Of a stretch of DNA of 64,000 bases, positions 1 through 64,000 are shown piece by piece. Positions within the stretch are counted from its first letter, which is position 1; the number at the start of each line of letters is the position of its first letter. A program made the translations under genes and the position numbers. The DNA lies in contig NZ_PISP01000001.1 of NCBI RefSeq assembly GCF_002834295.1, forward strand, positions 1,426,001 to 1,490,000, written 5' to 3'. Source of the DNA: Rhodohalobacter barkolensis (GTDB lineage: Bacteria > Bacteroidota > Rhodothermia > Balneolales > Balneolaceae). The notes under the pieces are model-generated. The model made no database searches, was not told the DNA's origin, and saw nothing but the letters and a program-made list of their open reading frames with translations.

Positions 1-386
1 GATTGAGTCAGTCTGTCCTGAAGAACCCCAATGAGCTGATCCGTCCCACCTTTAATTCTCCAGGTGGGATCATCATTTGGGGGAAGCTGAACCAATTGAG
101 GCGGAGAAGTGGAGATGTATTCATAAAAGGCTTTTTCACCCAGATGCTGTTCTTCCAGATCAAGGTCCAACTCTTGCAGCAGTTGAATCAATGATTTGTG
201 CTGTTTACCCAGCCAGGTCGCTCCCAGTTCCATTCTTTTATGATCGTCGGGTCTTGCGGTATGAATTCGTCCACCCAAACGATCCCTGGCCTCCAAGATA
301 GTCGATGAAATATTTTTCTTTTCAAGCAGATAGGCAGCCGTCAGACCGGCCAGTCCTCCTCCGATGATGATGACTTCTTTATTCAT
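1..386 (-). CDS. Flavin-containing amine oxidase / FAD-dependent oxidoreductase, N-terminal part (runs off the window)
   Basis: About 128 codons are visible, read leftward from an ATG at 386; the rest lies beyond base 1. The N-terminus is a dinucleotide-binding Rossmann fold: IIIGGGLAGL at residues 6-15, an acidic residue at E32 ending the second strand, then ARDRLGGR (33-40), the arrangement typical of monoamine oxidase-type flavoproteins and phytoene desaturase relatives. After it comes ELGATWLG, which resembles the substrate-side start of the amine oxidase domain. By family knowledge it binds FAD and oxidises an amine or related substrate. The substrate cannot be told from this part. It has its own upstream gap (387-588) and no obvious operon partner. 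Assignment to the superfamily is firm; the exact enzyme is open. Confidence 0.85.
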   Translation of the reverse strand, partial: MNKEVIIIGGGLAGLTAAYLLEKKNISSTILEARDRLGGRIHTARPDDHKRMELGATWLGKQHKSLIQLLQELDLDLEEQHLGEKAFYEYISTSPPQLVQLPPNDDPTWRIKGGTDQLIGVLQDRLTQ

Positions 387-588
387 ATAACCTATTTTTA
401 AGAGCTACAACCTTAGTAAATCGCAGAATAATTCCACGATGATGAAATTCATTTTGCAGATTCATTTGCAGCAATGATAGGATCATTCCAGCATCAACAC
501 TTACAAAAAAGTGAGGGGTTGAGATCAAAATTTTGGTTTTTGGAAATTGTGATTTGGAATTTGAAACTTAGTACATCAAAACTTAAAA
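387..588. other. Intergenic gap between two leftward genes
   Basis: About 200 bases with no coding signal. It holds the presumed promoter of the amine oxidase gene and the 3' flank of the permease gene. It is AT-rich with short T/A runs, and no clear hairpin terminator is seen. Confidence 0.5.
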
Positions 589-1734
589 TCACTCTTCTTC
601 CTCATCCCCATCTTTTGAAACCTTCTCCTTCAGGTCACTGATCTTTTGAGCCAGTTTTCCCTTTTTATCCTTTTGATCATCCGGTACACGGCCAATCAGA
701 TATCCGTAAGGCTGCAGGGATTCAATCTCGTCAAAAACCACTTTCATAATGGCGCCTAGCGGAATGAAAAGTATCATACCGGCCAAACCCCAGATCTGTG
801 CTCCCAAAAACAGAAGAAGTAGTGCAATGAGAGCATTCATACTCACTTGATTGCCCACAATTACCGGAGTAAAGAAATTTCCTTCAAATATTTGAATGAC
901 ATAAAATCCGGCGACAATAATCAATGGATAGATCAGGGAATCCATTGTTAGCAGCGAATAAATTACCGGGAAAATTGAACCAAACAGCGGTCCAATAAAA
1001 GGAATAACATTTAGCAGAGCAGCAAATACTCCAAAAAATACTGCATGTTTTACTCCTACAATCAACAGCATAATACTGTTTAAAACTGCGAGGATAGAAA
1101 TAACAATCATCACACCCGTGATGTATTTCTGAACAACAACTTGAATATTGCCAATTATAGTTTTGACTTTATCTTCGTGCATGTCACTTTTTCTGCCAAA
1201 TAATTTCAGAAAAAATGTTTTCAGAAAGTCTCGGAAAATGAGAAACATAAACATGAAAACAGGCACCAGGAAGGTTGTCGTCACCATAGATACTGCTCCG
1301 GCTACTCCTTTACCCAGGGTTCCTGAATTTTCACGAACAAATTCTACAAACAGTCCTTCAAGATCTTCCAAATCCACAAACCCTTCAAAATCAAACCAGG
1401 TGACCAGGAAATCTTCCATCCCGGCCAGAAGCTCCTCAGTGCGAGATTTAATCAGATCTACATCATCCACAAAAGCTGTTATCTGAGTATAAAAGAAATA
1501 CCCAAGTCCGACCAAGACTGACAAACCGATGATCATCGCCAAAAGTGCAGCCAGTATTCTTGGCACGTTATACTTCTCAAACCAGGAGGCAAGTGGAGCA
1601 AAAAGTATCGATAACAGAATAGCGAACAACAGGGGCAAAAGGATCGACTTAGCCACGATCATCACGTAGACGGTCAAAATCAAGCCGAGCAAGACTGTTG
1701 TGTATTTTACGTACCACCGATTTTCAAAACTCAT
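589..1734 (-). CDS. AI-2E family transporter (PerM/TqsA-like permease)
   Basis: A 381-residue integral membrane protein. Two N-terminal hydrophobic segments (about residues 12-55) and one near 58-85 are followed by a soluble loop of about 100 residues rich in Asp and Glu, then a cluster of hydrophobic segments from about 145 to 345. The C-terminus is a charged Lys/Asp/Glu tail. This layout, the PFIGP motif and the late LLLLFLGAQIWGLAGM stretch fit the AI-2E/PerM family (DUF20), reported as exporters of diverse small molecules or as Na+/H+ antiporters in some members. The substrate is not predictable here. The start at 1734 gives a sensible first membrane segment. It is monocistronic as far as seen, with a gap of 202 bases to the next leftward gene. 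Confidence 0.9.
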   Translation of the reverse strand: MSFENRWYVKYTTVLLGLILTVYVMIVAKSILLPLLFAILLSILFAPLASWFEKYNVPRILAALLAMIIGLSVLVGLGYFFYTQITAFVDDVDLIKSRTEELLAGMEDFLVTWFDFEGFVDLEDLEGLFVEFVRENSGTLGKGVAGAVSMVTTTFLVPVFMFMFLIFRDFLKTFFLKLFGRKSDMHEDKVKTIIGNIQVVVQKYITGVMIVISILAVLNSIMLLIVGVKHAVFFGVFAALLNVIPFIGPLFGSIFPVIYSLLTMDSLIYPLIIVAGFYVIQIFEGNFFTPVIVGNQVSMNALIALLLLFLGAQIWGLAGMILFIPLGAIMKVVFDEIESLQPYGYLIGRVPDDQKDKKGKLAQKISDLKEKVSKDGDEEEE

Positions 1735-1919
1735 ATCTCTTTTATGTTGATAGATTTACAGTTGTAAGCTGTTTGAAAATATTCGATTCGGATGGAACAT
1801 CATAACAGAAAAGTTTGATCACTATAAAGTTACATGCTTGGATTTAACACACTGTTAATATGATTTCAGTACAATTTTCAAGATCATTCACTCCATTTCT
1901 AACCTGACTCGATAGTATA

Positions 1920-3194
1920 GTGACGGAACTAAGACGCGACATCCGGACACCCGGAGCCATTTTGATGGGACTCGGATCCATTGTGGGAACCGGGATCTTT
2001 GTAAGTATTGCCATCGCTACACAAATCTCCGGTAACGGTGTAGTCATCGCCATTATCATTGCAGCGGCTCTTGCAACTTTTAACGGTTTAAGCAGCGCTC
2101 AGCTTGCTGCTGCTCATCCCGTAAGCGGTGGCACTTATGAGTACGGAAATCGATTTCTGGGAAGCTACTTTGGATTTACAGCCGGGTGGATGTTTCTGAT
2201 TGCCAAATCTGCATCTGCCGCAACCGCCGTTTTAGGATGCGCCAGCTACCTCTTCTATCTGTTCGAAATTGAAGTTTCCAATTCTACTTTGGTAATATCC
2301 GGGATTGTCATTCTTTTCATTATGACCCTTTTGGTTTCGGGTGGTATTAGCCGAAGCAACGCTGCTAATAAAGTCATTGTCACGATCACACTTTTGGGCC
2401 TCGCTGCACTTGTGATTGCAGGTTTTTTTGTAAAGGGAGTCCCAACCGATCCCATTTTCAATATGTTTGATGGCAGTGACATATCATCCGTGCTTTATGC
2501 TTCAGCACTGATGTTTGTAGCCTACACTGGGTACGGACGAATTGCCACACTGGGTGAAGAAGTTGCCGAACCTCGAAAAACCATTCCAAAATCGATCATT
2601 CTGGCGATGGTTGTCATTGTCATATTGTATCTCACAGTGACCCTTACGAGCTTGAATATTATGGGAGCAGAAGCATTTGGAAACACCGTTGAAGGAGAAG
2701 CTGCTCCCCTCATGAAAGTTGCTCAGACTCTTTCACTACCCTACATCGGACCGGTTATCAGTTTTGCAGCAATCACGGCGATGCTGGGTGTGCTTTTAAA
2801 TTTACTGCTCGGGCTGTCGAGGGTAATGTTAAGCATGGGGCGACGAAAAGATATTCCGGGTATTTTAGCCCATATCAATCCAAAATCCCAAAGCCCTGTA
2901 CCGGCTGTTTTGGCAACCGGTGTAGTCATCGGCCTGCTCATTCTCAGCGGTGATGTGGTATTTACATGGTCATTCAGTGCTTTTACCGTTTTAATTTACT
3001 ACTCAATCACCAATCTTTCAGCTCTTATGATGCCGGACGATCTTCGGCTCTATCCCAAATGGATTCCGGTCATGGGCCTGTTTGGATGCCTTTTTCTCGC
3101 CTTTTGGATTGATATCATGATCATTCTCCTGGGAATCGGAATGATCCTGATCGGTTTGATCTGGCATAGAATTGCAAAATCTGTTGTGGGGTGA
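1920..3194 (+). CDS. APC family amino acid permease
   Basis: A 424-residue transporter with about 12 hydrophobic segments. The first begins at once with GAILMGLGSIVGTGIFVS, the helix-1 substrate-binding signature (G-S-x-x-G-T-G-I-F) of the amino acid-polyamine-organocation superfamily. A second landmark is EEVAEPRKTIPKSI near residue 218, the conserved cytoplasmic loop before helix 7. The family imports or exchanges amino acids or polyamines across the inner membrane; the substrate is unknown. The start is a GTG at 1920. The next in-frame ATG (1965) would cut into helix 1, so GTG is preferred, though no strong ribosome binding site precedes it. It is followed by a hairpin at 3196-3225 and then repeat DNA. 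Confidence 0.88.
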   Translation: MTELRRDIRTPGAILMGLGSIVGTGIFVSIAIATQISGNGVVIAIIIAAALATFNGLSSAQLAAAHPVSGGTYEYGNRFLGSYFGFTAGWMFLIAKSASAATAVLGCASYLFYLFEIEVSNSTLVISGIVILFIMTLLVSGGISRSNAANKVIVTITLLGLAALVIAGFFVKGVPTDPIFNMFDGSDISSVLYASALMFVAYTGYGRIATLGEEVAEPRKTIPKSIILAMVVIVILYLTVTLTSLNIMGAEAFGNTVEGEAAPLMKVAQTLSLPYIGPVISFAAITAMLGVLLNLLLGLSRVMLSMGRRKDIPGILAHINPKSQSPVPAVLATGVVIGLLILSGDVVFTWSFSAFTVLIYYSITNLSALMMPDDLRLYPKWIPVMGLFGCLFLAFWIDIMIILLGIGMILIGLIWHRIAKSVVG

Positions 3195-3195
3195 T

Positions 3196-3225
3196 GGTGG
3201 TCAAAAAAGGTTTGTGAAGACCACC
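3196..3225. terminator. Hairpin just after the APC permease
   Basis: GGTGGTC (3196-3202) pairs with GACCACC (3219-3225) across a 16-base loop, starting one base after the permease stop codon. There is no T-run after it, so it may be a weak terminator or an mRNA end-protecting hairpin. Confidence 0.4.
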
Positions 3226-3498
3226 TCAAAATTGCTTATCACTCACAAAACACGCACTCTGTTCGGCGTTGAAATATGGGCCGATTCGTTCTCTACCTAT
3301 ATGCTGTCCTTACAGGACAGAATTTCTACCGATCTTTTAAAAGCAAAGCCGGATTTCATACATATTTCTATGCTATCACTTCTTGACAAAATATATCTTC
3401 AACATCCCATCGGGATGTAACATGGGTAGAATTTATTGTATCTAAGATTCAAACCGCCGAACAGAGAGCGTTGATAATTATTCGTTCAAATATGAGGC
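3221..3498. repeat. Composite palindromic element E1
   Basis: Inner arms CGCACTCTGTTCGGCG (3253-3268) and CGCCGAACAGAGAGCG (3455-3470) are inverted copies with one mismatch. Between them lie two short perfect palindromes with 3-base loops: CTGTCCT-TAC-AGGACAG (3304-3320) and ACATCCC-ATC-GGGATGT (3402-3418), the latter followed by CATGGGTAGAA. An outer TGAGGCG arm sits at 3492-3498; its left partner near 3221-3230 is degenerate. The same arms recur in four other places in this window. It resembles REP/BIME-type or MITE-type repeats and carries no convincing gene. Confidence 0.75.
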
Positions 3499-3578
3499 GA
3501 TTTTGCGCTGGTTTATTTGATTAAAAAAATTTGAATCGAACTTTCCTGATTTTTTTGTGAATGGATATTAAATAAAAC

Positions 3579-3900
3579 GCCTCAATTCTATTCAGAACTC
3601 ACAATCCAAACTCTCTGTTCGGCGAAGAAATGAGGTATCATTGGGATATATCTACCCACATGTTGTCCCTACAGGACAATATTTTCAATTAGAACCAAAA
3701 AATTCCTTTCACTATTAAATCAACTCGAAATAATCGTCTTTAGGGAGTCACTCATTCATTTACGTCATTTGATAGATAAAAGATCAAAGCTCTAAAAGAG
3801 CGATCAGATCTTAGCCCCGTGCAAAGCCCGGGTTTTCGAGTGCAACAAACTCCCCGCCGAATAGAGGGCGTTGTTCGAAGATCAAATCAGTAATGAGGCG
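3579..3900. repeat. Composite palindromic element E2
   Basis: The outer arms are GCCTCAATTC (3579-3588) and TGAGGCG (3894-3900). The inner arms are CTCTCTGTTCGGCG (3611-3624) and CGCCGAATAGAGGG (3855-3868). Inside are TTGTCC-CTACA-GGACAA (3663-3679), preceded by a TACCCACATG version of the spacer seen in the sister elements, and a CCCGTGCAAAGCCCGGG-like imperfect hairpin near 3814-3831. The orientation and order of the hairpins differ from E1, so the arms are constant while the cores vary. Confidence 0.75.
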
Positions 3901-4037
3901 GAATTAAAAAAATTAAAAAAACATAGCCCCAATCATTAATTGGAATCACATCAAAAATGAGACATAACCACGCCCAAGGTTTTAACTCTCGATTTATTAT
4001 CTTCATCAAAAATTGGATTGAATAAAACTACCATCAC
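3901..4037 (+). other. Leader region of paaZ
   Basis: AT-rich stretch between repeat E2 and the paaZ start codon. It must hold the paaZ promoter unless transcription reads through the repeats. No operator could be recognised. Confidence 0.35.
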
Positions 4038-6077
4038 ATGAAAGTCACATCATACGCAAAAGGAAACTGGATCGAAAAAGGAAAAGAGACCGACCTGATC
4101 AGCGCTGTAAACGGAAAAAAAGTCGCAACTCTGATTGAAGGCAACCTCGACTACAAAGGAATGTGCGAATATGCACGAACCGTGGGTGGACCAAAACTCC
4201 GGGAGATGACGATCCACCAGCGTGCGTTTAAGATCAAATTCCTTGGCCAATACCTGATGAAACACAAGGAGGAGTTTTACGAACTCTCTACACACACCGG
4301 TGCTACCCGCCGCGACTCCTGGATCGATATTGAAGGTGGAATCGGATCAATCTTTACGCTTTCCAGTAAGGCTCGGATAGAACTTTCGGATCTACCTTTC
4401 CACGTAGAGGGTGGTGTTGAAAGACTATCAAGAGGCGGAACATTCATTGGTCAGCACATTTGCGTACCCAAGCACGGTGTGGCTGTTCATATCAACGCGT
4501 TTAACTTCCCGGTTTGGGGAATGCTTGAAAAATTTGCCCCTGCATTCATTGCCGGTGTTCCATCCATTATCAAACCGTCACCGATGGGTTCATTTTTGGC
4601 TCATGCCGTTTTCAAAAAGATGATCGAATCCGGACTGCTGCCGGAAGGTTCTGTTCAATTTATCGCTGCGGATATTCCGGGCGACCTGCTCGATCATCTG
4701 AAGAGTCAAGATTCCGTTTCATTTACCGGATCTGCATTTACCGGCCGTAAACTGAAGGCTCATCCGAATATCATACAAAACAGCATTCCGTTTAATCTTG
4801 AGGCAGATTCCCTCAACTGCTCCATCCTGGGACCTGATGTGACTCCCGATATGGAAGAATTTGGGCTCTTTGTGAAAGAGGTGGCCAACGAGATGACGGT
4901 AAAAACCGGACAGAAATGTACAGCTATCCGCAGAACCATTATTCCAAAAGATTTGGTGGATGATGTTGCTGAAGCGCTCAAAATCAGACTTCAAAAAACC
5001 ACCATCGGTGACCCGGCTTCCGAGGATACCCGAATGGGCCCGCTAGCCAGCTCGGAACAAGCAACAAGATTTGGTGAACAGCTTCAAAAATTGATAGATG
5101 TCACAGATACCATCTATACCACAGGAGGTGACGAAAAAGATGCTTTTACCTCGCCAAAAGTTCTGCTTTGCAAAACGCCGGTTACTGTGGATGAAGTGCA
5201 TACCATTGAGGCATTCGGTCCGGTCACAACACTCCTGCCCTACGAAAATATTGATGAGGCAATTACAATTGCCAATAAAGCGGACGGATCGCTGGTCGGT
5301 TCTCTTTTTACCAACGATGATGATGTAGCGCGCGTTATTACGCTCGGCTGCGCACCTTACCACGGTCGATTTATGATTATCAACCGGCACTCTGCCAAAG
5401 AGTCGACCGGACACGGTTCTCCGATGCCTCATATGGTTCACGGCGGACCCGGTCATGCCGGAGGCGGTGAAGAGCTTGGCGGTGCCCGGGCAGTACTGCA
5501 CAATATGCAGAGAGTTGCACTTCAGGGATCACCCACAACCATTATGAACATCGTTCAGCAGTATGTAAAAGGTGCAGAAACAAAGGAATCGGAAGTTCAT
5601 CCATTCAAAAAGTATTTTGAGGATCTGACTGTCGGTGAAGCACTCACAACTCACAGAAGAACCGTTACAGAAGCCGATATTGTCAATTTTGGCGGATTAA
5701 GCGGCGACCACTTTTATGCTCACTTTGATGATGTAGCCGCCAAAGATTCTCTTTTCGGGAAACGTGTGGCACACGGATATTTCGTCCTATCTGCAGCTGC
5801 GGGAATGTTTGTTCACCCGGCTCCCGGTCCGGTAATGCTCAACTACGGACTTGAAGATTTGAGGTTTGTAGCGCCGGTCTATCCCGGAGATACCATCCAG
5901 GCCAAGCTGATCGTGAAAAAGAAAACGGTTCGCCAAAAACGGGAAACCGATAAAGAACCCTACGGAATGGTTTGGTTTGATGTACAGGTTACCAACCAGA
6001 ATGAAGAACTGGTTGCAGAGTATACCATCCTGACCTTAGTAAAACGGCAGAATCGATTGGATATGGATTTGGACTGA
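4038..6077 (+). CDS. paaZ: Bifunctional oxepin-CoA hydrolase / 3-oxo-5,6-dehydrosuberyl-CoA semialdehyde dehydrogenase PaaZ
   Basis: 679 residues, the usual length of PaaZ. Residues 1 to about 520 form an NAD(P)+-dependent aldehyde dehydrogenase domain, with the general base in NLEADS (E255) and the catalytic cysteine in TGQKCTAIRR (C294), each one residue off the E. coli positions. Residues about 545-670 form an R-specific enoyl-CoA hydratase (MaoC/hotdog) domain with the GDHFYAH Asp/His dyad. By established biochemistry it opens the oxepin-CoA ring and oxidises the resulting aldehyde in the aerobic phenylacetate pathway. The other paa genes lie 55 kb away (59.5-63.7 kb), so this copy is detached from its pathway. 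Repeat DNA lies on both sides of the gene. Identification is very secure. Confidence 0.97.
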   Translation: MKVTSYAKGNWIEKGKETDLISAVNGKKVATLIEGNLDYKGMCEYARTVGGPKLREMTIHQRAFKIKFLGQYLMKHKEEFYELSTHTGATRRDSWIDIEGGIGSIFTLSSKARIELSDLPFHVEGGVERLSRGGTFIGQHICVPKHGVAVHINAFNFPVWGMLEKFAPAFIAGVPSIIKPSPMGSFLAHAVFKKMIESGLLPEGSVQFIAADIPGDLLDHLKSQDSVSFTGSAFTGRKLKAHPNIIQNSIPFNLEADSLNCSILGPDVTPDMEEFGLFVKEVANEMTVKTGQKCTAIRRTIIPKDLVDDVAEALKIRLQKTTIGDPASEDTRMGPLASSEQATRFGEQLQKLIDVTDTIYTTGGDEKDAFTSPKVLLCKTPVTVDEVHTIEAFGPVTTLLPYENIDEAITIANKADGSLVGSLFTNDDDVARVITLGCAPYHGRFMIINRHSAKESTGHGSPMPHMVHGGPGHAGGGEELGGARAVLHNMQRVALQGSPTTIMNIVQQYVKGAETKESEVHPFKKYFEDLTVGEALTTHRRTVTEADIVNFGGLSGDHFYAHFDDVAAKDSLFGKRVAHGYFVLSAAAGMFVHPAPGPVMLNYGLEDLRFVAPVYPGDTIQAKLIVKKKTVRQKRETDKEPYGMVWFDVQVTNQNEELVAEYTILTLVKRQNRLDMDLD

Positions 6078-6087
6078 AGATCAAATT

Positions 6088-6120
6088 ATTCGTGGCACGA
6101 CTCAAAGTCGTGCCACGAAT
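6088..6120 (+). terminator. Perfect 15-bp hairpin after paaZ
   Basis: ATTCGTGGCACGACT (6088-6102), loop CAA, then AGTCGTGCCACGAAT (6106-6120), a perfect inverted repeat ten bases after the paaZ stop. No T-run follows, so termination is likely but the hairpin could also be a REP-like palindrome. Confidence 0.55.
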
Positions 6121-6135
6121 AGGAATCACTCAACT

Positions 6136-6222
6136 AAAAAAATGCCCATCAACCGATGGGCATCATATACGAGTCTACCTGCGCTGAAGCTTTGGAAGAC
6201 AGGCCGGTCATTTATGGCCGGT
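6136..6222 (-). ncRNA. Candidate structured small RNA, copy A, ending in an intrinsic terminator
   Basis: Read leftward, this unit forms three stems in order. Stem 1 is CCGGCCATAAATGACCGG. Stem 2 is GTCT-x-CC paired with GG-x-AGAC, enclosing a GC-TTCA-GC stem. Stem 3 is ATGCCCATC-GGTT-GATGGGCAT (6142-6163), followed by a run of seven T. The same 85 bases occur again at 6505-6589 with only two differences. The last stem plus T-run is a textbook Rho-independent terminator. Whether it is a separate RNA or a mobile repeat is unknown; no known RNA family was recognised. Confidence 0.45.
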
Positions 6223-6284
6223 ATACCAAACAGTACATAGTTTCGTCTTGTCGTCAGCCCCGTTATACTAAGATTTCCTTTGGA

Positions 6285-6420
6285 CGCCTCAATATAGCTT
6301 CTCTCTTTCAAACATCTCCCTCTGTTCGGCGGTGATTTTATCCTGTCTCTATTTCCCGGGGTTAAAACCCCGGGCTATTATCTGATCACCCCTGACAGGG
6401 TTATTCTTCCTGAGATAATT
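6285..6420. repeat. Truncated relative of the composite palindromic elements (E5)
   Basis: It has the left arm only: CGCCTCAATAT (from 6285) and CCCTCTGTTCGGCGG (6318-6332). Two palindromes follow: CCCGGGGTTAAAACCCCGGG (6355-6374) and CCCT-GAC-AGGG (about 6390-6400). No right arm (GCCGAACAGAG) is found before the ppa gene. Confidence 0.6.
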
Positions 6421-6504
6421 TTTGAAATACATTAATGCTTTAACAACAATCCGGAATGCCTCGAAGCCGTATCCTCAATTTTTTGCCACACCGTTCCAAC
6501 AAAC

Positions 6505-6589
6505 AAAAATGCCCATCAACCGATGGGCATCACATACGAGTCTACCTGCGCTGAAGCTTTGGAAGACAGGCCGGTCATTCATGGCCGGT
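6505..6589 (-). ncRNA. Candidate structured small RNA, copy B
   Basis: Second copy of the three-stem unit, 367 bases from copy A, with changes only at two positions, neither of which breaks a stem. Its terminator stem is ATGCCCATC (6509-6517) with GATGGGCAT (6522-6530), followed on the leftward strand by TTTTTGTTTG. It lies downstream of ppa on the same strand, so it could be an independent RNA or a processed 3' end. A 14-bp inverted repeat sits just upstream of it (6596-6691). Confidence 0.45.
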
Positions 6590-6595
6590 TTATCA

Positions 6596-6691
6596 GACAT
6601 GGTATCTCTGTTAGTATCCGATAGAAAAATACAGCTCCTAACTAAGATTACCTCAAATTTAGTCACCGCATAATCATAGAGATACCATGTC
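6596..6691. repeat. 14-bp perfect inverted repeat enclosing 68 bases
   Basis: GACATGGTATCTCT (6596-6609) and AGAGATACCATGTC (6678-6691) are exact inverted copies. The enclosed AT-rich segment has no gene. It is absent from the equivalent place next to copy A, as if inserted. Confidence 0.6.
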
Positions 6692-6709
6692 TTGACTAAA
6701 AGAAATAAT

Positions 6710-6731
6710 GAACGGGGCTGACGACCCGTTC
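6710..6731 (-). terminator. Probable terminator of ppa
   Basis: On the leftward strand GAACGGG, an 8-base loop and CCCGTTC are followed by ATTATTTCTTTT. It starts about 11 bases after the ppa stop codon. The loop sequence is repeated near 6250-6263. Confidence 0.55.
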
Positions 6732-6741
6732 TACAATCAAC

Positions 6742-7353
6742 CTACTCGCCAAACATATCCTGATAATCGGCCATGGAGGCTTCAATCACTTTCTCAGCAT
6801 ATTCCCGGTCATATACACGATCTACAAATACATCGGAGTCTTTACCGGGAATTAGTTTGTAGGTACCAAAGTAGTGACGCAAACGCTCAACAATAACTTC
6901 AGGCAAATCAGAAACATCTTTCACATCTTTGTAATATCGGTCGTTATCCAAAACAGAGATGATCTTATCATCTGCTTCACCGTTATCAATCATGTGGAGA
7001 CCGCCAATTACACGGGCAGTTAAAATCACCTCGGCACGGTCAATCGGACGCTCACTTAGTACACAAATATCGAGCGGATCGCCGTCACCTTTGTCGGTAT
7101 GTTCTGAAAGTCCGCCAATGCGCTCACCACAGTACGTTCTCGGAATAAATCCATAGAGTGATGGCGGCATGGATGAACTGCGCTGCGGGCGATCCACACG
7201 CATGTAACCGGTCAGTTTATCAACTTCGTATTTAATTGCATCAAATGATGTTACCTCAATAAAGGCGTTTACAACTTGCGGTGATCCTTCGCCAACTTCC
7301 AGGCCGTGCCATGGATGCGGGCGCCATCGATAAAAAGGGTTTGGGAAATTCAC
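6742..7353 (-). CDS. ppa: Inorganic pyrophosphatase
   Basis: 203 residues, a soluble family I pyrophosphatase that hydrolyses PPi to two phosphates and so drives nucleic-acid synthesis and acyl-CoA ligase reactions. The metal-binding signature appears as [12 protein letters not shown] (about residues 89-100), followed by D-x-K-I (ADDKI) near 127 and HYFGTYK near 160, all expected for the family. The N-terminus [19 protein letters not shown] is longer than in the E. coli enzyme and Trp/His-rich, as in a subgroup found in Bacteroidota and eukaryotes. It lies 60 bases downstream of prfA on the same strand, so the two may share a transcript. A likely terminator follows at 6710-6731. Confidence 0.95.
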
Positions 7354-7413
7354 TGTATTCTTAATTTTTTTAAACTTTTTGTTTGATTAGCTAACTGAAT
7401 ATCTTTCAATTAT

Positions 7414-8493
7414 TTACTGCATGATTGCATTCAGTTTTTCCAGGTTGTCTTCCAGTCGCAGTGCATTGATAATATCATCTATATCTCCCTTCATAATATC
7501 ATCAAGGTTGTAAAGCGTCAGATTGATACGGTGATCTGTACATCGTCCCTGTGGGTAATTGTACGTTCTGATTTTCGCACTACGGTCCCCGGTAGAAACC
7601 TGGCTTTTTCTATCAGCTGCACGTTCAGACCGGATCTTCTCCATCTCCATATCGTACAGCTTGGTCTTCAGCATAACTAATGCTTTATCTTTGTTTTGAT
7701 GCTGTGAGCGCTCTTGTTGACACTCAACAACAACACCCGAAGGCTCGTGAGTTAATCGAATCGCCGAGTCGGTTTTATTCACATGCTGCCCTCCCGCTCC
7801 ACTCGACCGGAAAGTGTCCACTCGGATATCTTTCATATCCAGATTGATTTCAACATCATCATTCACTTCCGGAAGTACAGCAACCGTAGCCGCTGATGTA
7901 TGAACACGCCCCTGAGACTCCGTTTCCGGAACCCGCTGAACTCGGTGTACGCCACTCTCATACTTCATCTTACCAAATACTTCAGTACCCGAAAGTTCAT
8001 AAACAATCTCTTTAAATCCACCTTTATCACTTTCCGTAATAGAGAGTAAATTCAGTTTCCATCCCTGAGAATCGGCATACCGCCGGTACATATCAAAAAG
8101 ATCGCCGGCAAAGATAGCTGCTTCATCGCCACCGGTTCCAGCCCGTATCTCGATGATACAGTTCTTGGAATCGTCCGGATCTTTAGGAATGAGTTTAAAC
8201 TTGATCGCTTCTTCCAGCTCTTCAAGCTCACGTTTTAACTCTTTATTTTCTTCTCGCGCAATTTCAGTAATCTCGGCATCTTCATTGGCTTCAATCAACT
8301 CCGTGTTTCCTTCAAGGAGTTTATTGATCTCCTTCCATCGATCGAAATCCTCAACCAGTTCCTTGAGTTGCGTGTGTTCTTTGGTAAGCTCAGCATATTC
8401 AGAGGGGCGATCATAAATTGCAGGATCAGCCATTGCCTGATTAATCTCGTCGTACCGCTCTTTGATCTGCTGTAATTTGTCTTCTAAATCCAT
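7414..8493 (-). CDS. prfA: Peptide chain release factor 1
   Basis: 359 residues, the standard length of RF1. The N-terminal half is strongly helical and charged. The peptidyl-tRNA hydrolysis motif GGQ appears in SSGAGGQHVNKTDSA, just after IRVDTFR. The stop-codon recognition loop reads VPETESQGRVHTSAATVAV, so the tripeptide position is P-E-T, matching the RF1 P-x-T pattern rather than the SPF of RF2. It reads UAA and UAG on the ribosome and releases the nascent chain. It is placed upstream of ppa on the same strand. Confidence 0.97.
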   Translation of the reverse strand: MDLEDKLQQIKERYDEINQAMADPAIYDRPSEYAELTKEHTQLKELVEDFDRWKEINKLLEGNTELIEANEDAEITEIAREENKELKRELEELEEAIKFKLIPKDPDDSKNCIIEIRAGTGGDEAAIFAGDLFDMYRRYADSQGWKLNLLSITESDKGGFKEIVYELSGTEVFGKMKYESGVHRVQRVPETESQGRVHTSAATVAVLPEVNDDVEINLDMKDIRVDTFRSSGAGGQHVNKTDSAIRLTHEPSGVVVECQQERSQHQNKDKALVMLKTKLYDMEMEKIRSERAADRKSQVSTGDRSAKIRTYNYPQGRCTDHRINLTLYNLDDIMKGDIDDIINALRLEDNLEKLNAIMQ

Positions 8494-8637
8494 TCAAAAT
8501 CTTGTTTTTAATAGAGCGGAAAGATATTGAATTATGAGCTTTAATCGAACTATTTAATTACAACTAATCATAACTGCCTATGGAAGTTTTAAGCTTTGAA
8601 AAAACGGATAAGCGAAAACTCAGATTTATTTTTTGAT

Positions 8638-9405
8638 CTACTTAATGCTGCAGTCTGCATTCCATACCGTGTTTGGCAGAGCAGAAGCTTCTTGAATTGT
8701 CATCAGATCACTCTCTGCAATTTCCCCAAGCAGTTCAGTAAAATCGATTTGAACCAAAAAACTGCCGCAAGGACCAAATTCTCCGGCCTCCGGATGTGGC
8801 ACAAATGTAGTGCCGGTATGAGGTGGCCTAAATGCCGATTCAGCTTGAACTCGTACAAAACCATCCGCAACTCCAATTCCCCGAATTTGCAGGGTATTTG
8901 TATTTCCATTGTTCAGCCTGGCCGTGACAAACGTACCTCTTTCCATTATTCCATTTTCCGGGTTGAGTCGTGCAATCAGGCTTACTCTCGGCCCTCCGCC
9001 CTGTCCATAATTTGGCTGGAAAACACCGTTAAATGCATTTTCGGATGATGCTCTCAGTGTGATATAGCTGTTGCTGCTGCTTCCGCCATCCAGAGAAAAT
9101 ACAATCCACGGCCTGCTTTGAGAATCCAGGGTTACGATTTCTGCACGAACATCCACGGTTGAGTTATCATGCTCGATCTCCCATATCAGCTCCCCGTTTG
9201 CATCAAATTTCCGGACTACAGGATGAATCAAATTCTCTTCCGTTTCACTATAGCCAACTTCATACACATTGCCATTCACATCCGTTGCCGAGTCTGATGT
9301 TGAAAGAGGAATATCTGAAGCAATTGAATCATCCGGCTCCGTTGATGATGTACAGGAATAAAAAAAAGTACTTATAAGGAGTAGTAAAGGTAAATAACGT
9401 CTCAT
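8638..9405 (-). CDS. Secreted lipoprotein of unknown function
   Basis: About 255 residues starting at MRRYLPLLLLIS; the ATG at 9405 is preferred over one 27 bases upstream because it begins a compact signal peptide with lipobox FFYSC. After the lipobox is a Ser/Thr/Asp linker, then phrases such as DVNGNVYEVG, FDANGELIWE and DSQSRPWIVF that recall beta-propeller blades of the SBBP type. The C-terminal third has only two cysteines (FGPCGS and NADCSIK) that could form a disulphide after export. It is probably anchored in the outer or inner membrane. No specific function is recognised. It is leftward, 144 bases from prfA. Confidence 0.7.
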   Translation of the reverse strand: MRRYLPLLLLISTFFYSCTSSTEPDDSIASDIPLSTSDSATDVNGNVYEVGYSETEENLIHPVVRKFDANGELIWEIEHDNSTVDVRAEIVTLDSQSRPWIVFSLDGGSSSNSYITLRASSENAFNGVFQPNYGQGGGPRVSLIARLNPENGIMERGTFVTARLNNGNTNTLQIRGIGVADGFVRVQAESAFRPPHTGTTFVPHPEAGEFGPCGSFLVQIDFTELLGEIAESDLMTIQEASALPNTVWNADCSIK

Positions 9406-9537
9406 AGCAAAAATATAATTTAGGTTCATCACTACTCATTTAACTCCGTTCATATTCTTTGTTTCAAGAAATATTTCTCTCTATGATTTACTACCTTATG
9501 CACAAGTAAATTCGAAACTCATCAATTCTACCACACC

Positions 9538-10695
9538 ATGAAACAACCGCTCAGTACACACTTTAAAATCGGATTTTTAGGCGCCGGACAGCTCGCACGG
9601 ATGTCATCACTCAAAGCTTTTGAGCTGGGAATGCAGATTGCCGTTTTTTCTGATCGCCCTGAAAATGAACCCGTTCAGTTTATGACCCCTTACTCTTTTT
9701 CCGGTTCTTTTGATGATGTGGATGCTATGGTTCAATTTGCCAAAACGTGTGATGTGGTTACTCTTGAAAATGAATTTATAGATTCCTCAATTTTAAAGTC
9801 TGTACAGGAGAAGTCCGGAACACCCATTTTCCCGTCACCCGACAGTTTTTCCCTGATCGAAAATAAACTGATTGAGAAACAGACGTTTGAGAATGCAGGC
9901 ATACCTGTCACTCCATATGCGTTGATCAAGTCTGCGGATGACCTGAAAACGTTTGGTGATAAACATGGATGGCCTTACTTGCTTAAATCCTCGAAAGGCG
10001 GTTATGACGGTTATGGTAATGAGACCGTGAAAAGTTTAGATCAGGCAAAAGAGGCCTTTAAAAATCTGGGCGGAGACGACAATCGTGATATTATAGCTGA
10101 GGCATTTGTCGATTTCACTCATGAACTTGCCGTTCAGGTTGCTCGAAACAAAACAAGACACGTCGTCTATCCATGCTGTGAAACAGTTCAGGAAAATCAT
10201 ATCAATGTTGCTGTAAAATCACCGGCCCAGGTAGATGAAAAAGTCCGCCAAAGAGCTCAACAGCTGGCGATTGCCGCAACAGAAGCAATCAATGGGAAAG
10301 GAATTTTCGCCTATGAATTTTTTCTCACTAAAAGTGGGGATTTACTGATGAACGAATCAGCCCCGCGACCACACAATTCGGGACACTATACCATTGAGGG
10401 AGCCATTGCCTCACAATTCGAGAATCATGTGCGCGCTGTCTGTGATCTCCCGCTTGGAAGTGCTGAACTTCGAAAACCGGCTGTTGTAATGATCAACCTG
10501 CTCGGGAATCATAAACGCAAGGCTGTTGTGGAGAATGCCGATGAAGCAGTTGCCGAGCCCGACGGACACCTTCATTCCTACGGAAAACTTGAAAGCAAAC
10601 CGGGACGAAAAATGGCACACTATACACTTCTTGGTGAGGATATGGATCAGACTTTTGAACGAGCCAGAAAGCTCACCGCTGGAATTGAAATTTAA
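9538..10695 (+). CDS. purK: 5-(carboxyamino)imidazole ribonucleotide synthase
   Basis: 385 residues, an ATP-grasp enzyme that carboxylates AIR to N5-CAIR in purine synthesis. It opens with IGFLGAGQLARMSSLKAFELG, the N-terminal PurK signature. It continues with the ATP-grasp lysine/glycine loop (LLKSSKGGYDGYGN, residues about 147-160). The catalytic end is NESAPRPHNSGHYTIEG, diagnostic of PurK. Its partner purE is 12 kb to the right, not adjacent as in most genomes. It is single in its orientation, with upstream gene divergent and downstream gene 174 bases away. Confidence 0.97.
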   Translation: MKQPLSTHFKIGFLGAGQLARMSSLKAFELGMQIAVFSDRPENEPVQFMTPYSFSGSFDDVDAMVQFAKTCDVVTLENEFIDSSILKSVQEKSGTPIFPSPDSFSLIENKLIEKQTFENAGIPVTPYALIKSADDLKTFGDKHGWPYLLKSSKGGYDGYGNETVKSLDQAKEAFKNLGGDDNRDIIAEAFVDFTHELAVQVARNKTRHVVYPCCETVQENHINVAVKSPAQVDEKVRQRAQQLAIAATEAINGKGIFAYEFFLTKSGDLLMNESAPRPHNSGHYTIEGAIASQFENHVRAVCDLPLGSAELRKPAVVMINLLGNHKRKAVVENADEAVAEPDGHLHSYGKLESKPGRKMAHYTLLGEDMDQTFERARKLTAGIEI

Positions 10696-10869
10696 ACGGT
10701 TCACTGAGAGCATCCTAGATTGATGTAATTTGATGGGCATGAAATTACTTCCGTCAGTTAGTAATGAAAATTACCGATTCAACTCGATCAGAATATGAAG
10801 CTTTTACTTTTAAATACCGTCTGATTCTATATATTTCAAAAATTGATCAATCAAAATAAACCGCCAAAT

Positions 10870-13233
10870 ATGAAAACAATGCTTACCAATTCTCTAACAT
10901 TTAAAAGTTTTATTCTGATTGCGGGAATATTTTGGCTCGCTTCCGGGTGTGCGAATACCCAACCTGCAGTTCAGGAAACTCAGCAAGAAGATACAACTGA
11001 AAAGGTAACCGAAGAAGATTATAAACGTGCAGAGTCTTTACTGGGTCAGCACACCAACTCTTTGGTTTACAACACAACCTCAAACATGAACTGGCAGGAT
11101 GATGATCGAATCACGTATCGACAAACCGTGCCCGGCGGTGCAGAATTTATGGTTGGGGATCCTTCAACCGGTGAGATAGACAAGGCATTTAATCACGAAG
11201 CTCTTGCTCAAACACTTTCCAGTCTAACAGGGAATACAATTGATGCCCTCGACTTGCCTTTCCGTGATTTTAGTTTTTCTGAAAATGGTTCCAAGATCAA
11301 TTTTACGGCAAACGGGACCATCTTTTCCTGTGATGTTGACGGATTAAACTGCGAATCAACAGAAGATCAAAACCAGTATAATCGATTTACTGAATCGCTC
11401 TCTCCCGATGGCTCAAAAGTAGTTTTTATCCGCGATTATAATCTCTGGATGCGGGATCTTGCCTCCGGTAGTGAAACACAACTCACTTTCGACGGGGAAA
11501 AAGATTACGGTTATGCAACTAACAACGCAGGATGGACAAAGCGGGATGCTCCGGTACTCATTTGGTCTCCCGACTCCAAACGAATAGCTACGTTCCAACA
11601 GGATGCTCGAAATACGAAAGAGATGAACCTGGTATCCACAGCCATTGGCCATGGAGAACTTCAACAGTGGAAATATCCGCTTCCCGGTGATGAGCATATT
11701 TTTATGGTAGAACGGGTTGTGATTAACCTGGATGCAGATGAGCCCGAACTCATTCGCTTAGATATGGATCCTGATTATCAGCGATCTACCATTACCGATC
11801 ATATTGCAGGCCGCGATGGCTCATTGCTGGATGCCGAATGGAGTAGTGACAGCGAATCACTAGCCTTTGTCTCTGTATCTCGCGATCACAAAGAAGCTCA
11901 TCTTCAAATAGCTGATCCGAACACCGGAGAAGTCACTTCTGTGCTGGATGAAAGACAGGACACCTTTTTTGAATCGGGCATAAACTCTATAAGCTGGAGA
12001 TATCTGAAGGATTCAGACGAATTTATATGGTGGTCCCAGCGCGATAACTGGGGACATCTCTACCTGTATGACGCAAACAGCGGTAGTCTGAAAAATCAAA
12101 TTACATCCGGTGACTGGAATGTGCGGGAAATTTCTCACATTGATGAAGAAAATCGTGTGATCTATTTTATCGGCTCAGTTCGAGAAGATGGGGATCCCTA
12201 TTTCCAATATCTCTACAAAATCAATTTTGATGGCAGTGGACTTTCACTTCTAACTCCCGGTATTGCAAATCACGATGTAGACCTGAATTTTGAAGCCGGG
12301 ATGTTGGTCGATAAATATTCTACTCCTGATACTCCTCCGGTAACAGTTGTTCGTGATCTCGACGGCAACGAATTGATGGAACTGGCTGAAGCAGATATTA
12401 CCGAACTGGTAGAGCATGGCTGGAAAGCTCCAACCCCATTTTCTGTAAAAGCCCGTGATGGCGAAACGGACCTTTACGGTTTGATGTATACCCCAACCAA
12501 TCTGGACGAATCAAAATCCTATCCGGTATTAAACTACCTCTATCCGGGTCCGCAGAGTGGAAGTGTTGGAAGCCGTTCATTCAGGGCGTCCCGTTCTGAT
12601 AAACAGGCCATGGCAGAACTTGGGTTTATTGTTGTGGAAGTAGACGCTCAGGGTACTCCGGGGCGATCTAAAGAGTTTCACGATTTCTACTACGGCAATA
12701 TGGGAGATAACGGAGTTCCTGATCAAATCGCAATGATTGAACAGCTCGCAGAACGCCACTCTTATATAGACATCGACAGAGTGGGAATTTATGGTCATTC
12801 GGGCGGTGGATTTGCATCAACGAGTGCAATACTAACCTATCCTGACTTTTATAAAGTAGCGGTGTCGGGTGCAGGAAATCACGATAACCGAAACTACACC
12901 GATGCCTGGGGCGAAAAATGGCAGGGACTGCTCGAAGAGACCGAAGACGGAACCAATTACGATAATCAATCGAATCCTCTTTTAGCTGAAAATCTGAAAG
13001 GAAAGCTACTGATTACCCATGGCACCCTCGACAGTAACGTTCCGCCATATAATACATTGATCGTAGTAGACGCATTAATCGAAGCCAACAAAGACTTTGA
13101 TATGATCATGCTACCAAATCGTGGCCATGGATATTACAGCGAACCGTTTATGATGAGAAAGCGATGGGATTACTTCGTAAAACATCTCAAGCATACAGAT
13201 CCACCTAAAGAGTTCGAATTCGGTAATCTTTAA
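10870..13233 (+). CDS. Secreted dipeptidyl-peptidase IV family protein (S9B)
   Basis: About 787 residues from the ATG at 10870; a TTG 27 bases upstream is possible, but the ATG begins a clean lipoprotein signal with LASGC. Residues about 60-500 form a beta-propeller (DPPIV N-terminal domain) with repeats such as WSPDSKRIA, SLSPDGSKVVF and WSSDSESLAF. The C-terminal alpha/beta hydrolase carries the nucleophile in GIYGHSGGGFAS, the acid in THGTLDSNVP and the histidine in NRGHGYY. By family it removes Xaa-Pro or Xaa-Ala dipeptides from peptides in the periplasm. The strong terminator at 13255-13290 ends the transcript. Confidence 0.93.
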   Translation: MKTMLTNSLTFKSFILIAGIFWLASGCANTQPAVQETQQEDTTEKVTEEDYKRAESLLGQHTNSLVYNTTSNMNWQDDDRITYRQTVPGGAEFMVGDPSTGEIDKAFNHEALAQTLSSLTGNTIDALDLPFRDFSFSENGSKINFTANGTIFSCDVDGLNCESTEDQNQYNRFTESLSPDGSKVVFIRDYNLWMRDLASGSETQLTFDGEKDYGYATNNAGWTKRDAPVLIWSPDSKRIATFQQDARNTKEMNLVSTAIGHGELQQWKYPLPGDEHIFMVERVVINLDADEPELIRLDMDPDYQRSTITDHIAGRDGSLLDAEWSSDSESLAFVSVSRDHKEAHLQIADPNTGEVTSVLDERQDTFFESGINSISWRYLKDSDEFIWWSQRDNWGHLYLYDANSGSLKNQITSGDWNVREISHIDEENRVIYFIGSVREDGDPYFQYLYKINFDGSGLSLLTPGIANHDVDLNFEAGMLVDKYSTPDTPPVTVVRDLDGNELMELAEADITELVEHGWKAPTPFSVKARDGETDLYGLMYTPTNLDESKSYPVLNYLYPGPQSGSVGSRSFRASRSDKQAMAELGFIVVEVDAQGTPGRSKEFHDFYYGNMGDNGVPDQIAMIEQLAERHSYIDIDRVGIYGHSGGGFASTSAILTYPDFYKVAVSGAGNHDNRNYTDAWGEKWQGLLEETEDGTNYDNQSNPLLAENLKGKLLITHGTLDSNVPPYNTLIVVDALIEANKDFDMIMLPNRGHGYYSEPFMMRKRWDYFVKHLKHTDPPKEFEFGNL

Positions 13234-13254
13234 AATTGATTAGATAAATATCTC

Positions 13255-13290
13255 ATGCCGGCAGGATTTTCCTGTCGGCATTTTTTTTTT
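13255..13290 (+). terminator. Rho-independent terminator of the S9 peptidase gene
   Basis: ATGCCGGCAGGA (13255-13266), loop TTT, then TCCTGTCGGCAT (13270-13281) with a single G-T pair, followed by nine T. It starts 21 bases after the stop codon. Confidence 0.9.
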
Positions 13291-13315
13291 GAATCAGAAC
13301 ATCACGGATGTCTCA

Positions 13316-13768
13316 TCAGATGAGTCCTGAATAAAGTTCTGTATGCCGTATCATCCCACCCAGATATCCCGTGTAGATCAAATAAGCTGAAGCCACAAGC
13401 GCAAGAAGAATAATGACGATGATGAAAACCTTAAAGCCTTTCACTTTATCGTCTTTGAAGTAAAAGATTCCTCCCAGTCCAAATATTCCGAGTAGTATTG
13501 CAAACAAGCGGGAATTTTCGGCTGCATGTTCATGATTCTCTATGGCATCGTGTGAAAAACCGGCAATGTCCTCGACGATATCTTCCGCACCATCACCCGT
13601 GTAAAACGTGATGATTGCAAAGATAGCGGCGATAACAAAACCAAAAAAAGCAAGTTTTCTATATTCCGGCTTATTGGTGAAATATCCGGCTAAAAGTACA
13701 AATAGAGAAAATATCGTTAGTATCACAGGTACGTGATTGACAATCAGATGTATGTGAGCGGAGTTCAT
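13316..13768 (-). CDS. Small membrane protein, last gene of the metal-efflux operon
   Basis: 150 residues with four hydrophobic segments (about 10-28, 38-56, 85-104, 110-132). It begins HIHLIVNHVPV and has a second His-containing stretch, HDAIENHEHAAENS, between helices 2 and 3. The opening histidines and topology resemble DUF2231-type membrane proteins, but the match is by eye only. It is 63 bases downstream of the RND pump on the same strand, so co-transcription is likely. The histidines would suit binding of a metal or haem. No function is established. Confidence 0.75.
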   Translation of the reverse strand: MNSAHIHLIVNHVPVILTIFSLFVLLAGYFTNKPEYRKLAFFGFVIAAIFAIITFYTGDGAEDIVEDIAGFSHDAIENHEHAAENSRLFAILLGIFGLGGIFYFKDDKVKGFKVFIIVIILLALVASAYLIYTGYLGGMIRHTELYSGLI

Positions 13769-13831
13769 AGGTCTTCCTTTCCTTTAATTTTTGGACAGAT
13801 ATCACTCAAACTTCTGTGTTAACTGTCCGGA

Positions 13832-16800
13832 TTAGTGTTGTTCAGGTTCCTGATTATCTTCTTCCTTCGAAAAAAGAGATTCGCTGCCTACCGGTTTTGG
13901 AACACTTCGGTTCTTCTCCATCCAATGATAGATAGTTGGGAGAACGAGAAGAGTGAGGAGTGTTGCGGTAACCAATCCCCCAATTACAACTGAAGCCAGC
14001 GGACGCTGAACTTCCGAACCCGGGCCGGTATTAAATGCCATTGGAATAAAACCTAAACTTGCCACTAATGCAGTCATCAGTACCGGACGAAGCCTGTCTG
14101 CGGCACCTTCGAGTACAGCTTTGCGAAGCGGATATCCGTCCTGCCTTAATTCATTCAAGTGAGCTACCAGTACAATACCGTTCAGAACTGCTACACCAAA
14201 CAGTGCCACAAAACCAATACTTGCTGATACGGAAAGATAAAGTCCTCGCATCCAGAGGATGAAAATTCCACCTGATAGTGCAAAAGGCAGGTTAAGAAAA
14301 ATCAAAAACGTAAATCTCATGTAGCCGAACATCAGATAGAGCAAACCCAGAATGATGAGAAGTGTAAGCGGAACAACCAGGTAAAGATGCTGCATGGCAC
14401 GCTGCTGATCTTCAAATGCTCCTCCGTACTGCAAAAACACCCCGGCCGGTACATTCACTTCTTCATCTATACCGGCTTGAAGATTGGCTACATAGCTGCC
14501 TATGTCAATATCCCTGATATTGATCCCGACAATCACACGTCTCCAGTTGTTTTCACGGGCAATTTCTCTTGGACCCTCCTCTGCCTGAATATTGGCTACC
14601 CGCTTCAACGGAATAAAACCACCTTCTGGAAGGCGTACCGGAACCTCCATAATTTCGGCAATGGAGTTTCTCAACTCCTCAGGGTAACGAACTACAATAT
14701 CAAACCTTCGCTGTCCTTCAAAGACCTCACTGACTACAGATCCACCAATTCCGGTTTCCACTACCTGCTGCACGTTATTTACGTTCAATCCGTAGGATGC
14801 AACGGCTTCGCGATCAATTTCAATATTCAGGTAAGGCTGACCGGTGGTCTGCTCCAGGAAGTAGTTATCTGTTCCCGGTAATCCTCCTAAAATGGAAACA
14901 ATATCGCTACCAACCTGATTGAGCACATCCAAATCTTCTCCAAAGACTTTCACCGCGATATCGGATTTTACACCACTCGTCAGTTCATCAACCCGCATGG
15001 CAATTGGCTGTGTAAAGTTATAAGCTAACCCCGGTTCTGTTTCGAGGTATGGCCTGATCATATCTATGATTTTCGGTTTCGTCATTCCGGACCGCCAACT
15101 CTCTTCAGGTTCCAGCACCACCCAAACATCTGTTTGATGCACACCCATCCAGTCATTGGCCAGATCGGAGCGCCCTGTTTTGGGAACTACAGTTTTGATC
15201 TCAGGAATATTTCGAATCAATTCCCCGGCCAGCCAGTCAGCATTTTCGACGGACTCTTCTAGGGTGACAGAGGGCATTCGTATCTGTTCTACTAAGATTG
15301 ATCCTTCCTCAAGTTCCGGGAGAAACTCTGTTCCCAAAAATGGGACTATTACCAGTGAAGAGATAAAAACTATCATAGCTACACTGATGGTAACCAGTTT
15401 ATGATCCAGGCTTCTTTCCAGGAATTTCTGGTATTTCGGCTTGAGCCAGTTGATGATATAGTTCTTGCGAACTTTCACACCTTTTCTGAAAATAATTGCA
15501 GACATCGCCGGAACATAGACAAGCGCAAGAATAAGCGAACCGAACACCGCCGCCGCAACTGTAATCGCCATCGGACGGAAAAGAATACCCTCCATTCCGG
15601 AAAATGTCATAATGGGCACATAGACCATCAAAATAATTAACACTCCAAAAAAGATGGGTCGCGCCACCTGGTGTGCAGCTTTTCGGATAACAGCCATTCG
15701 AGACTGTTCATCTTTATCCTCATGGAGCCGGTGAACGATATTCTCCACCATCACCACAGATCCATCCACAACCATTCCGAAATCGATCGCTCCAAGACTC
15801 ATCAAGTTTGCGGCCAGCCCCAGCTCACCCATTCCAATAAACGCAAAAAGCATGGAAAGCGGGATAACGGATGCCACAATTAATGCACCGGATATCTCAC
15901 CTAAAAGGAGCAATAGAACTACAATTACAAAAAATCCTCCCTCAACAAGATTGATCGTAATGGTGCCGGTGGTTCGGTCAACAAGATCAGACTGATCATA
16001 AAACTTCTCTATAAATACTCCCTCCGGCAGACTTTTATTGACCTCTTCGATACGATCATTAATGTCACTGATGACTTCCCGTCCGTTTCCGCCTTTCAGC
16101 ATCATTACAATACCGGTCACCACCTCTCCATTCCCATCCTGAGTGACGGCTCCCTGCCGGAGCTGCTCACCGAGCCTTACTTCTGCCAGGTCTTTCACAT
16201 AAACCGGCCGGCCGCCAAGGTTGGTCACCACAATATCTTCTATGTCCTGTGCCCGCGAAATTTGCCCAAACCCCCTGATGATATACTGCTCGCGATTGTG
16301 CTCCAGAAAATTACCGCCCGAAACGCTGTTGTTATTCGAAATTGCTTCAACAATCTCGGCCAATCCCACTCCAAAAGTTCGTAGTTTTCCGGGTTGAATC
16401 TGAACTTCATACTGTTTCACAAAACCGCCAAAAGAGTTCACCTCTGTCACTCCTTTCACGGTTTTTAACTGCGGCGCAATGGTCCAATCCTGAATAGTGC
16501 GAAGTTCTGTTAACGAGTAGCCGTTTCCTTTCACCACATACTGAACTATTTCTCCCATGGCTGTGGAGATTGGGCCAAGCTGAGGTGCATCCACGCCTTC
16601 GGGAAGATCATCAGCAATACTTTGAACACGCTGACTTACGAGTTGACGTGCAAAGTACGTATCTGTTCCTTCCTCAAACTCAATCGTTACAGCAGACAGT
16701 CCGAACTGTGAAATAGACCGGACCTCTTTCACATCCGGCAATCCGTTCATAGTGGTTTCTATCGGGTAACTCACGAGCCGTTCCACATCGTAAGGTGAAT

Positions 16801-16966
16801 ACCGGCCCGCTTTGGTGATAACCAAAACCTGTTCCGGAGTCACATCCGGCAGGGAGTTGATAGGAATCTCCATCATGGCCCGTATGCCGCCAAACGCCAT
16901 CAAAACAACCAATGCAAGGGCTACGAACTTCTGTTTCAGACTAAAATCGATGATGCCTTTAAGCAT
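13832..16966 (-). CDS. Heavy-metal efflux RND pump, CzcA/CusA family
   Basis: 1044 residues, full length for an HME-RND inner-membrane proton antiporter. It has 12 predicted helices in the usual 1+5 and 1+5 pattern with two large periplasmic loops. Helix 4 contains GAIDFGMVVDGSVVMVEN, the D-F-x(4)-D-x(6)-E proton-relay signature of CzcA-type pumps. The last helix ends LVLPTIYHWMEK, also typical. It drives divalent or monovalent metal ions from periplasm or cytoplasm out through the adaptor and TolC partner. The metal cannot be deduced safely: the methionine clusters diagnostic of CusA are not obvious, which leans to Zn/Co/Ni/Cd. It starts 2 bases after the adaptor stop. Confidence 0.95.
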   Translation of the reverse strand: MLKGIIDFSLKQKFVALALVVLMAFGGIRAMMEIPINSLPDVTPEQVLVITKAGRYSPYDVERLVSYPIETTMNGLPDVKEVRSISQFGLSAVTIEFEEGTDTYFARQLVSQRVQSIADDLPEGVDAPQLGPISTAMGEIVQYVVKGNGYSLTELRTIQDWTIAPQLKTVKGVTEVNSFGGFVKQYEVQIQPGKLRTFGVGLAEIVEAISNNNSVSGGNFLEHNREQYIIRGFGQISRAQDIEDIVVTNLGGRPVYVKDLAEVRLGEQLRQGAVTQDGNGEVVTGIVMMLKGGNGREVISDINDRIEEVNKSLPEGVFIEKFYDQSDLVDRTTGTITINLVEGGFFVIVVLLLLLGEISGALIVASVIPLSMLFAFIGMGELGLAANLMSLGAIDFGMVVDGSVVMVENIVHRLHEDKDEQSRMAVIRKAAHQVARPIFFGVLIILMVYVPIMTFSGMEGILFRPMAITVAAAVFGSLILALVYVPAMSAIIFRKGVKVRKNYIINWLKPKYQKFLERSLDHKLVTISVAMIVFISSLVIVPFLGTEFLPELEEGSILVEQIRMPSVTLEESVENADWLAGELIRNIPEIKTVVPKTGRSDLANDWMGVHQTDVWVVLEPEESWRSGMTKPKIIDMIRPYLETEPGLAYNFTQPIAMRVDELTSGVKSDIAVKVFGEDLDVLNQVGSDIVSILGGLPGTDNYFLEQTTGQPYLNIEIDREAVASYGLNVNNVQQVVETGIGGSVVSEVFEGQRRFDIVVRYPEELRNSIAEIMEVPVRLPEGGFIPLKRVANIQAEEGPREIARENNWRRVIVGINIRDIDIGSYVANLQAGIDEEVNVPAGVFLQYGGAFEDQQRAMQHLYLVVPLTLLIILGLLYLMFGYMRFTFLIFLNLPFALSGGIFILWMRGLYLSVSASIGFVALFGVAVLNGIVLVAHLNELRQDGYPLRKAVLEGAADRLRPVLMTALVASLGFIPMAFNTGPGSEVQRPLASVVIGGLVTATLLTLLVLPTIYHWMEKNRSVPKPVGSESLFSKEEDNQEPEQH

Positions 16967-16968
16967 GA

Positions 16969-18192
16969 TTAATCCTCCGCAAACTCTTCAAATTTACCCA
17001 GTGCCTTCAGGCTGAAGATTTGAGTAACGGCAATCTCCTCCCCTTCTGTCAGACCGGACGATACAATTGCCGAGTCAGTTAACAACCGATCAATTTCTAT
17101 AGGCCGGTTTTCATAGTTCAGATCATCTATTTTCACAAAAACTGTAGCATTTTGTCCTTCAAACTGTATGGCATCCATTGGAATGGCAATGACTTCACTC
17201 CGCGTATTTGCCTCATATTCGATTCGTACTGATTGGCCGATAACCGGCCACTGATCTACCGTTTCAACCTGGGAGTTAGCAATAATTGCCCGGTTCTCCT
17301 GATCAAGACCGGGCTGAATGGATGTGATTTCTGAGTTTACCGACATCGCACCCTGACTGCCTTCCCGGTTAGTTCTCTGAGAAATGACAGCTTTAGCTCC
17401 TACTTGCAAAAAAGGGATATCCGCAGGGTCAATAAAACCACGAACCAGAACCTCCCGGTTATCCACAATATCTAAAAGCATATTATTAGCATTTACTGCA
17501 CTGCCCAGATCAATCATATGGTGATTGATCTTTCCGTCAATAGGGGCGTAAAGAATCAGTGTTGCATTTTCATTCTCCTGCATATTTTCCCAGGCAGCCA
17601 GTTGCTGTTCATCAATTCCTACGGCTGAAAGTCTCGCTCGTGTTGCCCGAACCCTGGTGCTGGCTCTGCTTAAATCTGCGGCAGCTCTGTCCAGTGAGCT
17701 CTGCGGACTAATTTTACGTTCAACCAGGGTGGAAAGTCGCTGAACCTGCTGCTCGAGATAAGCCCTCTCTGCAAGTGCTTCCAGGTAGTTCGCTGCTAAC
17801 TCAGCAAATTCCAGACTCTCCATTTCAAGAAGCGGTTCTCCCTTTCGAATCTCTTCTCCCTCATGAGCAAAAATCTTGGTAATCCGACCGTCAACAGGGG
17901 TACTGACTACAGCTATATGTTCAGGAGCAGCCACCACTATTCCGGGAACCGTCATTGGGTATGAAAACAGTTGCCGGGTAACACGATAGTGCTCTATCGA
18001 CAGATCAGATGCCTGCTTTTCGGTTAAACTAACCTGTTTAACACTCAGAGCCTGATCCCCTGTAACAGATGGTGGCGAAGAGACATCCAGATCATCTACC
18101 GGCTCCGGCTCACCACTGCAAGCAGTAAAAAGTAACAGAGCCGTCACCGTTAGTTTTAAAAATTTGATGATTACTTTTTTTAACTGTTTCAT
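16969..18192 (-). CDS. RND efflux periplasmic adaptor subunit (CzcB/CusB-like)
   Basis: About 407 residues from the ATG at 18192, which leaves 7 bases after the upstream tolC-like gene and gives a signal peptide ending LLLFTACSG (lipobox). A longer start would overlap that gene. Order: linker, barrel-sandwich half (VSTPVDGRITKIFAHEGEEIRKGEPLLEMES), an alpha-helical hairpin of about 80 residues, the second barrel half (ILYAPIDGKINHHMIDLGSAV), beta-barrel and membrane-proximal domains. It bridges the pump and the outer-membrane channel. No metal-binding N-terminal Met or His cluster is visible. Confidence 0.93.
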   Translation of the reverse strand: MKQLKKVIIKFLKLTVTALLLFTACSGEPEPVDDLDVSSPPSVTGDQALSVKQVSLTEKQASDLSIEHYRVTRQLFSYPMTVPGIVVAAPEHIAVVSTPVDGRITKIFAHEGEEIRKGEPLLEMESLEFAELAANYLEALAERAYLEQQVQRLSTLVERKISPQSSLDRAAADLSRASTRVRATRARLSAVGIDEQQLAAWENMQENENATLILYAPIDGKINHHMIDLGSAVNANNMLLDIVDNREVLVRGFIDPADIPFLQVGAKAVISQRTNREGSQGAMSVNSEITSIQPGLDQENRAIIANSQVETVDQWPVIGQSVRIEYEANTRSEVIAIPMDAIQFEGQNATVFVKIDDLNYENRPIEIDRLLTDSAIVSSGLTEGEEIAVTQIFSLKALGKFEEFAED

Positions 18193-18199
18193 AAGATCC

Positions 18200-19456
18200 T
18201 CACTCACTGAATACAAGTTCATTTGGTAAATATCTTTCCAATTCAATCAATTGCAGATAGTAATTGCGCAGTGATTCGTAATATTGTTGCTGACCATTTA
18301 AATAGGTTCGTTGTGCTTCGAGTACACGAAGTAGGTCCAGCTCTCCCATTCGATACCCCTCTTGTGTCAGTTCAAGCAAACTTTCTGATCGATCCTGAAT
18401 AAAATCTCTGAACGAGATAATCGATTTCCTGCTGGTTTCGTAACTGTGCCAGGCATTCTCTGCCTGCTGTTTCAGCGACAAAACTGTTTCATTTACGCTC
18501 CACTCTTTTTGTCGATGTATGGCCCGTGCCTGTTTAACATTTCGGCTCTCATTCATGCCAAACCAAAGTGGAACAGAAATTCCGACTTCAAATCCATTAA
18601 AGTCGTATCCGGCACCAAAATCCTGTCGATAGTAGTTGATCCTCAAATCAGGTAAATAACTGCTTCTTGCTGCTTGAACACCGCGAAGTGCTGCATCAGA
18701 CTGGCTCACTGTTGACTGTACTTCCGGCAATTCACTCACGTTTTGCATCACCAAATCCTGTGAGATCTGTACATCAAAGAAAGAAAGCGTATCCGGATAA
18801 TTAATTCCGTATTGCTGTTGTTCGGGATCCAGACCGATCGCTGTAAACAGAGCATACCGTGATCGATTCTTTTCATCTTCAGCCCTGTTTAACTCATTTT
18901 CTGCATTGGTAAGCTGTATTTCGGCCTGTATTAAATCCAGTTCTGTCGACTCTCCAACCTCCAGCCTGGCCTCTGCAATCTCTTTCAGCTCTAGAGCTAA
19001 CCCTACCTCCTGCTCTTTGATCTGAACAAACTTTATCGCATATGCCAATTCGGTATACGCACTTTTTACACTAGCTCTGACACTCTTTTTCGTTGCTTCA
19101 AACTCCAAATCAGCCACACGAGTCTCCGTTCTCGCTTTTTGATTCTGATAGTAGCCTCTCAGTGGAAACGCAATTGTTTGAGACACCCCCCATCGCTGCT
19201 CGGAAAACAGATCCCCGTCTAGACCTTCCTTGAAGTAGTAAAGTTCCGGACTCTCCACCCCCCAAGCCATACGATGCTCCATCGATCGAACCTGAACCTC
19301 CTGCTCCATTCGATTTAATTCCGGATTGTTTTCGAACGCTTTTTGAAGGGCATCTTGTACCGACAATTCTGAAATCTGTGAAAAGCTGGCCGTTGGCAAA
19401 AAAAGTGATACCAGAACAAGTACGAATAGAATTTTTTTAACTTCTCCTAACATCAT
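18200..19456 (-). CDS. TolC-family outer membrane efflux protein
   Basis: 418 residues with a signal peptide (KKILFVLVLVSLFLPTASFSQ) and two repeats of the OEP domain. Each repeat is a long coiled-coil hairpin, e.g. ELDLIQAEIQLTNAENELNRAE in the first, and the second ends in a Leu/Arg-rich helix before ELERYLPNEL. It forms the trimeric outer-membrane duct of the efflux complex. It is the first gene of the leftward operon tolC-like, adaptor, pump, small membrane protein. An inverted repeat upstream (19552-19720) could be its control region. Confidence 0.93.
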   Translation of the reverse strand: MMLGEVKKILFVLVLVSLFLPTASFSQISELSVQDALQKAFENNPELNRMEQEVQVRSMEHRMAWGVESPELYYFKEGLDGDLFSEQRWGVSQTIAFPLRGYYQNQKARTETRVADLEFEATKKSVRASVKSAYTELAYAIKFVQIKEQEVGLALELKEIAEARLEVGESTELDLIQAEIQLTNAENELNRAEDEKNRSRYALFTAIGLDPEQQQYGINYPDTLSFFDVQISQDLVMQNVSELPEVQSTVSQSDAALRGVQAARSSYLPDLRINYYRQDFGAGYDFNGFEVGISVPLWFGMNESRNVKQARAIHRQKEWSVNETVLSLKQQAENAWHSYETSRKSIISFRDFIQDRSESLLELTQEGYRMGELDLLRVLEAQRTYLNGQQQYYESLRNYYLQLIELERYLPNELVFSE

Positions 19457-19788
19457 TCAAACTCCTGAAATTTATGATCAAACTACCCTATCTTAATTTT
19501 AGACAAATTTATCCATTATTCCTACATATTTATTGAGTAACCCTATTTTATATTGAGTTTAGATAAGATGATTTAGCTTCTGTTTTTATTTAATTTCAAT
19601 CCTGAAATATTATATCACTCCTCAGAAAACCTGCTTCGATGAGTAAAATAAAATCCGGCAATTAAAGATGAATTGTTTCAAAACCTTAACACCAATTGAA
19701 TCTTATCTAAACGACTCAATTCCATATTTTTTTAAGTCTCCATCTGCCTACATTCAATTTTCAACCAAAAATTAAAAAGGGAGAAGTC
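19457..19788. promoter_or_regulatory. Divergent control region of the efflux operon and the VOC gene, with an inverted repeat
   Basis: About 330 bases, AT-rich and non-coding. ATTGAGTTTAGATAAGAT (19552-19569) is repeated in inverted form at 19700-19720 with 3 extra bases. The short string TATTGAGT also occurs twice in direct orientation (19531 and 19551). Its place 95-265 bases in front of the efflux operon fits an operator pair or a small inserted repeat. No regulator gene lies next to it. Confidence 0.45.
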
Positions 19789-20178
19789 ATGGAAAATGAA
19801 AAAAAATCGGTAACGGTTGGGTGGTTTGAAATACCGGTTCGGGATATGGATCGGGCAGTTAAATTTTATAATGCCATTTTTGATACGAAACTGAGCATAC
19901 AGACTATTGAAGGGCTTGAAATGGCCTGGTTCCCATGGAATGAAGCGGGTAAAGGTGCAGGTGGCTCTTTGATAGCAGCAGGAAAGCACTATAAACCGAG
20001 TCATGAGGGTACACTCGTCTACTTTTCTTCACAGGATGTTGATGTTGAACTTCAAAGAGTAGAAAAAGCCGGTGGAAAGATTCTTCAGAAAAAAACTGAG
20101 ATTACACCCGATATCGGTTTTATGGCATTGATCGAAGATACTGAAGGAAACCGAATTGCACTGCACTCCCTACATTAA
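19789..20178 (+). CDS. VOC family protein (glyoxalase/bleomycin-resistance superfamily)
   Basis: 129 residues forming two beta-alpha-beta-beta-beta units. The first begins WFEIPVRDMDRAVKFYNAIF and the second is VYFSSQDVDVELQRVEKAGGKIL, ending in GFMALIEDTEGNRIALHS. These are the usual signatures of vicinal-oxygen-chelate proteins, which hold a metal or a small ligand. The specific reaction is unknown; the E-x-N-R end motif is like that of many uncharacterised PhnB-like or YaeR-like members. Its AAAGGGAG stretch 8-14 bases before the ATG is one of the few good Shine-Dalgarno sites in the window. It stands alone. Confidence 0.88.
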   Translation: MENEKKSVTVGWFEIPVRDMDRAVKFYNAIFDTKLSIQTIEGLEMAWFPWNEAGKGAGGSLIAAGKHYKPSHEGTLVYFSSQDVDVELQRVEKAGGKILQKKTEITPDIGFMALIEDTEGNRIALHSLH

Positions 20179-20347
20179 GAGATAAGCTTTCCCTGATCTA
20201 ATTCCATATTTAACATTGTTTCCAATTTTATCAGATTCAATTATGGCATATGGATCAAGAAACCGGCTCATATTTGTATAACAAATCCGATCTCATTTCG
20301 TATTGGAATAGTGAAGTGTAAGTGGAATCAAAAATCCCCTCAACAAA

Positions 20348-21130
20348 ATGTTATTCAACACTTTATCTGTTCTAAAGAAAAACGATAACAGTACGCATCA
20401 ACCGTTTCAATTTTCATACCTAACCATACTGGGTCTGATAACTGCTCTTCTACTTATCACTGGCTGTGACCTGACCGACAGTGATCAAGATGCAACTATT
20501 TTTGAAACAGATTTCAGAAGTGAAAACACAGATTGGGACCCTTTTTATACCGGTTATACGGTTAGCGACGAAGAGAACATGGAGTTCGACAACGGTATAA
20601 AACCACTTCCTGAACCATTAAACAGCTCGGAGAATGGTTACTACATAACGGCACTAAACCGAAGTGACAATGTGAAAATGCTTCTTAGAAATCGAATAGA
20701 TGGGCTCGATCCAAATACAACATACAGCGTTCGATTTACGGTACGTTTTGCAACCGAGGAACCATCCGGTTGTGCGGGAGTAGGCGGAGCACCGGGAGAA
20801 GCTGTTAAAGTCATTGCAGATGCATCCGAAGTTCGGCCTGAGCCAATCATTGAGAATGAAGGAGATGACGGATACTATCTTTTGAATATTCAATATATGG
20901 GTGACTCTCAGGAATGGTATCAGAATGCAATCATGGGAAATATTGCAAACAGCCGCGAATGTGAAGATGGAGAAGAGTTCGAAATTAAGGAAGTCACTTC
21001 CGGGCTGAGTCACAGCACGGTTACAACCAATGAAAATGGTGAAGCCTGGCTTATGTTTGGTACACGTTCGGGCTTTGAAGGTCAAACAGAACTTTATTAC
21101 ACCTATTTTAAAGCAGAGTTCAGAAAGTAG
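20348..21130 (+). CDS. Secreted lipoprotein, probable beta-sandwich, function unknown
   Basis: 260 residues. A 30-residue polar start is followed by the hydrophobic stretch YLTILGLITALLLITGC, whose final Cys fits a lipobox; the true start may be later than 20348, but no better codon is close. The mature part opens FETDFRSENTDWDPFYTGY and contains LDPNTTYSVRFTVRFAT, wording typical of jelly-roll carbohydrate-binding modules, plus acidic clusters. Four cysteines are present. It could bind sugars or another surface ligand; this is inference. No neighbouring gene gives a functional hint. Confidence 0.65.
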   Translation: MLFNTLSVLKKNDNSTHQPFQFSYLTILGLITALLLITGCDLTDSDQDATIFETDFRSENTDWDPFYTGYTVSDEENMEFDNGIKPLPEPLNSSENGYYITALNRSDNVKMLLRNRIDGLDPNTTYSVRFTVRFATEEPSGCAGVGGAPGEAVKVIADASEVRPEPIIENEGDDGYYLLNIQYMGDSQEWYQNAIMGNIANSRECEDGEEFEIKEVTSGLSHSTVTTNENGEAWLMFGTRSGFEGQTELYYTYFKAEFRK

Positions 21131-21204
21131 TTCACTCTTTCCCAATGAATTAGCTTAAATTCTTGTTGGTAGTAGGCCAAAGGTGAATCATATATCAATA
21201 ACGA

Positions 21205-22218
21205 ATGAGTCTTAAAAAACCCGGTACACCATTCTCAATTCTGGATCTGGCAGTTGTGACGGAAGGCAGTTCTATTTCAGGAGCGATTTCTAACAGCAGA
21301 GACCTGGCAATACAAGCGGAGGATCTCGGCTACAATCGTTTCTGGATGGCAGAGCATCATAACATGGAGAATATTGCCAGTTCTGCCACCTCCGTTCTCC
21401 TTGGACACATTGCCGAGGCAACCACCAAAATCCGTGTTGGGTCCGGAGGAGTGATGTTGCCCAATCACTCACCTCTGGTGATTGCTGAACAGTTTGGAAC
21501 CCTCGCCTCGATCTATCCGGGACGAATTGATCTTGGACTAGGTCGAGCACCGGGTACAGATCAGGTTACTGCCAACGCCATTCGAAGCGATCGCATGCAG
21601 CAGGTTCAAAAATTTCCTGAACATATCAAGCAGCTTCAAAAGTACTTATCTACTGAAAACAGCACCGCTGCGGTACGGGCTTTTCCCGGCGAAGGCACTG
21701 AAATTCCGATCTGGATATTAGGCTCCAGTACAGACAGTGCATTTCTGGCCGCCGAGTTGGGTCTGCCCTATGCATTTGCCAGCCATTTTGCTCCTCAGCA
21801 ATTAATGCCTGCCATTCAGCTATACCGCAGACATTTTAAACCATCCAAACAGCTCGATTCACCCTACATCATGCCTCTCGTAAATATTATAGCGTCTGAA
21901 ACGGATGAGCAGGCAGAATATCTTTCCACATCCATGAAGCAGATGTTTATGGGTGTCATCACAGGTGAGCGTAAACCGATGCCACCTCCTGTGGACGATA
22001 TGGACTCCATCTGGAATGAGCACGTAAAGTATGGAGTCAACCAGATGCTTACCTACTCTTTCATCGGCAGTAAAGAAACCATCGAAAAAGATGTAAACCA
22101 TTTTATTGATCAAACCGGTGCAGATGAAATTATGATAGCCTCTTACATTTACGATCATAATGAAAGGGTGAAATCACACCGCCTTTTCTCTGAAGTAATG
22201 AGTGCAACATTTGCCTGA
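21205..22218 (+). CDS. LLM class flavin-dependent oxidoreductase (luciferase-like)
   Basis: 337 residues with a TIM barrel of the bacterial luciferase superfamily. Landmarks are LGYNRFWMAEHHNMENIASS (strand 2, residues about 40-58), TKIRVGSGGVMLPNHSPLVIAEQFGTL, and YPGRIDLGLGRAPGTD, which together define the MsnO8/YhbW-type subgroup. These use FMNH2 and oxygen to oxidise small organic substrates; which substrate is not evident. A PILGSS-like motif (IWILGSSTDSA) near residue 168 supports flavin binding. It sits 74 bases after a lipoprotein gene and about 120 before purE. Confidence 0.92.
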   Translation: MSLKKPGTPFSILDLAVVTEGSSISGAISNSRDLAIQAEDLGYNRFWMAEHHNMENIASSATSVLLGHIAEATTKIRVGSGGVMLPNHSPLVIAEQFGTLASIYPGRIDLGLGRAPGTDQVTANAIRSDRMQQVQKFPEHIKQLQKYLSTENSTAAVRAFPGEGTEIPIWILGSSTDSAFLAAELGLPYAFASHFAPQQLMPAIQLYRRHFKPSKQLDSPYIMPLVNIIASETDEQAEYLSTSMKQMFMGVITGERKPMPPPVDDMDSIWNEHVKYGVNQMLTYSFIGSKETIEKDVNHFIDQTGADEIMIASYIYDHNERVKSHRLFSEVMSATFA

Positions 22219-22337
22219 TGATAATCGGCTTAATTTTTATCAAAATTTTCTTCCTCAATTTCGTAGCGCAATTCGTACATTCTTGTTGAAACTTTTTTTC
22301 ATGATTGAGTCTAAATATCAAACAACAAGCAAAAGTT

Positions 22338-22826
22338 ATGAGCAGTAAACCAATTGTAGGCGTAGTAATGGGCAGCGACAGCGACTGGCCAACCATGAAA
22401 GAGGCAACGGAAATTTTAGATCATTTCGGAGTTCCTTACGAAAAACAGGTCGTTTCTGCGCATCGAACACCTGATGTTATGGCAGAGTATGGATCCCTCG
22501 CCCGTGAACGTGGATTAAAAGTGATCATTGCCGGTGCCGGTGGTGCCGCTCACCTTCCCGGAATGCTTGCCGCTTACACTACACTCCCGGTAATTGGCGT
22601 GCCTGTGAAGACAACAGCACTTGGCGGACTCGACAGCCTCTACTCGATAGTACAGATGCCTAACGGTGTGCCCGTAGCCACAGTTGCAATTGGAAAGGCT
22701 CGCAATGCCGGCCTGCTCTCTGTGCGGATGTTGAGCATGAATGATTCGGCTCTGGCCGATAAACTTGACGATTACCATCTCAGCATGGCGGATGAATCGA
22801 TCGAAAAAACCAAAAATCTGAAGTAG
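22338..22826 (+). CDS. purE: 5-(carboxyamino)imidazole ribonucleotide mutase
   Basis: 162 residues from the ATG at 22338; an in-frame TTG 33 bases upstream is less likely. The class I PurE signature [13 protein letters not shown] is at residues 8-20 and SAHRTPDVM at about 40-48. The [25 protein letters not shown] region forms the CAIR-binding pocket. It converts N5-CAIR made by PurK to CAIR. The two genes are 12 kb apart here. An NlpE-like gene begins 9 bases later and may share the transcript. Confidence 0.96.
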
Positions 22827-22835
22827 TTACGTCAA

Positions 22836-23585
22836 TTGAAAAATAAAGTTATCAATATCACAATTCTGGTTCTGCTAGCAGTTTTTATCCTCTTCCGGGT
22901 AAATACTGCATTGAATCAGATGAACAGTGACGATCAACAACCGTCACAATCTATTGAAGAATTTCCCACTGTATTTACAGGAGTAATGCCTTGTGCAGAT
23001 TGTCCGGGTATAGAATCCACTGTGTTGATTGAAGAAGAAAGTTTCACGGAGTGGAGTCACTATCAGGATCGTGGAGATAATCTCTACCAGGTGGATGGTA
23101 ACTGGAGTTTTTCAGGAGACACACTTAAACTCTATCGCGTTGAAGGCGAATTACATAAAGCATTTTTATACAGTAAAGATCAACTGCAGCTTCTGGATCG
23201 TGATCTTCAATCGATATCGAGTGAACTTGAAGATCAATATAGCCTCACCCGATCGCCCGAAGAGGAATCCATTCGCAGCAGGCATGCTGAACTTCGACGA
23301 AACGGGATCAATTTTTTAGCCAGCGGTAATGAACCCTTTTGGTCTGTACACGTTAATTTTGAGAGTGATTTGATCTATAAAACTCCTGAAGAGGAACAAA
23401 CTTTTTCTTTCTCTGACGTTACTGAATCTAAGGAAGAGGATCAGACTCTATACAGCAACGAAACACTTCAGCTAAATGTATCGTCGGGCTACTGCAGGGA
23501 TTCCATGAGTGGGTTTCTGTTTACCCACAAAGTTACCCTTCAGATCAACAGTCGGGAACTGAGTGGTTGCGGAAGATACCTCTAA
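22836..23585 (+). CDS. Membrane-anchored NlpE-like protein with a second COG3650-type domain
   Basis: 249 residues from a TTG codon; the next ATG (22920) would remove the N-terminal membrane segment (INITILVLLAVFILF), so TTG is preferred. Residues about 45-140 look like the NlpE N-terminal barrel, with its signature G-V-M-P-C-A-D-C-P-G-I-E holding a CxxC pair. The remaining part begins LASGNEPFWSVHV, the hallmark of a COG3650-type domain often found with META/HslJ and NlpE domains. NlpE senses surface contact and copper stress in enterics; a similar envelope role is possible but not shown. It is a signal-anchor form, not a lipoprotein. Confidence 0.75.
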   Translation: MKNKVINITILVLLAVFILFRVNTALNQMNSDDQQPSQSIEEFPTVFTGVMPCADCPGIESTVLIEEESFTEWSHYQDRGDNLYQVDGNWSFSGDTLKLYRVEGELHKAFLYSKDQLQLLDRDLQSISSELEDQYSLTRSPEEESIRSRHAELRRNGINFLASGNEPFWSVHVNFESDLIYKTPEEEQTFSFSDVTESKEEDQTLYSNETLQLNVSSGYCRDSMSGFLFTHKVTLQINSRELSGCGRYL

Positions 23586-23591
23586 CTTGGT

Positions 23592-24344
23592 CTAAGTTTT
23601 GGCGAGCTTTCTGTTGTGCTCAATGATTCTGTGATAAGCTTCCAGAACGGCTTCCGTTGTATTTTTTTCAATCACCGTTCCATGCTGTTTTGCAATTTCC
23701 CGGGCATTGAGAGGAGCAAATGCCAGCTTCACCGCTTTTAGCGCCGGTACATCTCCGCTGCTGTCACCGATGTAACCCATCTTATCCAAAGGAATATCCA
23801 GTGCTTTGCTCAGTAGTTTAAATCCCTGAAGTTTGTCGTTACCCGGCATCAGGGTATTCACGGAAATGTCTGTAGCATGAACTTCCAGTCCCGGAAAGTC
23901 CCGGCTTACCTTGTTCAAAATCAAATCATGCAATTTTTTAATGACCTCTTGGTCCATACCGACAATTCCGGCATCCATCATTTTAGTAAACTCAAGATTG
24001 ATTCCGGGATAATCGGGAAGAACTTCTGTTGTGAGCCACTTTTTCATCTGTCGGATCGGTTCAATTGCCCCATTCTCGGTACTGATGGCTGTTTCAAACC
24101 GATGACCTTCCCAGTGAAAAACCCCTGCACTTTCAAAAACAAACGGTAACCGAATATCCAGCCATTGAGCAACTGCTTCGGCATATGGAAATGGACGACC
24201 GGTACAGATTGTAAGTGGCGGAATCAGATCTGACGTTCTGCTCTCAACATTCAGCTTTCTGATTTCATTAATCGCTTCCCAATCGGGAGTTTTAAACGGT
24301 TCAGATATGCATCCATCAAGATCTGTTACAAATAGTTTGATCAT
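23592..24344 (-). CDS. HAD family hydrolase, subclass IIB
   Basis: 250 residues. Motif I is FVTDLDGC (residues 5-12) with both aspartates. Motif II is the Thr in TICTGRP (about 46-52). Motif III/IV is GYIGDSSGDVPAL (about 191-203) after a lysine in GNDKLQGFKLL. This matches Cof/SPP-like phosphatases that act on sugar phosphates or phosphoglycolate. The cap domain is between residues about 85 and 170. The substrate is unknown; a trehalose- or mannosyl-phosphoglycerate-type substrate would be plausible in a salt-adapted organism, but this is only a guess. It converges on the NlpE-like gene with 6 bases between stops. Confidence 0.87.
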   Translation of the reverse strand: MIKLFVTDLDGCISEPFKTPDWEAINEIRKLNVESRTSDLIPPLTICTGRPFPYAEAVAQWLDIRLPFVFESAGVFHWEGHRFETAISTENGAIEPIRQMKKWLTTEVLPDYPGINLEFTKMMDAGIVGMDQEVIKKLHDLILNKVSRDFPGLEVHATDISVNTLMPGNDKLQGFKLLSKALDIPLDKMGYIGDSSGDVPALKAVKLAFAPLNAREIAKQHGTVIEKNTTEAVLEAYHRIIEHNRKLAKT

Positions 24345-24363
24345 TACAGTTCGTTCTCAGTAC

Positions 24364-25383
24364 TTAGTTATCACTGTTTCTGTTTAGGTGATCCGGAAAG
24401 AAGAGTCCGATAACAAAAAGGATCAGGCCAATCATAAGTAAAATTTGATACCTATTTTCATAATCGGCGTACTCCTGACTGGAGAATTCACCTCTTTCCA
24501 ACTCATCAAGTCTGGCAAAAAAAGGTTCAATATTATCACTTCCTGACCGGATAGCATAAAACTCTCCACCTCCGCTATTCGCAATTCTTCTCATCGTATT
24601 CTCTTCGAGCCGGGTGGTTACGGTGTTACTCTGCCGATCGCGATGATAACCCGTCATTCGTCCCTGTTCATCATAGATGGGGATAGGGCCACCCTCCGTT
24701 GTTCCTATGCCAACTGTAAATACGGTTACACCCCGTTCAGTCAGTTGATCCAGTGTCTCGTCATAATCCGGACCATGATTTTCACCATCACCAATAAAGA
24801 GTAACACATTTGATGCATTCTGTCTTTCAACGGAATCAAAAACTTCTATTGCACGCTCCATGGCCGACTGAAAATTACTTCCGGGTACCGGCATCTGATC
24901 CGTGTTGGCAACATCCAGAAATAGTCGAAGAGCAGAATAATCCGTTGTGATGGGTGCCTGAACATATGCTTCACCAGAAAAAACAATCAGCCCGATCCGG
25001 TCTCCTGCAAGCCTGTTTACCAATCGATTGACTTCAAACTTTGCTTTGTCTAATCGGCTTGGGCGAACATCTTCCGCATTCATGCTTCGCGACAGATCCA
25101 GGGCAACCATTATGTTCAGTCCCGAACGCTGAATCTCCCTGACTTCCGTCCCAATTTTGGGCCCGGCAAGTGCAATTATGAAAAAGAGAAGAGCAGCCAG
25201 TATGCTGAACATGCGGACTTTATCTCCCGTACTCCAGAAATTTTTTCGCAACTGGTTGATCAACCGGTCATCAAACAGTTTTTCTCTTTTCTTGCGCTGT
25301 TGTAATCTAAACCAATAGTACAGAGCATACAGAACCGGAAGAAGCAGTAAAAACCATAAATAGGAGCTGTTTTCCCAAATCAT
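24364..25383 (-). CDS. VWA domain membrane protein (BatB-like)
   Basis: 339 residues. Two N-terminal membrane segments (about 8-25 and 58-76) precede a von Willebrand A domain with an intact MIDAS: DLSRSMNAEDV (D-x-S-x-S, about 94-104), T in PITTDYSAL and D in FIGDGENHGPD. A last helix (about 312-330) and short tail follow. This is the layout of BatA/BatB proteins of Bacteroides-type aerotolerance operons, which usually also carry an MoxR ATPase and a DUF58 protein. None of those partners is next to it here, so it is either isolated or the operon is split. It begins 20 bases before the HAD gene on the same strand. Confidence 0.88.
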   Translation of the reverse strand: MIWENSSYLWFLLLLPVLYALYYWFRLQQRKKREKLFDDRLINQLRKNFWSTGDKVRMFSILAALLFFIIALAGPKIGTEVREIQRSGLNIMVALDLSRSMNAEDVRPSRLDKAKFEVNRLVNRLAGDRIGLIVFSGEAYVQAPITTDYSALRLFLDVANTDQMPVPGSNFQSAMERAIEVFDSVERQNASNVLLFIGDGENHGPDYDETLDQLTERGVTVFTVGIGTTEGGPIPIYDEQGRMTGYHRDRQSNTVTTRLEENTMRRIANSGGGEFYAIRSGSDNIEPFFARLDELERGEFSSQEYADYENRYQILLMIGLILFVIGLFFPDHLNRNSDN

Positions 25384-25536
25384 AGAATGAAATTTGTTTT
25401 AAAGCTGATAAAAGATAGCACACTTTTTACAGAAGACGAATGCAGAATCTAAGTTTAACAGCGCTATGAGATATTCAGCCAATTAACCTAACGCTCTTCA
25501 TCAAGCACTGGTATTTTTTAACGCAAACATCGTTTC

Positions 25537-26847
25537 TTAAAAGGATTCGCCTGCCTCCAGATGATGTTTCTCCTCAGCAGGTGCTATTTTAAACAACCAG
25601 AAAATACCCGACAGCACCAGCAGTCCGGAAAATATTGCCATCGTCTCTCTCAATGAGAGGATATCAAACTCCAAAATCAGCGCCGCAACGGTAACGGAAA
25701 TGGATTGTGCCAGCGTAAAGAGTAACCATTCCAGGCTAAATACCCGTCCGCGATATTGATCCGGTGCACGGCGCTGAACTAAAACCGTACTCATCACCCA
25801 GTTTGATCCTGAGGCCATGTGCGCCAGCATTACAAAAAGTCCCATCCAGAACAGCATCTCAGAGTAGCTGACAAATGCATACATCAATCCGGCACTGATC
25901 ATAAAAAATCCCATTCCTTTTACCCAGGAATTTTCCCGTTTAAACACTCTGCGTCCCACAACAGGACCGATTCCCGTTCCGATTCCCCTGGCCGCATATA
26001 GAATTCCCAGACCAATACTGCCCATCATCAAAACGTCCTCGGCCACAATAATCAACATGTAAACCAGGGCTCCGATACACATTGTAAATGTACCTTTTGC
26101 GAGAGTTGGCCTTAATACATCTTTATTGGTCCGCAAATACACAATCCCATCCCGGATTCCGTGAAGCGGATTTCGGGTTCTGTGTTTCTCCTCAGACGAC
26201 ATCATTTGTTGAGGAATCTCAGCTTTGTAAATGAACCAGGATGAAACCATATAAGTAATCGCATTGATCAGAAATACAAGATCTGTCCCCAGCCATTCTG
26301 TAGCGAAACCGCCAAGTGCCATACCGGAAGTAAAGATGATACTCCATGATGCAGCCGAGAGTATGTTGGCGTTTACTAACTCCCCGGGCGTTGTAACATT
26401 TGGAATGGATGAGGTTTTGGCCGGTTCAAAAATTGCCGAAAATGCCATTTGAATGGCAATTAGCAGATAGGCCAGCCAAAGCAGTGACTCAGACGAAATA
26501 AAAATAAACCCAAGTACGACCACTCCCCGAATGATATCGCACCAGATCATCAGCTGACGTCGATTGAACCGGTCTGTAATGTACCCGGCGATGGGTGAAA
26601 AGGATGCCAGACTCAGCATCTTTACCACGATGATCAACCCAAGCAGTAGTTCTGATCCGCTGTACCTCTGAATGATTGCGTATACCGCAAGAATCCCAAA
26701 CCAATCGCCGAAATTAGATATAATCTGAGCCAGCCATAATCTTCTGTAATCGTGATTATTGCGAACTAAATCTAAATATGGCTTGATTTTACTTTTCAAC
26801 AGTGTTTTTGATTTGCAGAGCAGGTTCGGATCATCAATTGAAATCAC
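25537..26847 (-). CDS. MFS transporter
   Basis: 436 residues with about 12 hydrophobic segments and a short polar N-terminus. The loop after helix 2 reads GYITDRFNRRQLMIW, the MFS signature G-x-x-x-D-R-x-x-R-R. The LWLAQIISNFGDWFGILAVY opening and overall layout match the MFS_3 (enterobactin exporter/macrolide efflux-like) group. The start codon is GTG at 26847. The substrate is unknown. It lies 48 bases after dut on the same strand, and a 153-base gap separates it from the VWA gene. Confidence 0.9.
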   Translation of the reverse strand: MISIDDPNLLCKSKTLLKSKIKPYLDLVRNNHDYRRLWLAQIISNFGDWFGILAVYAIIQRYSGSELLLGLIIVVKMLSLASFSPIAGYITDRFNRRQLMIWCDIIRGVVVLGFIFISSESLLWLAYLLIAIQMAFSAIFEPAKTSSIPNVTTPGELVNANILSAASWSIIFTSGMALGGFATEWLGTDLVFLINAITYMVSSWFIYKAEIPQQMMSSEEKHRTRNPLHGIRDGIVYLRTNKDVLRPTLAKGTFTMCIGALVYMLIIVAEDVLMMGSIGLGILYAARGIGTGIGPVVGRRVFKRENSWVKGMGFFMISAGLMYAFVSYSEMLFWMGLFVMLAHMASGSNWVMSTVLVQRRAPDQYRGRVFSLEWLLFTLAQSISVTVAALILEFDILSLRETMAIFSGLLVLSGIFWLFKIAPAEEKHHLEAGESF

Positions 26848-26895
26848 AGAATTGAGGACAGGAATAACCGGTGCTTACGTTGATGAATGTTTCAT

Positions 26896-27360
26896 CTATT
26901 TAACCCCGGTACTTCCAAAACCGCCTTCACCGCGGTTGGATTCGGGAAGAGTTTCAGCCGCCTCTTCAATTTCAGGCTGATAAACGGGAGCTATAACCAT
27001 TTGAGCAATTCGATCGCCGTGTTTAATCACAAAGGGTTCGTCACCATGGTTAATCGCGAGTACCTTTACTTCGCCCCGATAGTCGGAATCAATTGTGCCG
27101 GGAGAATTTAACATGGTAATCCCCTGTTTATAGGCAAGACCGCTTCTTGGACGTATCTGTGCTTCGTAACCGTGTGTAAGCGCCATCTGTAAACCGGTAG
27201 GAATCAAGTCTCGCTCGCCCGGTTTAAGTGTTTTCGGCTCAGTTAGTGCAGCACGAATATCCATACCAGCGGCTTCATCACTTTCGTAAGAAGGCAGAGG
27301 TAAATCCCCCGCATGATCCAGTTTTTTGAAATAGATTTTAATCTTGTCCCCTGCGTTCAT
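26896..27360 (-). CDS. dut: dUTP diphosphatase
   Basis: 154 residues, homotrimeric dUTPase. The five conserved motifs are all present: GMDIRA (I), RSGLA (II), [11 protein letters not shown] (III), GDRIAQMVI (IV) and [10 protein letters not shown] (V). It hydrolyses dUTP to dUMP and PPi, giving the thymidylate precursor and keeping uracil out of DNA. Its first 23 bases overlap the end of the DUF3108 gene, so the two are translationally linked. A separate dCTP deaminase that supplies dUTP or dUMP is 11 kb to the right (38285-39496). Confidence 0.97.
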
Positions 27361-28159
27361 AATTAATTAATCGAACTTTTACATTTCCAAAAATTACACG
27401 TACATGGGCTTCTACAGGAACGCGTAAATCATCTGCAGAGAACCACGATTTAAATGTACCGTTGAATCCAAAAGGTCCATCAATATCTGCCGTTCCATCA
27501 CTTCTGTACGTTTCAATGGGTTCATCAAATGCGTCATATTCACGCATCTCAGTTTTCGTCCTGCTTTTTGCCGACACTATACCCATTTCGTCTTCAGTAT
27601 AAACCGGTAGCTCATAGGATTCATCCAAACCGGCAAACATTCTAGCATAGTAAAAAATGATGTCGCCACCACTGGCCGGTTCTACCAATTCTAAAGTGTC
27701 TGTAGGCTCACCCTTTTCAAAGAATTGCACTTCTTCCGCCTCTCTGTCGAAAATGACGCGAACGCGATCGTACTCATCATCATGAATATCATCCCGCCAA
27801 AACACATGGCTGTATGGCCAGTTTTCATTGTATTGAAATAAATTTTCATAATTTACAATACGGGTACCCATAAATGGCAGCTTTTTATTTGATCGCATTG
27901 TTGTGCGAAGATGATATGCCTTCTCCCCGCCATAGGTTGTATCCGGGAGTAACTCCACATCTACCCAGCCAAGGGTAAAAAAACCGTATCTCACCTCATA
28001 CTCGAAAACTTCCCGGGTCTCCAGCATCTCCTGCATGGAAGGCACCTCTTCCCTGTCTCTTTCGTAGGTAAAATCTGATTGTGCAAATAGGGCAGGTACT
28101 GCCAACAGCCATAAAATGTTACTCAACAAATGCTTTAAAAGCGTCTTCATCATATCCAA
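27338..28159 (-). CDS. Periplasmic DUF3108 domain protein
   Basis: 273 residues with a signal peptide ([18 protein letters not shown]). The mature protein begins with an acidic stretch and then the DUF3108 pattern [20 protein letters not shown], typical of the family, with WKVFIDDVPYSH-like content replaced here by [12 protein letters not shown]. It ends [18 protein letters not shown]-like ([12 protein letters not shown]...), the last barrel strands. DUF3108 proteins are beta-barrel-like envelope proteins of unknown function, sometimes linked to lipid or glycan processing. The gene overlaps dut downstream by 23 bases and the ArsC-like gene upstream by 41 bases. Confidence 0.88.
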
Positions 28160-28460
28160 CTAAAATTGCTTCTCCTTCTACTAAAACGGGACGTTTGATC
28201 ATAACCTGATGTTCCAGCAACTGTTCAAACAACTCGTCTTCACTCAAATCCTTATCCTTCAAACCCAGTTGCCGCCATTTCATCCCACGCCGGTTAATCA
28301 GCACATCCAAACCGATCTGATTTACAAATGATTGCAGTTCGTCTCTCGTCAGCGGCTCTTTTTTCAGATCAACAAATTCATATTCAATCTCGTTATCTTT
28401 CAGCCACTTAAATGTATCGCGTACTTTGTTACAGTTTTTAATCCCGTAAACTTGTATCAT
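28119..28460 (-). CDS. ArsC/Spx family protein (YffB-like)
   Basis: 113 residues, a thioredoxin-fold ArsC-family protein. The opening IQVYGIKNCNKVRDTFKWL has one cysteine where Spx has CXXC, as in YffB. The R-rich segment NRRGMKWRQLGL and the late IKRPVLVEG (cis-Pro loop) confirm the family. YffB proteins can act as glutathione-dependent thiol reductases; Spx proteins bind RNA polymerase. With a single N-terminal cysteine the former is more likely. It is the first gene of an overlapping leftward chain with DUF3108 and dut. Confidence 0.88.
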   Translation of the reverse strand: MIQVYGIKNCNKVRDTFKWLKDNEIEYEFVDLKKEPLTRDELQSFVNQIGLDVLINRRGMKWRQLGLKDKDLSEDELFEQLLEHQVMIKRPVLVEGEAILVGYDEDAFKAFVE

Positions 28461-28585
28461 TCCTTTACTTCTGATTTTTTAAGTTTTTGTTTCATAAAAA
28501 ATACAACATTTTCGTGACGATATCGTCACCTTTACCAAAAAGAACTGATTACATCAACACTCCATTTCATATCAACCCGGTTATA

Positions 28586-29089
28586 GTGATTTTTTACAAA
28601 AAACGTTTCTTCATCCTCCCATTCTTTATGTTATTACTGGTTACCGGTTGTAACCAAAGCAGTGATCAGCGCGATTTTGAACGTGCTGCGTTCAGCCTAC
28701 CCGAGGGTATTACTGAAACCAGTGGCAACGGAACCGTCATTAACAGTGATCCGGACGACTGGCGAATTTCTCCGTTCTTCCAGGGAGTGGTTCAAATTGA
28801 TCCCGCGTATCCAAATCCGGTTCTATCCTCTAATCAAGTTTCATTGGATGTAATTATTACAGGTACAGATGCTGTATCTGAATTAATTGTTTACGCTTAT
28901 TATGGCAATAACAATGTCCGGCCTGTTTTTGAAGATTTTCGAGCTCCTGTTCCAACAGGGCTGACATCTCTTCCTCTATCACCACTTGATATCGCCCGAT
29001 TCAGAGAAAATCCACAAGGCACGTATCGAATTGTACTTCTGGATGGCAACGAAAATGTTATCTCCTATGGGGATATCCGGGTTGAATAA
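28586..29089 (+). CDS. Small secreted lipoprotein of unknown function
   Basis: About 168 residues from a GTG at 28586, chosen because it starts directly before a signal peptide (FYKKRFFILPFFMLLLVTGC). An in-frame TTG 99 bases upstream would add a long polar leader. After the lipobox the mature protein has FERAAFSLPEGITE and a region AYPNPVLSSNQVSLDVIITG with beta-strand patterns, ending GTYRIVLLDGNENVISYGDIRV. This looks like a single immunoglobulin-like or fibronectin-like domain. Function is unknown. It reads rightward, divergent from the ArsC-like gene. Confidence 0.6.
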   Translation: MIFYKKRFFILPFFMLLLVTGCNQSSDQRDFERAAFSLPEGITETSGNGTVINSDPDDWRISPFFQGVVQIDPAYPNPVLSSNQVSLDVIITGTDAVSELIVYAYYGNNNVRPVFEDFRAPVPTGLTSLPLSPLDIARFRENPQGTYRIVLLDGNENVISYGDIRVE

Positions 29090-29141
29090 GGAATTAAATC
29101 TGTATTGTCATTAAGGCGGTCAGCCTATATCTTCATCACTT

Positions 29142-29414
29142 ATGCCAAAAGATAAACTTACACCATCAGAAAATGCGATTTTACGGGAACTGATTTACCC
29201 CGAACCTTTTTCTCATATTCAGGAAGAGACAGGCCTCAGCTATGGAGCCATCCGCGACGATTTAATCAAGCTGATCAATCACGGATATATCGAAGTTTTC
29301 GACTCCGCTACCCTCATCTCTGTATCCCCTTTTTACGATTCCGACAATATTCAGCAGTTCAGCTTTAAAGCCACAAAAACAGGACTTAAACGAATTCAGA
29401 GCCATGCAATTTGA
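29142..29414 (+). CDS. Small winged-helix-like protein
   Basis: 90 residues. The pattern SENAILRELIYPEPFSHI - ETGLSYGAIRDDLIKLINHGYIEVF matches a winged helix-turn-helix: helix 1, helix 2, a GAIRDDL recognition helix, then the wing with STLISV-type strands and a C-terminal helix that ends GLKRIQSHA. No ligand domain is present, so it may be a small transcription factor or a protein-interaction domain. It overlaps the biotin-carrier gene by 11 bases and belongs to the same rightward chain with murA. No family name could be given from the sequence alone. Confidence 0.7.
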   Translation: MPKDKLTPSENAILRELIYPEPFSHIQEETGLSYGAIRDDLIKLINHGYIEVFDSATLISVSPFYDSDNIQQFSFKATKTGLKRIQSHAI

Positions 29415-29913
29415 ATCTACCATAGACGATCAGTCGTTTGAAGTTAATATTGATGATGACAGCAGTTTTGCTACCGTAAACGGCAAAGAGATGCCTTATG
29501 AGTTGATTGTTCAAGCAAACGGACGTGTACTTTTCCGGACCGGAACTAAATTACATATCATCGATAATATAGAAGTAGAGAAACAGACAATCTCCTTCTC
29601 TATTGACGGCAAATTTGTAAAGACTGTTGTAAAAGATGACCAGGAACTGCTGCTTGAGCGTCTTGGATTTTCAACAGAAGAACTGGCCTCAGCCGGTTTA
29701 CTGGAAGCGCCCATGCCGGGTAAAATCCTGGAGCTTCTTGTTAATGAAGGAGACGAAGTTGAGGAAGGCCAACCGGTAGTCATCCTCGAAGCCATGAAGA
29801 TGGAAAATGAATTAAAATCCCCTACAGCCGGTACGGTGGCTACTATTGTTGTTTCTGAAAATGACAACGTCGAAAAAAATCAAACTATTTTAGAGATCGA
29901 ACCACGTGGATAA
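29404..29913 (+). CDS. Biotin carboxyl carrier protein / acyl-CoA carboxylase biotin subunit
   Basis: 169 residues. The C-terminal 75 residues form a biotinyl domain: LEAPMPGKILELLVNEGDEVEEGQPVV and the biotinylated lysine in LEAMKMENE, which is the A-M-K-M signature. The N-terminal part (residues 1-90) is a small beta-rich domain like that of methylmalonyl/propionyl-CoA carboxylase carrier chains and not the proline-rich AccB linker. It is therefore likely the carrier of a propionyl- or acetyl-CoA carboxylase; the carboxyltransferase and biotin carboxylase are not in the window. It overlaps both neighbours (11 bases upstream, 8 downstream with murA). Confidence 0.9.
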   Translation: MQFESTIDDQSFEVNIDDDSSFATVNGKEMPYELIVQANGRVLFRTGTKLHIIDNIEVEKQTISFSIDGKFVKTVVKDDQELLLERLGFSTEELASAGLLEAPMPGKILELLVNEGDEVEEGQPVVILEAMKMENELKSPTAGTVATIVVSENDNVEKNQTILEIEPRG

Positions 29914-31177
29914 ATTTGTTATTGAAGGCCCGACCCCGTTAAAAGGTGAAATTGCAATCAGCGGTTCCAAAAATGCCGCACTGCCCCTTATGGCGGCTTC
30001 TATTTTGGGAAACGGCCCCTCTACCCTTCACCTTATACCCAAACTTCGCGACATCTATACATTTAACAATGTAATTCGCGTAACAGGTACAAAAGTTGAA
30101 TTTCACGAAGCTGAAAATAAACTGGTAATTGATCCTACTCATCTGAGTCACACGGAAGCCCCGTACGATCTGGTCAGAAAAATGAGGGCTTCATTCTATA
30201 TGCTTGGAGCGTTGGTTGGACGAACCGGACAGGCCAAAGTATCCCTTCCCGGCGGTTGCGCGTGGGGACCGCGTCCTGTGGATCTCCATCTGAAAGGAAT
30301 GGAAGCTATGGGCATAAATATCGACCTGGACGAAGGATACGTTTACGCTTCAATCGATGGTGACGATGTGGAAGGCGGCGAGTTTACTCTCGACCCGAGC
30401 AGTGTTGGCGCTACCATTAACCTGGTTTTGGCAGCTGTAAAACGAGCCAAAAAATTTGTGATAAAAAATGCGGCAAAAGAGCCGGATGTAGTTCTTCTCT
30501 GCAACATGCTGGTTAAGATGGGAGCTGACATTGAAGGCATCGGGACAGATACCCTAACGGTTCGGAAAGCGGATGAACTCCGGGGAGTTGAAATGTCTAA
30601 CGATCCCGATCGTATCGAAACCGGAACCTATATGATTGCTGCAGCCATGCATCCGGAATCCGACCTTACACTAACCGGATGTAAACCCGAAGACCTTGGA
30701 ACCTTTCCAAAACACTTTAAAAAACTTGGTGTCGATTATTCAGTGGATGGAACTACCATAAGGATCAGATCGAAGGAAAAAATCAATCCGGTATCCGTGA
30801 AAACAGAAATCTATCCGGGCTTTCCAACAGACCTGCAGGCTCAGTGGGCAACACTTATGACTCAGGCTGATGGAGAATCTAAAATCACCGATACCATCTA
30901 CTTCGATCGTTTCAGCTATGTACCGGAGCTAAACCGGCTGGGAGCAAAGCTGAAAGTGGAAAAAAACAGGGTAACCGTAAACGGCAAAACCGAGCTTTCG
31001 GGTGCATCCGTAATGAGTACCGACCTTCGGGCAAGTGTCAGCCTGGTTATGGCCGGTATGGCAGCAGAAGGGACTACTGAAGTACTTCGGGTTTACCATC
31101 TCGACCGGGGATATGAAAACCTCGAAGATAAGCTGAACAGCGTGGGTGCATCTATAAAAAGAGTCAGTGAAGAGTAA
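29906..31177 (+). CDS. murA: UDP-N-acetylglucosamine 1-carboxyvinyltransferase
   Basis: 423 residues, the first committed enzyme of peptidoglycan synthesis (enolpyruvyl transfer from PEP to UDP-GlcNAc). It starts MDKFVIEGPTPLKGEIAISGSKNAALPLM, the N-terminal motif with the K-N-A-A pair, from a GTG codon. The PEP loop reads LPGGCAWGPRPVDLHLKG, retaining the catalytic Cys (fosfomycin-sensitive type), with Trp where Ile is common. The rest, e.g. GFPTDLQAQWATLMTQADG and NRFSYVPEL-like content, is standard. It overlaps the biotin-carrier gene by 8 bases, so the two are co-translated. Confidence 0.96.
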   Translation: MDKFVIEGPTPLKGEIAISGSKNAALPLMAASILGNGPSTLHLIPKLRDIYTFNNVIRVTGTKVEFHEAENKLVIDPTHLSHTEAPYDLVRKMRASFYMLGALVGRTGQAKVSLPGGCAWGPRPVDLHLKGMEAMGINIDLDEGYVYASIDGDDVEGGEFTLDPSSVGATINLVLAAVKRAKKFVIKNAAKEPDVVLLCNMLVKMGADIEGIGTDTLTVRKADELRGVEMSNDPDRIETGTYMIAAAMHPESDLTLTGCKPEDLGTFPKHFKKLGVDYSVDGTTIRIRSKEKINPVSVKTEIYPGFPTDLQAQWATLMTQADGESKITDTIYFDRFSYVPELNRLGAKLKVEKNRVTVNGKTELSGASVMSTDLRASVSLVMAGMAAEGTTEVLRVYHLDRGYENLEDKLNSVGASIKRVSEE

Positions 31178-31571
31178 AAGTTTGTACCCTTCAATTCTTT
31201 ATTCATTCAATATTTAATTATTAGTCAACTTTCTGCTATATTTAAACATTGGACTAGTTCGAAAACTTTTCTGCGAACTCGACATACTACTATATTGATA
31301 TTTAAAGTTTTACGACATATCACCCCTTATTTGATTTTTCGCCTCAAAGCGGTCTGCCGCTCTGACGCGTTCTCAGATTTTGGTATTTACGGGCCTGAGA
31401 AAGCGCCCACACCTATTTCTAACAAGAATTCTAACTGTTTAGCAGCTCGCTCGGCTTCTGCTCGTGCAAATGCCCATCTGGAATATGATGTAACATTTTT
31501 CAAGACAAACCAGATCTTTTTGATTGTGAAGTGTAAGCTTAGCGAATTGCTGATGAAATTTTACCGCTTAC
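31178..31571 (+). promoter_or_regulatory. 394-base structured leader in front of the RNase G/E gene
   Basis: No convincing gene. Hairpins seen are AGTTCG with CGAACT (31256-31261 and 31274-31279), AGCGG-TCTG-CCGCT (31348-31361), and the longer GCGTTCTCAG with CTGAGAA-AGCGC (about 31367-31405). An A+T-rich tract precedes them. In E. coli the rne leader (about 360 bases) folds into hairpins through which the enzyme controls its own mRNA; this leader is similar in length and position, but homology is not claimed. Confidence 0.45.
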
Positions 31572-33299
31572 ATGAAGAACCAGATAATTATACACTCATC
31601 GGGCAAACAAACCCGTGTTGCACTGCTGGAAAATGGAGAACTGGCACAACTTTTTATAGAATCTGAAGAGAACCAGCGAACGGTAGGTGACATCTACCTG
31701 GCTCGCGTACATAAGGTAATGAGTGGTATCCGCGCCGCATTTATCGATGTTGGCATGGAAAAAGACGCTTTTCTACACTTTTCTGATGCCGGTGATCATC
31801 TCGGTGATTATATCAAAATGATGAATGGTCCTAAGAGTATCTCCAAAGATGCCAATAAAGATCTTCAGAAATTTGATAAGCTATCCAATAACGACAAACA
31901 GATTCTGGCAGGTAAACTGCTTCAGAACAACCAGCGTATTCTTGTTCAAATAGTTAAGGAACCGATCGGTTCCAAAGGACCACGTGTTTCAACCGATATT
32001 ACTATTGCCGGGCGATTTCTCGTTCTGATCCCAATGGGGAACTACATTGCGATCTCAAAAAAGATCAATAATGGAAAAGAGCGCAGACGCCTGAAGAAAA
32101 TTGCAGGAGATATGTTGCCTGATGGGTTTGGCGTAATCATACGAACGGTTGCCCAAGGACAAGATAAGGAGTCTCTTGAAGACGACATGCGCACCGTTCT
32201 GAAAAAGTGGGAGCGAATTCTCAACAAGCTTGAAAATGCCAAACCGCCAACTCTTCTCTACAAGGATCTGGATATTACCGAAAGCTTGATTCGCGATCTG
32301 TTTGCCAAACAGTACGACCGCGTTCTGATTGATGATTATCAGCTTTACAAATCCATCAAGAGCTATGTATCTCAGATTGCGCCTAAAATGCTGCCGAGCG
32401 TTCAGCTCTATAAAGGGAAGGATCACATTTTTGATCACGTAAACGTAGGTCACGATGTAAATTCCATCTTCAGTCCGCGGGTTCGAATGCCATCGGGCGG
32501 TTACCTTATTTTTGAGCAAACAGAAGCAATGTATGTTGTGGATGTTAACTCCGGGCCCTACGCAGCGAAGGAGAAGCAAGAGGATAACTCCCTCAAAACC
32601 AACCTGGAAGCTGCACGCGAAATCGCTAAACAGCTTCGATTAAGGGACATTGGTGGAATCATTGTAGTAGACTTTATTGATCTGCGCGATGATAAAAACC
32701 GCAAAAAGATTTATGACGAACTGAAGAAAGAGTTCAAGAAAGATCGTGCCAAAACAAATGTTATCGGCATGAGCGATTTTGGCTTGGTTCAGATTACACG
32801 TCAGAGAATACGACCCAGCGTGGTTAACTCGGTATCCAAAGTCTGCCCGATGTGCGGTGGCTCAGGCTCTGTAGTAAGCCAGGATACCATTGTAACCGAT
32901 ATTGAAAGCTGGATCAGTAAATTTAAGTACAGTACGGAATATCGCGCTGTCGACATCTACATCAACCCGTACCTGAGATCTTATCTCACACGCGGTCTGT
33001 TCAGCCTGAGATTTAAATGGATGCTCAAGTACAAAGTGAAACTCACTTTTATTGCAGATGAGACGATATCACTGAACGAGTTTAAAGTTACACTTGCAGG
33101 ATCTGACCTTGAAATTACAGACGTAGTACTTCAGGGAGACTCACTCGATACAATTTTAGCAGCTCATGAGCAGCAGAGCAGAGAACTGGATAAAGGCTCA
33201 GATATATCCAGACAGGTAGACTATTACTCTAAAGACGATGATAATGGTAAGTCTAAGCGGCCAAGTCGTCCTAAGAGACCAGCCCGGCAAAACAACTAA
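31572..33299 (+). CDS. rng: Ribonuclease G/E family endoribonuclease
   Basis: 575 residues. The S1 domain occupies about residues 40-125 (VGDIYLARVHKVMSGIRAAFIDVGMEKDAFLH). The catalytic DNase I-like part contains MYVVDVNSG (metal Asp) and FIDLRDD (second metal Asp). The zinc-link is VCPMCGGSG (about residues 426-434), the C-P-x-C pair by which RNase E/G forms dimers. It cleaves single-stranded AU-rich sites in 5S and 16S precursors and mRNA. A C-terminal tail of about 35 residues is basic and short, so it lacks the degradosome scaffold and is G-like in size. It stands upstream of hslV with 38 bases between. Confidence 0.94.
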   Translation: MKNQIIIHSSGKQTRVALLENGELAQLFIESEENQRTVGDIYLARVHKVMSGIRAAFIDVGMEKDAFLHFSDAGDHLGDYIKMMNGPKSISKDANKDLQKFDKLSNNDKQILAGKLLQNNQRILVQIVKEPIGSKGPRVSTDITIAGRFLVLIPMGNYIAISKKINNGKERRRLKKIAGDMLPDGFGVIIRTVAQGQDKESLEDDMRTVLKKWERILNKLENAKPPTLLYKDLDITESLIRDLFAKQYDRVLIDDYQLYKSIKSYVSQIAPKMLPSVQLYKGKDHIFDHVNVGHDVNSIFSPRVRMPSGGYLIFEQTEAMYVVDVNSGPYAAKEKQEDNSLKTNLEAAREIAKQLRLRDIGGIIVVDFIDLRDDKNRKKIYDELKKEFKKDRAKTNVIGMSDFGLVQITRQRIRPSVVNSVSKVCPMCGGSGSVVSQDTIVTDIESWISKFKYSTEYRAVDIYINPYLRSYLTRGLFSLRFKWMLKYKVKLTFIADETISLNEFKVTLAGSDLEITDVVLQGDSLDTILAAHEQQSRELDKGSDISRQVDYYSKDDDNGKSKRPSRPKRPARQNN

Positions 33300-33337
33300 A
33301 AGATTTAAGTTTCACCGAATTAAAGAGAATTGATTAA

Positions 33338-33889
33338 ATGACAAATTTGAAAAATTTGCATGCCACGACCGTTCTGGGAATTATTCACAACGGAAAAGTA
33401 GCATTAGGAGCAGACGGACAGGCAACACTGGACAAAACTGTAATGAAGTCTACAGTTAAAAAAGTTCGTGAACTGCAGAAAGGAACCATATTAGCAGGAT
33501 TTGCAGGTTCTACGGCTGATGCATTCACACTATTTGAAAAATTTGAAGAGAAATTAAACAGCTATAACGGAAATCTTCAGCGGGCAGCCGTTGAAATGGC
33601 TAAAGAGTGGAGAAAAGATAAATTCCTCCAGAAACTTGAAGCCCTTTTGGTCGTTGTAGATAAAGAAACACCCCTTCTCATTTCGGGCCAGGGTGATGTG
33701 ATTGAACCGGATGACAAAATTCTGGCAATTGGCAGTGGCGGCTCATATGCACTTGCAGCCGCGCGTGCATTAAAGGAAAATGCGCCACAACTTTCAGCCA
33801 AGGAAATTGTTGAAAAAGCGCTGCATATTGCCGCTGATATCTGCATCTATACGAATCATAATTTGACCATTTTAGAAATTGACGAGTAG
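33338..33889 (+). CDS. hslV: ATP-dependent protease subunit HslV
   Basis: 183 residues. The N-terminal-nucleophile threonine is in HATTVLGI, after a nine-residue prosequence that must be removed (a short form is common in many bacteria). The GADGQATLD motif and the [15 protein letters not shown]-terminal helix are canonical. It forms a double hexameric proteolytic chamber fed by HslU, degrading misfolded or regulatory proteins. It is four bases upstream of hslU's start codon, so they form one operon with the RNase gene in front. Confidence 0.97.
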
Positions 33890-33893
33890 TAAC

Positions 33894-35306
33894 ATGAAGT
33901 TAGTAGAACAACAAAATTTAACCCCGCGACAGATCGTCGCAGAGCTCGATAAATATATTATCGGCCAGAAAGAAGCGAAACGATCCGTTTCTATTGCACT
34001 CCGTAATCGATGGAGAAGATTAAAATCTGATCCTGAAATTCGTGACGAAATTATTCCGAACAACATTTTAATGATCGGCCCTACCGGTGTAGGTAAAACC
34101 GAAATAGCACGACGATTGGCTAAACTGGCCGGTGCACCATTTATTAAAGTTGAGGCTTCTAAATTCACAGAAGTTGGCTATGTAGGCCGTGATGTGGAAT
34201 CTATGATTCGTGATTTGACAGATATCGCCATAAACATGGTGAAAATGGAAATGCAGGAGCGCGTTAAAGGGAAAGCCGCAGAGATTGTGGAAGAGAAGAT
34301 ACTCGATATCCTCATCCCTCCTGTTCGTAAAAAAAGTCCAACATCAACAACTGCTGCAAATACCGGAGAAGTTGGGTTTAACCCTGATAATGCTTCCGAT
34401 GCAGAGTTAAACGAACGTACCCGAGAGCGTTTCAGAGAAAAACTTAAGAATGGTGACCTCGAAGATCGTGATATTGAAATTGAAGTTGATTCCTCCAAAA
34501 CCCCGATGATGCAGGTCTTTGGCCCGCAGGGAATGGAAGAGATGGGAGTTAACCTGCAGGATATGCTTGGGAACCTGACCAAGGGACGCAAAAAAACCAA
34601 GCGTACACTTCCTATCAGCGAAGCCCGTGAAATAATGCTTGAGCAGGAAGCTGAAAAATTGATCGACCACGAAGCAGCTGTTCAGGAAGCTTTGGAAAGA
34701 GTTCAAAATCAAGGAATTGTATTCATTGATGAGATCGATAAAGTAGCAAGTGATTCATCATCCAGCAGTAAAGGCAGCGGAGAAGTAAGCCGGCAGGGTG
34801 TTCAGCGCGATCTCCTCCCCATTGTTGAAGGGAGTACGGTAAATACAAAACACGGTATCGTTAAAACCGATCATATCCTTTTTGTCGGTTCTGGTGCTTT
34901 CCATGTATCTAAACCATCAGACCTGATACCTGAACTACAGGGCCGTTTTCCAATACGTGTTGAACTGAACTCTTTAACTGAAGAAGATTTCTTTAATATT
35001 CTGACTCAGCCAAAAAATGCGTTGACGAAGCAGTATCAAGCCATGCTTGAATCTGAAGGCGTTACGGTAGAGTTTACGGAAGATGCTATTCGCGAAATTG
35101 CCAAGATAGCCGCAGAAGTGAACCAGCAGGTTGAAAATATCGGAGCCCGACGGCTTCACACGATTTTATCGTCACTGCTCGAAGAACTGCTGTTTGCCGT
35201 TCCGGATGATATTCAGTCCGGTGAAATTAATATCGACCGGGAGTATGTACAGAAACAGCTCTCCGGATTGGTAAAAGACAAAGATTTAAGTCATTATATC
35301 TTGTAA
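33894..35306 (+). CDS. hslU: ATP-dependent protease ATPase subunit HslU
   Basis: 470 residues from the ATG at 33894, four bases after hslV. An AAA+ unfoldase: Walker [16 protein letters not shown], Walker [12 protein letters not shown], sensor-2 GARRLHTIL. The I domain (about residues 105-235) is charged and includes the segment with [13 protein letters not shown] that is typical of HslU. The C-terminus SHYIL docks into HslV. It unfolds substrates and threads them into the HslV chamber using ATP. Good agreement in length with other HslU proteins. Confidence 0.97.
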
Positions 35307-35321
35307 AAAGAAAATTTAATG

Positions 35322-35344
35322 CTAAAACAAAAGAAACGTTTTAG
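35322..35344 (+). terminator. AT-rich hairpin after hslU (weak)
   Basis: CTAAAAC (35322-35328) and GTTTTAG (35338-35344) can pair, followed by a T-rich stretch. The stem is AT-rich, so termination here is only a possibility. Confidence 0.3.
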
Positions 35345-35444
35345 TTCAATTTTCGTTAGATATTAGGTAGTATCTCTGCAGAGGGATGATTATACTCTTT
35401 GAGTAATCTCTCCGTTACATATTAAATACTGAACCAAAATACCG

Positions 35445-37319
35445 ATGTCTGTGAAGAAGTTTCTCGCTCCTCAACTCGCTTTATTGATGATTTTGTCTGC
35501 CGTATGGCTTGCCGGTGTGGATAAAGTGATCGTAAGTAATGATAAACACCAGGAAAATTTACACAAATACCTGCAGGTACAGCGCAGGGTTTTGGATAAT
35601 TATTTTGGTGACACCTCTATAGATCTCCTGTACAAACGCAGTTTAGCCGGGTTAGTAAACGGTATTGAGGACAGTACGCTGGATATTTCGGGTACTCCGA
35701 TTGATACCACGCAATTCAAAACCGTTCAAAACCTCAGAGATTCTTATAATAGTTTTGAAGAGGCCTATCTCTATGTAGCAAACAACTACCCTGATGAGAA
35801 TATGTCACAGCTTACGGATAATTCAATCCGTGAAATGCTGGATACTCTTGACCCTCACTCCGTTTACATTGAGCCAGACGATAGTGAGAGAATTGAAGAA
35901 GAGTTTGCAGGAAAATTTCAAGGAGTTGGTATTCAGTTCAATATTATTCAGGATACCATTACCGTGATCACAGCAATATCCGGTGGACCGAGCGACCAGC
36001 TTGGAATCATGTCAGGAGATCGTATTATCTCTATTGATGACACCAGTGCGGTAGGCTACGATAACGAAGATGTTATGCGCCGGCTTCGTGGTGAAAAAGG
36101 CACAAAAGTTGACGTGGAAGTCCTTCGCCCAAGAAATTCAAATCCGATCAATTTTACGATTGAACGGGATGATATTCCCCTCACCACAATTGATACAGAT
36201 TACATGGTTGATGAACAAACCGGCTATGTAAAAATAAACCGTTTTGCAGCTACAACTCATGAGGAGTTTCTTTCTTCAGTTGATACCTTACGAGAGCAGG
36301 GAATGGATCGTATTATCTTAGATCTCAGAAATAATCCCGGTGGTTATCTGAGCCAGGCTATTGCCATATCTGAAGAGTTTTTCCCACGTAATACGAAATT
36401 GGTTTCTACCGACAGTAAACATTCGCGCTTTAATCAGGAAGTTTATTCTAGCCGAAATGGTGTTTTGATGGACATTCCGGTTATTGTGCTCGTCAACGAA
36501 GGATCTGCTTCAGCCAGTGAAATTGTAAGTGGCGCTATTCAGGATCACGACCGCGGTTTGGTAGTGGGACGAAGAACGTTCGGTAAAGGATTGGTTCAAC
36601 AGCAGTATGAACTGATCGATGGCAGTAACATCCGGGTAACTATTTCCCGTTATTTAACACCATCCGGCCGACTTATTCAAAAACCTTTCGATGGAAAAAG
36701 CGAAGACTATGCTTTTGAGTTTATTCACCGGTCATCTGACCCTGCTGTCGATGCGGAAGAATTCAAAGATCAGGTACCGGATTCATTAAAATACACTACC
36801 GAAGCCGGAAGACCCGTATTTGGTGGAGGTGGAATTGTACCGGATATAGTTGTTCAACAGGATACGACATCCTCACCATACCTTTTTAACTTTATGTTAG
36901 TAAATCGGGTTGATTTCAACTTTGTGCGTGACTTCCTCGATGATAAAGGCGAAGAGTTCCGAGAAGACTGGGAAAGTGATTTTCAGGCATTCAGAAACGA
37001 TTTTGAATGGAGTGAATCCGATAAAGAGACCTTCCTGTCTCTGATGAAGGATGAAGGACTGGAAATCGTTGATGATCTGGAAGAACCTGAAGTTGAGGAC
37101 AATACCCTGAGATTGACACAGGAGATGTATGATGACCTTGTGTGGATGAACTACGGCAGAATGAAAGCTGAAATTGCCCGACAGGTTTGGGGCAGTGAGT
37201 ATTTCTACCCTATTGTGAATGATTACTTCAATGAGACACTGACCGAAGCAATTAAGCTGTGGGATGAAGTTAAAGAGTTGGAATCTTTTGCAACTACGCA
37301 AGCTGCAAGAATGGAATAA
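35445..37319 (+). CDS. S41 family C-terminal processing protease (CtpA/Prc-like)
   Basis: 624 residues with an N-terminal signal or anchor (LAPQLALLMILSAVWLAGV). A PDZ domain covers about residues 155-245 (GGPSDQLGIMSGDRIISID). The Ser/Lys dyad protease follows: Ser in NEGSASASEIVSG (about 350-362) and Lys in RRTFGKGLVQQ (about 377-387). These proteases trim C-termini of periplasmic proteins such as penicillin-binding proteins, or degrade envelope proteins. The C-terminal 180 residues (helix-rich, ending ELESFATTQAARME) are family-specific. The upstream gap to hslU is 138 bases. Confidence 0.93.
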   Translation: MSVKKFLAPQLALLMILSAVWLAGVDKVIVSNDKHQENLHKYLQVQRRVLDNYFGDTSIDLLYKRSLAGLVNGIEDSTLDISGTPIDTTQFKTVQNLRDSYNSFEEAYLYVANNYPDENMSQLTDNSIREMLDTLDPHSVYIEPDDSERIEEEFAGKFQGVGIQFNIIQDTITVITAISGGPSDQLGIMSGDRIISIDDTSAVGYDNEDVMRRLRGEKGTKVDVEVLRPRNSNPINFTIERDDIPLTTIDTDYMVDEQTGYVKINRFAATTHEEFLSSVDTLREQGMDRIILDLRNNPGGYLSQAIAISEEFFPRNTKLVSTDSKHSRFNQEVYSSRNGVLMDIPVIVLVNEGSASASEIVSGAIQDHDRGLVVGRRTFGKGLVQQQYELIDGSNIRVTISRYLTPSGRLIQKPFDGKSEDYAFEFIHRSSDPAVDAEEFKDQVPDSLKYTTEAGRPVFGGGGIVPDIVVQQDTTSSPYLFNFMLVNRVDFNFVRDFLDDKGEEFREDWESDFQAFRNDFEWSESDKETFLSLMKDEGLEIVDDLEEPEVEDNTLRLTQEMYDDLVWMNYGRMKAEIARQVWGSEYFYPIVNDYFNETLTEAIKLWDEVKELESFATTQAARME

Positions 37320-37345
37320 CTTCTCAGCTTTTTATAAACTTTTTT

Positions 37346-37377
37346 AAAACGGCCTGTTACAATAGCAGGCCGTTTTT
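37346..37377. terminator. Bidirectional terminator between the S41 protease and rsmE
   Basis: AAAACGGCCTG (37346-37356), a 9-base loop, CAGGCCGTTTT (37366-37376), with a T5 tail rightward and A/T-rich tail leftward. It serves the rightward gene and, on the other strand, overlaps the last codons and the stop of rsmE (stop at 37357-37359). Confidence 0.85.
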
Positions 37378-38058
37378 GTATCTGTCCGTTATTGTGACTG
37401 CAGCTGTTTCTGTTCGGAGTCGTTTTTCACCCAGAGAGTATGCCACTCCTCCTCTCTCTTTCAGAATTGATCTCTCCGACTCTGAAAAACCGCCCTCCGG
37501 CCCAACAACCAACATCAGTTGATCGCCTAAAAGATGTTGTGTTTCTCCTTTATCAATCGTTTCATCAGCATAGATCAATGACATTGATTTTCCTCTTGCG
37601 TCAATCGCAGCGGATAAATCCTTGGCAAAACTTACTTTTGGCAGAAATAATCGCAGAGACTGTTTCATGGCAGATAGAACTGTAGACTCCACCCTGTCTA
37701 ACCGAACATTTCCTTTCTCGCTATGATCCCCTCTGAAAACAATGATCTCATCAGCTCCAAGTTCCACACATTTTTCGACTGCAAATTCGAGCCTGTCCCT
37801 CTTCTTGATCAACCCAATAACTAAAGTTATATATGGACTTTTTCTCTCTTCAAGGGTCACATCAAGGATCTCACAAGTCACATCATTTTTGTGAATTTCA
37901 GAAACACTGCAATTGAACAACTTTCCATTCCCATCGGTTACAAATATCTGATCACCGGTTCTAATCCTTAAAACACGTGTTGCATGCTTCGCTTCCTGAT
38001 CTGTAAGACGCAACAGTTTGGGAGTAACTAAATCCGGGGTAGTATAGAAAAGATTCAT
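37357..38058 (-). CDS. rsmE: 16S rRNA (uracil(1498)-N(3))-methyltransferase
   Basis: 233 residues, SPOUT-class methyltransferase. Landmarks: ATRVLRIRTGDQIFVTDGNG (N-terminal PUA-like domain), LIKKRDRLEFAVEKCVELGAD (residues about 90-110), and the SAM-knot segment LMLVVGPEGGFSESE (about 180-194), then LRTETAAVTI. It methylates U1498 in helix 44 of 16S rRNA using SAM. Its 3' end lies inside the terminator hairpin at 37346-37377. The upstream BFD-like gene stops 4 bases into rsmE's start (ATGA overlap), so the two are coupled. Confidence 0.96.
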   Translation of the reverse strand: MNLFYTTPDLVTPKLLRLTDQEAKHATRVLRIRTGDQIFVTDGNGKLFNCSVSEIHKNDVTCEILDVTLEERKSPYITLVIGLIKKRDRLEFAVEKCVELGADEIIVFRGDHSEKGNVRLDRVESTVLSAMKQSLRLFLPKVSFAKDLSAAIDARGKSMSLIYADETIDKGETQHLLGDQLMLVVGPEGGFSESERSILKERGGVAYSLGEKRLRTETAAVTITDRYKNGLLL

Positions 38059-38261
38059 CGTTTCAAATATCGGGCACTTCGATCAAATTCTGTTTCTCCC
38101 GTTTCCAGAACGAGTTTAACATATGGAGTACAAAGTTTGCAGTTTGTACACGCTATTTTTTTCTCCTGAATCTCTGCCAAGCTCTTAATTCCTTTTTCCC
38201 TTGCAATACGCTTTATTTCAGCGAAAGAGATCTCGTGGCAAATACATCGATCAACTTTCAT
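38055..38261 (-). CDS. Small BFD-like [2Fe-2S]-binding protein
   Basis: 68 residues. Cysteines are arranged C-x-C (DRCICHE, residues 6 and 8) and C-x2-C-x2-C (ACTNCKLC, residues 38, 41, 44). This resembles the C-x-C/C-x2-C layout of bacterioferritin-associated ferredoxin-type domains, with an extra cysteine. It may bind a [2Fe-2S] cluster and donate electrons or sense iron. It overlaps rsmE by 4 bases and ends 23 bases after the dCTP deaminase gene stop, in the same leftward chain. No bacterioferritin gene is in the window. Confidence 0.85.
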   Translation of the reverse strand: MKVDRCICHEISFAEIKRIAREKGIKSLAEIQEKKIACTNCKLCTPYVKLVLETGETEFDRSARYLKR

Positions 38262-38284
38262 GTTTGAGCGTTTTTGTTAAACAT

Positions 38285-39496
38285 CTATTTCTGTTTAAAA
38301 TGCTTACCCAGTTTCAAACCTTGTCCCTGATAGTTACTCTTGATATCTGATCCATAAATAATGTCCGGAATTTCACTGTTCGGTTCAAAATTCATACTGC
38401 AAAAAGTTTGACCGTGTTCAATCAAAAATGGCACATCATGCGATCGAACCTCAAGCACAGCGCGAGCACCGCCATCTTCTGCAGACCCGCCAAATCCGCT
38501 GTCAAAAAATCCGGCGTAGTGTGTTCGAAGTTCACCTGAACCTGTATCGTAAGCAATCATTTCCGCTGCCAGATGTTTTGGAATCCGGCATCTCTCCTTG
38601 GATGCGAAAATGTAGAATGCTTCCGGTTCTAAAATCAGGTGATCTTCGCTTGCGGATCGAATGGGCTCCCAAAAATCCGAAACCTCATAATGGTTGATCT
38701 TATCCAGATCGATTAAATCGCGGTGCTTTTTCGCCTTATAGCCTAAAACATCGTTCTCATTACTATGGAGATTCACACTTAAGAAAAGTCCGTTGTTTAC
38801 TTTCACCTCATCAAGAGGCAACGGAGTTCCGGACTCATCAAATAGCAGTGGATCACCCGAGTGCACACGAAGCAGATCCTGATCGGTCAAAACCGTATGA
38901 CCATGACGGATACGAAGCTGGTTTAATCGGTGACCGGTCCTAACCTTGATCGGAAAGGATTTCGGCACAACTTCCAGGTAGAGGTTTCCCTCAAATCCGG
39001 GTTCTATCTCTTCAAAACGATGGGAATAATCTGTAATAACCCGAGTGAAGATATCGAGTCGGCCCGTTGTGCTTTTCGGGTTCGCCTTTGCCGTCAAGTT
39101 TTCTGCAGATACCAGTCGAACAGATTGGTCTCCATTCCCGTTGAACAATTTCTTTTGTGGAGAAAAATGAGATGCGGGCATTTTCAGCTTCTCAAGAAGC
39201 GGAATGATGTAAACGCAATTAGGCTCCAATACAGCACCATCCTCGATGGAGAAGCTGTATTGATGTAGTTTGTTAATTTTTTGCTGAACCGTTTCATTCT
39301 CCGGTAAAAAGCTGCTACGCACACGATACGCTTTCTCACCTAGTCGGAGATCAATAGAATTAGGCTGAAACTGATCTTCCTGAATTGGATGACCATCTAC
39401 TCCGGTAATCACCCCGGCTTCGTTTAAAACCTTCAGTTTTTGTATGGGTAAAATGCCCTTTGTTCGCAATATTACTTCGCTGGTAGTTGTGCTCAT
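38285..39496 (-). CDS. dcd: Two-domain 2'-deoxycytidine 5'-triphosphate deaminase
   Basis: 403 residues, about twice the length of the common dCTP deaminase (about 190). The N-terminal half carries a DCD/dUTPase-like fold (FQPNSIDLRLGEKAYRVRSSF near 43-63, with the S-I-D-L-R-L metal-free motif). The C-terminal half repeats it (IAYDTGSGELRTHYAGFFDSGFGGS, about residues 312-337). This is the fused DCD type described in alphaproteobacteria and others, placing two domains in one chain. It converts dCTP to dUTP, feeding dut. It ends the window's second nucleotide-supply pair. Confidence 0.88.
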   Translation of the reverse strand: MSTTTSEVILRTKGILPIQKLKVLNEAGVITGVDGHPIQEDQFQPNSIDLRLGEKAYRVRSSFLPENETVQQKINKLHQYSFSIEDGAVLEPNCVYIIPLLEKLKMPASHFSPQKKLFNGNGDQSVRLVSAENLTAKANPKSTTGRLDIFTRVITDYSHRFEEIEPGFEGNLYLEVVPKSFPIKVRTGHRLNQLRIRHGHTVLTDQDLLRVHSGDPLLFDESGTPLPLDEVKVNNGLFLSVNLHSNENDVLGYKAKKHRDLIDLDKINHYEVSDFWEPIRSASEDHLILEPEAFYIFASKERCRIPKHLAAEMIAYDTGSGELRTHYAGFFDSGFGGSAEDGGARAVLEVRSHDVPFLIEHGQTFCSMNFEPNSEIPDIIYGSDIKSNYQGQGLKLGKHFKQK

Positions 39497-39669
39497 AATC
39501 GTTATTCATTTAATGATGCGAAGTTAACAATTTATGATCGTTTTTGAAGGCTAAATTTTGTTTGATGAAGAATACATGACCTGTCTCTTTTTGATTCCCC
39601 CTTTGTCCTCTCTGTTCTCTTTCATTCACAAATAGTGGTACGTATAAAAACCGTTGTCAGGATATCATC

Positions 39670-39718
39670 AACTCCGTAGGAGTTATCTTTTTATAACCTT
39701 GGGTTTCAACTCAAGGTT
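39670..39718. repeat. Two hairpins of the composite family without arms
   Basis: AACTCC-GTA-GGAGTT (39670-39684) and AACCTTG with CAAGGTT (39695-39718). The same pair recurs in E4 at 40414-40426 and 40440-40459, in the same order. Confidence 0.7.
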
Positions 39719-39811
39719 TGAGTAAAACCTTAAATCCCTACTGAATAATGGGATTGCCTTGAATTGTTGATTTGAGTTGAAGAGAATGTAGGTCGAAGTA
39801 CATATTTATTA

Positions 39812-39931
39812 CACAACAAAGTTCAGCGTCTTACTGCCTCAATTCAGATTGGTTTGTGAATTTAGCCCTCTGTTCGGCAGATAAATTTTTTACTCCTTCC
39901 TGCTCTACCCATGTTACATCCCGATGGGATG
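39812..39931. repeat. Copy 1 of a 120-base repeat (left arm of E3)
   Basis: Compared with 40174-40293 the two match closely at an offset of exactly 362 bases, with a handful of substitutions. It includes GTTCAGCGTCTTA, GCCTCAATTC, CCCTCTGTTCGGCAG and CATGTTACATCCCGATGGG. Confidence 0.8.
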
Positions 39932-40146
39932 TAGATTGTAAATCCTAATTCCTACTTTTAGATGTTTAATTTGAGTCAATAAAATTATTGAAACCAATAA
40001 TCATACTATTGTAACTGTTTTGAAACCCTGGAATTAATGTGTTTTCAAGTTGTCCCGTAGGGACAAAATATGGGTAGAAGTACCCATCGGTTCTCAAATT
40101 GCCCGCCGAATAGAGAGATTGGTCTGAAATGTTGATTGGAGTTGAG
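39836..40146. repeat. Composite palindromic element E3
   Basis: Left outer arm GCCTCAATTC (39836-39845) and inner arm CCCTCTGTTCGGCAG (from 39866). Palindromes: ACATCCC-GAT-GGGATGT (39916-39932) and TTGTCCC-GTA-GGGACAA (40050-40066), the latter followed by ATATGGGTAGAAG. Right inner arm GCCCGCCGAATAGAGAG (40101-40117). The right outer arm is degenerate. Confidence 0.75.
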
Positions 40147-40173
40147 AGGGTAAGTAAAAGTGCTTATTGATTT

Positions 40174-40293
40174 CACAACAAGGTTCAGCGTCTTAATGCC
40201 TCAATTCCGATTGTTTCTTGAATTTAGCCCTCTGTTCGGCAGACAAATTTTTTGCTCCTTCCTGCTCTACCCATGTTACATCCCGATGGGATG
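40174..40293. repeat. Copy 2 of the 120-base repeat (left arm of E4)
   Basis: Second copy of the segment at 39812-39931, same orientation. The palindrome ATCCCGATGGGAT lies at its right end, cut one base shorter than in copy 1. Confidence 0.8.
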
Positions 40294-40526
40294 ATGGGAA
40301 TAAAATTTGATTAAGGATTATGAATCACGTTAAAAGTATTAAACCAAAGCATTTAACTAAAATGGATTTCACCAAAATTTTCTTCAGATAATTGTATTCT
40401 AGTATGTGCAATAACTCCGTAGGAGTGACCTGCTTATAGCCTTGGGTTTCAACCCAAGGTCGGAGCGAATACCCATATCCTCCGCCGAACAGAGAGATTG
40501 TTTAAGATACAGGTTTGAATTGAGGC
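40198..40526. repeat. Composite palindromic element E4
   Basis: The outer arms GCCTCAATTC (40198-40207) and GAATTGAGGC (40517-40526) are perfect inverted copies. Inner arms: CCCTCTGTTCGGCAG (from about 40228) and CCGCCGAACAGAGAG (about 40482-40496). Cores: ATCCCGATGGGAT, ACTCC-GTA-GGAGT (40414-40426), CCTTGGGTTTCAACCCAAGG (40440-40459). It is the best-preserved member in the window, 329 bases long. Confidence 0.8.
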
Positions 40527-40558
40527 GGAATACAAAAACCTTGTTTTAAACCACCATT

Positions 40559-42124
40559 TCACCCTCTCTCAAGACTTGATAAAAAAATCTCTGTGGATTC
40601 CCGAATTTCTTTTTTCTGCTCATCCGACTTTTTATTATCAAACATATTCACCATAAAATTCACCCGACCGCTGTCGTTGAACGTCTCTCTCTGTTTATCC
40701 ACGAAATTCCAGTAAAGGTAGTTAAACGGGCATGCTTTCTCCCCCGTCTTTTTTGTCACACTGTATTCGCAATTTTTACAGTAGTCACTCATCTTGTTAA
40801 TATAATTCCCGCTCGACACATACGGCTTTGAGGCTAAAACACCGCCATCTGCAAATGTGCTCATTCCAAGTACATTCGGAAGCTCCACCCACTCATATGC
40901 ATCGGCGTACGCGGTTAAAAACCATCGCTCCAATTCTCGCGGATCTGTTTCCGTCAGATTGCTGAAGTTACTCAGGATCATCAGCCGTTGGATGTGGTGC
41001 GAATAGGCTTCATCAAATACCGGTTTCAGGCTCTGCTCCATGCACTTCATTTTGGTTTCCCCGGTCCAATACATTTTTGGCAGTTTTTCTGTAAATCCAA
41101 AGTGATTTGCATTCCGAACATCAGGCATCATCGCCTCATAATAGATACGGATATACTCCCTCCACCCGATAATTTGCCTCACAAGCCCTTCAACTGAATT
41201 GAGTCGTGCATTGCCTTTCCGGTAGCTCTCTACGGCCTTCTCACAAATCTCAGTAGGTGTAAGCAGGCCATTGTTCATGTAAATGGACAGCTGTGAATGA
41301 AACAGCGTGTTATTCCCGGTTTTCAGAGCGTCTTCGTACGGACCAAACTGATCCAGGCGCTCACTAATGAATTGATCCAGAAGCTCAAGTGCCTGATCTC
41401 GTGTAACGGCGTAACCAAAATTTTCAGAGCTCCCAAAGCTGTCCGGGAAATAGTCGTTGACCATCGCAATGACTTCTTTTGTAATCTCATCCGGCTCAAA
41501 TCGTTTGATTTCCGGAACCGGGTGATTTTTTGGAAGTGACTCGCGATTCTGCTCGTCGTAATTCCACTCCCCTCCTTCCGGCTCGTCACCGTTCATCAAA
41601 TAGCCTGTCTTGCGGCGCATCTCCCTATAGAAATACTCCATCCGGTAACCGGGCTCAATCTTCTCTTTCCACTCCTCAGGATCAGCCAGAAAAAAACTAT
41701 TTGGAATCTCTTCAACCTTGTCACCAAACTCACCGGCCACTTTTCGCAATCTCTCTCTGGAATCCCACTCAGACGGAGTCATAAACGTCAGCTGTCCTTC
41801 AAACTGAGATAGTATTTCTTTCAGTCCGTCATCAAAATGTCCGGCCGTAGAATGATAGAGCACATCAAAACCCTTTTCTGCACATTCAAGTGCGAAATGG
41901 CGCATACTGCTCAACACATATACGGCTTTCTTCTTGTGATGCGGAACCTCTCTGCCTTTATCGCCGCTCTCCATAAAAATAAGAAGAGGTTTCTCTTTTT
42001 TTACCCAATCCGGCCAGGAATCCAGATTAAGCTGATCGTGTAGAATAAAGATTGCATGATCAAAGTTTTTTAAATATGGCTTTTTGATTGTCTGATCAAT
42101 GTTTTGCAGAAATGGTCGGGACAT
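40559..42124 (-). CDS. Cryptochrome/photolyase family protein with [4Fe-4S] cluster (FeS-BCP, PhrB-like)
   Basis: 521 residues. The N-terminal Rossmann domain starts FDHAIFILHDQLNLDSW. The C-terminal part is the FAD-binding photolyase domain, with EGLVRQIIGWREYIRIYYE and HHIQRLMILSNF-NLTETDP typical of this subgroup. Four cysteines at 361, 449, 452 and 465 have the same spacing (88, 3, 13) as the cluster ligands of Agrobacterium PhrB at 350, 438, 441 and 454, so a [4Fe-4S] cluster is very likely. By that family it repairs (6-4) photoproducts with FAD and a ribolumazine antenna, or acts as a light sensor. It is monocistronic, leftward; the upstream flank carries the BlaI-type operator. Confidence 0.93.
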   Translation of the reverse strand: MSRPFLQNIDQTIKKPYLKNFDHAIFILHDQLNLDSWPDWVKKEKPLLIFMESGDKGREVPHHKKKAVYVLSSMRHFALECAEKGFDVLYHSTAGHFDDGLKEILSQFEGQLTFMTPSEWDSRERLRKVAGEFGDKVEEIPNSFFLADPEEWKEKIEPGYRMEYFYREMRRKTGYLMNGDEPEGGEWNYDEQNRESLPKNHPVPEIKRFEPDEITKEVIAMVNDYFPDSFGSSENFGYAVTRDQALELLDQFISERLDQFGPYEDALKTGNNTLFHSQLSIYMNNGLLTPTEICEKAVESYRKGNARLNSVEGLVRQIIGWREYIRIYYEAMMPDVRNANHFGFTEKLPKMYWTGETKMKCMEQSLKPVFDEAYSHHIQRLMILSNFSNLTETDPRELERWFLTAYADAYEWVELPNVLGMSTFADGGVLASKPYVSSGNYINKMSDYCKNCEYSVTKKTGEKACPFNYLYWNFVDKQRETFNDSGRVNFMVNMFDNKKSDEQKKEIRESTEIFLSSLERG

Positions 42125-42206
42125 CGATATTCATTTTTTATTGATTTGATTGCAGATATCACATTTTCTATTAAAAAATCATTTCCTTCTTGCATTTCAT
42201 TTATAT

Positions 42207-42222
42207 TACTACTTATTTAGTA
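42207..42222. promoter_or_regulatory. Candidate BlaI/MecI operator
   Basis: TACTACTTATTTAGTA is a 16-base interrupted dyad, 38 bases upstream of the BlaI-type gene start codon. It agrees at 14 of 16 positions with the TACTACATATGTAGTA type operator known for MecI/BlaI. It lies between the divergent photolyase and BlaI genes and would allow the repressor to control itself and possibly the photolyase. Confidence 0.6.
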
Positions 42223-42260
42223 CTGACTTATTCGTAGAATAAAAACTTAGCCCTTTAAAT

Positions 42261-42638
42261 ATGCGCAGATCACTCACACCGCTTGGAGAAACTGAAATGG
42301 AAATTCTGCACCACGTTTGGGAACTGGAAGAAGCCTCAGTTGCTGATGTTCGTGAAAGAATGCTTGAATACCGAGAGGTAGCTTACACCACAGTAATGAC
42401 CATCATGAAGAACCTTGCAGACAAAAAATTCCTCAAATATCGAAAAGAGGGGCTCAGTTACATTTACAGTGCTGCCATAAATCCTGATGAAGTTCGCGGA
42501 AATCTGGTCCACGAAATTGTAGATAAGGTTTTTAAAGGCTCCACTAAAGATCTTGTTCAGGCACTGGTTAATAAAGAGAACCTTACGGCGAAAGAGCGGG
42601 AAGAGATCAAAAATTTGATTGATAATCTGGAGGATTAA
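42261..42638 (+). CDS. BlaI/MecI/CopY family transcriptional repressor
   Basis: 125 residues. A winged-helix DNA-binding domain (residues about 1-75): LTPLGETEMEILHHVWELEEASVADVRERM with the recognition helix in VAYTTVMTIMKNLADKKFL, followed by a wing. The C-terminal half is helical and mediates dimerisation. BlaI-family repressors are cut by the partner sensor protease, releasing operons. The gene is 3 bases ahead of an M56 protease gene, the classic BlaI-BlaR1 pairing. A likely operator is at 42207-42222. Confidence 0.95.
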   Translation: MRRSLTPLGETEMEILHHVWELEEASVADVRERMLEYREVAYTTVMTIMKNLADKKFLKYRKEGLSYIYSAAINPDEVRGNLVHEIVDKVFKGSTKDLVQALVNKENLTAKEREEIKNLIDNLED

Positions 42639-42641
42639 ACC

Positions 42642-44618
42642 ATGGATGTATTCATCTTTCAACTTTCCGAATTTGCACAGCTTGTTTTTGAAACTATCTG
42701 GCTGCCACTTGTTATCTGGACAGTTATTAGTTTTGGTGTATGGTTATTCCTGCAAATGTTTGAAAACGTCCACCCGATCTACCAGTATCACACACGTCTG
42801 GCCCTGATCTTTTCTCTCCCTGCCGGGCTCCTCTCTTTGGCATCCATTCATTATATCTCAGACTGGATCACAGCTTCTGCAGGTGAGGGATTGACCATGA
42901 TTACCGTGATCAGCCCAATAGATATCTCGTTTACTCAGGTTGAGGAGTCTTCCGGAATTCCTTTTATGGTGATAGTCCAATCTTTGGCTGTCGCTATCTT
43001 TTTATCAGGTATGATATTTTTCCTGATCCGATTTTGCATGCACGCCATAAACCTGAAAAAACTGCGCAAATCGTTGAACTACATGCCAATATCCGAAGTG
43101 ACAGCTTTATCTCCTGAAAACAGAGGTTTAGCTTTGGCTACAGGTAAAAATGTTCAGGTGGCATTCCTGAGTTCAGAGATTATTCCGGTCACTTTTGGTT
43201 TTAGAAAACCTGTGATTCTACTTCCCGATTCGCTGAAGAGTCAACCCGAGAAATTAAACCTCGGACTACGGCATGAACTGACTCACATCACACAGCACGA
43301 CTTTTCCTCTCATCTGATGGTCATTTTGACCGAAGCAGTTTTTTGGTTTCACCCGATGGTACACCGTCTCAAGCGTGAACTTGTGGAGTACAGGGAGATG
43401 AGATGCGACAATATTGTACTGAGTGAAGCATCCGTATCGCGAAAAGAGTACGCTTCACTGCTGCTTGAGCTGATACCGATGCCTAATCTCAATAAAGAAC
43501 TTTCCGTAAATATGGCTCAGGAATCTTCAAACCTTAAAAAGAGGATCACGATGATTACTCAACAATCCAAAACCAAACCTATACCGAAACGCACCAGCCT
43601 TATGATACTGGGAGTCATATTCATCTCAACAGCACTTGCCATGGCCTGCACCGATATGCAGACACAGAACGTGTTTGATGAAGAAGAACTCGATTTGATG
43701 ACAAACATTGACAAAACTGGAGAGCAGGGCTATCATGAAATCATCATTTATATGAGCGAGGAAGAGCAGGCAAACCGCCACGAAAGCAAACTAGAACAAC
43801 TGCGAATGTTGGAACCCGAACATATCGATGCCATCCAAGTCTGGAAAGGTGAGCAAGCCGTAGAGCGATTTGGCTCTCGCGGTGAAAAAGGTGTCATCCA
43901 AGTCAGAACCAAACTGGACGCCGAATCCTACAATAATACACTCAAAGCGCTGGGGATGAATCCCGTTGCACCTGAATCACTCACTGCTCAAAACAGTGAA
44001 TCCTCCCCGCAAGATGATTTCTTTGTAGTCGTTGAGGAAATGCCGGAACTGATAGGTGGGCTTGAGTCACTTCAACAGCAAATTCAATACCCCGATATGG
44101 CCCGGCGAGCCGGAATTGAAGGACGAGTATATGTCCAGTTTATCGTGGATGAAAATGGGAATGTTGATGATCCAAGAATTATCCGTGGTATTGGTGGAGG
44201 GGCGGATGAAGAAGCACTCAGAGTTGTAAGTCAGGCAAAATTCAAACCGGGAATGCAGCGCGGTAGACCCGTGAGAATTCAGTATTCACTTCCGATTATG
44301 TTCAAGCTTGGTAATGAAGAAAACGGAAATGTTGAAAACAGCTCAGGTGGGTCAGCACAGGTTGAATCTCCTGAAACGATGGAAAAGAGAATGATTGTAG
44401 AGGTTAATAATGACGATGGAAAAATTAGCGGCACCGTACTGGATGGTGAAACCCGGCAGCCACTTGCCGGTGCAAATATTACGATTGCTGGATCCGATGT
44501 AGGTGCATCAACAGACATGGATGGGAATTTCTCGATCGACGCCGATGGGTCCGGAGAATATGAGCTGATTTTCACTTACATCGGTTACGAGAAAGCTTCA
44601 TTGAGTATCACACGCTGA
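42642..44618 (+). CDS. M56 (BlaR1-type) membrane metalloprotease with plug-like, TonB C-terminal and carboxypeptidase-regulatory-like domains
   Basis: 658 residues. Three N-terminal membrane segments (about 15-38, 50-70, 105-130) precede a Zn site HELTH (211-215) in a cytosolic protease domain, with E252 in VEYREMRCDN as probable third ligand. A further helix (about 320-338) leads to the periplasm. Periplasmic order: a plug-like motif (LEPEHIDAIQVWKGEQAVERFG...GVIQVRTK, about 392-428), a TonB_C-type domain (ELIGGLESLQQQIQYPDMAR to PIMFKL, about 470-562), and a carboxypeptidase-regulatory-like barrel (GKISGTVLDGETRQPLAGANI to the end). The last two are in an unusual order. It likely senses an envelope signal and cleaves the repressor. 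A strong terminator follows. Confidence 0.92.
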   Translation: MDVFIFQLSEFAQLVFETIWLPLVIWTVISFGVWLFLQMFENVHPIYQYHTRLALIFSLPAGLLSLASIHYISDWITASAGEGLTMITVISPIDISFTQVEESSGIPFMVIVQSLAVAIFLSGMIFFLIRFCMHAINLKKLRKSLNYMPISEVTALSPENRGLALATGKNVQVAFLSSEIIPVTFGFRKPVILLPDSLKSQPEKLNLGLRHELTHITQHDFSSHLMVILTEAVFWFHPMVHRLKRELVEYREMRCDNIVLSEASVSRKEYASLLLELIPMPNLNKELSVNMAQESSNLKKRITMITQQSKTKPIPKRTSLMILGVIFISTALAMACTDMQTQNVFDEEELDLMTNIDKTGEQGYHEIIIYMSEEEQANRHESKLEQLRMLEPEHIDAIQVWKGEQAVERFGSRGEKGVIQVRTKLDAESYNNTLKALGMNPVAPESLTAQNSESSPQDDFFVVVEEMPELIGGLESLQQQIQYPDMARRAGIEGRVYVQFIVDENGNVDDPRIIRGIGGGADEEALRVVSQAKFKPGMQRGRPVRIQYSLPIMFKLGNEENGNVENSSGGSAQVESPETMEKRMIVEVNNDDGKISGTVLDGETRQPLAGANITIAGSDVGASTDMDGNFSIDADGSGEYELIFTYIGYEKASLSITR

Positions 44619-44660
44619 GCCATAGCGTGCGGATTGAAGAGTCGGTTTCCGATTCTTTTC

Positions 44661-44700
44661 AAAAGCGAAATCCTTCACGGGGTTTCGCTTTTTTGTTTTT
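44661..44700 (+). terminator. Rho-independent terminator after the M56 gene
   Basis: AAAAGCGAAA (44661-44670) pairs with TTTCGCTTTT (44683-44692), extended by weaker pairs, then TTTTGTTTTT. It is 43 bases after the stop and separates the sensor from the two lipoprotein paralogues. Confidence 0.8.
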
Positions 44701-44755
44701 CCTGATTTTGTGTATTCTCTGTCTATCTATTTATCGGTAAACCCAAAAGAACTCT

Positions 44756-45457
44756 ATGGCTATTCCTAGAAATATAACCTGTGCAATTTTTACAGTTATC
44801 TCATTTCTCCTGATTGTTTTGATTTTTTCTTCGTGCAGCAGTTCAGAGAAATTAACAGATGGAAATCTGGATCATCTCAATCTCAATGTTGAAAGCCCTC
44901 AATCGAATGATGACAATTATGTAGTTCAAATAGAAGGATTTCAAGATGATGGCGGAGAGGACTACAAATCAGTGCTGCAACGATTAGAACGACATGAGTG
45001 GGATGACATCGTATCAGTAGATGATAGTTCAAGTACGGAAGAGAAAAATATTCAGGTCGAAATTCTTAATCGTCCTGAATCATTAAACAGGGTATTGTGG
45101 CAGATCAGTATGGAGCACTATCGCAACCACGCCGTTGATTACACACCTGATCATCAAGACGGTGAATCCTTGATTATGAGCGAAATGCCCGAACTTATCG
45201 GCAGTTTTAATGAGCTGCAGAAAAAAGTTCACTATCCTTCTCATATGGAGGGAACAGGAATTGAGGGGCGAGTAGATCTTGTCTATGTAATCAACGAATT
45301 CGGTGAGGTAACGGACCCGGAGGTTGTAGGAGGTGTACATCAAAGCCTGAACAGGGAAGCCATCAGGGTGATTCAGCTTGCAAAGTACAAGCCTGGAATG
45401 ATGAATGGATTACCGGTAAAAGTGAAAATGAACGCTCCTATATTTATCAGGGAATAA
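44756..45457 (+). CDS. Lipoprotein with plug-like remnant and TonB_C-type domain (paralogue 1 of the M56 periplasmic part)
   Basis: 233 residues. A signal peptide of about 30 residues ends FSSCSSSEK (lipobox). The middle (residues about 55-130) has QIEGFQDDGGEDYKSVLQRLER and ESLNRVLWQISMEH, which line up with YMSEEEQANRHESKLEQLRML and ESYNNTLKALGMN of the M56 protein. The end is a TonB_C-type domain: SEMPELIGSFNELQKKVHYPSH, EGRVDLVYVINEFGEVTDPEV, KYKPGMMNGLPVKVKMNAPI. It thus keeps the periplasmic half of the sensor without protease or membrane helices. Function unknown; a soluble binding or decoy partner of the sensor is plausible. Confidence 0.85.
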   Translation: MAIPRNITCAIFTVISFLLIVLIFSSCSSSEKLTDGNLDHLNLNVESPQSNDDNYVVQIEGFQDDGGEDYKSVLQRLERHEWDDIVSVDDSSSTEEKNIQVEILNRPESLNRVLWQISMEHYRNHAVDYTPDHQDGESLIMSEMPELIGSFNELQKKVHYPSHMEGTGIEGRVDLVYVINEFGEVTDPEVVGGVHQSLNREAIRVIQLAKYKPGMMNGLPVKVKMNAPIFIRE

Positions 45458-45473
45458 ACAAATAAATGACCTA

Positions 45474-46130
45474 ATGATTCGATATCTCAATCCCTTCCTT
45501 TTTATTTACTGCCTGCTCATTACCGGCTGCGGAAGCAGTTCGAATGTTCAAGAGAATAATCTAAATTCCCTGAATCTTGAGGTTAACCTGGCCGATGAAA
45601 ACAGTTCTTATCATACAATCACACTTTCAGGATTCAACCAGGAGATTCAAAATCAATATGATGTAACTGTTCAAAAACTTGAAGCGCTCTCTCCGGAAGA
45701 CGTAAAAAAAATTGATCAAAGTGCAGATCAAATTGCTGCCACAATTAAGGATGACCCAATCTCTTACAATCGCGTTCTGTGGGCGCTGGGCAGTGAACAC
45801 TTCAAGGAACATTCTACAGATTACGAAAGTCCGGAACCCACAGCTTCTGACTGGGATGAAATGCCTGAACTGAACGGCGGAATGAATGCCCTGATGTCTG
45901 AGGTCCGTTATCCGGAAGAGCTCAATGGACTGGGGGGACAAGTTATGGTAGAATTTATTGTCACTCGTTTTGGAGATGTGAAGGATCCATTCGTTACACG
46001 CTCCCTGCACTCAGCAGCAGACCATGAGGCGATTCGTGCTATAAAAAAGATGAAATTTAAGCCCGGTATTATAGATGGAGTTCCGGTACAGGTCAAATTC
46101 ACAGCACCCGTCTTTTTCAGAAACCGTTGA
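45474..46130 (+). CDS. Lipoprotein with TonB_C-type domain (paralogue 2 of the M56 periplasmic part)
   Basis: 218 residues, lipobox ITGC at about residue 19. Order as in the preceding gene: LSGFNQEIQNQYDVTVQKLEALSPEDVKKID, then YNRVLWALGSEH, and EMPELNGGMNALMSEVRYPEEL-GGQVMVEFIVTRFGDVKDPFV ending KPGIIDGVPVQVKFTAPVFF. It is closer to the M56 protein in the N-R-V-L-W-A-L-G segment than the neighbour is. Sixteen bases separate the two lipoprotein genes, so they are one operon. Three tandem related periplasmic domains from one locus is unusual. Confidence 0.85.
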   Translation: MIRYLNPFLFIYCLLITGCGSSSNVQENNLNSLNLEVNLADENSSYHTITLSGFNQEIQNQYDVTVQKLEALSPEDVKKIDQSADQIAATIKDDPISYNRVLWALGSEHFKEHSTDYESPEPTASDWDEMPELNGGMNALMSEVRYPEELNGLGGQVMVEFIVTRFGDVKDPFVTRSLHSAADHEAIRAIKKMKFKPGIIDGVPVQVKFTAPVFFRNR

Positions 46131-46277
46131 TTTAGTTGTACTTAATTTTTGAGTTTAGGAGATGATACGATTTGTGAATACTGAAAATTTATTTCTGCAT
46201 TTTTTGAAACCCTTTCTCTATCATTACGTACCAAAACTTAAAGCTCACAAATAAATTCATTTAGAAGGATAACTATC

Positions 46278-46460
46278 ATGCCGGCTAAGCTCAGAAAATC
46301 TCGTACTGATAAAATGATTGCAGGTGTTTGTGGTGGAATTGCCGACTACCTGGGATGGGATTCAACCATCGTGCGAATCATCTTCTTAATCCTTGTATTC
46401 TCATCCGTGGGAACCATGGTACTGTTCTATTTTATTCTGGCACTAATCATGCCAGATTAA
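46278..46460 (+). CDS. PspC domain protein
   Basis: 60 residues: AKLRKSRTDKMIAGVCGGIADYLGWD, then one or two membrane helices (IVRIIFLILVFSSVGTMVLFYFILALIMP). This is the stand-alone PspC domain, named for the phage-shock protein C that senses envelope stress. Single-domain versions are common in Bacteroidota. Its location next to the sensor locus is suggestive only, since a 147-base gap precedes it. Confidence 0.92.
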   Translation: MPAKLRKSRTDKMIAGVCGGIADYLGWDSTIVRIIFLILVFSSVGTMVLFYFILALIMPD

Positions 46461-46526
46461 AAATCCTTTTGGATTATATCTTACCGCTGACCATCTTTTC
46501 ACTAATTGAATGAAAAGCGGTTACTT

Positions 46527-47375
46527 ATGAAAATTGCCATCCTTGGTGAAAAAAACCGTGCTTCGGCATGGGAAAAGCACCTTAGAAAATTATCAGCCAT
46601 AACGGAAGTTATCATTACTCCCTCCATTCCTGCACGGGATAGTGTTGATGCCGCAATTTTGCTTGATAATACTGATCAGAAACTCATCACTCTGGAGAAA
46701 CTCATCAAGCTGGGAATTCACTCCTACCTGGTTTCCCATCTTCCACTGAACAAAAAGTCGCTTGAAAAAATACATCATTCTGCACAGGAAGCTAATGTCA
46801 GGGTTCAATTTAGCCACTGGCCATCACTGGCTCCGGCTTCATTATGGATGAAACAGAAGATCAAAAAACCGAACCTGATTCAAATTAAACGAGAGGTTAA
46901 GTTTGTATCCGGAGCCGTAGATCAAACTGAAATTGACCATCACTGGATTGACGAAGTTGCCTGGATTATCAAAGGACTTGGAGGAAATGTTCACAGAATC
47001 GAGGCAAAACCCATGATGATCAATCAAATCCGACTGGGACTGAATATCACTCTTCGATATGAAGACTCATCCGTTGCTTCCATTCAGTTTTCTGCCTTGG
47101 GCAGCTCAAATCTCCATCAAAGAACAATTTCTGATGAAAATGTTGCCATTGATTGTGATGCCATTCATCAGCTGGTTCAACTCTACCGAATCAATGATTT
47201 TGGAAATCTTAAAGTAGAGACGAAAAAATTTGACCCGAAATCGACCGCAGAAATTTCAATATTGCAGTTTATTAAATCGATCCAACTCAAGAGGGATACG
47301 TTGTATAATGCCTATGATGCACTTCAAACGTCTATCATTGTGAATAGAATTTATGAGCAGATTCGAAAAATGTGA
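46527..47375 (+). CDS. Degenerate Gfo/Idh/MocA-like oxidoreductase
   Basis: 282 residues from the ATG at 46527 (an earlier TTG at 46506 is possible). It begins MKIAILGEKNRASAWEKHL, where a Rossmann glycine motif is expected but G-x-G-x-x-G is missing; only ILGEKNRA remains. The middle has the Gfo/Idh signature region with EIDHHWIDEVAWIIKGLGG, resembling the H-x-x-D segment of C-terminal domains. It may have lost cofactor binding, or is a distant relative with a scaffold role. Identification rests on the overall pattern, so it is tentative. Confidence 0.5.
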   Translation: MKIAILGEKNRASAWEKHLRKLSAITEVIITPSIPARDSVDAAILLDNTDQKLITLEKLIKLGIHSYLVSHLPLNKKSLEKIHHSAQEANVRVQFSHWPSLAPASLWMKQKIKKPNLIQIKREVKFVSGAVDQTEIDHHWIDEVAWIIKGLGGNVHRIEAKPMMINQIRLGLNITLRYEDSSVASIQFSALGSSNLHQRTISDENVAIDCDAIHQLVQLYRINDFGNLKVETKKFDPKSTAEISILQFIKSIQLKRDTLYNAYDALQTSIIVNRIYEQIRKM

Positions 47376-47393
47376 TTTTTGAACTCAACGAAC

Positions 47394-48245
47394 CTACTTC
47401 ATTTTCTTCAACATCTTAAACGCCGTTTTCAGCTTTCCTCTCGACATTATCGAATCGATAAAATTAAACTGTCCGCCCGAGAGTTTCTCTCCTCCGTCAA
47501 TAGTGACGGTCTCCCCTGTGATATATGGAGCCATATCGCTCATCAAAAATGAAGCAAGGTTTGCCAGTTCTTCGTGCTCTCCATAGCGACCCGCCGGAAT
47601 TTTCTCGAGATACTTTTTCTCAAACTTTTTATTGGGAAAAAGACGTGTCCATGCGCCTTCGGTTGGAAAAGGTCCGGGTGCGATTGCATTGACCCGAATC
47701 CCATAGGTGCCCCACTCGAAAGCCAGTGATCGGGTCATTGCCAGAACACCGGCTTTGCTACAAGCGGACGGTAACACGAACGCGGATCCGGCATCTTCGG
47801 CATATGTAGTTACAATATTCAGAATATTTCCTTCCTGTTTGTTGTCGATCAGATAGTTTCCAAAATGGTGGGTGCAGTTAAAACTGCCATGGAGAACAAT
47901 ATCTACGATAGCTTTAAATCCACCGGGTGATAAATCTTCAGATGCGCTCAAAAAATTTCCCGCGGCATTGTTTACCAGTCCGGTCATCTTTCCAAAGTCT
48001 TTGACGATTTGCCGGACCATCTCTCCCACTTTCTCATACTCCCGAACATCCACCGTATACCATCGAACGTCCGTTCCGTATTCCTTCAGTGTTTCCGTGG
48101 CTTTAATAAGTTTTTTTTCGGTACGGCCACAAATGGCAATATCCGCTCCCAACTCTGCAAATTTCTTCGCCATGGAGAGTCCCAGCCCGCTTCCGCCGCC
48201 GGTAATGAGGATAACTTCGTTATTGAGTGTATCGTTTGTAAACAT
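47394..48245 (-). CDS. SDR family oxidoreductase, 2,4-dienoyl-CoA reductase (DECR) type
   Basis: 283 residues with cofactor motif LITGGGSGLGLSMA (residues 13-26). The usual YxxxK catalytic motif is replaced: residues before KAGVLAMTRSLAFEWG read PSACS, so Tyr is Ser. This, with NAAGNFLSASEDLSPGGFKAIVD and IRVNAIAPGPFPTEGAW, is the pattern of the peroxisomal/mitochondrial DECR subgroup, whose Tyr lies elsewhere. Such enzymes reduce 2,4-dienoyl-CoA using NADPH during oxidation of polyunsaturated fatty acids. It lies leftward at the head of the acyl-CoA oxidation block, on the same strand as fadA and the FadN-like gene. Confidence 0.85.
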   Translation of the reverse strand: MFTNDTLNNEVILITGGGSGLGLSMAKKFAELGADIAICGRTEKKLIKATETLKEYGTDVRWYTVDVREYEKVGEMVRQIVKDFGKMTGLVNNAAGNFLSASEDLSPGGFKAIVDIVLHGSFNCTHHFGNYLIDNKQEGNILNIVTTYAEDAGSAFVLPSACSKAGVLAMTRSLAFEWGTYGIRVNAIAPGPFPTEGAWTRLFPNKKFEKKYLEKIPAGRYGEHEELANLASFLMSDMAPYITGETVTIDGGEKLSGGQFNFIDSIMSRGKLKTAFKMLKKMK

Positions 48246-48285
48246 GATTTTTTAATTATTAATGTGAAGTTCTATCAGAAAGTGT

Positions 48286-48306
48286 CCCCTCCTTCTCAAG
48301 GAGGGG
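48286..48306. repeat. Hairpin flanking the DUF559 gene, downstream copy
   Basis: CCCCTCCTT-CTC-AAGGAGGGG, followed by ATTTAGGGGTGG. A matching hairpin with loop GCG is at 48749-48769 on the other side of the gene. Confidence 0.8.
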
Positions 48307-48319
48307 ATTTAGGGGTGGT

Positions 48320-48709
48320 TCAATCAAAATCTACTTTTAGCGGTTTATGCAGTTCATAAGCCCGTACTTTAAATTTATCTTCCAGATAAATCACAGTACT
48401 ATCATAATCCTCTTCCAGGTCTTCATTCTTTAAACGGATTAATTGAATTCCTTCTTCATGCAGTCGTTGATCCTTTCGCTTATCCATTTCAGCTTTATCC
48501 GGGTAATAGTGCACATCTCCATCCACTTCAATTGCCAATTTTTCCGGACAATAAAAATCAACAATAAAGTTGTCTATTCCGTACTGCCTCCGGACTTTGA
48601 ACCCGAACATTTGTTTTCCCTTCAGATCACTCCACAGCCTGACCTCCCATTTCGTCATGTTATTCCGAAGATACTGGCGCTGTTTCTTTGTCTTTTTTGG
48701 ATTTAGCAC
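48320..48709 (-). CDS. DUF559 domain protein (endonuclease-like, very-short-patch-repair relative)
   Basis: 129 residues. It opens with NPKKTKKQRQYLRNNMTKWEVRLWSDLKGKQ, then LGYKFRRQ-type FKVRRQYGIDNFIVDFYCPEKLAIEVDGDVH with the Asp, Glu and Asp expected for a PD-(D/E)XK nuclease (D...E-V-D). The last part QRLHEEGIQLIRLKNEDLE carries the terminal catalytic basic pattern. DUF559 proteins are predicted endonucleases often found in mobile contexts. It is bounded by two nearly identical hairpins (48286-48306 and 48749-48769), and sits inside an otherwise metabolic gene block. Confidence 0.88.
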   Translation of the reverse strand: MLNPKKTKKQRQYLRNNMTKWEVRLWSDLKGKQMFGFKVRRQYGIDNFIVDFYCPEKLAIEVDGDVHYYPDKAEMDKRKDQRLHEEGIQLIRLKNEDLEEDYDSTVIYLEDKFKVRAYELHKPLKVDFD

Positions 48710-48748
48710 GATAGTTAAACTTAAACTTTAACATCAATCACCCCCCGG

Positions 48749-48769
48749 CCCCTCCTTGCGAAGGAGGGG
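48749..48769. repeat. Hairpin flanking the DUF559 gene, upstream copy
   Basis: CCCCTCCTT-GCG-AAGGAGGGG in a CACCCCCCGG context. The stem is identical to that at 48286-48306. Confidence 0.8.
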
Positions 48770-48845
48770 AGAATCTTCTCCATTCAATAATCAATACCAA
48801 GTGCAAAGATCAATCAACTATTTACTATCTACCATAAACCAATTA

Positions 48846-50027
48846 CTATGTTCTTTCAAAAATCCCCGCAGCGCCCATACCACCACCAATACACATCGTT
48901 ACCATTCCAAACTGCTTATCGAGTCGGTGGAGGTCGTGGATAATTTGGGTGGTCAGTTTTGCGCCGGTGCATCCAAGCGGATGGCCCATTGCTATAGCTC
49001 CTCCATTCACATTCACTTTTTCTGGATCAAGCCCCACTTCGCGAATCACAGCCAGTGACTGCGCCGCAAAGGCTTCATTCAGCTCAATCAGATCAATGTT
49101 GTCAAGTTTAAACCCGGTTTGTTTGAGTACTTTTGGGATCGCCTCTACCGGACCGATACCCATGATTTCCGGTGCCACGCCACCCACGGCAAAACCGTGA
49201 TATTTTGCAATCGGTTTCAGCCCAAGTTCATCCGCTTTTTTCCGGCTCATCACTAAAACACCGGCAGCCGCGTCGTTCATTTGTGAGGAGTTTCCTGCCG
49301 TCACACTTCCACCCTGTTTGAAAACCGGCCGCAAACCACCAAGAGCTTCAAGGTTTGTATCTTTTCTCGGACCTTCATCCTGTTTGAAAGTGAATTTTTC
49401 CTCGGCAACTTGTCCGTCAGCCGTGACGTATTTGTGAACCACATCAATCGGTGTAATCTGTTCCTCAAAATAGCCCTCTTCCCACGCCTTGACCGCTTTC
49501 TGATGGCTTTTCAATGCAAACTGATCCTGATCTTCCCTGTTCACTCCGTACTTGTCTGCAACATTCTCCGCCGTCAGCCCCATGTTGATGTACACTTCAG
49601 GACGTTCTCTTGTAAGCTCCGGATTGGGCTGAAATGAAACTCCACCCATCGGAACCTGGCTCATACTCTCCACTCCGCCGGCAATCATGATATCCGCTCC
49701 GCCGGCCATGATTCTTTCCGCTGCCATGGCGATCGTCTGCAGACCGGATGAACAAAAACGATTGATCGTCATTCCCGGAACTGAATCGGGCAATCCGCCC
49801 ATAAAGACAGCCTGACGTGCCACATTCATCCCCTGGGAGCCCTCCGGAAAGGCACATCCCACAATGACATCCTCAATCATCTCAGGTTTCACACTCGGGG
49901 CTGATTTCAGCAAATCCTTGATGATTTCTCCCATCAGCGAGTCCGGCCGGGTAAACCGAAGAGATCCCTTATTGGCCTTTCCACAAGCAGTTCGCTTCGC
50001 AGCTACGATGACGATTTCTTTATCCAT
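48846..50027 (-). CDS. fadA: Acetyl-CoA acyltransferase (thiolase)
   Basis: 393 residues. The nucleophilic cysteine is in [10 protein letters not shown] (residues about 85-94), the His in [10 protein letters not shown]-type region and the second Cys in [14 protein letters not shown], all standard. It splits 3-ketoacyl-CoA with CoA in the last step of beta-oxidation and, in the phenylacetate pathway, 3-oxoadipyl-CoA (PaaJ type); both uses are possible. It runs leftward with a 172-base gap to the FadN-like gene, in which a nested palindromic repeat lies, so they probably form an operon. Confidence 0.95.
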
Positions 50028-50059
50028 GGTTCTGGTTTTTTAAAAAAGTTTAGGATTCA

Positions 50060-50192
50060 AAAGTCCCCTCTTGAGAGGGGAAAAGGTATTATGAAAGCGC
50101 AAAGCGCGGTTCATAGTGCCGAGGGGTGTGTTCATCGTTGACTCACTACACAATTCAACACACCCCTAAATCCCCTCTCAAGAGGGGACTTT
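50060..50192. repeat. Nested inverted-repeat element between fadA and the FadN-like gene
   Basis: Outer arms AAGTCCCCTCTTGAGAGGGG (50061-50080) and CCCCTCTCAAGAGGGGACTT (50172-50191) are inverted copies, each itself a hairpin. Inner arms AGGGGTGTGTT (50122-50132) and AACACACCCCT (50157-50167) also pair. A small GCGCAAAGCGC hairpin is at about 50097-50107. Total about 133 bases, without a gene. Confidence 0.8.
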
Positions 50193-50199
50193 ATCACGA

Positions 50200-52584
50200 C
50201 TAATTTCTAAGCGGTTTCCCGGTCTTCAGCATGTGCTCCATCCTCTTGTGTGTCCGTTCATCCTGAAAGCACTTCAGGATTTCTTCACGCTCGAGTTTCA
50301 GTACATATGATTCGGGCACTTCCTGGGTTTCACTGAGATCGCCGCCGGTCATGATTTTGGCTACTTTTCCGGCCAGCACTTTATCATACGGTGACGCCCA
50401 TCGTGCCTCTGTCATAATGTAAAGTGTTACTTCCAGCACACTCATTCCGGTCTGCCCAAGCAGCTTGATCTTCGGCTCTGCCGGTGGGCGATATCCCGCA
50501 TCCGCCATTGACCTCGCCTGCTGTTTGGCAGTAGCCAGCAGCAGATCCCGGTTCATTACAATCAGATCGGTATCGCGCAGGTATCCAAGTTGTTTAGCTT
50601 TTTCAGCACTGTCGGAAACTTTCGCCATTCCAATCGTTTTGAATGCATCTTTCAGGTATGGCAACGGATCGGCATCCTCCTCTTCATTGACTTTACTCAT
50701 TGCCCTCAAAAGCAGCTCTTTGGTTCCGCCACCGGCCGGAATCAATCCCACACCCAACTCTACAAGTCCACAGTAGAACTCGTGGTGAGCCACCACCTTG
50801 TCGCAGTGCATCATAAACTCCACACCCCCGCCAAAACATCGGCCCGATACGGCACCAATCACCGGAAACGGCAGATATCGCAGTCCAACCGCTACCCGCT
50901 GAAAATTTTCCACAGCCTCTTTTACTTTGTCAAAATCACCACTCTTCAGCGCCTGACCCGCCTCAGCAAGGTTCGCTCCATAGCTAAAATTTTCGTTATC
51001 GTGGCCAATCACCATTGCATCAAACTGTTCTTTCACAATCCCGGCTGCCTTATCAACGGACTGAACCAATTCGAAACCGAGCGTCTGCTGTTTGGTGCGG
51101 AATTCAAACAGCGCGATTCCATCACCCATATCGTACAATCCGGCACTCTTGTTGCCCCAAACCTCCTTGCCATTACGTTTAAGCGAGGCTGCTGTGACTC
51201 CTCCTTTCGCAGGCGGCGTCAGATCTTCTGCCTTACCGGTTGCGAGATTGTACACCGTTCCGTCATCTTTATAGAATGATTTCCGGCCGCTCTTGAGCAT
51301 CTTCATCACAGAATCAGGAACGTCTCTTCCCTCCTCTTCCATACGCTTGACCGATTCCTCCACACCGATCGCGTCCCAGCGCTGAAAAGGGCCAAGTTCC
51401 CAGTTAAAGCCCCACTGCATCGCCCTGTCGATTGCCTCCACTGAATCCGTAATTTCAGGGATACGGTTGGCGGAATATAGCAATAGGTCACAGTGAATCT
51501 CCCACAGGAATTTTCCCGCATTATCATCCCGGTTCACCAAATATTTCAATCGCTCACCGGAGGTTTTAAACTCCTTTTTAGCTTTATCGGCTGATTCAAA
51601 TTTTACATCCTGCTGAGGCTCATAATCAAACGTTTCGGGATCAATCACGTGGTACTCGTTCCCTTTTTCTCCTTTCACTTTTTTATAAAACCCGTGACCC
51701 TTCTTATTTCCATGAGCGCCCTTCTCCACCATTTTCTTGAATCCGTCGGGTACTTTAAAGAGCTCCCGCCGTTCATCATCCGGTACAGCGGGATAGAGAT
51801 TTTCGGCCACGTGATGCAACACGTCGAGTCCGGCCATATCTGCGGTACGAAATGTTGCAGCTTTAGAGTAGCCGGTAAGGGTTCCGGTTAAAAAGTCGAT
51901 CTCTTCAGCTCTGAATTCCCCATTAAAAAACCACGGCATAATAGAAGCCATCGAAAAAACACCAATTCGGTTGGCAATAAAATTGGGTGTGTCCTTACAG
52001 ATTACCGTTCCTTTGCCGAGAATTTTTTCGCAAAATCCGGTCATGTATTTGGTTACCGCATCATCCGTACTTTCGGTCGGGATAATTTCCAGCAGCTTCA
52101 TATAGCGCGGCGGATTGAAAAAGTGCGTTCCCAGAAAATGCGCTTTAAACTCATCAGAAACTTCTTCGCTGATCTCCGAAATTGGCAGGCCTGAGGTGTT
52201 AGAACTGACAATGGTGCCCGGCTTGCGTACTTTCTCCAGTTTGGCCATCATCTCCTTTTTGATGTCCATCCGTTCCACAATCACCTCGCAGATCCAATCG
52301 ACATTGGCGGCCCACTTCAGGTTGTCCTCAAAATTTCCCGGCGTAATTCTATCCGCCCACTCCGGATTGGCCAGAGGCGCCGGATTCATCTTGGTCAGTT
52401 TCTGAATACTCTCTACGGCCGTTTTATTCGGTCTTTCCGGATCATCTGATTTCAGATCCAGCAGTTTTACATTCAATCCGGCGTTCACACAGTGTGCGGC
52501 TATCTGGCTGCCCATCACACCGGAGCCAAGTACAAGAACGTTTTGGATGTTTTTAGTAGCCTTAATCTCTTTGTCTTGAGTCAT
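50200..52584 (-). CDS. 3-hydroxyacyl-CoA dehydrogenase / enoyl-CoA hydratase, FadN type
   Basis: 794 residues. The NAD-binding domain comes first (NVLVLGSGVMGSQIAAHCV, residues about 14-32), followed by HCDH C-terminal domains, then the enoyl-CoA hydratase fold at the C-terminus (VIGAVSGRCFGGGVEFMMHCD and LGVGLIPAGGGTKEL with an oxyanion-hole pattern). This domain order is that of Bacillus FadN and not E. coli FadB, in which the hydratase comes first. It does the hydration and NAD-linked oxidation steps of beta-oxidation and partners fadA. A Rossmann motif with G-x-G-x-x-G is intact. Confidence 0.94.
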   Translation of the reverse strand: MTQDKEIKATKNIQNVLVLGSGVMGSQIAAHCVNAGLNVKLLDLKSDDPERPNKTAVESIQKLTKMNPAPLANPEWADRITPGNFEDNLKWAANVDWICEVIVERMDIKKEMMAKLEKVRKPGTIVSSNTSGLPISEISEEVSDEFKAHFLGTHFFNPPRYMKLLEIIPTESTDDAVTKYMTGFCEKILGKGTVICKDTPNFIANRIGVFSMASIMPWFFNGEFRAEEIDFLTGTLTGYSKAATFRTADMAGLDVLHHVAENLYPAVPDDERRELFKVPDGFKKMVEKGAHGNKKGHGFYKKVKGEKGNEYHVIDPETFDYEPQQDVKFESADKAKKEFKTSGERLKYLVNRDDNAGKFLWEIHCDLLLYSANRIPEITDSVEAIDRAMQWGFNWELGPFQRWDAIGVEESVKRMEEEGRDVPDSVMKMLKSGRKSFYKDDGTVYNLATGKAEDLTPPAKGGVTAASLKRNGKEVWGNKSAGLYDMGDGIALFEFRTKQQTLGFELVQSVDKAAGIVKEQFDAMVIGHDNENFSYGANLAEAGQALKSGDFDKVKEAVENFQRVAVGLRYLPFPVIGAVSGRCFGGGVEFMMHCDKVVAHHEFYCGLVELGVGLIPAGGGTKELLLRAMSKVNEEEDADPLPYLKDAFKTIGMAKVSDSAEKAKQLGYLRDTDLIVMNRDLLLATAKQQARSMADAGYRPPAEPKIKLLGQTGMSVLEVTLYIMTEARWASPYDKVLAGKVAKIMTGGDLSETQEVPESYVLKLEREEILKCFQDERTHKRMEHMLKTGKPLRN

Positions 52585-52638
52585 GTTTTTAACTTTTTTG
52601 ATGGAAATTGGTCTGTGGCAGGTGGGAATTGATAGTTG

Positions 52639-52673
52639 GTAGATGGATTATATTTGGTCCATTGCCCATCTAC
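52639..52673. repeat. Inverted repeat between the FadN-like gene and the acyl-CoA ligase
   Basis: GTAGATGG (52639-52646) and CCATCTAC (52666-52673), followed by TTTTTACTAC. It lies in the 106-base gap in front of the FadN-like gene, where it could act as terminator for the ligase. Confidence 0.4.
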
Positions 52674-52690
52674 TTTTTACTACATACCCA

Positions 52691-54478
52691 CTACTCTTCC
52701 TGATACATAGATTCGATCTCTTCATCATACTTCTCTTTCACTACCGAACGCTTCACCTTCATGGTTGGAGTAAGCTCACCACTGTCTATCGATAGAGGTT
52801 CTTCAAGCAGAACGAATTTTTTTACCTGTTCCCATGGAGATAATTCCTTGTTCGTTTTGTCTACCTCTTTCTGAATCAATTCCCTAACCTTATCATCTTT
52901 TGAATATGGCTTTTCGGGTGTGTATCGATCTCTTTTCAATCGTTTGATAACATTATCATATGTTGGAACAATGAGAGCTGAACAGAATTTTCTTTGATAA
53001 CCGATCACTACAACCTGGTCGATATAACCGCTGTTGATCAGCTTATTTTCAATATTTTGCGGTGCCACGTATTTACCGGTCGAAAGTTTAAACATCGATT
53101 TTTTTCGATCGGTTATATAAAGGAAGCCATCGTCATCTAACTTTCCAATATCGCCGGTTTTAAACCAACCGTCTTCATTTAGAACTTCGGCCGTTTGTTC
53201 CGGCATGTTGTAATATCCTTTCATAACATTTGGTCCGCGTACCAGAATCTCTTTGTCTTCAGCAATCTTTACCTCAACATCTTCCAGTGGTTTACCGGAT
53301 GTCCCAATTCTCATGTTACCCGGATTTTGCACACTAATTACCGGAGAGGTTTCGGTTAATCCATAACCCTGCACACAGATTATGCCTATTGCATTCATAA
53401 ATTGAAACACTTCCGGTGATAGCGCAGCCCCTCCGCTTACAACACCGGACAGATTTCCTCCAAACATATCCCTGATTTTACTATAAACCAGTTTATCTGC
53501 AATTTTATGTTTTATTGCCTCCAATCCGGTTGGTGGGTGCTCCGGGTCATACTCTTCGGTCCTGTAAATCGCCCAGTAATAAAGATTCTTTTTCAACCCC
53601 GAAAATTCCTGTCCACGAACTTTTACCCCGGTTTGGATTTTTTCAAGTAAACGTGGCACCGTAGCCAGGAAGAATGGTTTCACATACAAGAAATCATCCC
53701 TGATCTCATCAATTGTTTCGATGTAGTAGATTTCACTTCCCATCGCAACATACATGTAGTCGATCATTCGCTCAAAAACATGCGAAAGCGGCAGATACGA
53801 AAGAACATTCTCACCTTTGAACCTCTCTTCTTCAAATGGCAAGCGATCTAAGGAATACTGTACATTGGATGCAATGTTATTGTGAGTCAGCATCACTCCC
53901 TTGGGAACTCCTGTTGTTCCGGATGTATAGATCAGTGTAGCAATGTCGTCCGGTTTTACTTCACTCTTTAACTGATCAAACAGTTCCGGATTCTCTTCCG
54001 CATATTTCTGTCCGGACTTAATAACTGCATCAAAGAGTTTTAGTTTTTTATGCTTTGTTTGATGGATAGAAATAATGGCCTTTACATTTTTCACATCTTT
54101 AATAAGCGATTTTGTTTCAGCAAACATCTCCTCATCAGAAACAATGTGAACCTTTGCCTCCGAATTCTCTAATATATATTTGATCTGGTCACCCGGCTGC
54201 GTGGAGTAGATTGGTACATTCGCAGCTCCTATACTTAAGATTGCCAAATCACAGATAATCCATTCGGCACAGTTTTCTGAGTGAATAGACACCTTATCAC
54301 CCGGCCTTACACCCAACTCATAAAGCCCCATCGCAAAATTCCGGACTTTCTCTACAAACTCTATTTTTGAAGTTTTTATCCAGTTTCCATTCCGCTTGGT
54401 CACAGCAAATCTGCTGTCTGTATACTTTTCCAATCCTTTATCCAGGAGGTCCGGTAGTGTGGTAGGACTATATTTCAT
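52691..54478 (-). CDS. Long-chain-fatty-acid-CoA ligase
   Basis: 595 residues, an ANL-superfamily adenylating enzyme. The P-loop-like motif is TLIYTSGTTGVPKGVMLTHNN (residues about 182-202), the aromatic AMP motif is QGYGLTETSPV (about 354-364), and the hinge/Asp motif is GWFKTGDIGKLDDDGFLYITDRKK (about 431-454). It makes acyl-AMP then acyl-CoA, feeding the oxidation enzymes downstream. It is closest in pattern to FadD15-type ligases of Actinobacteria and Bacteroidota. It reads leftward, 106 bases ahead of the FadN-like gene. Confidence 0.94.
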   Translation of the reverse strand: MKYSPTTLPDLLDKGLEKYTDSRFAVTKRNGNWIKTSKIEFVEKVRNFAMGLYELGVRPGDKVSIHSENCAEWIICDLAILSIGAANVPIYSTQPGDQIKYILENSEAKVHIVSDEEMFAETKSLIKDVKNVKAIISIHQTKHKKLKLFDAVIKSGQKYAEENPELFDQLKSEVKPDDIATLIYTSGTTGVPKGVMLTHNNIASNVQYSLDRLPFEEERFKGENVLSYLPLSHVFERMIDYMYVAMGSEIYYIETIDEIRDDFLYVKPFFLATVPRLLEKIQTGVKVRGQEFSGLKKNLYYWAIYRTEEYDPEHPPTGLEAIKHKIADKLVYSKIRDMFGGNLSGVVSGGAALSPEVFQFMNAIGIICVQGYGLTETSPVISVQNPGNMRIGTSGKPLEDVEVKIAEDKEILVRGPNVMKGYYNMPEQTAEVLNEDGWFKTGDIGKLDDDGFLYITDRKKSMFKLSTGKYVAPQNIENKLINSGYIDQVVVIGYQRKFCSALIVPTYDNVIKRLKRDRYTPEKPYSKDDKVRELIQKEVDKTNKELSPWEQVKKFVLLEEPLSIDSGELTPTMKVKRSVVKEKYDEEIESMYQEE

Positions 54479-54668
54479 AACTCAAAACCTTGATTTAATG
54501 GCTAAATAAGGAGGTTAACACTGTTACCCTATTAATTTACACTTTCGAACGACTTTTAAAAATCTGATCTAAAAATTCTTTAAAAGATTCTTACAGACAA
54601 CCAAAATGATTCCTATTATTTACCTGTCGGCTAACACAACCTAAGTATTCAAAATCGATCTATTTTTT

Positions 54669-55130
54669 ATGAACAGTGATAACCACTCCCATATTGAAAT
54701 TGAAAACGAAATCAGAGACAAAGCAGAACATATGATTTCCGGTAATAAAAAAAATATGGGGGATGCTTTGGGAATAGAATTCAAAAAATTCAGCCGAACA
54801 GAAATGATTGCTGAAATGCCCGTAAATGAAAATACTGTGCAGCCATTCGGAATACTTCATGGTGGCGCCTCTGTTGCTCTTGCAGAAACATTAGCTTCAA
54901 TTGGAGCGTGGCTTAATTTAACCGATGATTCCAAAACGGCCGTGGGGCTCGAAATTAACGCGAATCACATCAAAGCTGTCCGAATTGGACAAAAAGTAAA
55001 AGGAATTGCAAAACCGATTCATCGCGGAGCACAAACGCAGGTTTGGGAAACACGCATTGAAACTGAGTCTGGCAAACTGGTAAGCATTTCCAGATGTACA
55101 CTGGCTATTATTCAGAACAAGAGAGCATAA
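54669..55130 (+). CDS. Hotdog-fold thioesterase (PaaI / MenI-like)
   Basis: 153 residues. The core is a single hotdog domain: LGIEFKKFSRTEMIAEMPVNE, then VQPFGILHGGASVALAETLAS, with HGG-(x)-ALAET typical of PaaI/YdiI (MenI). The Glu in AETLAS matches the catalytic Glu of 4HBT-II members. It would hydrolyse a small acyl-CoA or aryl-CoA, for example a dead-end CoA ester from phenylacetate breakdown or DHNA-CoA. The N-terminal 30 residues are charged and unlike the rest. It is divergent from the ligase gene and near the paa genes, supporting a PaaI role but not proving it. Confidence 0.88.
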   Translation: MNSDNHSHIEIENEIRDKAEHMISGNKKNMGDALGIEFKKFSRTEMIAEMPVNENTVQPFGILHGGASVALAETLASIGAWLNLTDDSKTAVGLEINANHIKAVRIGQKVKGIAKPIHRGAQTQVWETRIETESGKLVSISRCTLAIIQNKRA

Positions 55131-55143
55131 AATCAGATTACAC

Positions 55144-55878
55144 TCATTTTTCCATTTCATCACTTAAAATATGCATCAGTCTCCTTTTCGCTACAGGAAA
55201 AATGGTATGATTGAAGGGGAAATCAAGTTTTGTGGCAAATGCATAAGTTGCCGGGTTCGGCAATTCGGCATGTGACCGGATAAGATCCAGCTTTATAGAA
55301 TTTGGAGATAGCTTTACCCGATCCTGCTCCAGGTGTTTTAAAAATTTAGTTTTTAAGGCTCGATACTGATCTTCAGCACTTTGAAAAATGGAGACCTCGA
55401 ACCGAAAGAGATTTAATGATTTTTTCTGATTGTCGGGCACAAACAGATAGCCTTCATCTTTGTAATTCGGCAAAATTCCAACCTGCTCTACGGTGAGCTC
55501 ACTCTCTACAAATTCATGAATAGCTACTCCCTCCTCGATCACCTTTTCGATGTGCGGAAGCGCCCAGTTAATCAAATCCTCCACTGCTGAAATATCGGTT
55601 CCACTGGTGAAAATCACTTCGTGTTCAATCGTGCGGTTCACCCAGTCGATTTTGCTGATCCTCTTAGGAAATTTTGATCGTAGATCGGCCAGACGCGCTA
55701 CCACATTTTTTAGCAGTTTCCGCAGTTCAACAAGATGACTCAGGTGTGGATATATTTTGTAGAACTGAAACTCCTCAGAGATCTTTTTGAGTTCACCTAA
55801 GATGATATACTTCCGTTTTTCAACATCATCTTGAACATTTGTAAACAGATCTATTGAAAGATTGTAACCTTCCTTCAT
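55144..55878 (-). CDS. Conserved hypothetical protein
   Basis: 244 residues, soluble, no signal peptide. Visible features: a helix-rich start LHNVE-like (ELKKISEEFQFYKIYPHLSHLVELRKLLK), many Leu/Glu/Lys, an acidic ESELTVEQVGILPNYKDEGYLFVP segment with alternating strands, and a final FATKLDFPFNHTIFPVAKRRLMHI. No catalytic motif known to me is present. It is leftward and convergent with the thioesterase gene (13 bases between stops). I do not recognise it. Confidence 0.75.
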   Translation of the reverse strand: MKEGYNLSIDLFTNVQDDVEKRKYIILGELKKISEEFQFYKIYPHLSHLVELRKLLKNVVARLADLRSKFPKRISKIDWVNRTIEHEVIFTSGTDISAVEDLINWALPHIEKVIEEGVAIHEFVESELTVEQVGILPNYKDEGYLFVPDNQKKSLNLFRFEVSIFQSAEDQYRALKTKFLKHLEQDRVKLSPNSIKLDLIRSHAELPNPATYAFATKLDFPFNHTIFPVAKRRLMHILSDEMEK

Positions 55879-56101
55879 AGATAACCTCCTGCGATGATTG
55901 ATTGAGATAGCTATTAAACGCTATAAAAACGGGCGAATTTTGTCAAGACAATATTTTTTGTTTTGATAATTCAGATCATCCAAAGTTGAAACCGTTCCGG
56001 AAAACGTACTACTCGGGTTTCAATGGTGGTTACCATCAAAATTATATTGAATAGTAACCACCCTGGTATATTTTCAGATTCCAAAAGTTTTAAATATCCG
56101 C
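55879..56101. other. Gap after the M49 peptidase gene, with a hairpin
   Basis: About 220 bases. GGTGGTTAC (56025-56033) pairs with GTAACCACC (56054-56062). No T-run follows in leftward direction. The rest is AT-rich and holds the presumed promoter of the unknown gene at 55144-55878. Confidence 0.4.
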
Positions 56102-57775
56102 TTAGTCCAGACCAAGAATATCTTTACCCTGTTCAAACGTGATGTCTGTAGGGATTCCTGCATCAGATAGTCGATTGAGTGAGTTCCTGAGCCCTTCTCC
56201 AACCTGCCCATATTGCTCTACAAACGCATCCACGCCTTCGTAATCGCCATCGCCTTGGAATGTTAAAATCTGTTCCGAAAGCTGATTGGTTACATCTTCA
56301 ATCCTCTCAAAGTCCACACGATAGGCTTGCTCATCTTCATCATACAAAATGGCTCCATTCTCAATGAAATAGTTGAAACGAATTAAGTTTGCCATTCCAT
56401 GGGCACTGCTCGTTCCAAATCGAATAGACCGAAAAATGCTGGCAACAAATGTTGTATAGTTATCCTCGATCTGACCTTCAGTTACCGTGCCATCATTACG
56501 AAGCTCCGAAATCATGTAAAGGCCTAATACATCCGCTTTTCCCTCTTCAAGGGCTGATGCGTGCTCTTTCAACGCCGAACGCACGGTACCATTTCCGTCG
56601 ATGGTATTTTTGATACCTAGTCCGTGAGCAACTTCGTGGAACATGGTGTTGCTGAAAAATGCATCAAATGTAAGATGTTGCCGCTGATCTTCCACAATGA
56701 GCAGATCTGCGATTTCTACCAGGATTTTATCATATTTTGCCTGCATTGAATTTTTTAGCTGGAGTCTGCGTGTTCCTTTTGCCAACTGAACTTCTTCATC
56801 GTTCGGAAGATTAATTGCAATCGTTTTGGAACCGGCGTTTGCATCTCCGGCATAGTAAACGGCATCATAGGCATTCAAGTCGGAGTCAGTTCCGGGTTCT
56901 TCCGTTTTATATTCATCCGGCACAGGCAGACCTCTCTGCAGATCCGGCAATAAAGCTGCATATTTCGACAACCTCTCGCTCCACTCCATATCTTTAATCA
57001 ATACAAACGTTTCGTGTGCTGCTTTGTACCCATAGAGTCGGTCTTCGTACGTTTCGATTGGCCCGATTACCACTTCAATCATATTATCTTTCATGTCCAA
57101 CCAGGCCATGTCGCTCTCCTGATAATCGTCCGTGAGTAGTGCTTCAGCTCTTAATTCAAGATAGTTTTTTAAACCGGGTTCTTCGGCAAGTTCCGCAGCT
57201 TCGCGAAGTTTATCCGCTGCATATTGGTGTTGTACAGAATAGGCTTCGTGATAAGGTATGGTTAAAAGCTCTCCGTCATCATCCCGACGCACGATTGTGT
57301 AGAGATCATCTTTTGAATCCGAATCCCAGGCTTCAAACTCATCCTTACTCATATCAGCGGGATAGAAATTCGCTCCTAATGGTTTCTCCCCAACTCCTTC
57401 AACAAATGGCTCATTTCCATTCAAGCGATCCCATGGGCCGTAGTTAATTTCAGCAAATCGCCTCTCTTCGTCACGTTCTAAAGAGTTCATTAACTGATCT
57501 TTATCACCATAAGCCTGCATCCAGAAAACTTCCTCCATCGCTTCAGCAGCATCTATCAAAAGAGAAATCATCTCCTTTTGATTCTCACTCAACTGCGACA
57601 TGTCCGCATTTAGCTCAAATGGAGTGTATTGCTCCAATCTGTCCTCAATAGTCATTGCATCTTCAGTATTTTCCTCAGCGGTGTTACTACATGACACGAA
57701 GGCACCTACTGCCAGCAGTGTTATCAGGGCTGTACTCAAAATTTTGTTGTGTAACATATTCATTACTTTTTGCAT
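56102..57775 (-). CDS. Secreted M49-like metallopeptidase (dipeptidyl-peptidase III-like)
   Basis: 557 residues with a lipoprotein signal (ILSTALITLLAVGAFVSC). The zinc motif is FHEVAHGLG (HEXXH form, about residue 385), and the third ligand is in ALEEGKADVLG about 25-30 residues later. Classical M49 enzymes have HEXXGH; this shorter HEXXH form is seen in a bacterial branch, so exact activity (exo-dipeptidase or another) is uncertain. The mature part is acidic with an all-helical build. It is leftward and single, ending 224 bases before the next gene. Confidence 0.82.
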   Translation of the reverse strand: MQKVMNMLHNKILSTALITLLAVGAFVSCSNTAEENTEDAMTIEDRLEQYTPFELNADMSQLSENQKEMISLLIDAAEAMEEVFWMQAYGDKDQLMNSLERDEERRFAEINYGPWDRLNGNEPFVEGVGEKPLGANFYPADMSKDEFEAWDSDSKDDLYTIVRRDDDGELLTIPYHEAYSVQHQYAADKLREAAELAEEPGLKNYLELRAEALLTDDYQESDMAWLDMKDNMIEVVIGPIETYEDRLYGYKAAHETFVLIKDMEWSERLSKYAALLPDLQRGLPVPDEYKTEEPGTDSDLNAYDAVYYAGDANAGSKTIAINLPNDEEVQLAKGTRRLQLKNSMQAKYDKILVEIADLLIVEDQRQHLTFDAFFSNTMFHEVAHGLGIKNTIDGNGTVRSALKEHASALEEGKADVLGLYMISELRNDGTVTEGQIEDNYTTFVASIFRSIRFGTSSAHGMANLIRFNYFIENGAILYDEDEQAYRVDFERIEDVTNQLSEQILTFQGDGDYEGVDAFVEQYGQVGEGLRNSLNRLSDAGIPTDITFEQGKDILGLD

Positions 57776-57900
57776 TAGTGGTAGAACTGAATCAAGCTAT
57801 GAAATTTAGCGGGCATGTGCGATTCAAAATTATTGCTGTAAAAGAAAATGGTTATTTAAATACCCCTTTTACAATTGTTTTTGACACAAAGTTAAAAAGC

Positions 57901-57936
57901 ATAAAAAAACCCTCTCCTGATTTAAGAAGAGGGTTT
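57901..57936 (-). terminator. Terminator of the carbonic anhydrase gene
   Basis: On the leftward strand AAACCCTCT (57928-57936 complement) pairs with AGAGGGTTT (57907-57915 complement) and is followed by T7-A-T. It is 32 bases past the stop codon of the carbonic anhydrase gene. Confidence 0.8.
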
Positions 57937-57967
57937 AAAAATTTAGATCCGAAATATGTAGTGTGAA

Positions 57968-58708
57968 TTAGTCAAGGAAAATGACTTCACCTGTATCCAG
58001 ATCATAAAACGCTCCGGCAATAACTACTTCACCGTTTCTTTCGAGCTCAGAAATGATTGAGCTGCGTTCTCTCATTTGCTCGATAGTATAACGCACATTG
58101 GTATGCGCAACTTCTGTGACAAATTCATCATTGGATGAAGTCTCATCACCCTCGTATGATTCTTCAGCACGTTCAACTGCGGGTTTAATGTTTGAAAGTA
58201 ACGCGGTGATATTGCCCATTTCCACATCATCAATAGCCGATTTAACGGCTCCACAATGCTCATGCCCCATAACCACTACTACTTTTGAACCGGCTACCGC
58301 CGTTGCAAATTCGGTACTGCCCAGGATGTCTTCGTTCACAAAGTTACCGGCAACCCGGGCAACAAAAATATCTCCAACACCCTTATCAAAGATATTTTCT
58401 ACGGGAACACGGCTGTCTATACAGGCAATGACAACAGCTTCCGGATATTGCCCGTCAGCTGTATTTCTTACCTGTGCAGGATAGTCTCGCGGTGTAAGAT
58501 CATTGTTTCTATAGCGCTCATTTCCATCCTTCAAGCCCTGAAGAATTTCTTCCGGTGTGATGGCATCTTGCGATTCTTTGGTCATCACTTCACTTGAAAG
58601 CTCAATGTTACCGTTGGTTTCGTTTTCTGATGTTTGTGCAGTACATGCTACAGATAAAACTGCCAGAGAAATATAAATGATGAAAAATACAATGTTTTTA
58701 ATAGACAT
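57968..58708 (-). CDS. Lipoprotein beta-carbonic anhydrase
   Basis: 246 residues. The first 22 residues are a signal peptide with lipobox LSVAC. The zinc ligands are C96 (ACIDSRVP), H149 and C152 (MGHEHCGAV); D98 and R100 form the catalytic dyad. It interconverts CO2 and bicarbonate. Most beta enzymes are cytosolic, so anchoring outside the cytoplasm is unusual and suggests a role in inorganic-carbon uptake or envelope pH. It reads leftward and stands between the M49 peptidase and a small secreted protein. Confidence 0.95.
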   Translation of the reverse strand: MSIKNIVFFIIYISLAVLSVACTAQTSENETNGNIELSSEVMTKESQDAITPEEILQGLKDGNERYRNNDLTPRDYPAQVRNTADGQYPEAVVIACIDSRVPVENIFDKGVGDIFVARVAGNFVNEDILGSTEFATAVAGSKVVVVMGHEHCGAVKSAIDDVEMGNITALLSNIKPAVERAEESYEGDETSSNDEFVTEVAHTNVRYTIEQMRERSSIISELERNGEVVIAGAFYDLDTGEVIFLD

Positions 58709-58906
58709 AGCTTTGGTTTAAAAATTGTTTGACTGTTTTTTTGATTTGAAGTGGACTGTCAGTATCCATTTATATTTCACTAAATCAGGCGCATCTCAGA
58801 TTAGGCACACTCAAACATTGAGCAAAAAATCTGATTTGAAATGCCTTCTAATTCTATATAACGGGAAAGTGAAATAACTAAGATTGCAGACAGTCGATAA
58901 TTAACG

Positions 58907-59212
58907 TCAAACAATATCGGGAGGCGGGGAGGGTACGTTTTTCGTATTTATGCTTTCACCCTTTATGATATATCCGGGTTCAGGTGAATATTGATTCAAA
59001 AAAGTTATCAGGGTCATCAAAGAGTGAATATCATCCTCTGAACTGTTTTCCTCAGATACTTCAGCTGATGCATTAAACGGATTATTTGTACCGGTCTGCT
59101 CTACAGGCGTAAAATTTTCGATATCCACAGAGTGCTGTACAGTAGTCGCCAGAAAGAAAAGAGGCAGTACCCATACAAAAGCTAAATAATATTTTCTAAA
59201 AAAAATATTCAA
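58907..59212 (-). CDS. Small secreted hypothetical protein
   Basis: 101 residues with an N-terminal hydrophobic signal (YYLAFVWVLPLFFLATT) then a polar, acidic mature part of about 80 residues (SEENSSEDDIHSLMTLITFLNQY) ending SPPPDIV. No domain is recognised. The signal and sensible composition support a real gene, but similarity evidence is lacking. It lies 198 bases downstream (leftward gap) of nothing else on its strand; the carbonic anhydrase gene begins 198 bases further left. Confidence 0.55.
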   Translation of the reverse strand: MNIFFRKYYLAFVWVLPLFFLATTVQHSVDIENFTPVEQTGTNNPFNASAEVSEENSSEDDIHSLMTLITFLNQYSPEPGYIIKGESINTKNVPSPPPDIV

Positions 59213-59524
59213 GTCTTATCTAAGTGTTTTTATAGCTTGGAAAGTTGAACCCAATTATCTTTAAAAAAATTCAAATCACCTAATTAATTGCTCGATAATA
59301 TATTACTTTTTCCGGCTGCACACAGCTTGAATCAAATAATCATACTTGCTGTAGTATTATTGATAATAAAAAAGAACTCATCGGTAGCGTACAATCTTTG
59401 AGCTTTTAGGAAAATTCATTTTCTGAAATAGAACATTTTTCTGAACATTTTCTTCAGACCAATGCAATGAATTAGTTATATTGTGTGTTGTAAATCTGTA
59501 CAAACCAAACAGAAAAGCGCTTTT
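59213..59524 (+). promoter_or_regulatory. Leader and presumed promoter of the paa operon
   Basis: 311 bases, non-coding. A dyad TATTAT-TG-ATAATA is at 59355-59368, about 155 bases before paaA. No regulator gene or recognised operator is nearby. Confidence 0.35.
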
Positions 59525-60469
59525 ATGGATACTCAGGATCAACTTAAAGAATTTCAGCAGCGAATTGATAACGGCGAGAAAATCGAACCAAAAGATTGGA
59601 TGCCCGAACGCTACCGAAAACAACTGACTCGAATTATGAGTCAGCATGCGCACTCCGAAATTGTGGGAATGCTCCCCGAAGGTAACTGGATCACCCGTGC
59701 ACCGTCTCTTAAACGAAAATTGGTTCTACTTGCCAAAGTTCAGGACGAAGCCGGCCACGGACTCTATCTCTATAGCGGAACAGAAACGTTGGGAGTTAAG
59801 CGCCAGGAACTGATTGAAGACTACCTTTATGGAAATGCAAAATATTCGAGCATTTTCAACTATCCGACGCTCACTTATGCAGATATCTGTGTTATAGGCT
59901 GGTTGGTAGACGGTGCGGCGATTGTCAATCAAACGATGCTGGCTAAATCTTCTTATGGTCCCTATTCAAGAGCTAATATCAGGATTTGTAAAGAAGAGAG
60001 TTTCCATAAAAAACAAGGGTACGAAATGTTGGCCAAAATGGCTGATGGTACTGCTGAACAGAAAAAAATGGCGCAGGACGCCGTAAACCGCTGGTGGTGG
60101 GCTACTCTGATGATGTTTGGCCCGCACGATACCGATTCCCCAAATAGTGCAGAACTCATCAAGTGGGGTGTGAAAACCAAAACCAATGATGAACTCAGAC
60201 AACACTTTGTAGACCGCATGGTGATGGAGGCCGAAGCAATTGGAATTGAACTTCCCGATCCGGATCTGACCTATAATGAAGAAACCGGTCACTGGGAGTT
60301 TGGCGATATTCCATGGGATGAATTCTGGAGTGTTGTAAAAGGTGACGGGCCTATGAACCGTGAACGTATTAAAGCACGGCGCAAAGCTTATGAAGAGGGA
60401 GAGTGGGTGCGTGAAGCAGCTAAAGAGTACGCCCGAAAGAAACGACTACAGGACGAAAAAGCGTCGTAA
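59525..60469 (+). CDS. paaA: 1,2-phenylacetyl-CoA epoxidase, subunit A (catalytic di-iron oxygenase)
   Basis: 314 residues from the ATG at 59525 (an earlier in-frame codon at 59483 is less likely). The di-iron ligands are in [13 protein letters not shown] (ExxH) and [11 protein letters not shown] (ExxH), spaced as in PaaA. It forms the catalytic core with PaaC and uses O2 to epoxidise phenylacetyl-CoA at the 1,2-position, needing electrons from PaaE, which is not visible. The C-terminal helix-rich tail ends [11 protein letters not shown]. It opens the paaA-B-C-D-G set. Spacers between cistrons are unusually large and repeat-filled. Confidence 0.96.
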
Positions 60470-60486
60470 TTAAATTAACAAAAAGT

Positions 60487-60535
60487 CAGAATTCAGATTT
60501 TAATGATCAGGAAACAGATTTTTTGCCGAATTCTG
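60487..60535. repeat. 8-bp inverted repeat in the paaA-paaB spacer
   Basis: CAGAATTC (60487-60494) and GAATTCTG (60528-60535) within a 113-base gap. Short, so possibly chance. Confidence 0.4.
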
Positions 60536-60582
60536 GTCATTGACTCCTTTATTCCGAATTCAAAACATAGACTATTCAAATC

Positions 60583-60888
60583 ATGACAGAAAATTCTACA
60601 GAAAACACGGAATGGCCATTGTGGGAAGTCTTTTATCAGCCGAAAGACGGTAAACCTTTTGAGCACGCAGGTAGCGTTCATGCAGCCGATGCCGAGATGG
60701 CACTTCAAAATGCCCGCGATACCTATGCCCGGCGAAGTGAGGGAATTGCTTTTTGGGTAGTTCCATCCGATCAGATAGTGGCATCCACACCGGAAGATGT
60801 AGGACCATTTTTTGATCCCGCAAACGACAAACCCTATCGCCACCCTCAATTCTATAGTGTACCACGAGCCGTTAAAAAACGAAAATAG
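60583..60888 (+). CDS. paaB: 1,2-phenylacetyl-CoA epoxidase, subunit B
   Basis: 101 residues, the usual PaaB length. Pattern: WPLWEVFYQPKDGKPFEHAGSVHAADAEMALQNARDTYARRSEGIAFWVVPSDQI. This is a small regulatory or structural subunit of the epoxidase complex, which joins PaaA-PaaC pairs. It ends HPQFYSVPRAVKKRK. The gene is 113 bases behind paaA and 138 in front of paaC. Confidence 0.96.
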   Translation: MTENSTENTEWPLWEVFYQPKDGKPFEHAGSVHAADAEMALQNARDTYARRSEGIAFWVVPSDQIVASTPEDVGPFFDPANDKPYRHPQFYSVPRAVKKRK

Positions 60889-60969
60889 ATAATGAGTATT
60901 AGGTATTGAGTATCAAGTAAAAAGTCTTCTTTCAACCATGGCATTTTACTCTTTACTTACTATTTGTCT

Positions 60970-61020
60970 TGATACCTGATACCTGATACCTGATACCTGA
61001 TACCTGATACCTGATACCTG
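60970..61020. repeat. 7-bp tandem repeat (7 copies) just before paaC
   Basis: The heptamer TGATACC repeats seven times perfectly and ends in TG, seven bases from the paaC ATG at 61027. It sits where a ribosome binding site would be. Loss or gain of copies would change spacing in 7-base steps. Related words (GGTATTGAGTATC) occur at 60900-60913 just upstream. Confidence 0.9.
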
Positions 61021-61026
61021 AAAAAT

Positions 61027-61815
61027 ATGAGTACATTCGACACAATACCGAAAACACAACAGGAAGCTTTGGTTGAAACTCTGCTTCGGCTGGCTGATGA
61101 CCGTTTAATTTTAGGTCACCGAATCTCTGAATGGGCCGGTCACGGTCCGGAATTGGAAGAAGATCTCGCTCTGGCAAACATAGCCCTCGATATGATTGGC
61201 CACGCTTCGGCACTCTACACCTACGCCGCTGAGTTGGAAGGAAAAGCGGATGAGGATTACTACGCTTATTTCCGAGACGATATCGACTTTAAAAATATTG
61301 CATTATGTGAACTGCCCCGAGGAGATTTTGCTTTTACCATTGCACGAATTTTCCTTTTTAGCACTTTCAGTTACTTTCTCTATCAAAAACTCATTGATAT
61401 CGTTGAAGATGAACAGTTCAATGGAATGCTGCAAAAACACTTCAAGGAAATAAAGTACCATCTGCGCCACAGCCGTGAATGGGTTCTGAGGTTGGGCGAC
61501 GGTACGGAGGAGAGTCATCAAAAAATTCAGGAAGCCTTTGATGAGATCTGGATGTACTCAGGTGAAATGTTTGACCTGGATGAAGCTGATCAGGTTGCCA
61601 TTCAAAACAATCTTTTTGTCGATACGTCAGATTTTAGAGAAGAATGGGAGAAGCTTGTCGTTGATACATTAGAAGAAGCCACTTTGAATGTGCCGGATAT
61701 GGAACAGTATATGTTCTCAGGCTCGCGACAGGGACGCCATACCGAGCATTTGGGTCGACTTTTAGCCGAAATGCAGTTTTTGCGACGATCCTATCCGGAT
61801 GCGGACTGGAAGTAA
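61027..61815 (+). CDS. paaC: 1,2-phenylacetyl-CoA epoxidase, subunit C
   Basis: 262 residues, a di-iron-fold but non-catalytic partner of PaaA. The visible layout is LLRLADDRLILGHRISEWAGHGPELEEDLALANIALDMIGHASALYTYAAELEGKADEDY, typical of PaaC, ending GRHTEHLGRLLAEMQFLRRSYPDADW. PaaC stabilises PaaA and shapes the substrate pocket. The gene starts right after the heptamer repeat. Downstream, a large gap before paaD (515 bases) contains an S23-family gene on the other strand. Confidence 0.95.
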   Translation: MSTFDTIPKTQQEALVETLLRLADDRLILGHRISEWAGHGPELEEDLALANIALDMIGHASALYTYAAELEGKADEDYYAYFRDDIDFKNIALCELPRGDFAFTIARIFLFSTFSYFLYQKLIDIVEDEQFNGMLQKHFKEIKYHLRHSREWVLRLGDGTEESHQKIQEAFDEIWMYSGEMFDLDEADQVAIQNNLFVDTSDFREEWEKLVVDTLEEATLNVPDMEQYMFSGSRQGRHTEHLGRLLAEMQFLRRSYPDADWK

Positions 61816-61873
61816 TTACTGAGTAGTGAGTACTGGGTATTAAGTATCGGGTTTCACATTTTTACTTGATACT

Positions 61874-62212
61874 TTATATGAGTTTGTAGAGCATCTTTTG
61901 AAGTTCTACAATTTTTTCATTGAGAAATTCAAACTTTGCTTGATCTAGATAGCCCAGATTGTTTGAGATGAAAAGCTGAGTTTCCAATTCAAAAGAAGAT
62001 CCGTAAGCAATATTCAAAAAATGTCTGAATTCTTTTTTACCAGACCTGCCGGCACCTTCAGCAATATTTGAACTTACTGAAACTGAACATCTGCGAATCT
62101 GAGATATAAGGCCATACATCTCATTTTTAGGGTAGGTCTTAGTTAGCTGATAAATTTCAGTTGCCAATTCAACTGATCTTTGCCAAACGTGAAGCTCTTT
62201 AAAATTATGCAT
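61874..62212 (-). CDS. Four-helix-bundle protein (23S rRNA intervening-sequence, S23 family)
   Basis: 112 residues, the typical length of PF05635 proteins. Signature parts: FKELHVWQRSVELATEIYQLTKTYPKNEMYGLISQIRRCSVSVSSNIAEGAGR, then FLNIAYGSSFELETQL, and a last helix from about residue 90. These proteins are encoded in rRNA intervening sequences and in many scattered chromosomal loci; the biochemical role is unknown. The relative Avd is the accessory protein of diversity-generating retroelements. This one interrupts the paa cistrons on the opposite strand, between repeats of matching sequence. Confidence 0.93.
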   Translation of the reverse strand: MHNFKELHVWQRSVELATEIYQLTKTYPKNEMYGLISQIRRCSVSVSSNIAEGAGRSGKKEFRHFLNIAYGSSFELETQLFISNNLGYLDQAKFEFLNEKIVELQKMLYKLI

Positions 62213-62231
62213 ATTTATCTCACATTAATTA

Positions 62232-62252
62232 AGGTTACACCTATAGGAACCT
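62232..62252 (-). promoter_or_regulatory. Hairpin upstream of the S23 gene
   Basis: AGGTT (62232-62236) and AACCT (62248-62252) enclose an inner CCTATAGG dyad. It is about 20 bases upstream of the S23 start codon (read leftward), in its leader. Confidence 0.4.
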
Positions 62253-62330
62253 AAATCGAGAAAACCCTTACAAAATTTCTATCTTTAGTCACTACCTAAT
62301 ACCCAATACTTAATACTCAATACAAAGACA

Positions 62331-62840
62331 TTGAAAACAGATCAAACCATATCGAAACAAAATATCTGGTCGTACCTCGAGGAGGTGATCGATCCGGAAA
62401 TACCTGTGTTAAATGTTGTCGAAATGGGAATTGTTCGGGATGTTGAGATTGAGAGTGATCAGGTCGTTGTGAAAATTACCCCCACATACTCCGGATGTCC
62501 GGCAATGAACGCTATTGAGGTCGCCATTCATGAAAAATTAACCGAAAAAGGGTTAGAGTCGTTTAAAGTAGTTACAGATTTCAAGGAGAGCTGGACCACC
62601 GATTGGATGACCGATCACGCCAAAAAGAAGCTGAAAGAGTACGGTATTGCTCCGCCTGAAAAAACCGGTGATGACTCCGACTTTCTCACATCATTAAAGG
62701 GTTCACAAAAAATAGTACCTTGCCCCTATTGCGATTCAATGGATACAAAACTTCAAAGTGAGTTTGGTTCCACAGCATGCAAATCGCAATACTACTGCAA
62801 TGAGTGCCATCAGCCGTTTGAACACTTTAAATGTATCTGA
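62331..62840 (+). CDS. paaD: 1,2-phenylacetyl-CoA epoxidase, subunit D (FeS maturation type)
   Basis: 169 residues from a TTG; no ATG lies within a useful distance. N-terminal DUF59/MIP18 domain: EEVIDPEIPVLNVVEMGIVRDV, PTYSGCPAMNAIEVAI, with the single cysteine. The C-terminal part has a four-cysteine cluster, PCPYCDSMDTKLQS and CKSQYYCNECHQPF, likely zinc. Genetic data elsewhere suggest PaaD helps to insert or assemble the metal centre of the epoxidase. It is 515 bases from paaC, separated by the S23 gene cassette, and 45 before paaG. Confidence 0.95.
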   Translation: MKTDQTISKQNIWSYLEEVIDPEIPVLNVVEMGIVRDVEIESDQVVVKITPTYSGCPAMNAIEVAIHEKLTEKGLESFKVVTDFKESWTTDWMTDHAKKKLKEYGIAPPEKTGDDSDFLTSLKGSQKIVPCPYCDSMDTKLQSEFGSTACKSQYYCNECHQPFEHFKCI

Positions 62841-62885
62841 TTAAAAAAGATTCAATCTCTTACTTTTTAAATTTCACCGTTCTAC

Positions 62886-63668
62886 ATGTCTTTCATTATA
62901 TCATCACTTGATCATAATATTTTAACCCTCACCCTGAACCGTCCAGAGAAGTATAACAGCTTCACCGAACCGATGGCGCTGGAGCTTCAAGAAGCGTTAC
63001 AGAAAGCTAAAGATGATGCCGTCCGATGTGTAATCTTAAAGGCGAATGGAAAGGCGTTCTGTGCAGGACAAGACCTTCCGGAAGTGGTTGAGAGAGCCAA
63101 AGATTCAAGTTATGAACTCGCCGATACGGTTCGAACGACATACAACCCGATCATCCGGGCTATACGAAAGCTGGAAAAACCTGTAGTTTGTGCAGTTCAG
63201 GGAATGGCAGCAGGAGCAGGCGCCAATATCGCGTTTGCGTGTGATATCGTCGTTGCGGCGAAAAGTACACAGTTTGTGCAGGCATTCAGCAAAATTGGAT
63301 TGATCCCCGACAGCGGCGGCACCTGGTTTCTACCTCGATTGGTTGGCCTTGCACGAACCAACTTCATGTATCTTTTGGATGAAAAAATTTCCGCCGATCA
63401 AGCCGTTAATTTGGGATTGATCTACAAGGCTGTAGGGAATGAGAATCTCGAGGATGAAATCAACTCAATCGCTCAAAAACTGGCTAATATGCCCACCAAA
63501 GGATTTGGCATCTACAAGCGAGCAATGAATGAAACATTCAGCAATAATCTTGATCAACAACTGGAGCTGGAAGCCAACCTTCAAACCGAAGCCGGAAATA
63601 CGGATGACTATAAAGAGGGTGTTGAGGCTTTTTTGGAGAAGAGAAAGCCAGAGTATAAAGGGGAGTAA
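62886..63668 (+). CDS. paaG: Enoyl-CoA hydratase/isomerase, PaaG type
   Basis: 260 residues, crotonase fold. The oxyanion-hole strands are ILKANGKAFCAGQDL (FCAGQDL motif) and CAVQGMAAGAGANIAFACD. The catalytic Asp is in IGLIPDSGGTWFLPR: PaaG isomerases carry Asp where hydratases have Glu, so isomerase is preferred. It converts 1,2-epoxyphenylacetyl-CoA to oxepin-CoA, PaaZ's substrate. It follows paaD by 45 bases and ends the rightward set. Confidence 0.93.
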   Translation: MSFIISSLDHNILTLTLNRPEKYNSFTEPMALELQEALQKAKDDAVRCVILKANGKAFCAGQDLPEVVERAKDSSYELADTVRTTYNPIIRAIRKLEKPVVCAVQGMAAGAGANIAFACDIVVAAKSTQFVQAFSKIGLIPDSGGTWFLPRLVGLARTNFMYLLDEKISADQAVNLGLIYKAVGNENLEDEINSIAQKLANMPTKGFGIYKRAMNETFSNNLDQQLELEANLQTEAGNTDDYKEGVEAFLEKRKPEYKGE

Positions 63669-63698
63669 AATCCTGAACTATTCGATTTTTGCATCAAT

Positions 63699-64000
63699 TT
63701 ATTTCAGTGGATTTTTTACATAATCTGAGAATATTGTTGTATTCAAGCCCCTGACCAAGCGATCATCTGCAGTCCACATTTCAGACTGTTTTTCAACCGC
63801 TAAGGCAATGTATAATGCATCATAAATTGTAACTGGTAGTGAGATTGAAATATCGAAAGCCAGGTCTAATAAAATGTGATGATATACCACTTCTACAGAA
63901 ATGTCTCTGACTAATTCTCTCTTTTGATGTACCTCATCGTTGCTTAATTCTTTCTTTCTGAATTTCTTCCCGATTACAGCATCCATTTCCAGATAGAACA
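63699..64000 (-). CDS. PIN domain protein (VapC-like), C-terminal part
   Basis: The start lies beyond the window; about 100 residues are visible, reading FYLEMDAVIGKKFRKKELS into FDISISLPVTIYDALYIALAVEKQSEMWTADDRLVRGL. The D-A-L-Y-I-A-L-A segment and the TADDRL motif fit the last catalytic aspartates of PIN-domain RNases. Such proteins are the toxin of VapBC modules. No antitoxin gene can be seen because it would be off the right edge. The gene converges on paaG with 30 bases between stops. Confidence 0.8.
   Translation of the reverse strand, partial: FYLEMDAVIGKKFRKKELSNDEVHQKRELVRDISVEVVYHHILLDLAFDISISLPVTIYDALYIALAVEKQSEMWTADDRLVRGLNTTIFSDYVKNPLK

Follow-up and report, generated by a model that had tools for sequence, protein, structure and literature searches.

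The cyanobacterial SDR elements, described by Elhai and co-workers in 2008, are reportedly hairpins of 21–27 nt that are embedded in other repeats, nested, confined to one lineage, and recently mobile. The palindromic elements of Rickettsia sit in frame inside genes and are longer than 30 nt. REP and REPIN elements with their RAYT (TnpA-REP) enzymes consist of short dispersed palindromes, also arranged as inverted pairs, with a tag at the hairpin foot and with REPs flanking the gene of a Y1 HUH transposase, as set out in the parts of two accounts that define them (PMC3116915, PMC6006769). The first of these treats single REPs, where it discusses them, as immobile remnants for which no excision was found (PMC3116915). 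REP dimers, or REPs inside longer palindromes, were noted in three species, in a section of a further report (section 7) that holds neither orthologous empty sites nor placement at another REP's tag/hairpin joint (PMC3733652). Among Y1 TnpA proteins, the signature Y...Q..HH marks subclass 1.2, whose members are generally without associated terminal structures and low in copy number, as the survey's treatment of that subclass has it (PMC6006769).

The locus studied here lies in a 64,000-nt stretch of the Rhodohalobacter barkolensis genome, hereafter the window. Two near-identical units occupy a 664-bp gap between converging genes; one gene reads into the units, and the other arrives from the opposite side. 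The features are as follows, with + for the forward and − for the leftward strand.

4038..6077, +: converging gene, second conserved neighbor; putative bifunctional PaaZ-like aldehyde dehydrogenase/hydratase, judged by its sequence
6138..6222, −: composite unit copy 1 (outer hairpin, 30-nt palindrome, tag, and terminator stem), from copy comparison and orthologous loci
6141..6164, −: inner stem of the half-REPIN, intrinsic-terminator-like, then a T-run, copy 1, from the terminator scan
6170..6173, +: tag CGAG, which reads CTCG leftward, at the base of the hairpins in copy 1
6174..6203, −: inserted 30-nt palindrome, copy 1, CCTGTCTTCCAAAGCTTCAGCGCAGGTAGA, missing from the orthologous unit in G009 and in G019; matched by the covariance model at G000:C1:1432172-1432203
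6204..6221, −: REP-like outer hairpin, copy 1, CCGGCCATAAATGACCGG, dispersed in the genome, with no control matches
6505..6589, −: composite unit copy 2, from copy comparison and orthologous loci
6508..6531, −: terminator-like inner stem, copy 2, from the terminator scan
6537..6540, +: tag CGAG, copy 2
6541..6570, −: inserted 30-nt palindrome, copy 2, identical in sequence to that of copy 1, from orthologous loci and the covariance model
6571..6588, −: REP-like outer hairpin, copy 2, CCGGCCATGAATGACCGG, dispersed in the genome
6742..7353, −: upstream gene, the conserved neighbor used to locate orthologous loci; presumably inorganic pyrophosphatase-like, judged by its sequence

The architecture agrees closely with the first-pass annotation, which had described two near-identical copies 367 bases apart with three stems each. 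The copies (6138–6232 and 6505–6599) are 95% identical over 95 nt on the same strand, and the two differences it placed outside the stems are found within 6138–6222 at position 6166, in the linker, and at position 6213, in the apical loop of the outer hairpin; a third difference, at 6137, falls just beyond the 85-base unit. Single-strand folds of the two copies (−32.3 and −30.2 kcal/mol; z = −2.4 and −1.9) reproduce the three stems, including the mismatched middle one, which has a T.T mismatch. The leftward terminator with its T-run was recovered as intrinsic-terminator-like sites at 6164–6141 and 6531–6508, in a region that holds six such sites on its two strands versus 0.5 expected in shuffles. 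The statement that the flanking DNA is not conserved applies between the two copies, whose flanks differ save for one 13-mer, but not to the comparison with congeners, where both the DNA upstream of copy 2 and that downstream of copy 1 are conserved.

Read leftward, each unit comprises the hairpin CCGGCCATRAATGACCGG, the 30-nt palindrome, CTCGTATRTGAT, and a stem GATGCCCATC/GATGGGCATT followed by a T-run that scores as an intrinsic terminator. This last stem, preserved with its T-run in all three genomes compared (G000, the home genome, together with G009 and G019), probably ends the transcript of the upstream gene. Two further inverted repeats lie nearby. An inverted repeat AGACATGGTATCTC/GAGATACCATGTCT around TTTGAGGTAATCTTAGTTAGGAGC (6595..6692), which looks like another repeat family, stands beside the unit in G000, G009, and partly G019. 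A perfect 16-bp inverted repeat, TATTCGTGGCACGACT (6087–6121), forms a strong hairpin (z = −7.4) and is found at the same place in G019.

A blastn search of the home genome with the unit gave nine matches, and its core word AAGCTTYAGCGCAGG occurs exactly ten times there; an exact pattern scan of the genome collection returned nine stretches, all in Balneolaceae assemblies. In the home genome and its congeners, some copies consist of the middle stem with no outer parts, and others of the outer parts with no middle stem. The unit is a composite. The outer hairpin is present at 29 places in the home genome (13 exact, 16 with one mismatch), with none for a reversed-pattern control; at 20 of them the tag CTCG or a close variant comes next, and the other nine are untagged. 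At these 20 tagged repeats the joint between hairpin and tag is empty in 12, occupied by the 30-nt palindrome in six, and occupied by an unrelated 27-nt palindrome in two, counts that would miss insertions within the outer hairpin itself because the search required a nearly intact hairpin. The 27-nt palindrome, CCAACC...GGTTGG, was observed at this joint in L299 and L301 (G000:C1:1007489 and 1023156) and nowhere else in the home genome at up to three mismatches.

Full inverted pairs of the outer part, with a spacer, lie beside a transposase gene in three congeners (G009, G012, and G022) and also at G000:C6:179415; the window copies are halves. The outer parts (hairpin CCGGCCATRAATGACCGG, the CTCGTATA tag side, and the terminator stem) are half of a REP/REPIN-like repeat. 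They share with REPs a short palindrome in many dispersed copies and, at three loci of the genus, the flanking of a Y1 transposase gene. The canonical REP tetranucleotide GTAG/GTGG 5′ of the hairpin is replaced here by CGAG, so we call the outer part REP-like and not a canonical REP. The tag in the REP/REPIN and RAYT system is GT[AG]G in the passages that describe it (PMC3116915, PMC6006769), in contrast to the CGAG or CRAG-like form found here.

A different palindrome, CCTGYCTTCCRAAGCTTCAGCGCAGGYAGR, 30 nt long, makes up the middle stem. A covariance model built from 25 of its forms matched 132 times, at E values up to 0.05, in 16 of the 28 genomes of the genus (home genome included), with 0 to 24 matches per genome. 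Across the phylum, 13 of 296 genomes had matches at E up to 1e-4, those outside the family being single and weak. The retrieved loci, which cover part of the 132 matches, hold 118 copies that resolve into 54 flank contexts, a count that leaves out copies with less than 40 nt of flank, repeated 20+20-nt flanks, and matches with more than eight errors. Host sequences vary: in G005 the palindrome is flanked by ATCCTGAA and CTTGATTCAGGAT, in G020 it occupies the loop of the palindrome CCCAGGGC...GCCCTGGG, in G013 it lies within ATCCCGCATCAAG/TGCGGGAT, and in G016 it stands beside further copies of itself. One context holds 21 copies and another nine, and much of the spread may be passive, because many copies travel within a larger repeat.

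The junctions were examined with one member per context, as were the stem and tag statistics. No target duplication was seen around the palindrome copies. The motif CTYR, a pattern chosen after viewing the flanks, stands immediately to the right in 11 of 54 contexts (background, 1.3%) and to the left in three. In seven of 54 contexts the flanks pair into a stem, 6 bp or longer, that closes on the junction; 1.3 such contexts were expected, and 2 of 5000 shuffles reached seven. A looser measure of flank pairing, which counts straddling pairs in the minimum-energy fold, gave no excess (6.24 vs. 6.11). Two copies were observed inside genes, a likeness to the longer Rickettsia elements. At L036 636–2186 (G000:C3:494836) the palindrome and neighboring repeat sequence lie in frame within a histidine kinase gene, at about residue 273; the HisKA match there ends at residue 225 and covers profile positions 3–38 of 66. 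In a genome of another family (L226, G178:C41:16479-16510) a copy adds ten residues, LPAEAAAQAG, in frame to a protein that, judged by the residues flanking the insert, probably resembles a type I restriction S subunit.

Comparison with the orthologous gap reveals the unit lacking the palindrome. The upstream gene is present in 23 of the 28 genus genomes, counting the home genome, and the second gene falls within the retrieved downstream stretch in two of the 22 others, G009 and G019 (in L075 that stretch is 128 bp only). Each of these two holds one unit that lacks exactly 30 nt and is alignable on both sides. The upstream gene is 86% identical to its home counterpart in G009 and 83% in G019. 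The palindromes of the two home copies share one private form; the sequence preceding copy 2 matches G009 and G019, and that following copy 1 matches G019. The home pair may have arisen by duplication after the insertion, or two older units may have been made alike.

Two other comparisons differ in the same way. Near the transposase gene of G009 (an assembly listed with 9% contamination) lie two REPINs, one of 154 nt with the palindrome and one of 124 nt without it; if the 30 nt are disregarded, 122 of 124 positions agree. At the orthologous site G000:C2:170948, the home genome reads CCCCCTTCGA, 30 nt, and then AGGGGG, and G009 reads CCCCCTTCGAAGGGGGG; here the palindrome splits the hairpin CCCCCTTCGAAGGGGG, which is whole in G009. 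These three comparisons give clean empty sites, differing by the 30 nt alone or nearly so and showing no target duplication, the pattern expected of an SDR-type element. Single REPs, by contrast, are held immobile in the passage of the REP study that concerns them (PMC3116915). A search for orthologues of ten other home sites, begun from 13 coding segments of which ten gave at least one region and three gave none, found the palindrome in none of 16 regions; this is weak evidence, because the majority of these regions either miss a larger block or can be aligned on a single side, and do not qualify as clean empty sites.

The outer repeat is tied to a transposase. REPIN pairs of this make flank a Y1_Tnp (Pfam) gene in G009, G012, and G022, and when the G009 protein served as query, the top three of 41 matches were the loci with the outer hairpin in their flanks. 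These three form one group in a transposase tree of 33 rows, built without one duplicate gene and without fragments shorter than 135 residues (support 77/95; 78% of bootstrap trees). The motif Y...Q..HH occurs in 28 of the 41 matches, the three hairpin-flanked ones included. The short G009 protein, a PF01797 match at E = 2.1e-28, carries it as YIKRQKIHH, which places it with subclass 1.2. That subclass is reported, in the entry that covers it, to be without associated structures (PMC6006769), a difference from the REP/REPIN and RAYT systems and from the three members here, which have REP-like pairs in their flanks.

The home genome has 17 PF01797 matches, and the outer hairpin was found in none of the 13 transposase stretches retrieved from it; several of its Y1 transposase genes have flanking palindromes of their own, for example GTGCCGTAGGCAC or CAGGCTGAAGGCCTG. 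For the 30-nt palindrome no cis-linked transposase was found: the examined transposase flanks are free of it except in G009:C168, where it lies inside the REPIN, and a comparison by eye of the transposase and palindrome lists yielded that one pair within 2 kb. We assign the outer element to a small Y1 (HUH) transposase carrying the subclass 1.2 signature, an enzyme that may also drive movement of the palindrome.

We consider it likely that the unit is half of a REP/REPIN-like element with a 30-nt palindrome inserted between its outer hairpin and its tag, and that the palindrome is a dispersed hairpin element in its own right, most probably moving as a single strand. The first-pass annotation had proposed either a duplicated small-RNA gene or a terminator-bearing mobile repeat. 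The latter is supported, with the amendment that the repeat is a composite of two different ones. Were the unit instead a small-RNA gene, its three stems would make up an RNA with its own terminator and function, with which the preserved terminator stem, the stable fold, and some pair-keeping changes in the middle stem are consistent (in the better register, the score is matched by 3 of 500 shuffles). Pair-keeping is slight in the other register (39 of 500 shuffles), and compensatory changes do not discriminate here, because DNA palindromes also preserve pairing. No leftward promoter-like site appeared at 6050–6800, scored against the sigma-70 consensus only, and Rfam returned no family over the window at gathering score. 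The middle stem is missing from the orthologous units of two congeners as an exact 30-nt block, and relatives of the unit as well as the lone stem recur in many unrelated contexts, the stem also within reading frames. These observations leave a duplicated small-RNA gene highly improbable.

The difference between the genomes could also be read in reverse, with an ancestral palindrome lost from the relatives by precise deletion through slippage across the hairpin. Replication tends to delete palindromes, and the two home copies show that the locus has rearranged. Some sites, moreover, are old: a diverged copy is present both in the unit at G000:C6:114928 and in the corresponding G009 unit. Yet G009 is closer to the home genome than G019 is, and both are empty, so loss requires two events where one insertion on the home branch would suffice; the deletions must moreover have ended at the same joint as the 12 empty home repeats, and the 54 unrelated contexts are left unexplained. 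We regard such loss as unlikely and favor insertion. Unlikely, too, is the notion that the palindrome never moves alone and is a mere passenger of larger composite repeats that spread and recombine: runs of copies do share a host repeat in G005 and G020, and for some home sites G009 or G019 lacks an entire block of ~100 to 300 nt, but the three clean comparisons differ by 30 nt alone or nearly, and the host repeats differ between genomes.

Other leads were followed for the region. A permissive Rfam scan produced a weak Acido-Lenti-1-like match at 6355–6402 (E = 7e-4, below gathering score) in a CCCGGGG/CCCCGGG palindrome, a lead that was dropped when no such structures were found beside 19 transposase loci. 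An integron attC site, considered for the spacing of the copies, was set aside because the copies are dispersed singly. In the plasmid collection the terminator stem alone found short matches, at E = 0.8, and the phage collection gave none.

For the favored reading, a single-stranded insertion of the palindrome into a REP-like repeat, a route can be proposed. By analogy with REP and IS200/IS605 enzymes, as far as the survey's account of them extends, Y1 action would be expected at the CGAG tag that borders the base of the outer hairpin (PMC6006769). The palindrome sits exactly where the outer hairpin would otherwise stand, so that the tag borders its own base. Most likely it moves as a folded single-stranded hairpin, much as in IS200/IS605 or REP transposition, and becomes attached 3′ of a CRAG-like tag with no duplication of the target. 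CRAG-like tags would also be exposed in hairpin loops, and the palindrome's landing sites frequently lie within or next to other hairpins. In the window, it would have inserted into a REP at the end of the pyrophosphatase-like gene, the composite later being present twice.

A bolder version, which we put forward tentatively and with less than even confidence, is that the 30-nt hairpin transposes by itself, with neither partner nor gene, as a parasite of REPs. Subclass 1.2 Y1 transposases would insert it single-stranded at the tag/hairpin joints of other REPs and in hairpin loops, where it would take over the tag, be copied with its host repeat, and sometimes add ten residues in frame to a protein. 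The open-licence literature on REP, REPIN, and RAYT in Bacteroidetes and Balneola-type organisms yielded no account of this element. Compared by description, the cyanobacterial SDR elements differ from it in that here the hairpin is 30 nt long, belongs to another phylum, has a one-sided tag, and has a Y1 transposase linked to its host repeat.

The 30-nt hairpin may rank among the smallest known units of mobile DNA. With its clean empty sites and fixed insertion joint, it offers a small, testable system for the movement of the shortest repeats. The REP-like flanks of three members would extend the description of Y1 subclass 1.2, which, reported without associated structures, is now linked to REP-like elements.

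Follow-up and report, generated by a model that had tools for sequence, protein, structure and literature searches.

Why would the gene for a membrane-bound sensor protease be followed by two lipoprotein genes that resemble the sensor's own periplasmic half? The question is raised by a locus of Rhodohalobacter barkolensis (Bacteroidota, Balneolaceae), where a blaI-type repressor gene is followed on the + strand by the gene for an M56 protease and then by those for two lipoproteins, here called LP1 and LP2. All coordinates below are those of the window, the whole 64,000-nucleotide stretch of contig NZ_PISP01000001.1 that was analysed, and all features given lie on its + strand. Answers to this question concern what such a sensor reads, how its sensing end came to exist in detached form, and what the detached forms might do.

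The M56 sensor and its ectodomain

The blaI gene (42261..42638) encodes a 125-aa repressor of the BlaI/MecI/CopY family (Penicillinase_R, Pfam 2e-30), and three bases separate its ORF from that of the M56 sensor protease (42642..44618, 658 aa). The pair belongs to a neighborhood found across much of Balneolaceae, made up of a photolyase-like gene, blaI-M56, PspC and an oxidoreductase, and the M56 orthologue of Rhodohalobacter halophilus is 74% identical. Pfam places a Peptidase_M56 domain at aa 88-305 (4.8e-29), and the sequence contains the HExxH motif as HELTHI. The first-pass annotation had described the ectodomain as a plug-like motif followed by a TonB_C and a regulatory-type domain. Profile searches bear this out, with TonB_C at aa 480-556 (Pfam 7.4e-23) and CarbopepD_reg_2 at aa 595-657 (Pfam 1.3e-17); the plug-like motif (aa 395-424) scores 14.8 bits against the SusC/RagA signature, under the cut-off of 46.2, yet M56 orthologues keep it as IxSIxVLKGxxAxxxYGxRGxxGVI.

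Which kind of M56 protein is this? Searches of Pfam and NCBIfam found no penicillin-binding or beta-lactamase domain in it, and the BlaR1 equivalog model gives 82.9 bits (cut-off 400) in a match confined to aa 111-334. Lacking a beta-lactam-binding sensor domain and scoring far below the equivalog cut-off, the protein is therefore a relative within the M56 family and not BlaR1. Its TonB_C domain shares 80% identity with that of one of the genome's two TonB proteins and 65% with that of the other. Both of these TonB proteins (L002 and L003) have an N-terminal TM helix and a proline-rich spacer, and on sequence inspection this TonB-type arrangement is absent from the M56 protein and from both lipoproteins. 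TonB_C ectodomains are seen repeatedly on M56 proteins of Bacteroidota; searches of CC-licensed PMC text found neither a signal nor a mechanism described for such proteins.

The lipoproteins as paralogues of the sensing half

LP1 (44756..45457, 233 aa) and LP2 (45474..46130, 218 aa) are separated by a gap of 16 bases. As read from the sequences, both begin with signal peptides whose ends are lipobox-like (FSSC27 in LP1, ITGC19 in LP2), in agreement with their earlier description as stand-alone, membrane-tethered proteins. A TonB_C domain exceeds the Pfam cut-off in the M56 protein and in both lipoproteins (LP1, aa 157-229, 7.5e-14; LP2, aa 144-216, 4.7e-12), and the lipoprotein domains share 42-49% identity with the other TonB_C domains compared. 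Neither lipoprotein has the plug signature or a CarboxypepD_reg domain.

The likeness extends beyond TonB_C. Nine lipoprotein sequences, from this genome and its relatives, align with the M56 protein from TM4, which corresponds to their signal peptide, through the end of TonB_C, and their lipobox Cys is matched to the Cys that closes M56 TM4 (one of the nine is cut by a contig end and starts after its Cys position). The motifs named in the first-pass annotation are correctly paired: NRVLW corresponds to YNNTLKALG, EMPEL to EMPEL, and KPGM/KPGI to KPGM. With TonB_C removed, the middle segments of the lipoprotein and M56 profiles still match (hhalign P 1e-7 local, 5.6e-7 global), colinearly from right after the Cys up to NRVLW, and residues 3-232 of LP1 match the M56 ectodomains of relatives. 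Structure prediction could have shown unrelated folds in these middle segments; the AF2 models of LP2 (pLDDT 85.0) and the M56 ectodomain (pLDDT 84.8) instead have the same order of elements apart from one helix. Common to both are strands at 16-20 and at 28-34 or 30-35, a helix at about 41-53 and a strand at about 59-66; there follows a helix at 68-79, located at the plug signature and present only in the M56 model, and then a strand and a helix in both. The models are only partly independent of each other, because the alignment from which the LP2 model was built also contains M56 ectodomains. For both models alike, the top PDB match in Foldseek is the TonB CTD bound to FoxA (6i97_D for LP2). 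Taken together, the lipoproteins and the M56 ectodomain are almost certainly homologous, with the lipoproteins derived by duplication.

When did this duplication occur? Lipoproteins of this kind are present in 7 of 92 Balneolaceae genomes, twice each in the window's genome and G076 and once each in G042, G044, G047, G048 and G058; elsewhere in the family the site is mostly intact and they are absent. Rhodohalobacter halophilus carries a single one. With such a distribution they are evidently dispensable for M56 function. Wherever the flank is readable, in six of the seven genomes, a lipoprotein gene lies directly downstream of the M56 gene, and the gene order thus recurs in relatives; the contig of G047 stops within the lipoprotein gene, and the M56 side falls outside the sequence. 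The nine lipoproteins form one clade (support 100/100) with two subtypes, LP1 belonging to A and LP2 to B. An origin within the Rhodohalobacter-type M56 clade has an AU p of 0.41, and for the closest M56 group p is 0.15. On this phylogenetic evidence the lipoproteins are old paralogues that stem from one old duplication and later divided into two subtypes, and the tree rules out a recent duplication of this M56 gene. The earlier idea that the sensor's periplasmic half had been duplicated therefore holds as to homology and common descent, and needs amendment in two respects: the copies are partial, comprising TM4 as signal peptide, the middle segment and TonB_C, and the event is old. ORFs of 221-257 aa that follow M56 genes in other genera (L067-L074) were considered as further members and rejected, being multi-span membrane proteins.

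In a family outside this class, G260 encodes a 167-aa lipoprotein downstream of an M56 gene. It aligns with TM4 and the ectodomain, is 56% identical to the M56 protein of a relative (G159), and again places Cys on Cys. Judged by these alignments, this is apparently a second, independent case of an M56-derived lipoprotein, in a distant Bacteroidota family.

A probable operator, a terminator and an RNA hairpin near the end of the M56 gene

The dyad TTACTA-N5-TTAGTA, or a near variant, precedes blaI in nearly all orthologous loci, and the match is exact here (42206..42222). From its position and recurrence it is probably the BlaI operator. A dyad search found no such operator upstream of the lipoprotein genes, and BlaI control of these genes was dropped. 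The gap between the M56 gene and LP1 contains an intrinsic terminator (44663..44694; 14-pair hairpin and T run), and a strong terminator hairpin of about -18 to -21 kcal/mol occupies the corresponding gap, before the first lipoprotein gene, in all six genomes where it is readable. A common transcript of M56 and the lipoproteins is thus unlikely, as the terminator separates them and the operator stands only before blaI. A reading of all of these genes as one operon was abandoned; terminator and missing operator speak against co-regulation of the lipoproteins with the M56 gene. LP1 and LP2 may share one transcript.

An operator search for a BlaI regulon returned one more perfect site, at C6:272187, upstream of a predicted lipoprotein gene. 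By our estimate chance would supply roughly one match of this quality, and we did not build on it; at one mismatch, a reversed control pattern gives more matches than the operator itself. The operator search established no BlaI target beyond blaI.

Furthermore, an RNA hairpin overlaps the M56 stop codon (44611..44629), with the terminator after it. Its loop, GAGCCAU, and its inner stem are invariant. Its three outer pairs vary on both sides (AU/CG/UA/GC) in 22 sequences. Across hairpin and terminator in these 22 sequences, 96.5% of cells pair, and the covariation score was reached by no shuffle. A covariance model finds the element at E < 1e-8 in 27 family genomes, most of them sources of the model. 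Copies whose flanks were read lie downstream of M56, with or without lipoprotein genes; one decayed copy occurs elsewhere, in G063. Rfam yields chance-level matches only, which makes the hairpin a candidate RNA family, and it could be a small RNA derived from the 3'UTR or a protein-binding site.

Possible roles of the lipoproteins and comparison with known systems

The best explanation overall, to which we give an even chance, is a BlaI-M56 pair whose sensor half (TM4, middle segment and TonB_C) was duplicated once into a downstream lipoprotein gene, with the lipoproteins acting at receptor sites. In the proposed working, the TonB_C domain of the M56 protein would dock on TonB-dependent receptors, at the TonB box or the plug region. 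A change in docking would lead the cytoplasmic M56 domain to cut BlaI, a step modelled on BlaR1 (PMC7593790), and BlaI would act on the conserved operator to control the operon to which it belongs. What is sensed is most simply guessed to be contact with TonB-dependent receptors, given how closely the M56 TonB_C resembles those of the genomic TonB proteins; that this domain senses receptor state could equally prove right or wrong. The lipoproteins keep the TonB_C fold and lack the protease, the TM bundle and the plug signature, and so would bind where the sensor binds on the receptors yet send no signal. They could be lipid-anchored competitors that set the threshold of the sensor, or adaptors through which the state of a receptor is shown to the M56 protein, and copies of the sensing end, detached from the sensor, may adjust its response. 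The first-pass annotation had offered the roles of decoy, amplifier or bridge to TonB-dependent receptors. That they are competitors rather than something else is a tentative choice, held a little less firmly than the sensing role itself, and their fast divergence and loss of the plug signature suggest that they may have taken another role.

The end of TM4 (43575..43649) offers a different view, in which the lipoproteins mimic a processed sensor. Here TM4 ends in the lipobox-like ALAMAC-TD (Cys336). Across Balneolaceae the Cys is invariant in all 36 M56 proteins whose TM4 can be read, with A or S before it and [TS]-[DE] after it; the count used a pattern requiring C[TS][DE], which two further rows failed to match, one being a truncated ORF and the other a tandem paralogue with AMTFTEIQ at the end of TM4. 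A wider set of 69 Bacteroidota TM4 segments, some of them from Balneolaceae, includes 34 with a Cys in the stretch that was scanned, mostly in the same register at the TM4 end, in at least eight families and with A, G or S nearly always in front of it. TM4 of BlaR1-type proteins runs N-in, C-out, which is the topology of a signal peptide. TM4 looks like a lipoprotein signal within a polytopic protein. This conserved end suggests a maturation step for the M56 protein, by which the ectodomain may receive a lipid or be released. TM4 would then be an internal lipoprotein signal and the ectodomain would be lipidated at Cys336 and perhaps cut by signal peptidase II, a product that the lipoproteins would make directly, without the protease. 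The Cys-on-Cys alignment in two apparently independent cases fits this reading. Against it, no case is known to us in which signal peptidase II cleaves within a polytopic protein, and searches of CC-licensed PMC text yielded neither such a cleavage nor a lipobox in connection with BlaR1; many Bacteroidota M56 proteins have no TM4 Cys, and Pro at -3 in some lineages departs from the classical lipobox. The Cys may instead be structural. On balance we consider the mimicry unlikely. Slightly less probable still is an extended form covering many Bacteroidota M56 proteins, in which a lipidated ectodomain freed by signal peptidase II could reach outer-membrane receptors, the lipoproteins would be gene-encoded versions of it, and the stop-codon hairpin may contribute a layer of RNA-based control.

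Alternatively, the lipoproteins could derive from the M56 protein and have nothing to do with its signalling, having been recruited to another envelope task such as receptor assembly or energising and remaining at the site only through their origin. Their upstream terminator, the missing BlaI operator, their patchy distribution and the lost plug signature are all consistent with this, but their position beside M56 in every genome with readable flanks, and the rise of a like arrangement in the family of G260, count against it; we judge it improbable, to the same degree as the mimicry of a processed sensor. Stand-alone TonB_C proteins are common in Bacteroidota, and secreted ones also lie near M56 genes in G159, G093 and G119, but it is very hard to credit that LP1 and LP2 are ordinary TonB-like proteins sharing only TonB_C with the M56 protein and otherwise convergent, as their middle segment matches the M56 ectodomain without TonB_C and is unlike the proline-rich linker seen in the two genomic TonB proteins.

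Returning to the preferred reading, a sensor with detached copies of its sensing half, we regard the architecture as a previously undescribed variant of BlaI-M56 systems, for which a receptor-sensing role is plausible. The lipoproteins are natural stand-alone sensing halves, and as such a direct handle, separable from the protease, on the receptors that are bound. As in BlaI-BlaR1 and MecI-MecR1, a BlaI-family repressor gene adjoins that of a four-TM M56 zinc protease with HExxH between TM3 and TM4 and a C-terminal ectodomain after TM4. Unlike those systems, whose ectodomain is class-D beta-lactamase-like, this one combines plug-like, TonB_C and CarboxypepD_reg parts, its TM4 ends in a lipobox-like Cys, and lipoproteins paralogous to the ectodomain follow. 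The TonB_C domain of the M56 protein, LP1 and LP2 is that of TonB energy transducers (PF03544), whereas the proline-rich linker and the ExbBD-coupled N-terminal helix are missing and the domain is fused to a protease or anchored by lipid. With SusC/RagA receptors the M56 ectodomain has CarboxypepD_reg_2 and a plug-signature-like motif in common, but the protein has no barrel, the motif stays below the family cut-off, and the lipoproteins have neither part. Finally, cell-surface signalling (PMC7593790), with its receptor signalling domain, anti-sigma factor and regulated proteolysis, is comparable in its working, as the M56 protein too may be an inner-membrane regulator that reads outer-membrane receptors and acts by proteolysis; here a repressor and a protease stand in place of sigma and anti-sigma factors, and the contact domain is TonB_C.

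A conserved RNA element at the M56 stop codon

The stop codon of the gene for M56, the BlaR1-type sensor protease, lies within an RNA hairpin that is followed by a terminator (window 44611-44694). The hairpin covaries, its loop, GAGCCAU, is invariant, and a search of Rfam returned no match to it. The element with its terminator occurs as a single copy per genome in about 27 genomes of the Balneolaceae, with copies at loci L039-L042, L044, L045, L047-L051, L053-L055, L059-L061, L064, L066, L072 and L078. An orphan copy with a partly broken stem and a retained loop was also observed on the minus strand of L194 (3943-4006), with no M56 gene nearby.

A further operator match and variant M56 loci

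Elsewhere in the genome of the window, a site that fits the probable BlaI operator dyad without a mismatch (L153 1501-1517; G000:C6:272187) is located about 38 bases upstream of a gene for a 367-aa predicted lipoprotein, the chance expectation for such perfect matches being about one.

Several M56 loci depart from the usual arrangement. In L078 (5343-7061), two tandem TonB_C domains replace the usual middle segment, and the L057 protein (5753-7840) carries an additional plug-signature-like motif, YGAEGADGVVVITTK, at its C-terminus, after the CarboxypepD_reg-like part. L051 and L061 each have one blaI followed by two tandem M56 genes, the first of which has lost the TM4 Cys in L051.

A second lipoprotein-bearing locus and the TM4 cysteine

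A second BlaI-M56 locus with a downstream lipoprotein was found in G260, a genome from a distant family (L232 1505-3804); this 167-aa lipoprotein is homologous to M56 TM4 and ectodomain. TM4 of the window's M56 (aa 312-336; window 43575-43649) has a lipobox-like end, and in many Bacteroidota M56 proteins a lipobox-like [AGS]-Cys closes TM4 at a fixed register (L084, L093, L100, L116, L120, L130, L230-L232 and L238). Judged by sequence, TM4 of many such proteins resembles an internal lipoprotein signal.
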